Assembly (NCBI GenBank): GCA_030445695.1
Contig: JASUTF010000025.1
Coordinates: 1-6,354 of the forward strand
Reading direction: 5' to 3'
Source: Candidatus Iainarchaeum sp.
GTDB taxonomy: Archaea > Iainarchaeota > Iainarchaeia > JAADDC01
Length of the DNA stretch: 6,354 nucleotides
In this document: positions 1 to 6,354 of the stretch, one piece after another
Numbering within the stretch: the stretch's first letter is position 1
Layout of the letters: each line of letters starts with the position of its first letter
Translations under genes and position numbers: made by a program
The notes under the pieces: generated by a model
Told to the model about the DNA's origin: nothing
Databases searched by the model: none
What the model saw: the letters and a program-made list of their open reading frames with translations, nothing else

Positions 1-386
1 TGCACGTGCACGTGCCCGGGGAGACCGGCTCCCGCCACGTCGCCTATGTTGATGCCCACGTTGAAACCGTCTGGACGGAACGCCTCGCGGAGCTTCCCCT
101 CTGCAAATGCAATGAGTTCTGCTATTTCTGCCCTTTCCTCCTTCGTCAGCTCTGCCCAATCGCCCACGTGCCGGTACGGTGCAATCATGAGGTGTCCCGT
201 GTTGTATGGGTAGCGGTTCATGATGATAAACGCGTGTTCGCCCCTGTAAAGCACCAGTGCTTCTTCATCCCTCTCTGGGTTCTTCGCCGCGTCGCAGAGG
301 AAGCATCCCTCCTTCTCCTTCTTGTTCTTGAAGCCCGCGATATACTTCCATCTCCACGGCGTGAACACGGTTCTCAACACCTTCAT
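1..386 (-). CDS. HIT-family nucleotide hydrolase/transferase (5' part, truncated by window edge)
   Basis: The first 128 codons of a HIT (histidine triad) protein are visible; the 3' end lies off the left edge. Family members hydrolyse or transfer nucleotides from dinucleoside polyphosphates or nucleoside phosphoramidates in the cytoplasm. Seen: an N-terminal TPWRWKYI segment like the 'APWRMEYI' start of Ap4A-type HIT proteins; a CFLC pair (C28, C31), a likely zinc site; NRYPYNTGHLMIAPYRH (57-73), the conserved core strand; NVGINIGDVAGAGLPGHVHV (109-128), leading into the HxHxH triad. H125 and H127 are present and the third His codon is cut after CA. The ATG at 386 overlaps the stop of the PAP2-kinase gene (ATGA, 383-386) and is preceded by GGAGGT, so it is the second gene of a translationally coupled operon. 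Family certain; substrate unknown. Confidence 0.95.
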   Translation of the reverse strand, partial: MKVLRTVFTPWRWKYIAGFKNKKEKEGCFLCDAAKNPERDEEALVLYRGEHAFIIMNRYPYNTGHLMIAPYRHVGDWAELTKEERAEIAELIAFAEGKLREAFRPDGFNVGINIGDVAGAGLPGHVHV

Positions 387-1291
387 GCAATCAACCTCCC
401 CACAAGAGCAACTGCAACGGGGATGGAGATGTTATCGTCAATGTATGGCAGAAGCTCCACAATGGAAACAACCACGGGCAGCCAGAGTGGTGTCTCCGTG
501 GCGATGGCAACGAGTAGGCCCACAAAGAACCCACCGAGGGTTCCGTAGAAACTCTTCCCCCTCGTGCGGAAGTACTTGCCCACCATGGTTGCGGTGGAGT
601 CGACATAAGCCAAATACCACGTGGCCTTCCACGCCCAGGAATGGTTGATAGCCGCCGCCGCGAAAACACCAAGAACAAAGAGAAATGCACCTTTTCCAGT
701 GCCGTCACGGTCGAAGAAGTCAAGGAACGGTTTCACCAAAGTTCTTTCACGCTCGTGGTAGATGATCGCACCCACCAGAAGCGCAGCTGCAAGAAGTGCG
801 AGTCCAAGCTTCCAGTTCAAATAAAGGAGCAAACCAAGCAACGCGCCGGAACCCATATGGAACGCCTGGCGATCCCACTCAAAGCCCACGCGTTCCTTTC
901 CCTTCTTGTAGAGCCAGAGCGATAGACCAGCAAAGAGAAATCCGCCCAGAACGTCCACCCACGTGTGCACGCCGGCGAGAACACGCAGGGCGCCCATGAG
1001 AACGGCATAAATGAATGTAAACACGTTAGGCACAAGGAAGAAAAGCAGAGATGCGTAGGCCGTGTGGAACGACGGGAAAGAGTAGGGATCAAAGGATACA
1101 TCATCATCTGGTCTCGGCACCTTCAGAACAAACTTGGTGAGTAGAACAATGCCAGACAGAAAGAGATATGCCGAGAGAAGCACCATGGCCCTTTTGTATT
1201 CCTTTCTGTAGAAGTACCGGGCAAACACGAGAACGGGTATCAACAGCAGGGCGTTGGAAAGCAGCTTCGCCACGGCAGGTTCAAGAAGCAT
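383..1291 (-). CDS. PAP2 lipid phosphatase fused to dolichol/phytol kinase-like domain
   Basis: A 302-residue integral membrane protein with two catalytic modules. Residues 1-130 are a PAP2-type phosphatase with all three motifs: K53-x6-R60-P61, P73-S-F-H76 (nucleophile-activating His) and R103-x5-H109-x3-D113. Residues ~138-302 match the CTP-dependent dolichol kinase (Sec59)/phytol kinase (VTE5) family: R141-Q-A-F-H145 (family form RKxxH), DRDGTGKGAF (194-203), D231-S-T-A-T-M-V-G-K239, GKSFYGTLGGFF (245-256), and a late VELLPYIDDNISIP (278-291). Each half has several hydrophobic membrane segments. The known activities would be removal of phosphate from a polyprenyl (pyro)phosphate and phosphorylation of a polyprenol, so recycling of the dolichyl phosphate carrier is the natural inference; isoprenoid alcohol salvage is an alternative. 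The gene follows glmS after 30 bp, with its own TATA-like box, and is coupled to the HIT gene by ATGA. Domain calls are firm; the lipid substrate is inferred. Confidence 0.92.
   Translation of the reverse strand: MLLEPAVAKLLSNALLLIPVLVFARYFYRKEYKRAMVLLSAYLFLSGIVLLTKFVLKVPRPDDDVSFDPYSFPSFHTAYASLLFFLVPNVFTFIYAVLMGALRVLAGVHTWVDVLGGFLFAGLSLWLYKKGKERVGFEWDRQAFHMGSGALLGLLLYLNWKLGLALLAAALLVGAIIYHERERTLVKPFLDFFDRDGTGKGAFLFVLGVFAAAAINHSWAWKATWYLAYVDSTATMVGKYFRTRGKSFYGTLGGFFVGLLVAIATETPLWLPVVVSIVELLPYIDDNISIPVAVALVGRLIA
394..399 (-). promoter_or_regulatory. Shine-Dalgarno of the HIT gene
   Basis: The minus strand reads GGAGGT seven nucleotides before the ATG at 386, inside the last codons of the upstream gene. 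It is the clearest ribosome-binding site next to a recognised gene in the window. It fixes the HIT start and contrasts with the leaderless first genes of the other transcripts. Confidence 0.85.
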
Positions 1292-1311
1292 GGATAGAAA
1301 AGGAAGAGAGG

Positions 1312-1319
1312 AATTAAAA
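1312..1319 (-). promoter_or_regulatory. TATA-like box for the PAP2-kinase gene
   Basis: The minus strand reads TTTTAATT, centred about 24.5 bp before the ATG at 1291. The 30-bp gap after glmS has no Shine-Dalgarno and is pyrimidine-rich. A leaderless transcript starting at or near the ATG fits. The same T-rich stretch could also end glmS transcripts, and read-through from glmS is possible. Confidence 0.5.
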
Positions 1320-1321
1320 CG

Positions 1322-2998
1322 TTACTTCACCGTCACGCTCTTGGCAAGGTTTCTCGGTCGGTCAGGGTTCACCCCCCGCTCCACGGCAGTGTAGTATGCT
1401 ATCAGCTGCCATGGGGGGACGGAGAGTATCGGAAAGAGCTCTGTGTCGACGTTAGGAACAGAAAACAAAACATCGGCAAGTTCCGTTTCTCCGTCCGTGA
1501 CCATCACGATCTCTGCACCCCTTGCCCGCATCTCCTGCACGTTTCCCTCGATTTCTGAAAGCATGTTCTTCGAAGCGGTGAAGAAAACTGGAAAACCGGA
1601 TTCAATTAGAGCAATGGGGCCGTGCTTGGATTCGCCGGCGGGGTACGCCTCTGCATGTATGTATGCGATCTCTTTCAGTTTCAGAGCGCCCTCCTTTGCT
1701 GTAACCACGTCCAGTCCCCTGCCCAAGAAGTATGCACTGTTCTTCCGAGACAGTACTTTGGCATAGGTCCGGGCAATGGGTGCAGAACTCTCCAGAACGT
1801 CTCCAACAAACCCTGGCAGTTCAGAGAGATTTGCATCGGAGAACAGATGAGCAAGAACGGTTAACTGAGTGGTGTACGTCTTTGTTGCGGCGACCCCTAC
1901 CTCCGGTCCTGCGCGCGTGTAGACCACGTGGTCAGAATACTCTTCAATGGTGGAGCCCGGCGTGTTTGTTATCGCGTAAACCTCCGGACCGTCAAGATTG
2001 CGAAGAATGGAAAGGACATCCTCCGTCTCCCCCGACTGGCTGATCGCGATAACGTAATCGGGCTCTTTTCCCTTCCAGTACTCGTACTCTGAAGCTATAA
2101 ACGCTTGGGCATCGTATCCCCGTTTTCGGAGGAGATATTCACCGTATAGCGCCGCATGGTAAGATGTGCCCGCCGCCACAAGATGAATTCTCCCATCCAA
2201 CTCCCACCTCACGTTCTCACGACGTAGATAGTCCAGCGTGTCTTTTACCGCCCGCGGCTGCTCAAATATTTCCTTCTCCATGTAGTGGCGGTGGCTTCCA
2301 AGTTCCACCCGTCGGGCATCAACGCGCGGCACAGGCACGTATTCGCCAAAGATCTGCACGCCATCTGGGGAAAGAACAGCGTACGATCCGTCTGCAAGGC
2401 GGTAAACCTCGTCTGCAACACCCACGAGTGGGACAGGGTCAGATGAAACGTAAACACCGTCTTTGCCCTTTGCTACAAGCAGAGGAGCACCCTTTCGGGC
2501 AACATACACTCTCCCGTCCCTGGAGAGGATGGCAAAGGCGTACTGCCCGCGGATTCTGGAAAGGACATAGCGTAAAGCTTCAACACCATCGCCGTATTTC
2601 TGCACTCCCTCCTCAAAGAGGTGCACAATCACTTCGGAGTCCGTCTCGGAGGAGAAAACGTGGCCCCTACGCACCAGCTCGCCCCGTAACTCCCCGTGGT
2701 TTTCTATGATCCCGTTATGCACCACAGCATACTGTCCGGAACAGTCCAGATGCGGGTGGGCATTAAAGTCAGTCACCCCACCGTGCGTCGCCCATCGCGT
2801 GTGCCCGATGGCTGCCACACCGTTCGGAACACTATAAACAACGCGGTCTATCGTCCCGACACCCTTCTGAACGAAAACAGCATCACCGAGGGCCACAGCA
2901 ATACCCGACGAGTCGTAGCCGCGATACTCAAGCGTTTTCAGCCCGGAGATCACGAAACGGGGGGCACCCAGCCCTATCTTTCCGATTATACCGCACAT
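1322..2998 (-). CDS. glmS: glutamine--fructose-6-phosphate aminotransferase (isomerizing)
   Basis: Converts fructose-6-phosphate and glutamine to glucosamine-6-phosphate and glutamate, the entry step to UDP-GlcNAc; cytoplasmic. The 558-residue chain begins MCGIIG, giving the N-terminal nucleophile Cys2 of class II glutamine amidotransferases. The glutaminase half (to ~220) has GHTRWATHG (65-73), NAHPH (79-83), HNGIIEN (94-100) and SETDSE (117-122). Two SIS sugar-isomerase domains follow: AAGTSYHA (275-282), SQSGET (320-325) and ATKTYTTQL (371-379) in the first; EGALKLKEIAYIHAEAY (436-452), SKHGP (457-461) and the C-terminal DRPRNLAKSVTVK with the conserved lysine K554 in the second. It is about 50 residues shorter than the 608-residue E. 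coli enzyme, with no visible loss of catalytic motifs. The upstream region is too short for, and does not resemble, the bacterial glmS ribozyme. Divergent from the HTH/S-layer-domain gene and just upstream of the PAP2-kinase gene. Confidence 0.98.
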   Translation of the reverse strand: MCGIIGKIGLGAPRFVISGLKTLEYRGYDSSGIAVALGDAVFVQKGVGTIDRVVYSVPNGVAAIGHTRWATHGGVTDFNAHPHLDCSGQYAVVHNGIIENHGELRGELVRRGHVFSSETDSEVIVHLFEEGVQKYGDGVEALRYVLSRIRGQYAFAILSRDGRVYVARKGAPLLVAKGKDGVYVSSDPVPLVGVADEVYRLADGSYAVLSPDGVQIFGEYVPVPRVDARRVELGSHRHYMEKEIFEQPRAVKDTLDYLRRENVRWELDGRIHLVAAGTSYHAALYGEYLLRKRGYDAQAFIASEYEYWKGKEPDYVIAISQSGETEDVLSILRNLDGPEVYAITNTPGSTIEEYSDHVVYTRAGPEVGVAATKTYTTQLTVLAHLFSDANLSELPGFVGDVLESSAPIARTYAKVLSRKNSAYFLGRGLDVVTAKEGALKLKEIAYIHAEAYPAGESKHGPIALIESGFPVFFTASKNMLSEIEGNVQEMRARGAEIVMVTDGETELADVLFSVPNVDTELFPILSVPPWQLIAYYTAVERGVNPDRPRNLAKSVTVK

Positions 2999-3019
2999 GG
3001 GGAGAATTCGCAGCAGAAG

Positions 3020-3027
3020 TTATAAAG
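3020..3027 (-). promoter_or_regulatory. TATA box of glmS
   Basis: The minus strand reads CTTTATAA, close to the archaeal TATA consensus, centred 25.5 bp before the glmS ATG at 2998. A purine-rich AGGAATG just upstream could act as BRE. CCCC directly before the ATG rules out a Shine-Dalgarno, so a leaderless mRNA is expected. Confidence 0.75.
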
Positions 3028-3040
3028 CATTCCTAAAAGA

Positions 3041-3048
3041 TTTTTAAA
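3041..3048 (+). promoter_or_regulatory. TATA box of the HTH/S-layer-domain gene
   Basis: TTTTTAAA, preceded by a BRE-like TAAAAGA (3034-3040), is centred 25.5 bp before the ATG at 3070. The two divergent TATA boxes (this one and that of glmS) are about 21 bp apart centre to centre, so factors at the two promoters could compete or be controlled by one operator. Confidence 0.7.
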
Positions 3049-3069
3049 ACGTCAAAATAAATTTTGATC

Positions 3070-3957
3070 ATGCTCCTCGTAAACAATGACCGCGTGGCAA
3101 AATTCGCGCAACTGAGGGGGCCGATGAATATCTCGGAAACGAAGCTGCGGATCCTCGAGGCAATCAAAGAGAAACCCAAAGACCTGACAAGCATTGCAGA
3201 AGAGTTGGGAACCACGGAACAGAACGTTCACTACCATCTGGGGCCACTGGTACGTGAAGGGATCGTAGAAGTAATCCACGAGGGAAAAAAGCTCTATATG
3301 CTAAAAGCAGATGCCTTTGGCTACATCCTCCGCGAAGGAATGCCGTATAAAGGAAGGGCAACACCGCACATGATCGAGGCATTCTTCCACCCCCTTGCGA
3401 AGGACGGTGCACTGAACGCCTACGTCGTGGTTGGCGCCCCTGATCCCCACGGCGCTTTCATGCAACGAGCGAGGGACGGACACTACGTGGGCGTCCTCGG
3501 ATTGTTCCTCGGGCAGCACTTCACGTTCTCGGACTTCCCTGTCATGGTAGATACAGACGTGCGTGCAGAACGCCTTCTGGATCAGAACTTGATTCTACTG
3601 GGCGGACCCGCGGCGAACACGGCAACCTGGGAACTCCTGGACCGGAGAAAAATGTTCTTCGACGTGGATAACCCGTGGATGATCAAGGGAAGAAAAGACA
3701 TGTATGGGGACGACAACTACGGGCTCGTGGCAAAGTTCAGAAATCCTTACAATGAAGAAAACTGGGTTTTACTTATAGCGGGCGTCCGTGCAGTTGGAAC
3801 AAAGGCCGCGGTGATTGGAATAACCAACCACTGGGAGGAACTCCTGGCAAACTATCGGGAAGGCAAAGAGTTCTACTGGATCGTCCAGGGCTACGACAGG
3901 AACGCGGACGGGCACATTGACTTCATACAGGTAAAAGAATATGGAGAGATACGCTAA
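3070..3957 (+). CDS. winged-helix regulator with S-layer-protein-like C-terminal domain
   Basis: A 295-residue protein with no signal peptide or membrane segment, so probably cytoplasmic. Residues ~20-80 form an ArsR-like winged helix: ETKLRILEAIKEKP, then SIAEELGTTEQNVHYHLGPL (41-60) as the HTH with its recognition helix, then a wing ending GKKLYML. The C-terminal half resembles the conserved C-terminal region of archaeal S-layer proteins: NLILLGGPAAN (173-183), a GLVAKFRNPYNEENWVLLIAG block (218-238), VGTKAAVIGI (242-251), and a final VQGYDRNADGHIDFIQVKE segment (272-290) with a dockerin/EF-hand-like D-x-N-x-D-G-x-I-D loop. I infer a DNA-binding regulator whose sensor descends from, or mimics, the S-layer fold; its ligand is unknown. 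Start: ATG 3070 fits TATA spacing. A TTG at 3064 gives poorer spacing; ATG 3124, preceded by GAGGGGG, is a real alternative that starts right at the HTH. Divergent from glmS, overlaps the MFS gene tail by 4 bp. Confidence 0.85.
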   Translation: MLLVNNDRVAKFAQLRGPMNISETKLRILEAIKEKPKDLTSIAEELGTTEQNVHYHLGPLVREGIVEVIHEGKKLYMLKADAFGYILREGMPYKGRATPHMIEAFFHPLAKDGALNAYVVVGAPDPHGAFMQRARDGHYVGVLGLFLGQHFTFSDFPVMVDTDVRAERLLDQNLILLGGPAANTATWELLDRRKMFFDVDNPWMIKGRKDMYGDDNYGLVAKFRNPYNEENWVLLIAGVRAVGTKAAVIGITNHWEELLANYREGKEFYWIVQGYDRNADGHIDFIQVKEYGEIR

Positions 3958-5051
3958 ACAAGGAGCACCGCGAGAATTGGCACTACTGCGTAGCCCAAAA
4001 ATATCAGACTGCCGAAGTTAGCCAAAAGATAGCCAAAGATCGACGAGGAAACGAGAACAGCGAGACCAAACACGGTCTGAAAAGCCCCCATTGCAGTTCC
4101 CTTCTCCCTCGCCATATCTCCAACGTAAGCGAAAGCAGCTGGCAAGAACGCACCCATGCCGACTCCGTAGAAGGAGAACGCGAGGGCATAAAGGATCGTG
4201 GAGGCATATTTCGCAGCAACGTACATGAGGGCAAAGGAAAGGGCTGCAGAAACGCCACCTATCACTATTACCCGCTTTCTGCCAAAGGAGTCGGAACGCT
4301 TGCCGAGGTAGTATGCGAAGACGGCATAGAACACGTTGTAGAGTGCGTAGAGAAGGATGGACGTGTACGCCAGCTCGTCCTTCGAGCCGGATATGAAGAG
4401 CATGGGGGAGATGAACGCAAAGCCAAAGAGCGTCGCAGGGAGGAGGAAATGCTTAACACCGGAGGACATGTGTTCCAAGGAATCAACAAGGTTCTTCTTC
4501 ACCTTCTCCGTCTCGTAAGATGGTAGAAACGCCAGCGGGACAAGCGTCAGGAAACCAAGAAGGCCTGCGATGAGCATGGCGATCCTGTAGTCCCCTCCAA
4601 GCCACTGGAGCATGAAGTAAGCGAGCAGGGTGCCAAGAAGGGCCCCCGTCGTGTCCATGGCGCGGTGAATCCCAAAGGCAACGCCTCTCTCCTTAAGAAC
4701 ACCAAGGATGGCGTCGCGGGGGGAGTCGCGGATCCCTTTACCCAGCCGGTCAATCAGAATAAGCACCGGGAGAAGGGCAACAGACACGATCGCCATTAAC
4801 GTCTTTGAGAGTGCAGAAAGGAAGTATCCAAGAATTATGAGCGGCTTTCTCTTGCCCAGCCGGTCCGAGTAGTAGCCGAAGAAGACCTTCAACGCGTTGC
4901 CCAGCCCGTTGAAAAGCCCTCCGTAGACACCAACGAGCGTTGGATCATTCACGTAGTATGGGAGGATCGCGTATATCGCTTCGGAGCTGGCATCGTTTAT
5001 GAGGGACGTCGTGCCAAGGAGGTAAACAGTGCGCTTGTCCTTGCCGTCCAT
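3954..5051 (-). CDS. major facilitator superfamily transporter
   Basis: A 365-residue, 12-TM secondary transporter of the inner membrane. Seen: a family-typical first helix SLINDASSEAIYAILPYY (16-33); motif A GYYSDRLGKRK (59-69), repeated in degenerate form in the second half as LGKRSDSFGRKR (249-260); the subfamily signature DRLGKGIRDSPRDAIL (101-116); GIHRAMDTTGALLG (127-140) in helix 5; a charged central loop at ~179-200. The chain stops directly at the end of helix 12 with no cytoplasmic tail, and its TAG overlaps the stop of the convergent gene by 4 bp. The substrate cannot be read from the sequence; proteins with this signature are usually annotated as drug or sugar permeases. The ATG at 5051 has no Shine-Dalgarno and sits about 25 bp from the shared A/T element, so it is likely leaderless. 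Confidence 0.95.
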   Translation of the reverse strand: MDGKDKRTVYLLGTTSLINDASSEAIYAILPYYVNDPTLVGVYGGLFNGLGNALKVFFGYYSDRLGKRKPLIILGYFLSALSKTLMAIVSVALLPVLILIDRLGKGIRDSPRDAILGVLKERGVAFGIHRAMDTTGALLGTLLAYFMLQWLGGDYRIAMLIAGLLGFLTLVPLAFLPSYETEKVKKNLVDSLEHMSSGVKHFLLPATLFGFAFISPMLFISGSKDELAYTSILLYALYNVFYAVFAYYLGKRSDSFGRKRVIVIGGVSAALSFALMYVAAKYASTILYALAFSFYGVGMGAFLPAAFAYVGDMAREKGTAMGAFQTVFGLAVLVSSSIFGYLLANFGSLIFLGYAVVPILAVLLV

Positions 5052-5072
5052 GGTAGGAGATTATAAGAGGAG

Positions 5073-5083
5073 AATAAATAAAA
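5073..5083. promoter_or_regulatory. shared A/T-rich TATA element of a divergent promoter
   Basis: The plus strand reads AATAAATAAAA; the minus strand reads TTTTATTTATT. It lies at the midpoint of the 51-bp gap: its centre is about 25-27 bp from both the MFS ATG (5051) and the plus-strand ATG (5103). It is the only TATA-like stretch at usable distance from either gene, so one element may serve both directions. Short TATA-like patches nearer each start (5058-5067, 5092-5100) are too close and may be initially melted, promoter-proximal elements. Confidence 0.55.
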
Positions 5084-5102
5084 CTGCTACCACATTATAG
5101 GG

Positions 5103-5636
5103 ATGCGCATCCGCCTCGAGGTGAAAGAAGGGGAAGGACGAAAAAAGGTTATAGAGGGCTTTGGCCCGCCATCGAGATTCAACACGATTGGACGCAGCCA
5201 CATATATATCCGGCTGTTCAGCGGCAGAATACCAGCAGATGGTATAAAACCGGAGCGTTCAAGCAAGCAGCCGGAAATTCTATTCCACAGCGGAAAAGAA
5301 GGATCCATAGAAAGAGCAAGCGTGGTGTTCGGAGGCAAAGTTTATCACTACGACGTGATTCCAGAGAACGTCCTGAAGGGTGACGCATACAGAATTTTCA
5401 AGGCATTGGAGGCCCTCATGAAGGGAAACAAAGAACCGCTGAAGAAGCTTGCAAGAGAATGGCGGGGAGAGACAGAGATAAGGTTAAAGGACAGTAAAGA
5501 CAGAGCAAGGATAACACTTCGCATCCACGCTGCAGACATAAAAGATATGCTGGAACGCCACACGCACCTGAAACTTGGGATAGAGAGGCAGGCAACGCTC
5601 CCGGAGTTCGGAATAAGGATCAGGCGCGGCCGGTAG
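5103..5636 (+). CDS. hypothetical basic protein
   Basis: Not recognised. A 177-residue soluble protein with no signal peptide, membrane segment or cysteine. It is rich in Lys/Arg (ending GIRIRRGR), so binding to nucleic acid or another acidic partner is possible but unproven. Apparent layout: a beta-rich N-terminus (MRIRLEVKEGEGRKKVIEG; IGRSHIYIRLFSGRIP, 29-44), more strands around 58-85 (EILFHSG; ASVVFGGKVYHYDVIP), a helix at ~93-119, strands at 123-142 (TEIRLKD; ARITLRIH), and a short helix at 143-152. The ATG at 5103 is about 25 bp from the A/T element and has no real Shine-Dalgarno, so it is likely leaderless. The 3' end overlaps the next convergent gene by 17 bp. Codon use looks like that of its neighbours, supporting a real gene. 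Confidence 0.85.
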   Translation: MRIRLEVKEGEGRKKVIEGFGPPSRFNTIGRSHIYIRLFSGRIPADGIKPERSSKQPEILFHSGKEGSIERASVVFGGKVYHYDVIPENVLKGDAYRIFKALEALMKGNKEPLKKLAREWRGETEIRLKDSKDRARITLRIHAADIKDMLERHTHLKLGIERQATLPEFGIRIRRGR

Positions 5637-6255
5637 TCATGTGCTTTATGAGCTCCTCAAGAAAACGCCTGTAGTGAACCCGGGCAGGATCTACCCGGTT
5701 GAGTGCCCGGTAGACGTCCTCCGGCCGCGGTCGAAGTTCAATGATTGCTTTATACACCTCGTGGGCCAGATCAGGGTCAAACCGCTTATACTGGTGGTAT
5801 ATGCCGTGAAAGAATGATTTATCGAGTCGTACCCCGGCTTCCATCGCAGCGAGTGCGGCGGGAATTGCTATCAGATGTGCGTTTGCGGCCCGCACTCTCT
5901 GAGAAAGTTTCTTCATCTCCCTGTGCTCTGGAATAAGGTATATCTCGCTTACTTTGAGCAGAAGGGAGAGTTCGTCAGGGAAAAGGGTAGCGTTCTCCAT
6001 GGGCTCCGGAGCGTCTTCCCGTAAACTCTCATTAACTGGTTCGAGCGTGCCATCTGACTCAGTAAAGGGCCTACGGACCCGACGTATAGCTGCCATCGTG
6101 GAAACATCGCGCAAGGCAGCCCGAAACGACTGTGCCTTACCCATCAGACGCTCATACAGTTCAAGATTGCGGCGAGCAAAGAGTGTTCGGCTCACGTTCG
6201 CCACATGGTGTCTGTAGCGCACAAGAAATTCTTCTGCAGCTGCCTTGCGATCCAC
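5620..6255 (-). CDS. hypothetical helical protein
   Basis: Not recognised. A 211-residue protein, apparently mostly alpha-helical, with no cysteine and no clear membrane segment. Two helical regions (~3-63, with Arg-rich LFARRNLELYERLMGK and AAIRRVRR; and ~93-205) are joined by an acidic, probably flexible linker (64-90, ESDGTLEPVNESLREDAPEP). The C-terminal part has KKLSQRVRAANAHLIAIPAA (115-134), a run of small residues AALAAMEAG, then FFHGIYHQYKRFDPDLAHEV (148-167). The start is GTG at 6255: no other ATG, GTG or TTG lies in the short open frame upstream, and a TATA-like element is centred 25.5 bp away, so a leaderless GTG start is likely. Tail-to-tail overlap of 17 bp with the plus-strand unknown gene. 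Confidence 0.83.
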   Translation of the reverse strand: MDRKAAAEEFLVRYRHHVANVSRTLFARRNLELYERLMGKAQSFRAALRDVSTMAAIRRVRRPFTESDGTLEPVNESLREDAPEPMENATLFPDELSLLLKVSEIYLIPEHREMKKLSQRVRAANAHLIAIPAALAAMEAGVRLDKSFFHGIYHQYKRFDPDLAHEVYKAIIELRPRPEDVYRALNRVDPARVHYRRFLEELIKHMTTGRA

Positions 6256-6257
6256 AC

Positions 6258-6272
6258 AAACAAAAGAAAAAA
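6258..6272 (-). terminator. T-rich termination tract of the upstream minus-strand locus
   Basis: Read on the minus strand, TTTTTTCTTTTGTTT follows the possible stop codons of the locus at the right edge. Archaeal RNA polymerase terminates on such T-runs without a hairpin. It lies inside the core promoter of the next gene, between TATA and start. Confidence 0.45.
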
Positions 6273-6276
6273 GGGG

Positions 6277-6284
6277 TTTATTAA
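6277..6284 (-). promoter_or_regulatory. TATA-like box for the helical hypothetical gene
   Basis: The minus strand reads TTAATAAA, centred 25.5 bp before the GTG at 6255. The spacing matches the other promoters in the window and supports the GTG start. Confidence 0.55.
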
Positions 6285-6354
6285 GCTATTTCTTCTCTGT
6301 TTCCTTCTTCTTTTTCCTCTTGCACGGCATCTACTTCACCCCTACGCGTTTTTC
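6281..6354 (-). other. 3' end of an upstream minus-strand gene, frame unresolved
   Basis: Two readings exist. Frame 1 ends EKRVGVK then TAG at 6331-6333, followed by the small ORF with its Shine-Dalgarno. Frame 2 is open from the edge to TAA at 6281-6283 and would give a charged tail ending EEGNREEIA. The polypurine composition makes both look Lys/Glu-rich, and too little sequence is present to identify the protein. Confidence 0.4.
6286..6330 (-). CDS. possible 14-codon Lys-rich small ORF
   Basis: ATG at 6330 to TAG encodes MPCKRKKKKETEKK. The minus strand has GGGGTGA (6342-6336) five nucleotides before the ATG, a good archaeal Shine-Dalgarno, and a TAG stop directly precedes the ATG, as at a tight operon junction. 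Against it: it is very short, low in complexity, and another open frame crosses the same bases (see next entry). A real peptide is only a possibility. Confidence 0.25.
   Translation of the reverse strand: MPCKRKKKKETEKK

Follow-up and report, generated by a model that had tools for sequence, protein, structure and literature searches.

The window, meaning the whole stretch of DNA analyzed here, is a 6,354-base contig from an archaeal MAG of 664 kb that is 88.6% complete (G000). On its minus strand, positions 383 to 1291 hold one gene encoding a PAP2 domain followed by a dolichol-kinase-like domain. In line with the single chain of the original prediction, it is one open frame, with an ATG start and a product of 302 amino acids, and it is intact in six genomes. 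The gene lies in an apparent operon in the order glmS, fusion, and HIT gene, all on the minus strand. The upstream glmS (1322 to 2998; NF001484/TIGR01135 above cut-off) is separated from the fusion by a 30-bp gap. The HIT-family gene (3 to 386; PF01230) is truncated by the contig end, and its ATG overlaps the fusion stop codon by 4 bases. Counting the window, glmS is linked to the fusion in four of the five genus members, and the HIT gene is likewise a conserved neighbor in 4/5. Divergent from glmS, a plus-strand gene (3064 to 3957) encodes an odd combination of DNA-binding and S-layer-like domains in one protein, namely, an ArsR/HTH_20-type winged helix followed by an S_layer_C match (PF05124, 30.5 bits; cut-off, 23.9). 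Its adjacency to glmS is kept in three sister genomes. Farther along, two open reading frames overlap on opposite strands (5103 to 5636, plus; 5620 to 6255, minus), neither with a clear match in the family libraries.

Based on sequence and the predicted model, the N-terminal half can be firmly assigned to the PAP2 phosphatases by family. Residues 1 to 131 (899 to 1291, minus strand) match PF01569 in Pfam with 29.6 bits, above the cut-off of 27.2. The three PAP2 motifs claimed in the original prediction are complete: K53-x6-R60-P61 (1109 to 1135), P73-S-F-H76 (1064 to 1075), and R103-x5-H109-x3-D113 (953 to 985), all on the minus strand. The catalytic residues are identical across the six fusion homologues (K53, R60, S74, H76, R103, H109, and D113), P73 is invariant as well, and P61 is missing in L006 only. 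The phenylalanine of PSFH, previously flagged as a deviation from PSGH, turned out to be ordinary, as other PAP2s of these archaea carry PSxH in which x is not glycine. In the predicted model, residues 1 to 131 fold like LpxE (VIA Z of 14.3 over 129 residues, 3.0 Å), Bacillus subtilis YodM (5jki; Z of 13.4), and Escherichia coli PgpB with farnesyl pyrophosphate (Z of 12.2). Motifs, fold (Z of 12 to 14), and a probable outward-facing site, judged by topology, are thus common to the fusion and the membrane PAP2s PgpB, BcrC, LpxE, and eukaryotic Cwh8/DOLPP1. It differs from these in that its PAP2 part is minimal (approximately 130 residues), has PSFH, and is directly followed by a second enzyme-like domain.

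The C-terminal half (residues 137 to 302; 386 to 883, minus strand) was harder to place. It had been expected that each half, searched separately, would match its own family; this is true of the PAP2 half, whereas the C-terminal half alone has no kinase-family match up to an E value of 1 in Pfam and NCBIfam, and none in PHROGs. Applied naively, the refutation criterion attached to the original prediction would have rejected it. Its homology emerges only via standalone relatives of about 185 to 210 amino acids, which a whole-genome search recovered from the phylum's other families. A profile-profile comparison of the fusion set with the standalone set (hhalign) gave 99.65% probability and an E value of 4.3e-25. 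The standalone relatives match CTP_transf_1 (PF01148) at up to 5e-5 and 23.6 bits, just under the cut-off of 24, and have only unrelated weak matches in NCBIfam. Profiles of the mixed and standalone sets align with the CdsA motif region, with weak E values (0.05 for one of them).

The structure prediction points in the same direction. An AlphaFold2 model of the whole protein (pLDDT of 96.5, pTM of 0.92) was built from alignment A5, in which the last helix is misplaced in 11 PAP2-only rows, and not from A6, in which the PAP2-only rows are misaligned. For the kinase-like domain, CdsA is the only outstanding solved fold, with Z values of 7.1 to 7.6. With the half alone, VIA-align ranks CdsA first (Z of 7.6, 149 of 170 residues, root mean square deviation of 5.6 Å), ahead of a next match at 4.9; a Z of 7 to 8, under 8 here, is modest for helical proteins, and no DOLK structure was found for comparison. 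Foldseek alone gave no significant match for this domain and no CdsA among the matches listed; CdsA surfaced only with VIA-align. From sequence and model together, there is good reason to place the C-terminal half in the dolichol-kinase-like/CTP transferase superfamily, a membership that implies no particular activity.

The motifs of this superfamily are kept in part. The charged clamp E138xxR141Q142xxH145 (857 to 880), DxxAxxxG in the form D231xxA234xxxG238 (578 to 601), and the motif E279...D285-D286-N287xxxP291 (419 to 457) are all present on the minus strand, as in Sec59/DOLK, VTE5/FOLK, and Dgk1 (CTP_transf_1), with which the fusion may also have a CdsA-like fold in common. The equivalents of E138, R141, H145, R195, D231, G238, D286, and P291 are invariant in all 16 standalone relatives and are retained with few exceptions in the fusions. 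E138, R141, and H145 are identical in 22/22 fusion and standalone proteins, and R195, in a predicted cytosolic loop (707 to 709, minus strand), is invariant in both groups. Within the fusions, D231, E279, D285, and N287 are invariant together with E138, R141, H145, R195, and D286. The glutamine before H145, singled out earlier as unusual, is in fact the commonest form, since RQ occurs in 12 of the 16 standalone relatives. In contrast, the description of the signature as near-complete was overstated, and the losses had gone unremarked. The KTxEG glutamate, gone from the derived K246-S-F-Y-G-T (539 to 556, minus strand), is found in none of the six fusions in either alignment register, versus 15/16 standalone proteins. 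Only one of the six fusions retains the second GxxxG glycine (R, N, Q, A, G, and V occupy the position), and only one the ER..EK glutamate, versus 16/16 standalone proteins in both cases. Furthermore, the fusions carry VD where GD is expected. Thus, compared to dolichol and prenol kinases, the fusion has no KTxEG glutamate, second GxxxG glycine, or GD glycine, and stands behind a PAP2 domain.

The domain combination itself is real and conserved. Each of the five genus members carries the full fusion, as does one of the five sister-genus genomes (G008), at 33 to 69% identity, and a fusion fragment at a contig end of G009 is perhaps a second sister-genus case. The proposed survey for the same domain order did recover it in six genomes, confined to one family among the 87 genomes of the phylum; in the remainder no fusion was found, and any kinase-like gene identified there is encoded on its own. 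Two peptide patterns run over 84,980 species matched in this family only, although such patterns would miss divergent fusions. The relatives that carry names are DPANN-type MAGs labeled Diapherotrites or Micrarchaeota, plus one labeled Euryarchaeota, which makes the phylum assignment uncertain. Because six separate genomes have the frame intact, it cannot be put down to chance, a frameshift, or a false join in the assembly. The tree shows one origin of the fusion (98/93 support), with the sister-genus row on a very long branch, and the kinase-like half has its ancestry among the standalone dolichol-kinase-like proteins of this phylum. Synonymous sites are near-saturated or saturated, and non-synonymous distances amount to 0.2 to 0.4 in both halves. 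As non-synonymous change is far below synonymous change, both halves are under purifying selection, and in close pairs the kinase-like half is more conserved than the PAP2 half.

In the model, supported by hydropathy, helix 111 to 135 (887 to 961, minus strand) spans the membrane from one active site to the other, with the positively charged stretch KKGKER at its end. K53, H76, R103, H109, and D113 gather at one end of the PAP2 helices, and E138, R141, and H145 begin the helix after KKGKER. Positive charges cluster at residues 25 to 34, 129 to 134, and 242 to 246, and acidic residues at 62 to 68. Following the helix order and the positive-inside rule, the simplest reading would be an external phosphatase site and a cytosolic kinase-like site. 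This topology suits both families, since the PAP2 site for polyprenyl pyrophosphate is lumenal or periplasmic and prenol kinases use cytosolic CTP. With the sites apparently on opposite membrane faces, a single lipid could not reach both without crossing the bilayer.

Taken together, we propose with moderate confidence that the fusion is a polytopic membrane enzyme of carrier-lipid (dolichol/polyprenol) phosphate metabolism, with topology, substrates, CTP use, and kinase activity all putative. Most likely, the outer-face PAP2 site would hydrolyze the polyprenyl or dolichyl pyrophosphate released by the AglB/STT3 oligosaccharyltransferase, and the cytosolic-face kinase-like site would phosphorylate polyprenol on the inner leaflet, with CTP as the donor by family. 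Both halves together would fill the polyprenyl monophosphate pool from either side of the membrane. The genomic context supports a polyprenyl/dolichyl phosphate role: a cis-prenyltransferase and an STT3/AglB homologue are encoded in the genus, and GPT in four sister genomes, with none found in the incomplete genome of the window. BacA was not found in any of the 10 family genomes and occurs in 11 of 27 other genomes, and glmS in the operon, together with the neighboring IPP isomerase and AglB in the sister genus, further supports this role. Besides the fusion, no PAP2 with the full motif was found in G000, whose second PAP2 (G000:C3, L067:3533-4315) is a PAP2_3-type membrane protein without motif residues K and R. 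In two genomes such a gene (this one and its counterpart L068:3444-4205) sits within the cluster of ribosomal protein genes. Pathway context and neighbors fit a carrier lipid and prove none, and no sequence feature of the fusion reveals the substrate.

The lost KTxEG glutamate, second GxxxG glycine, and GD glycine argue against the carrier-lipid reading. They lend weight to an alternative in which only the PAP2 half is catalytic. The kinase-like half, its own catalysis lost, would then be a partner that binds lipid or nucleotide, or a scaffold holding the phosphatase close to carrier-lipid enzymes of the cytosol. The residues in question are (near-)invariant in the 16 standalone relatives, and a second DolK-like paralogue is encoded in the same genomes (5/5 genus members and G008). 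This paralogue is more conserved than the kinase-like half of the fusion (mean column identity of 76% versus 64%) and could be the actual kinase of these genomes. In G000 it corresponds to L071:1504-2142 (G000:C2:39997-40638; alignment A9), which shows RK..H, GDG, and DDN and has no library match; like the fusion, it is without the KTxEG glutamate. Nevertheless, a non-catalytic role seems doubtful given the nine residues still invariant in the fusions, from E138 to N287, and the purifying selection on this half, which exceeds the PAP2 half in conservation in close pairs. The kinase activity is putative; no assayed enzyme of this kinase clade was found in the literature, which also weighs against the carrier-lipid reading.

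Both halves might instead be active on other isoprenoids, such as geranylgeraniol and geranylgeranyl phosphates or archaeol-type lipids, in isoprenoid salvage or phospholipid turnover. The PAP2 and kinase superfamilies each have members with varied lipid substrates. An IPP isomerase (type 1) lies close by in the sister genus, and CarS was found in the family, so membrane lipid synthesis is present. Moreover, PfPolK-type prenol kinases take farnesol and geranylgeraniol as substrates, together with CTP (PMC10849223). However, the neighboring glmS and, in the sister genus, an STT3/AglB homologue 2 kb away, together with the lack of another full-motif polyprenyl pyrophosphate phosphatase, point to glycan carriers, which makes this reading rather unlikely. 

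Returning to the carrier-lipid role, the original prediction described a self-contained recycling enzyme. The fusion, the membership of both families, and, by context, the polyprenyl/dolichyl phosphate role hold up; "self-contained" goes too far in view of the lost kinase residues, the second DolK-like paralogue, and active sites apparently on opposite faces. An extension in which the outer PAP2 site would yield a neutral alcohol that crosses unaided, for the inner kinase to remake the monophosphate with no polyprenyl-phosphate flippase needed, is improbable: a translocase search gave it no support, and with DedA-family proteins in 37/37 genomes searched (DUF368 was not found in the fusion-bearing family), such a route would be an addition and not a necessity.

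A known protein named as a lipid phosphatase plus lipid kinase has a soluble kinase of the DAGK_cat type, with a fold unrelated to the membrane kinase-like half described here. No description of a PAP2 and dolichol-kinase-like combination was found in the literature searched, in which the one paper naming both dolichol kinase and PAP2 is on an unrelated subject. DUF368-PAP2, PAP2-DedA, and DUF368-BacA fusions have been described previously (PMC9876793). As proposed for our case, these join a carrier-lipid pyrophosphatase to another carrier-lipid membrane domain; there the partner is a candidate translocase, whereas here it is a kinase-like domain. The fusion bears on the unsettled question of how archaeal dolichyl phosphate is synthesized and returned to the cytosolic leaflet: the existence of dolichol kinase orthologues in most prokaryotes has been doubted, and the last archaeal steps are incompletely known (Lombard 2016; PMC5088576). 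A natural fusion with a full-motif PAP2 connects this kinase-like family with the phosphate chemistry of carrier lipids and offers both membrane sides for testing in a compact single protein. If the kinase half is active, a single enzyme would run two opposing reactions, one at each face of the membrane.

Among the phylum's other families, the separate dolichol-kinase-like gene often comes right after the Nop5-fibrillarin pair (L008:814-2037, L007, L009, L012, L015, and L096). The fibrillarin operon of the fusion-bearing family has no kinase gene there, suggesting that the fusion may have replaced the fibrillarin-linked gene. The placement of a lipid gene beside rRNA-modification genes is a puzzling link in its own right.
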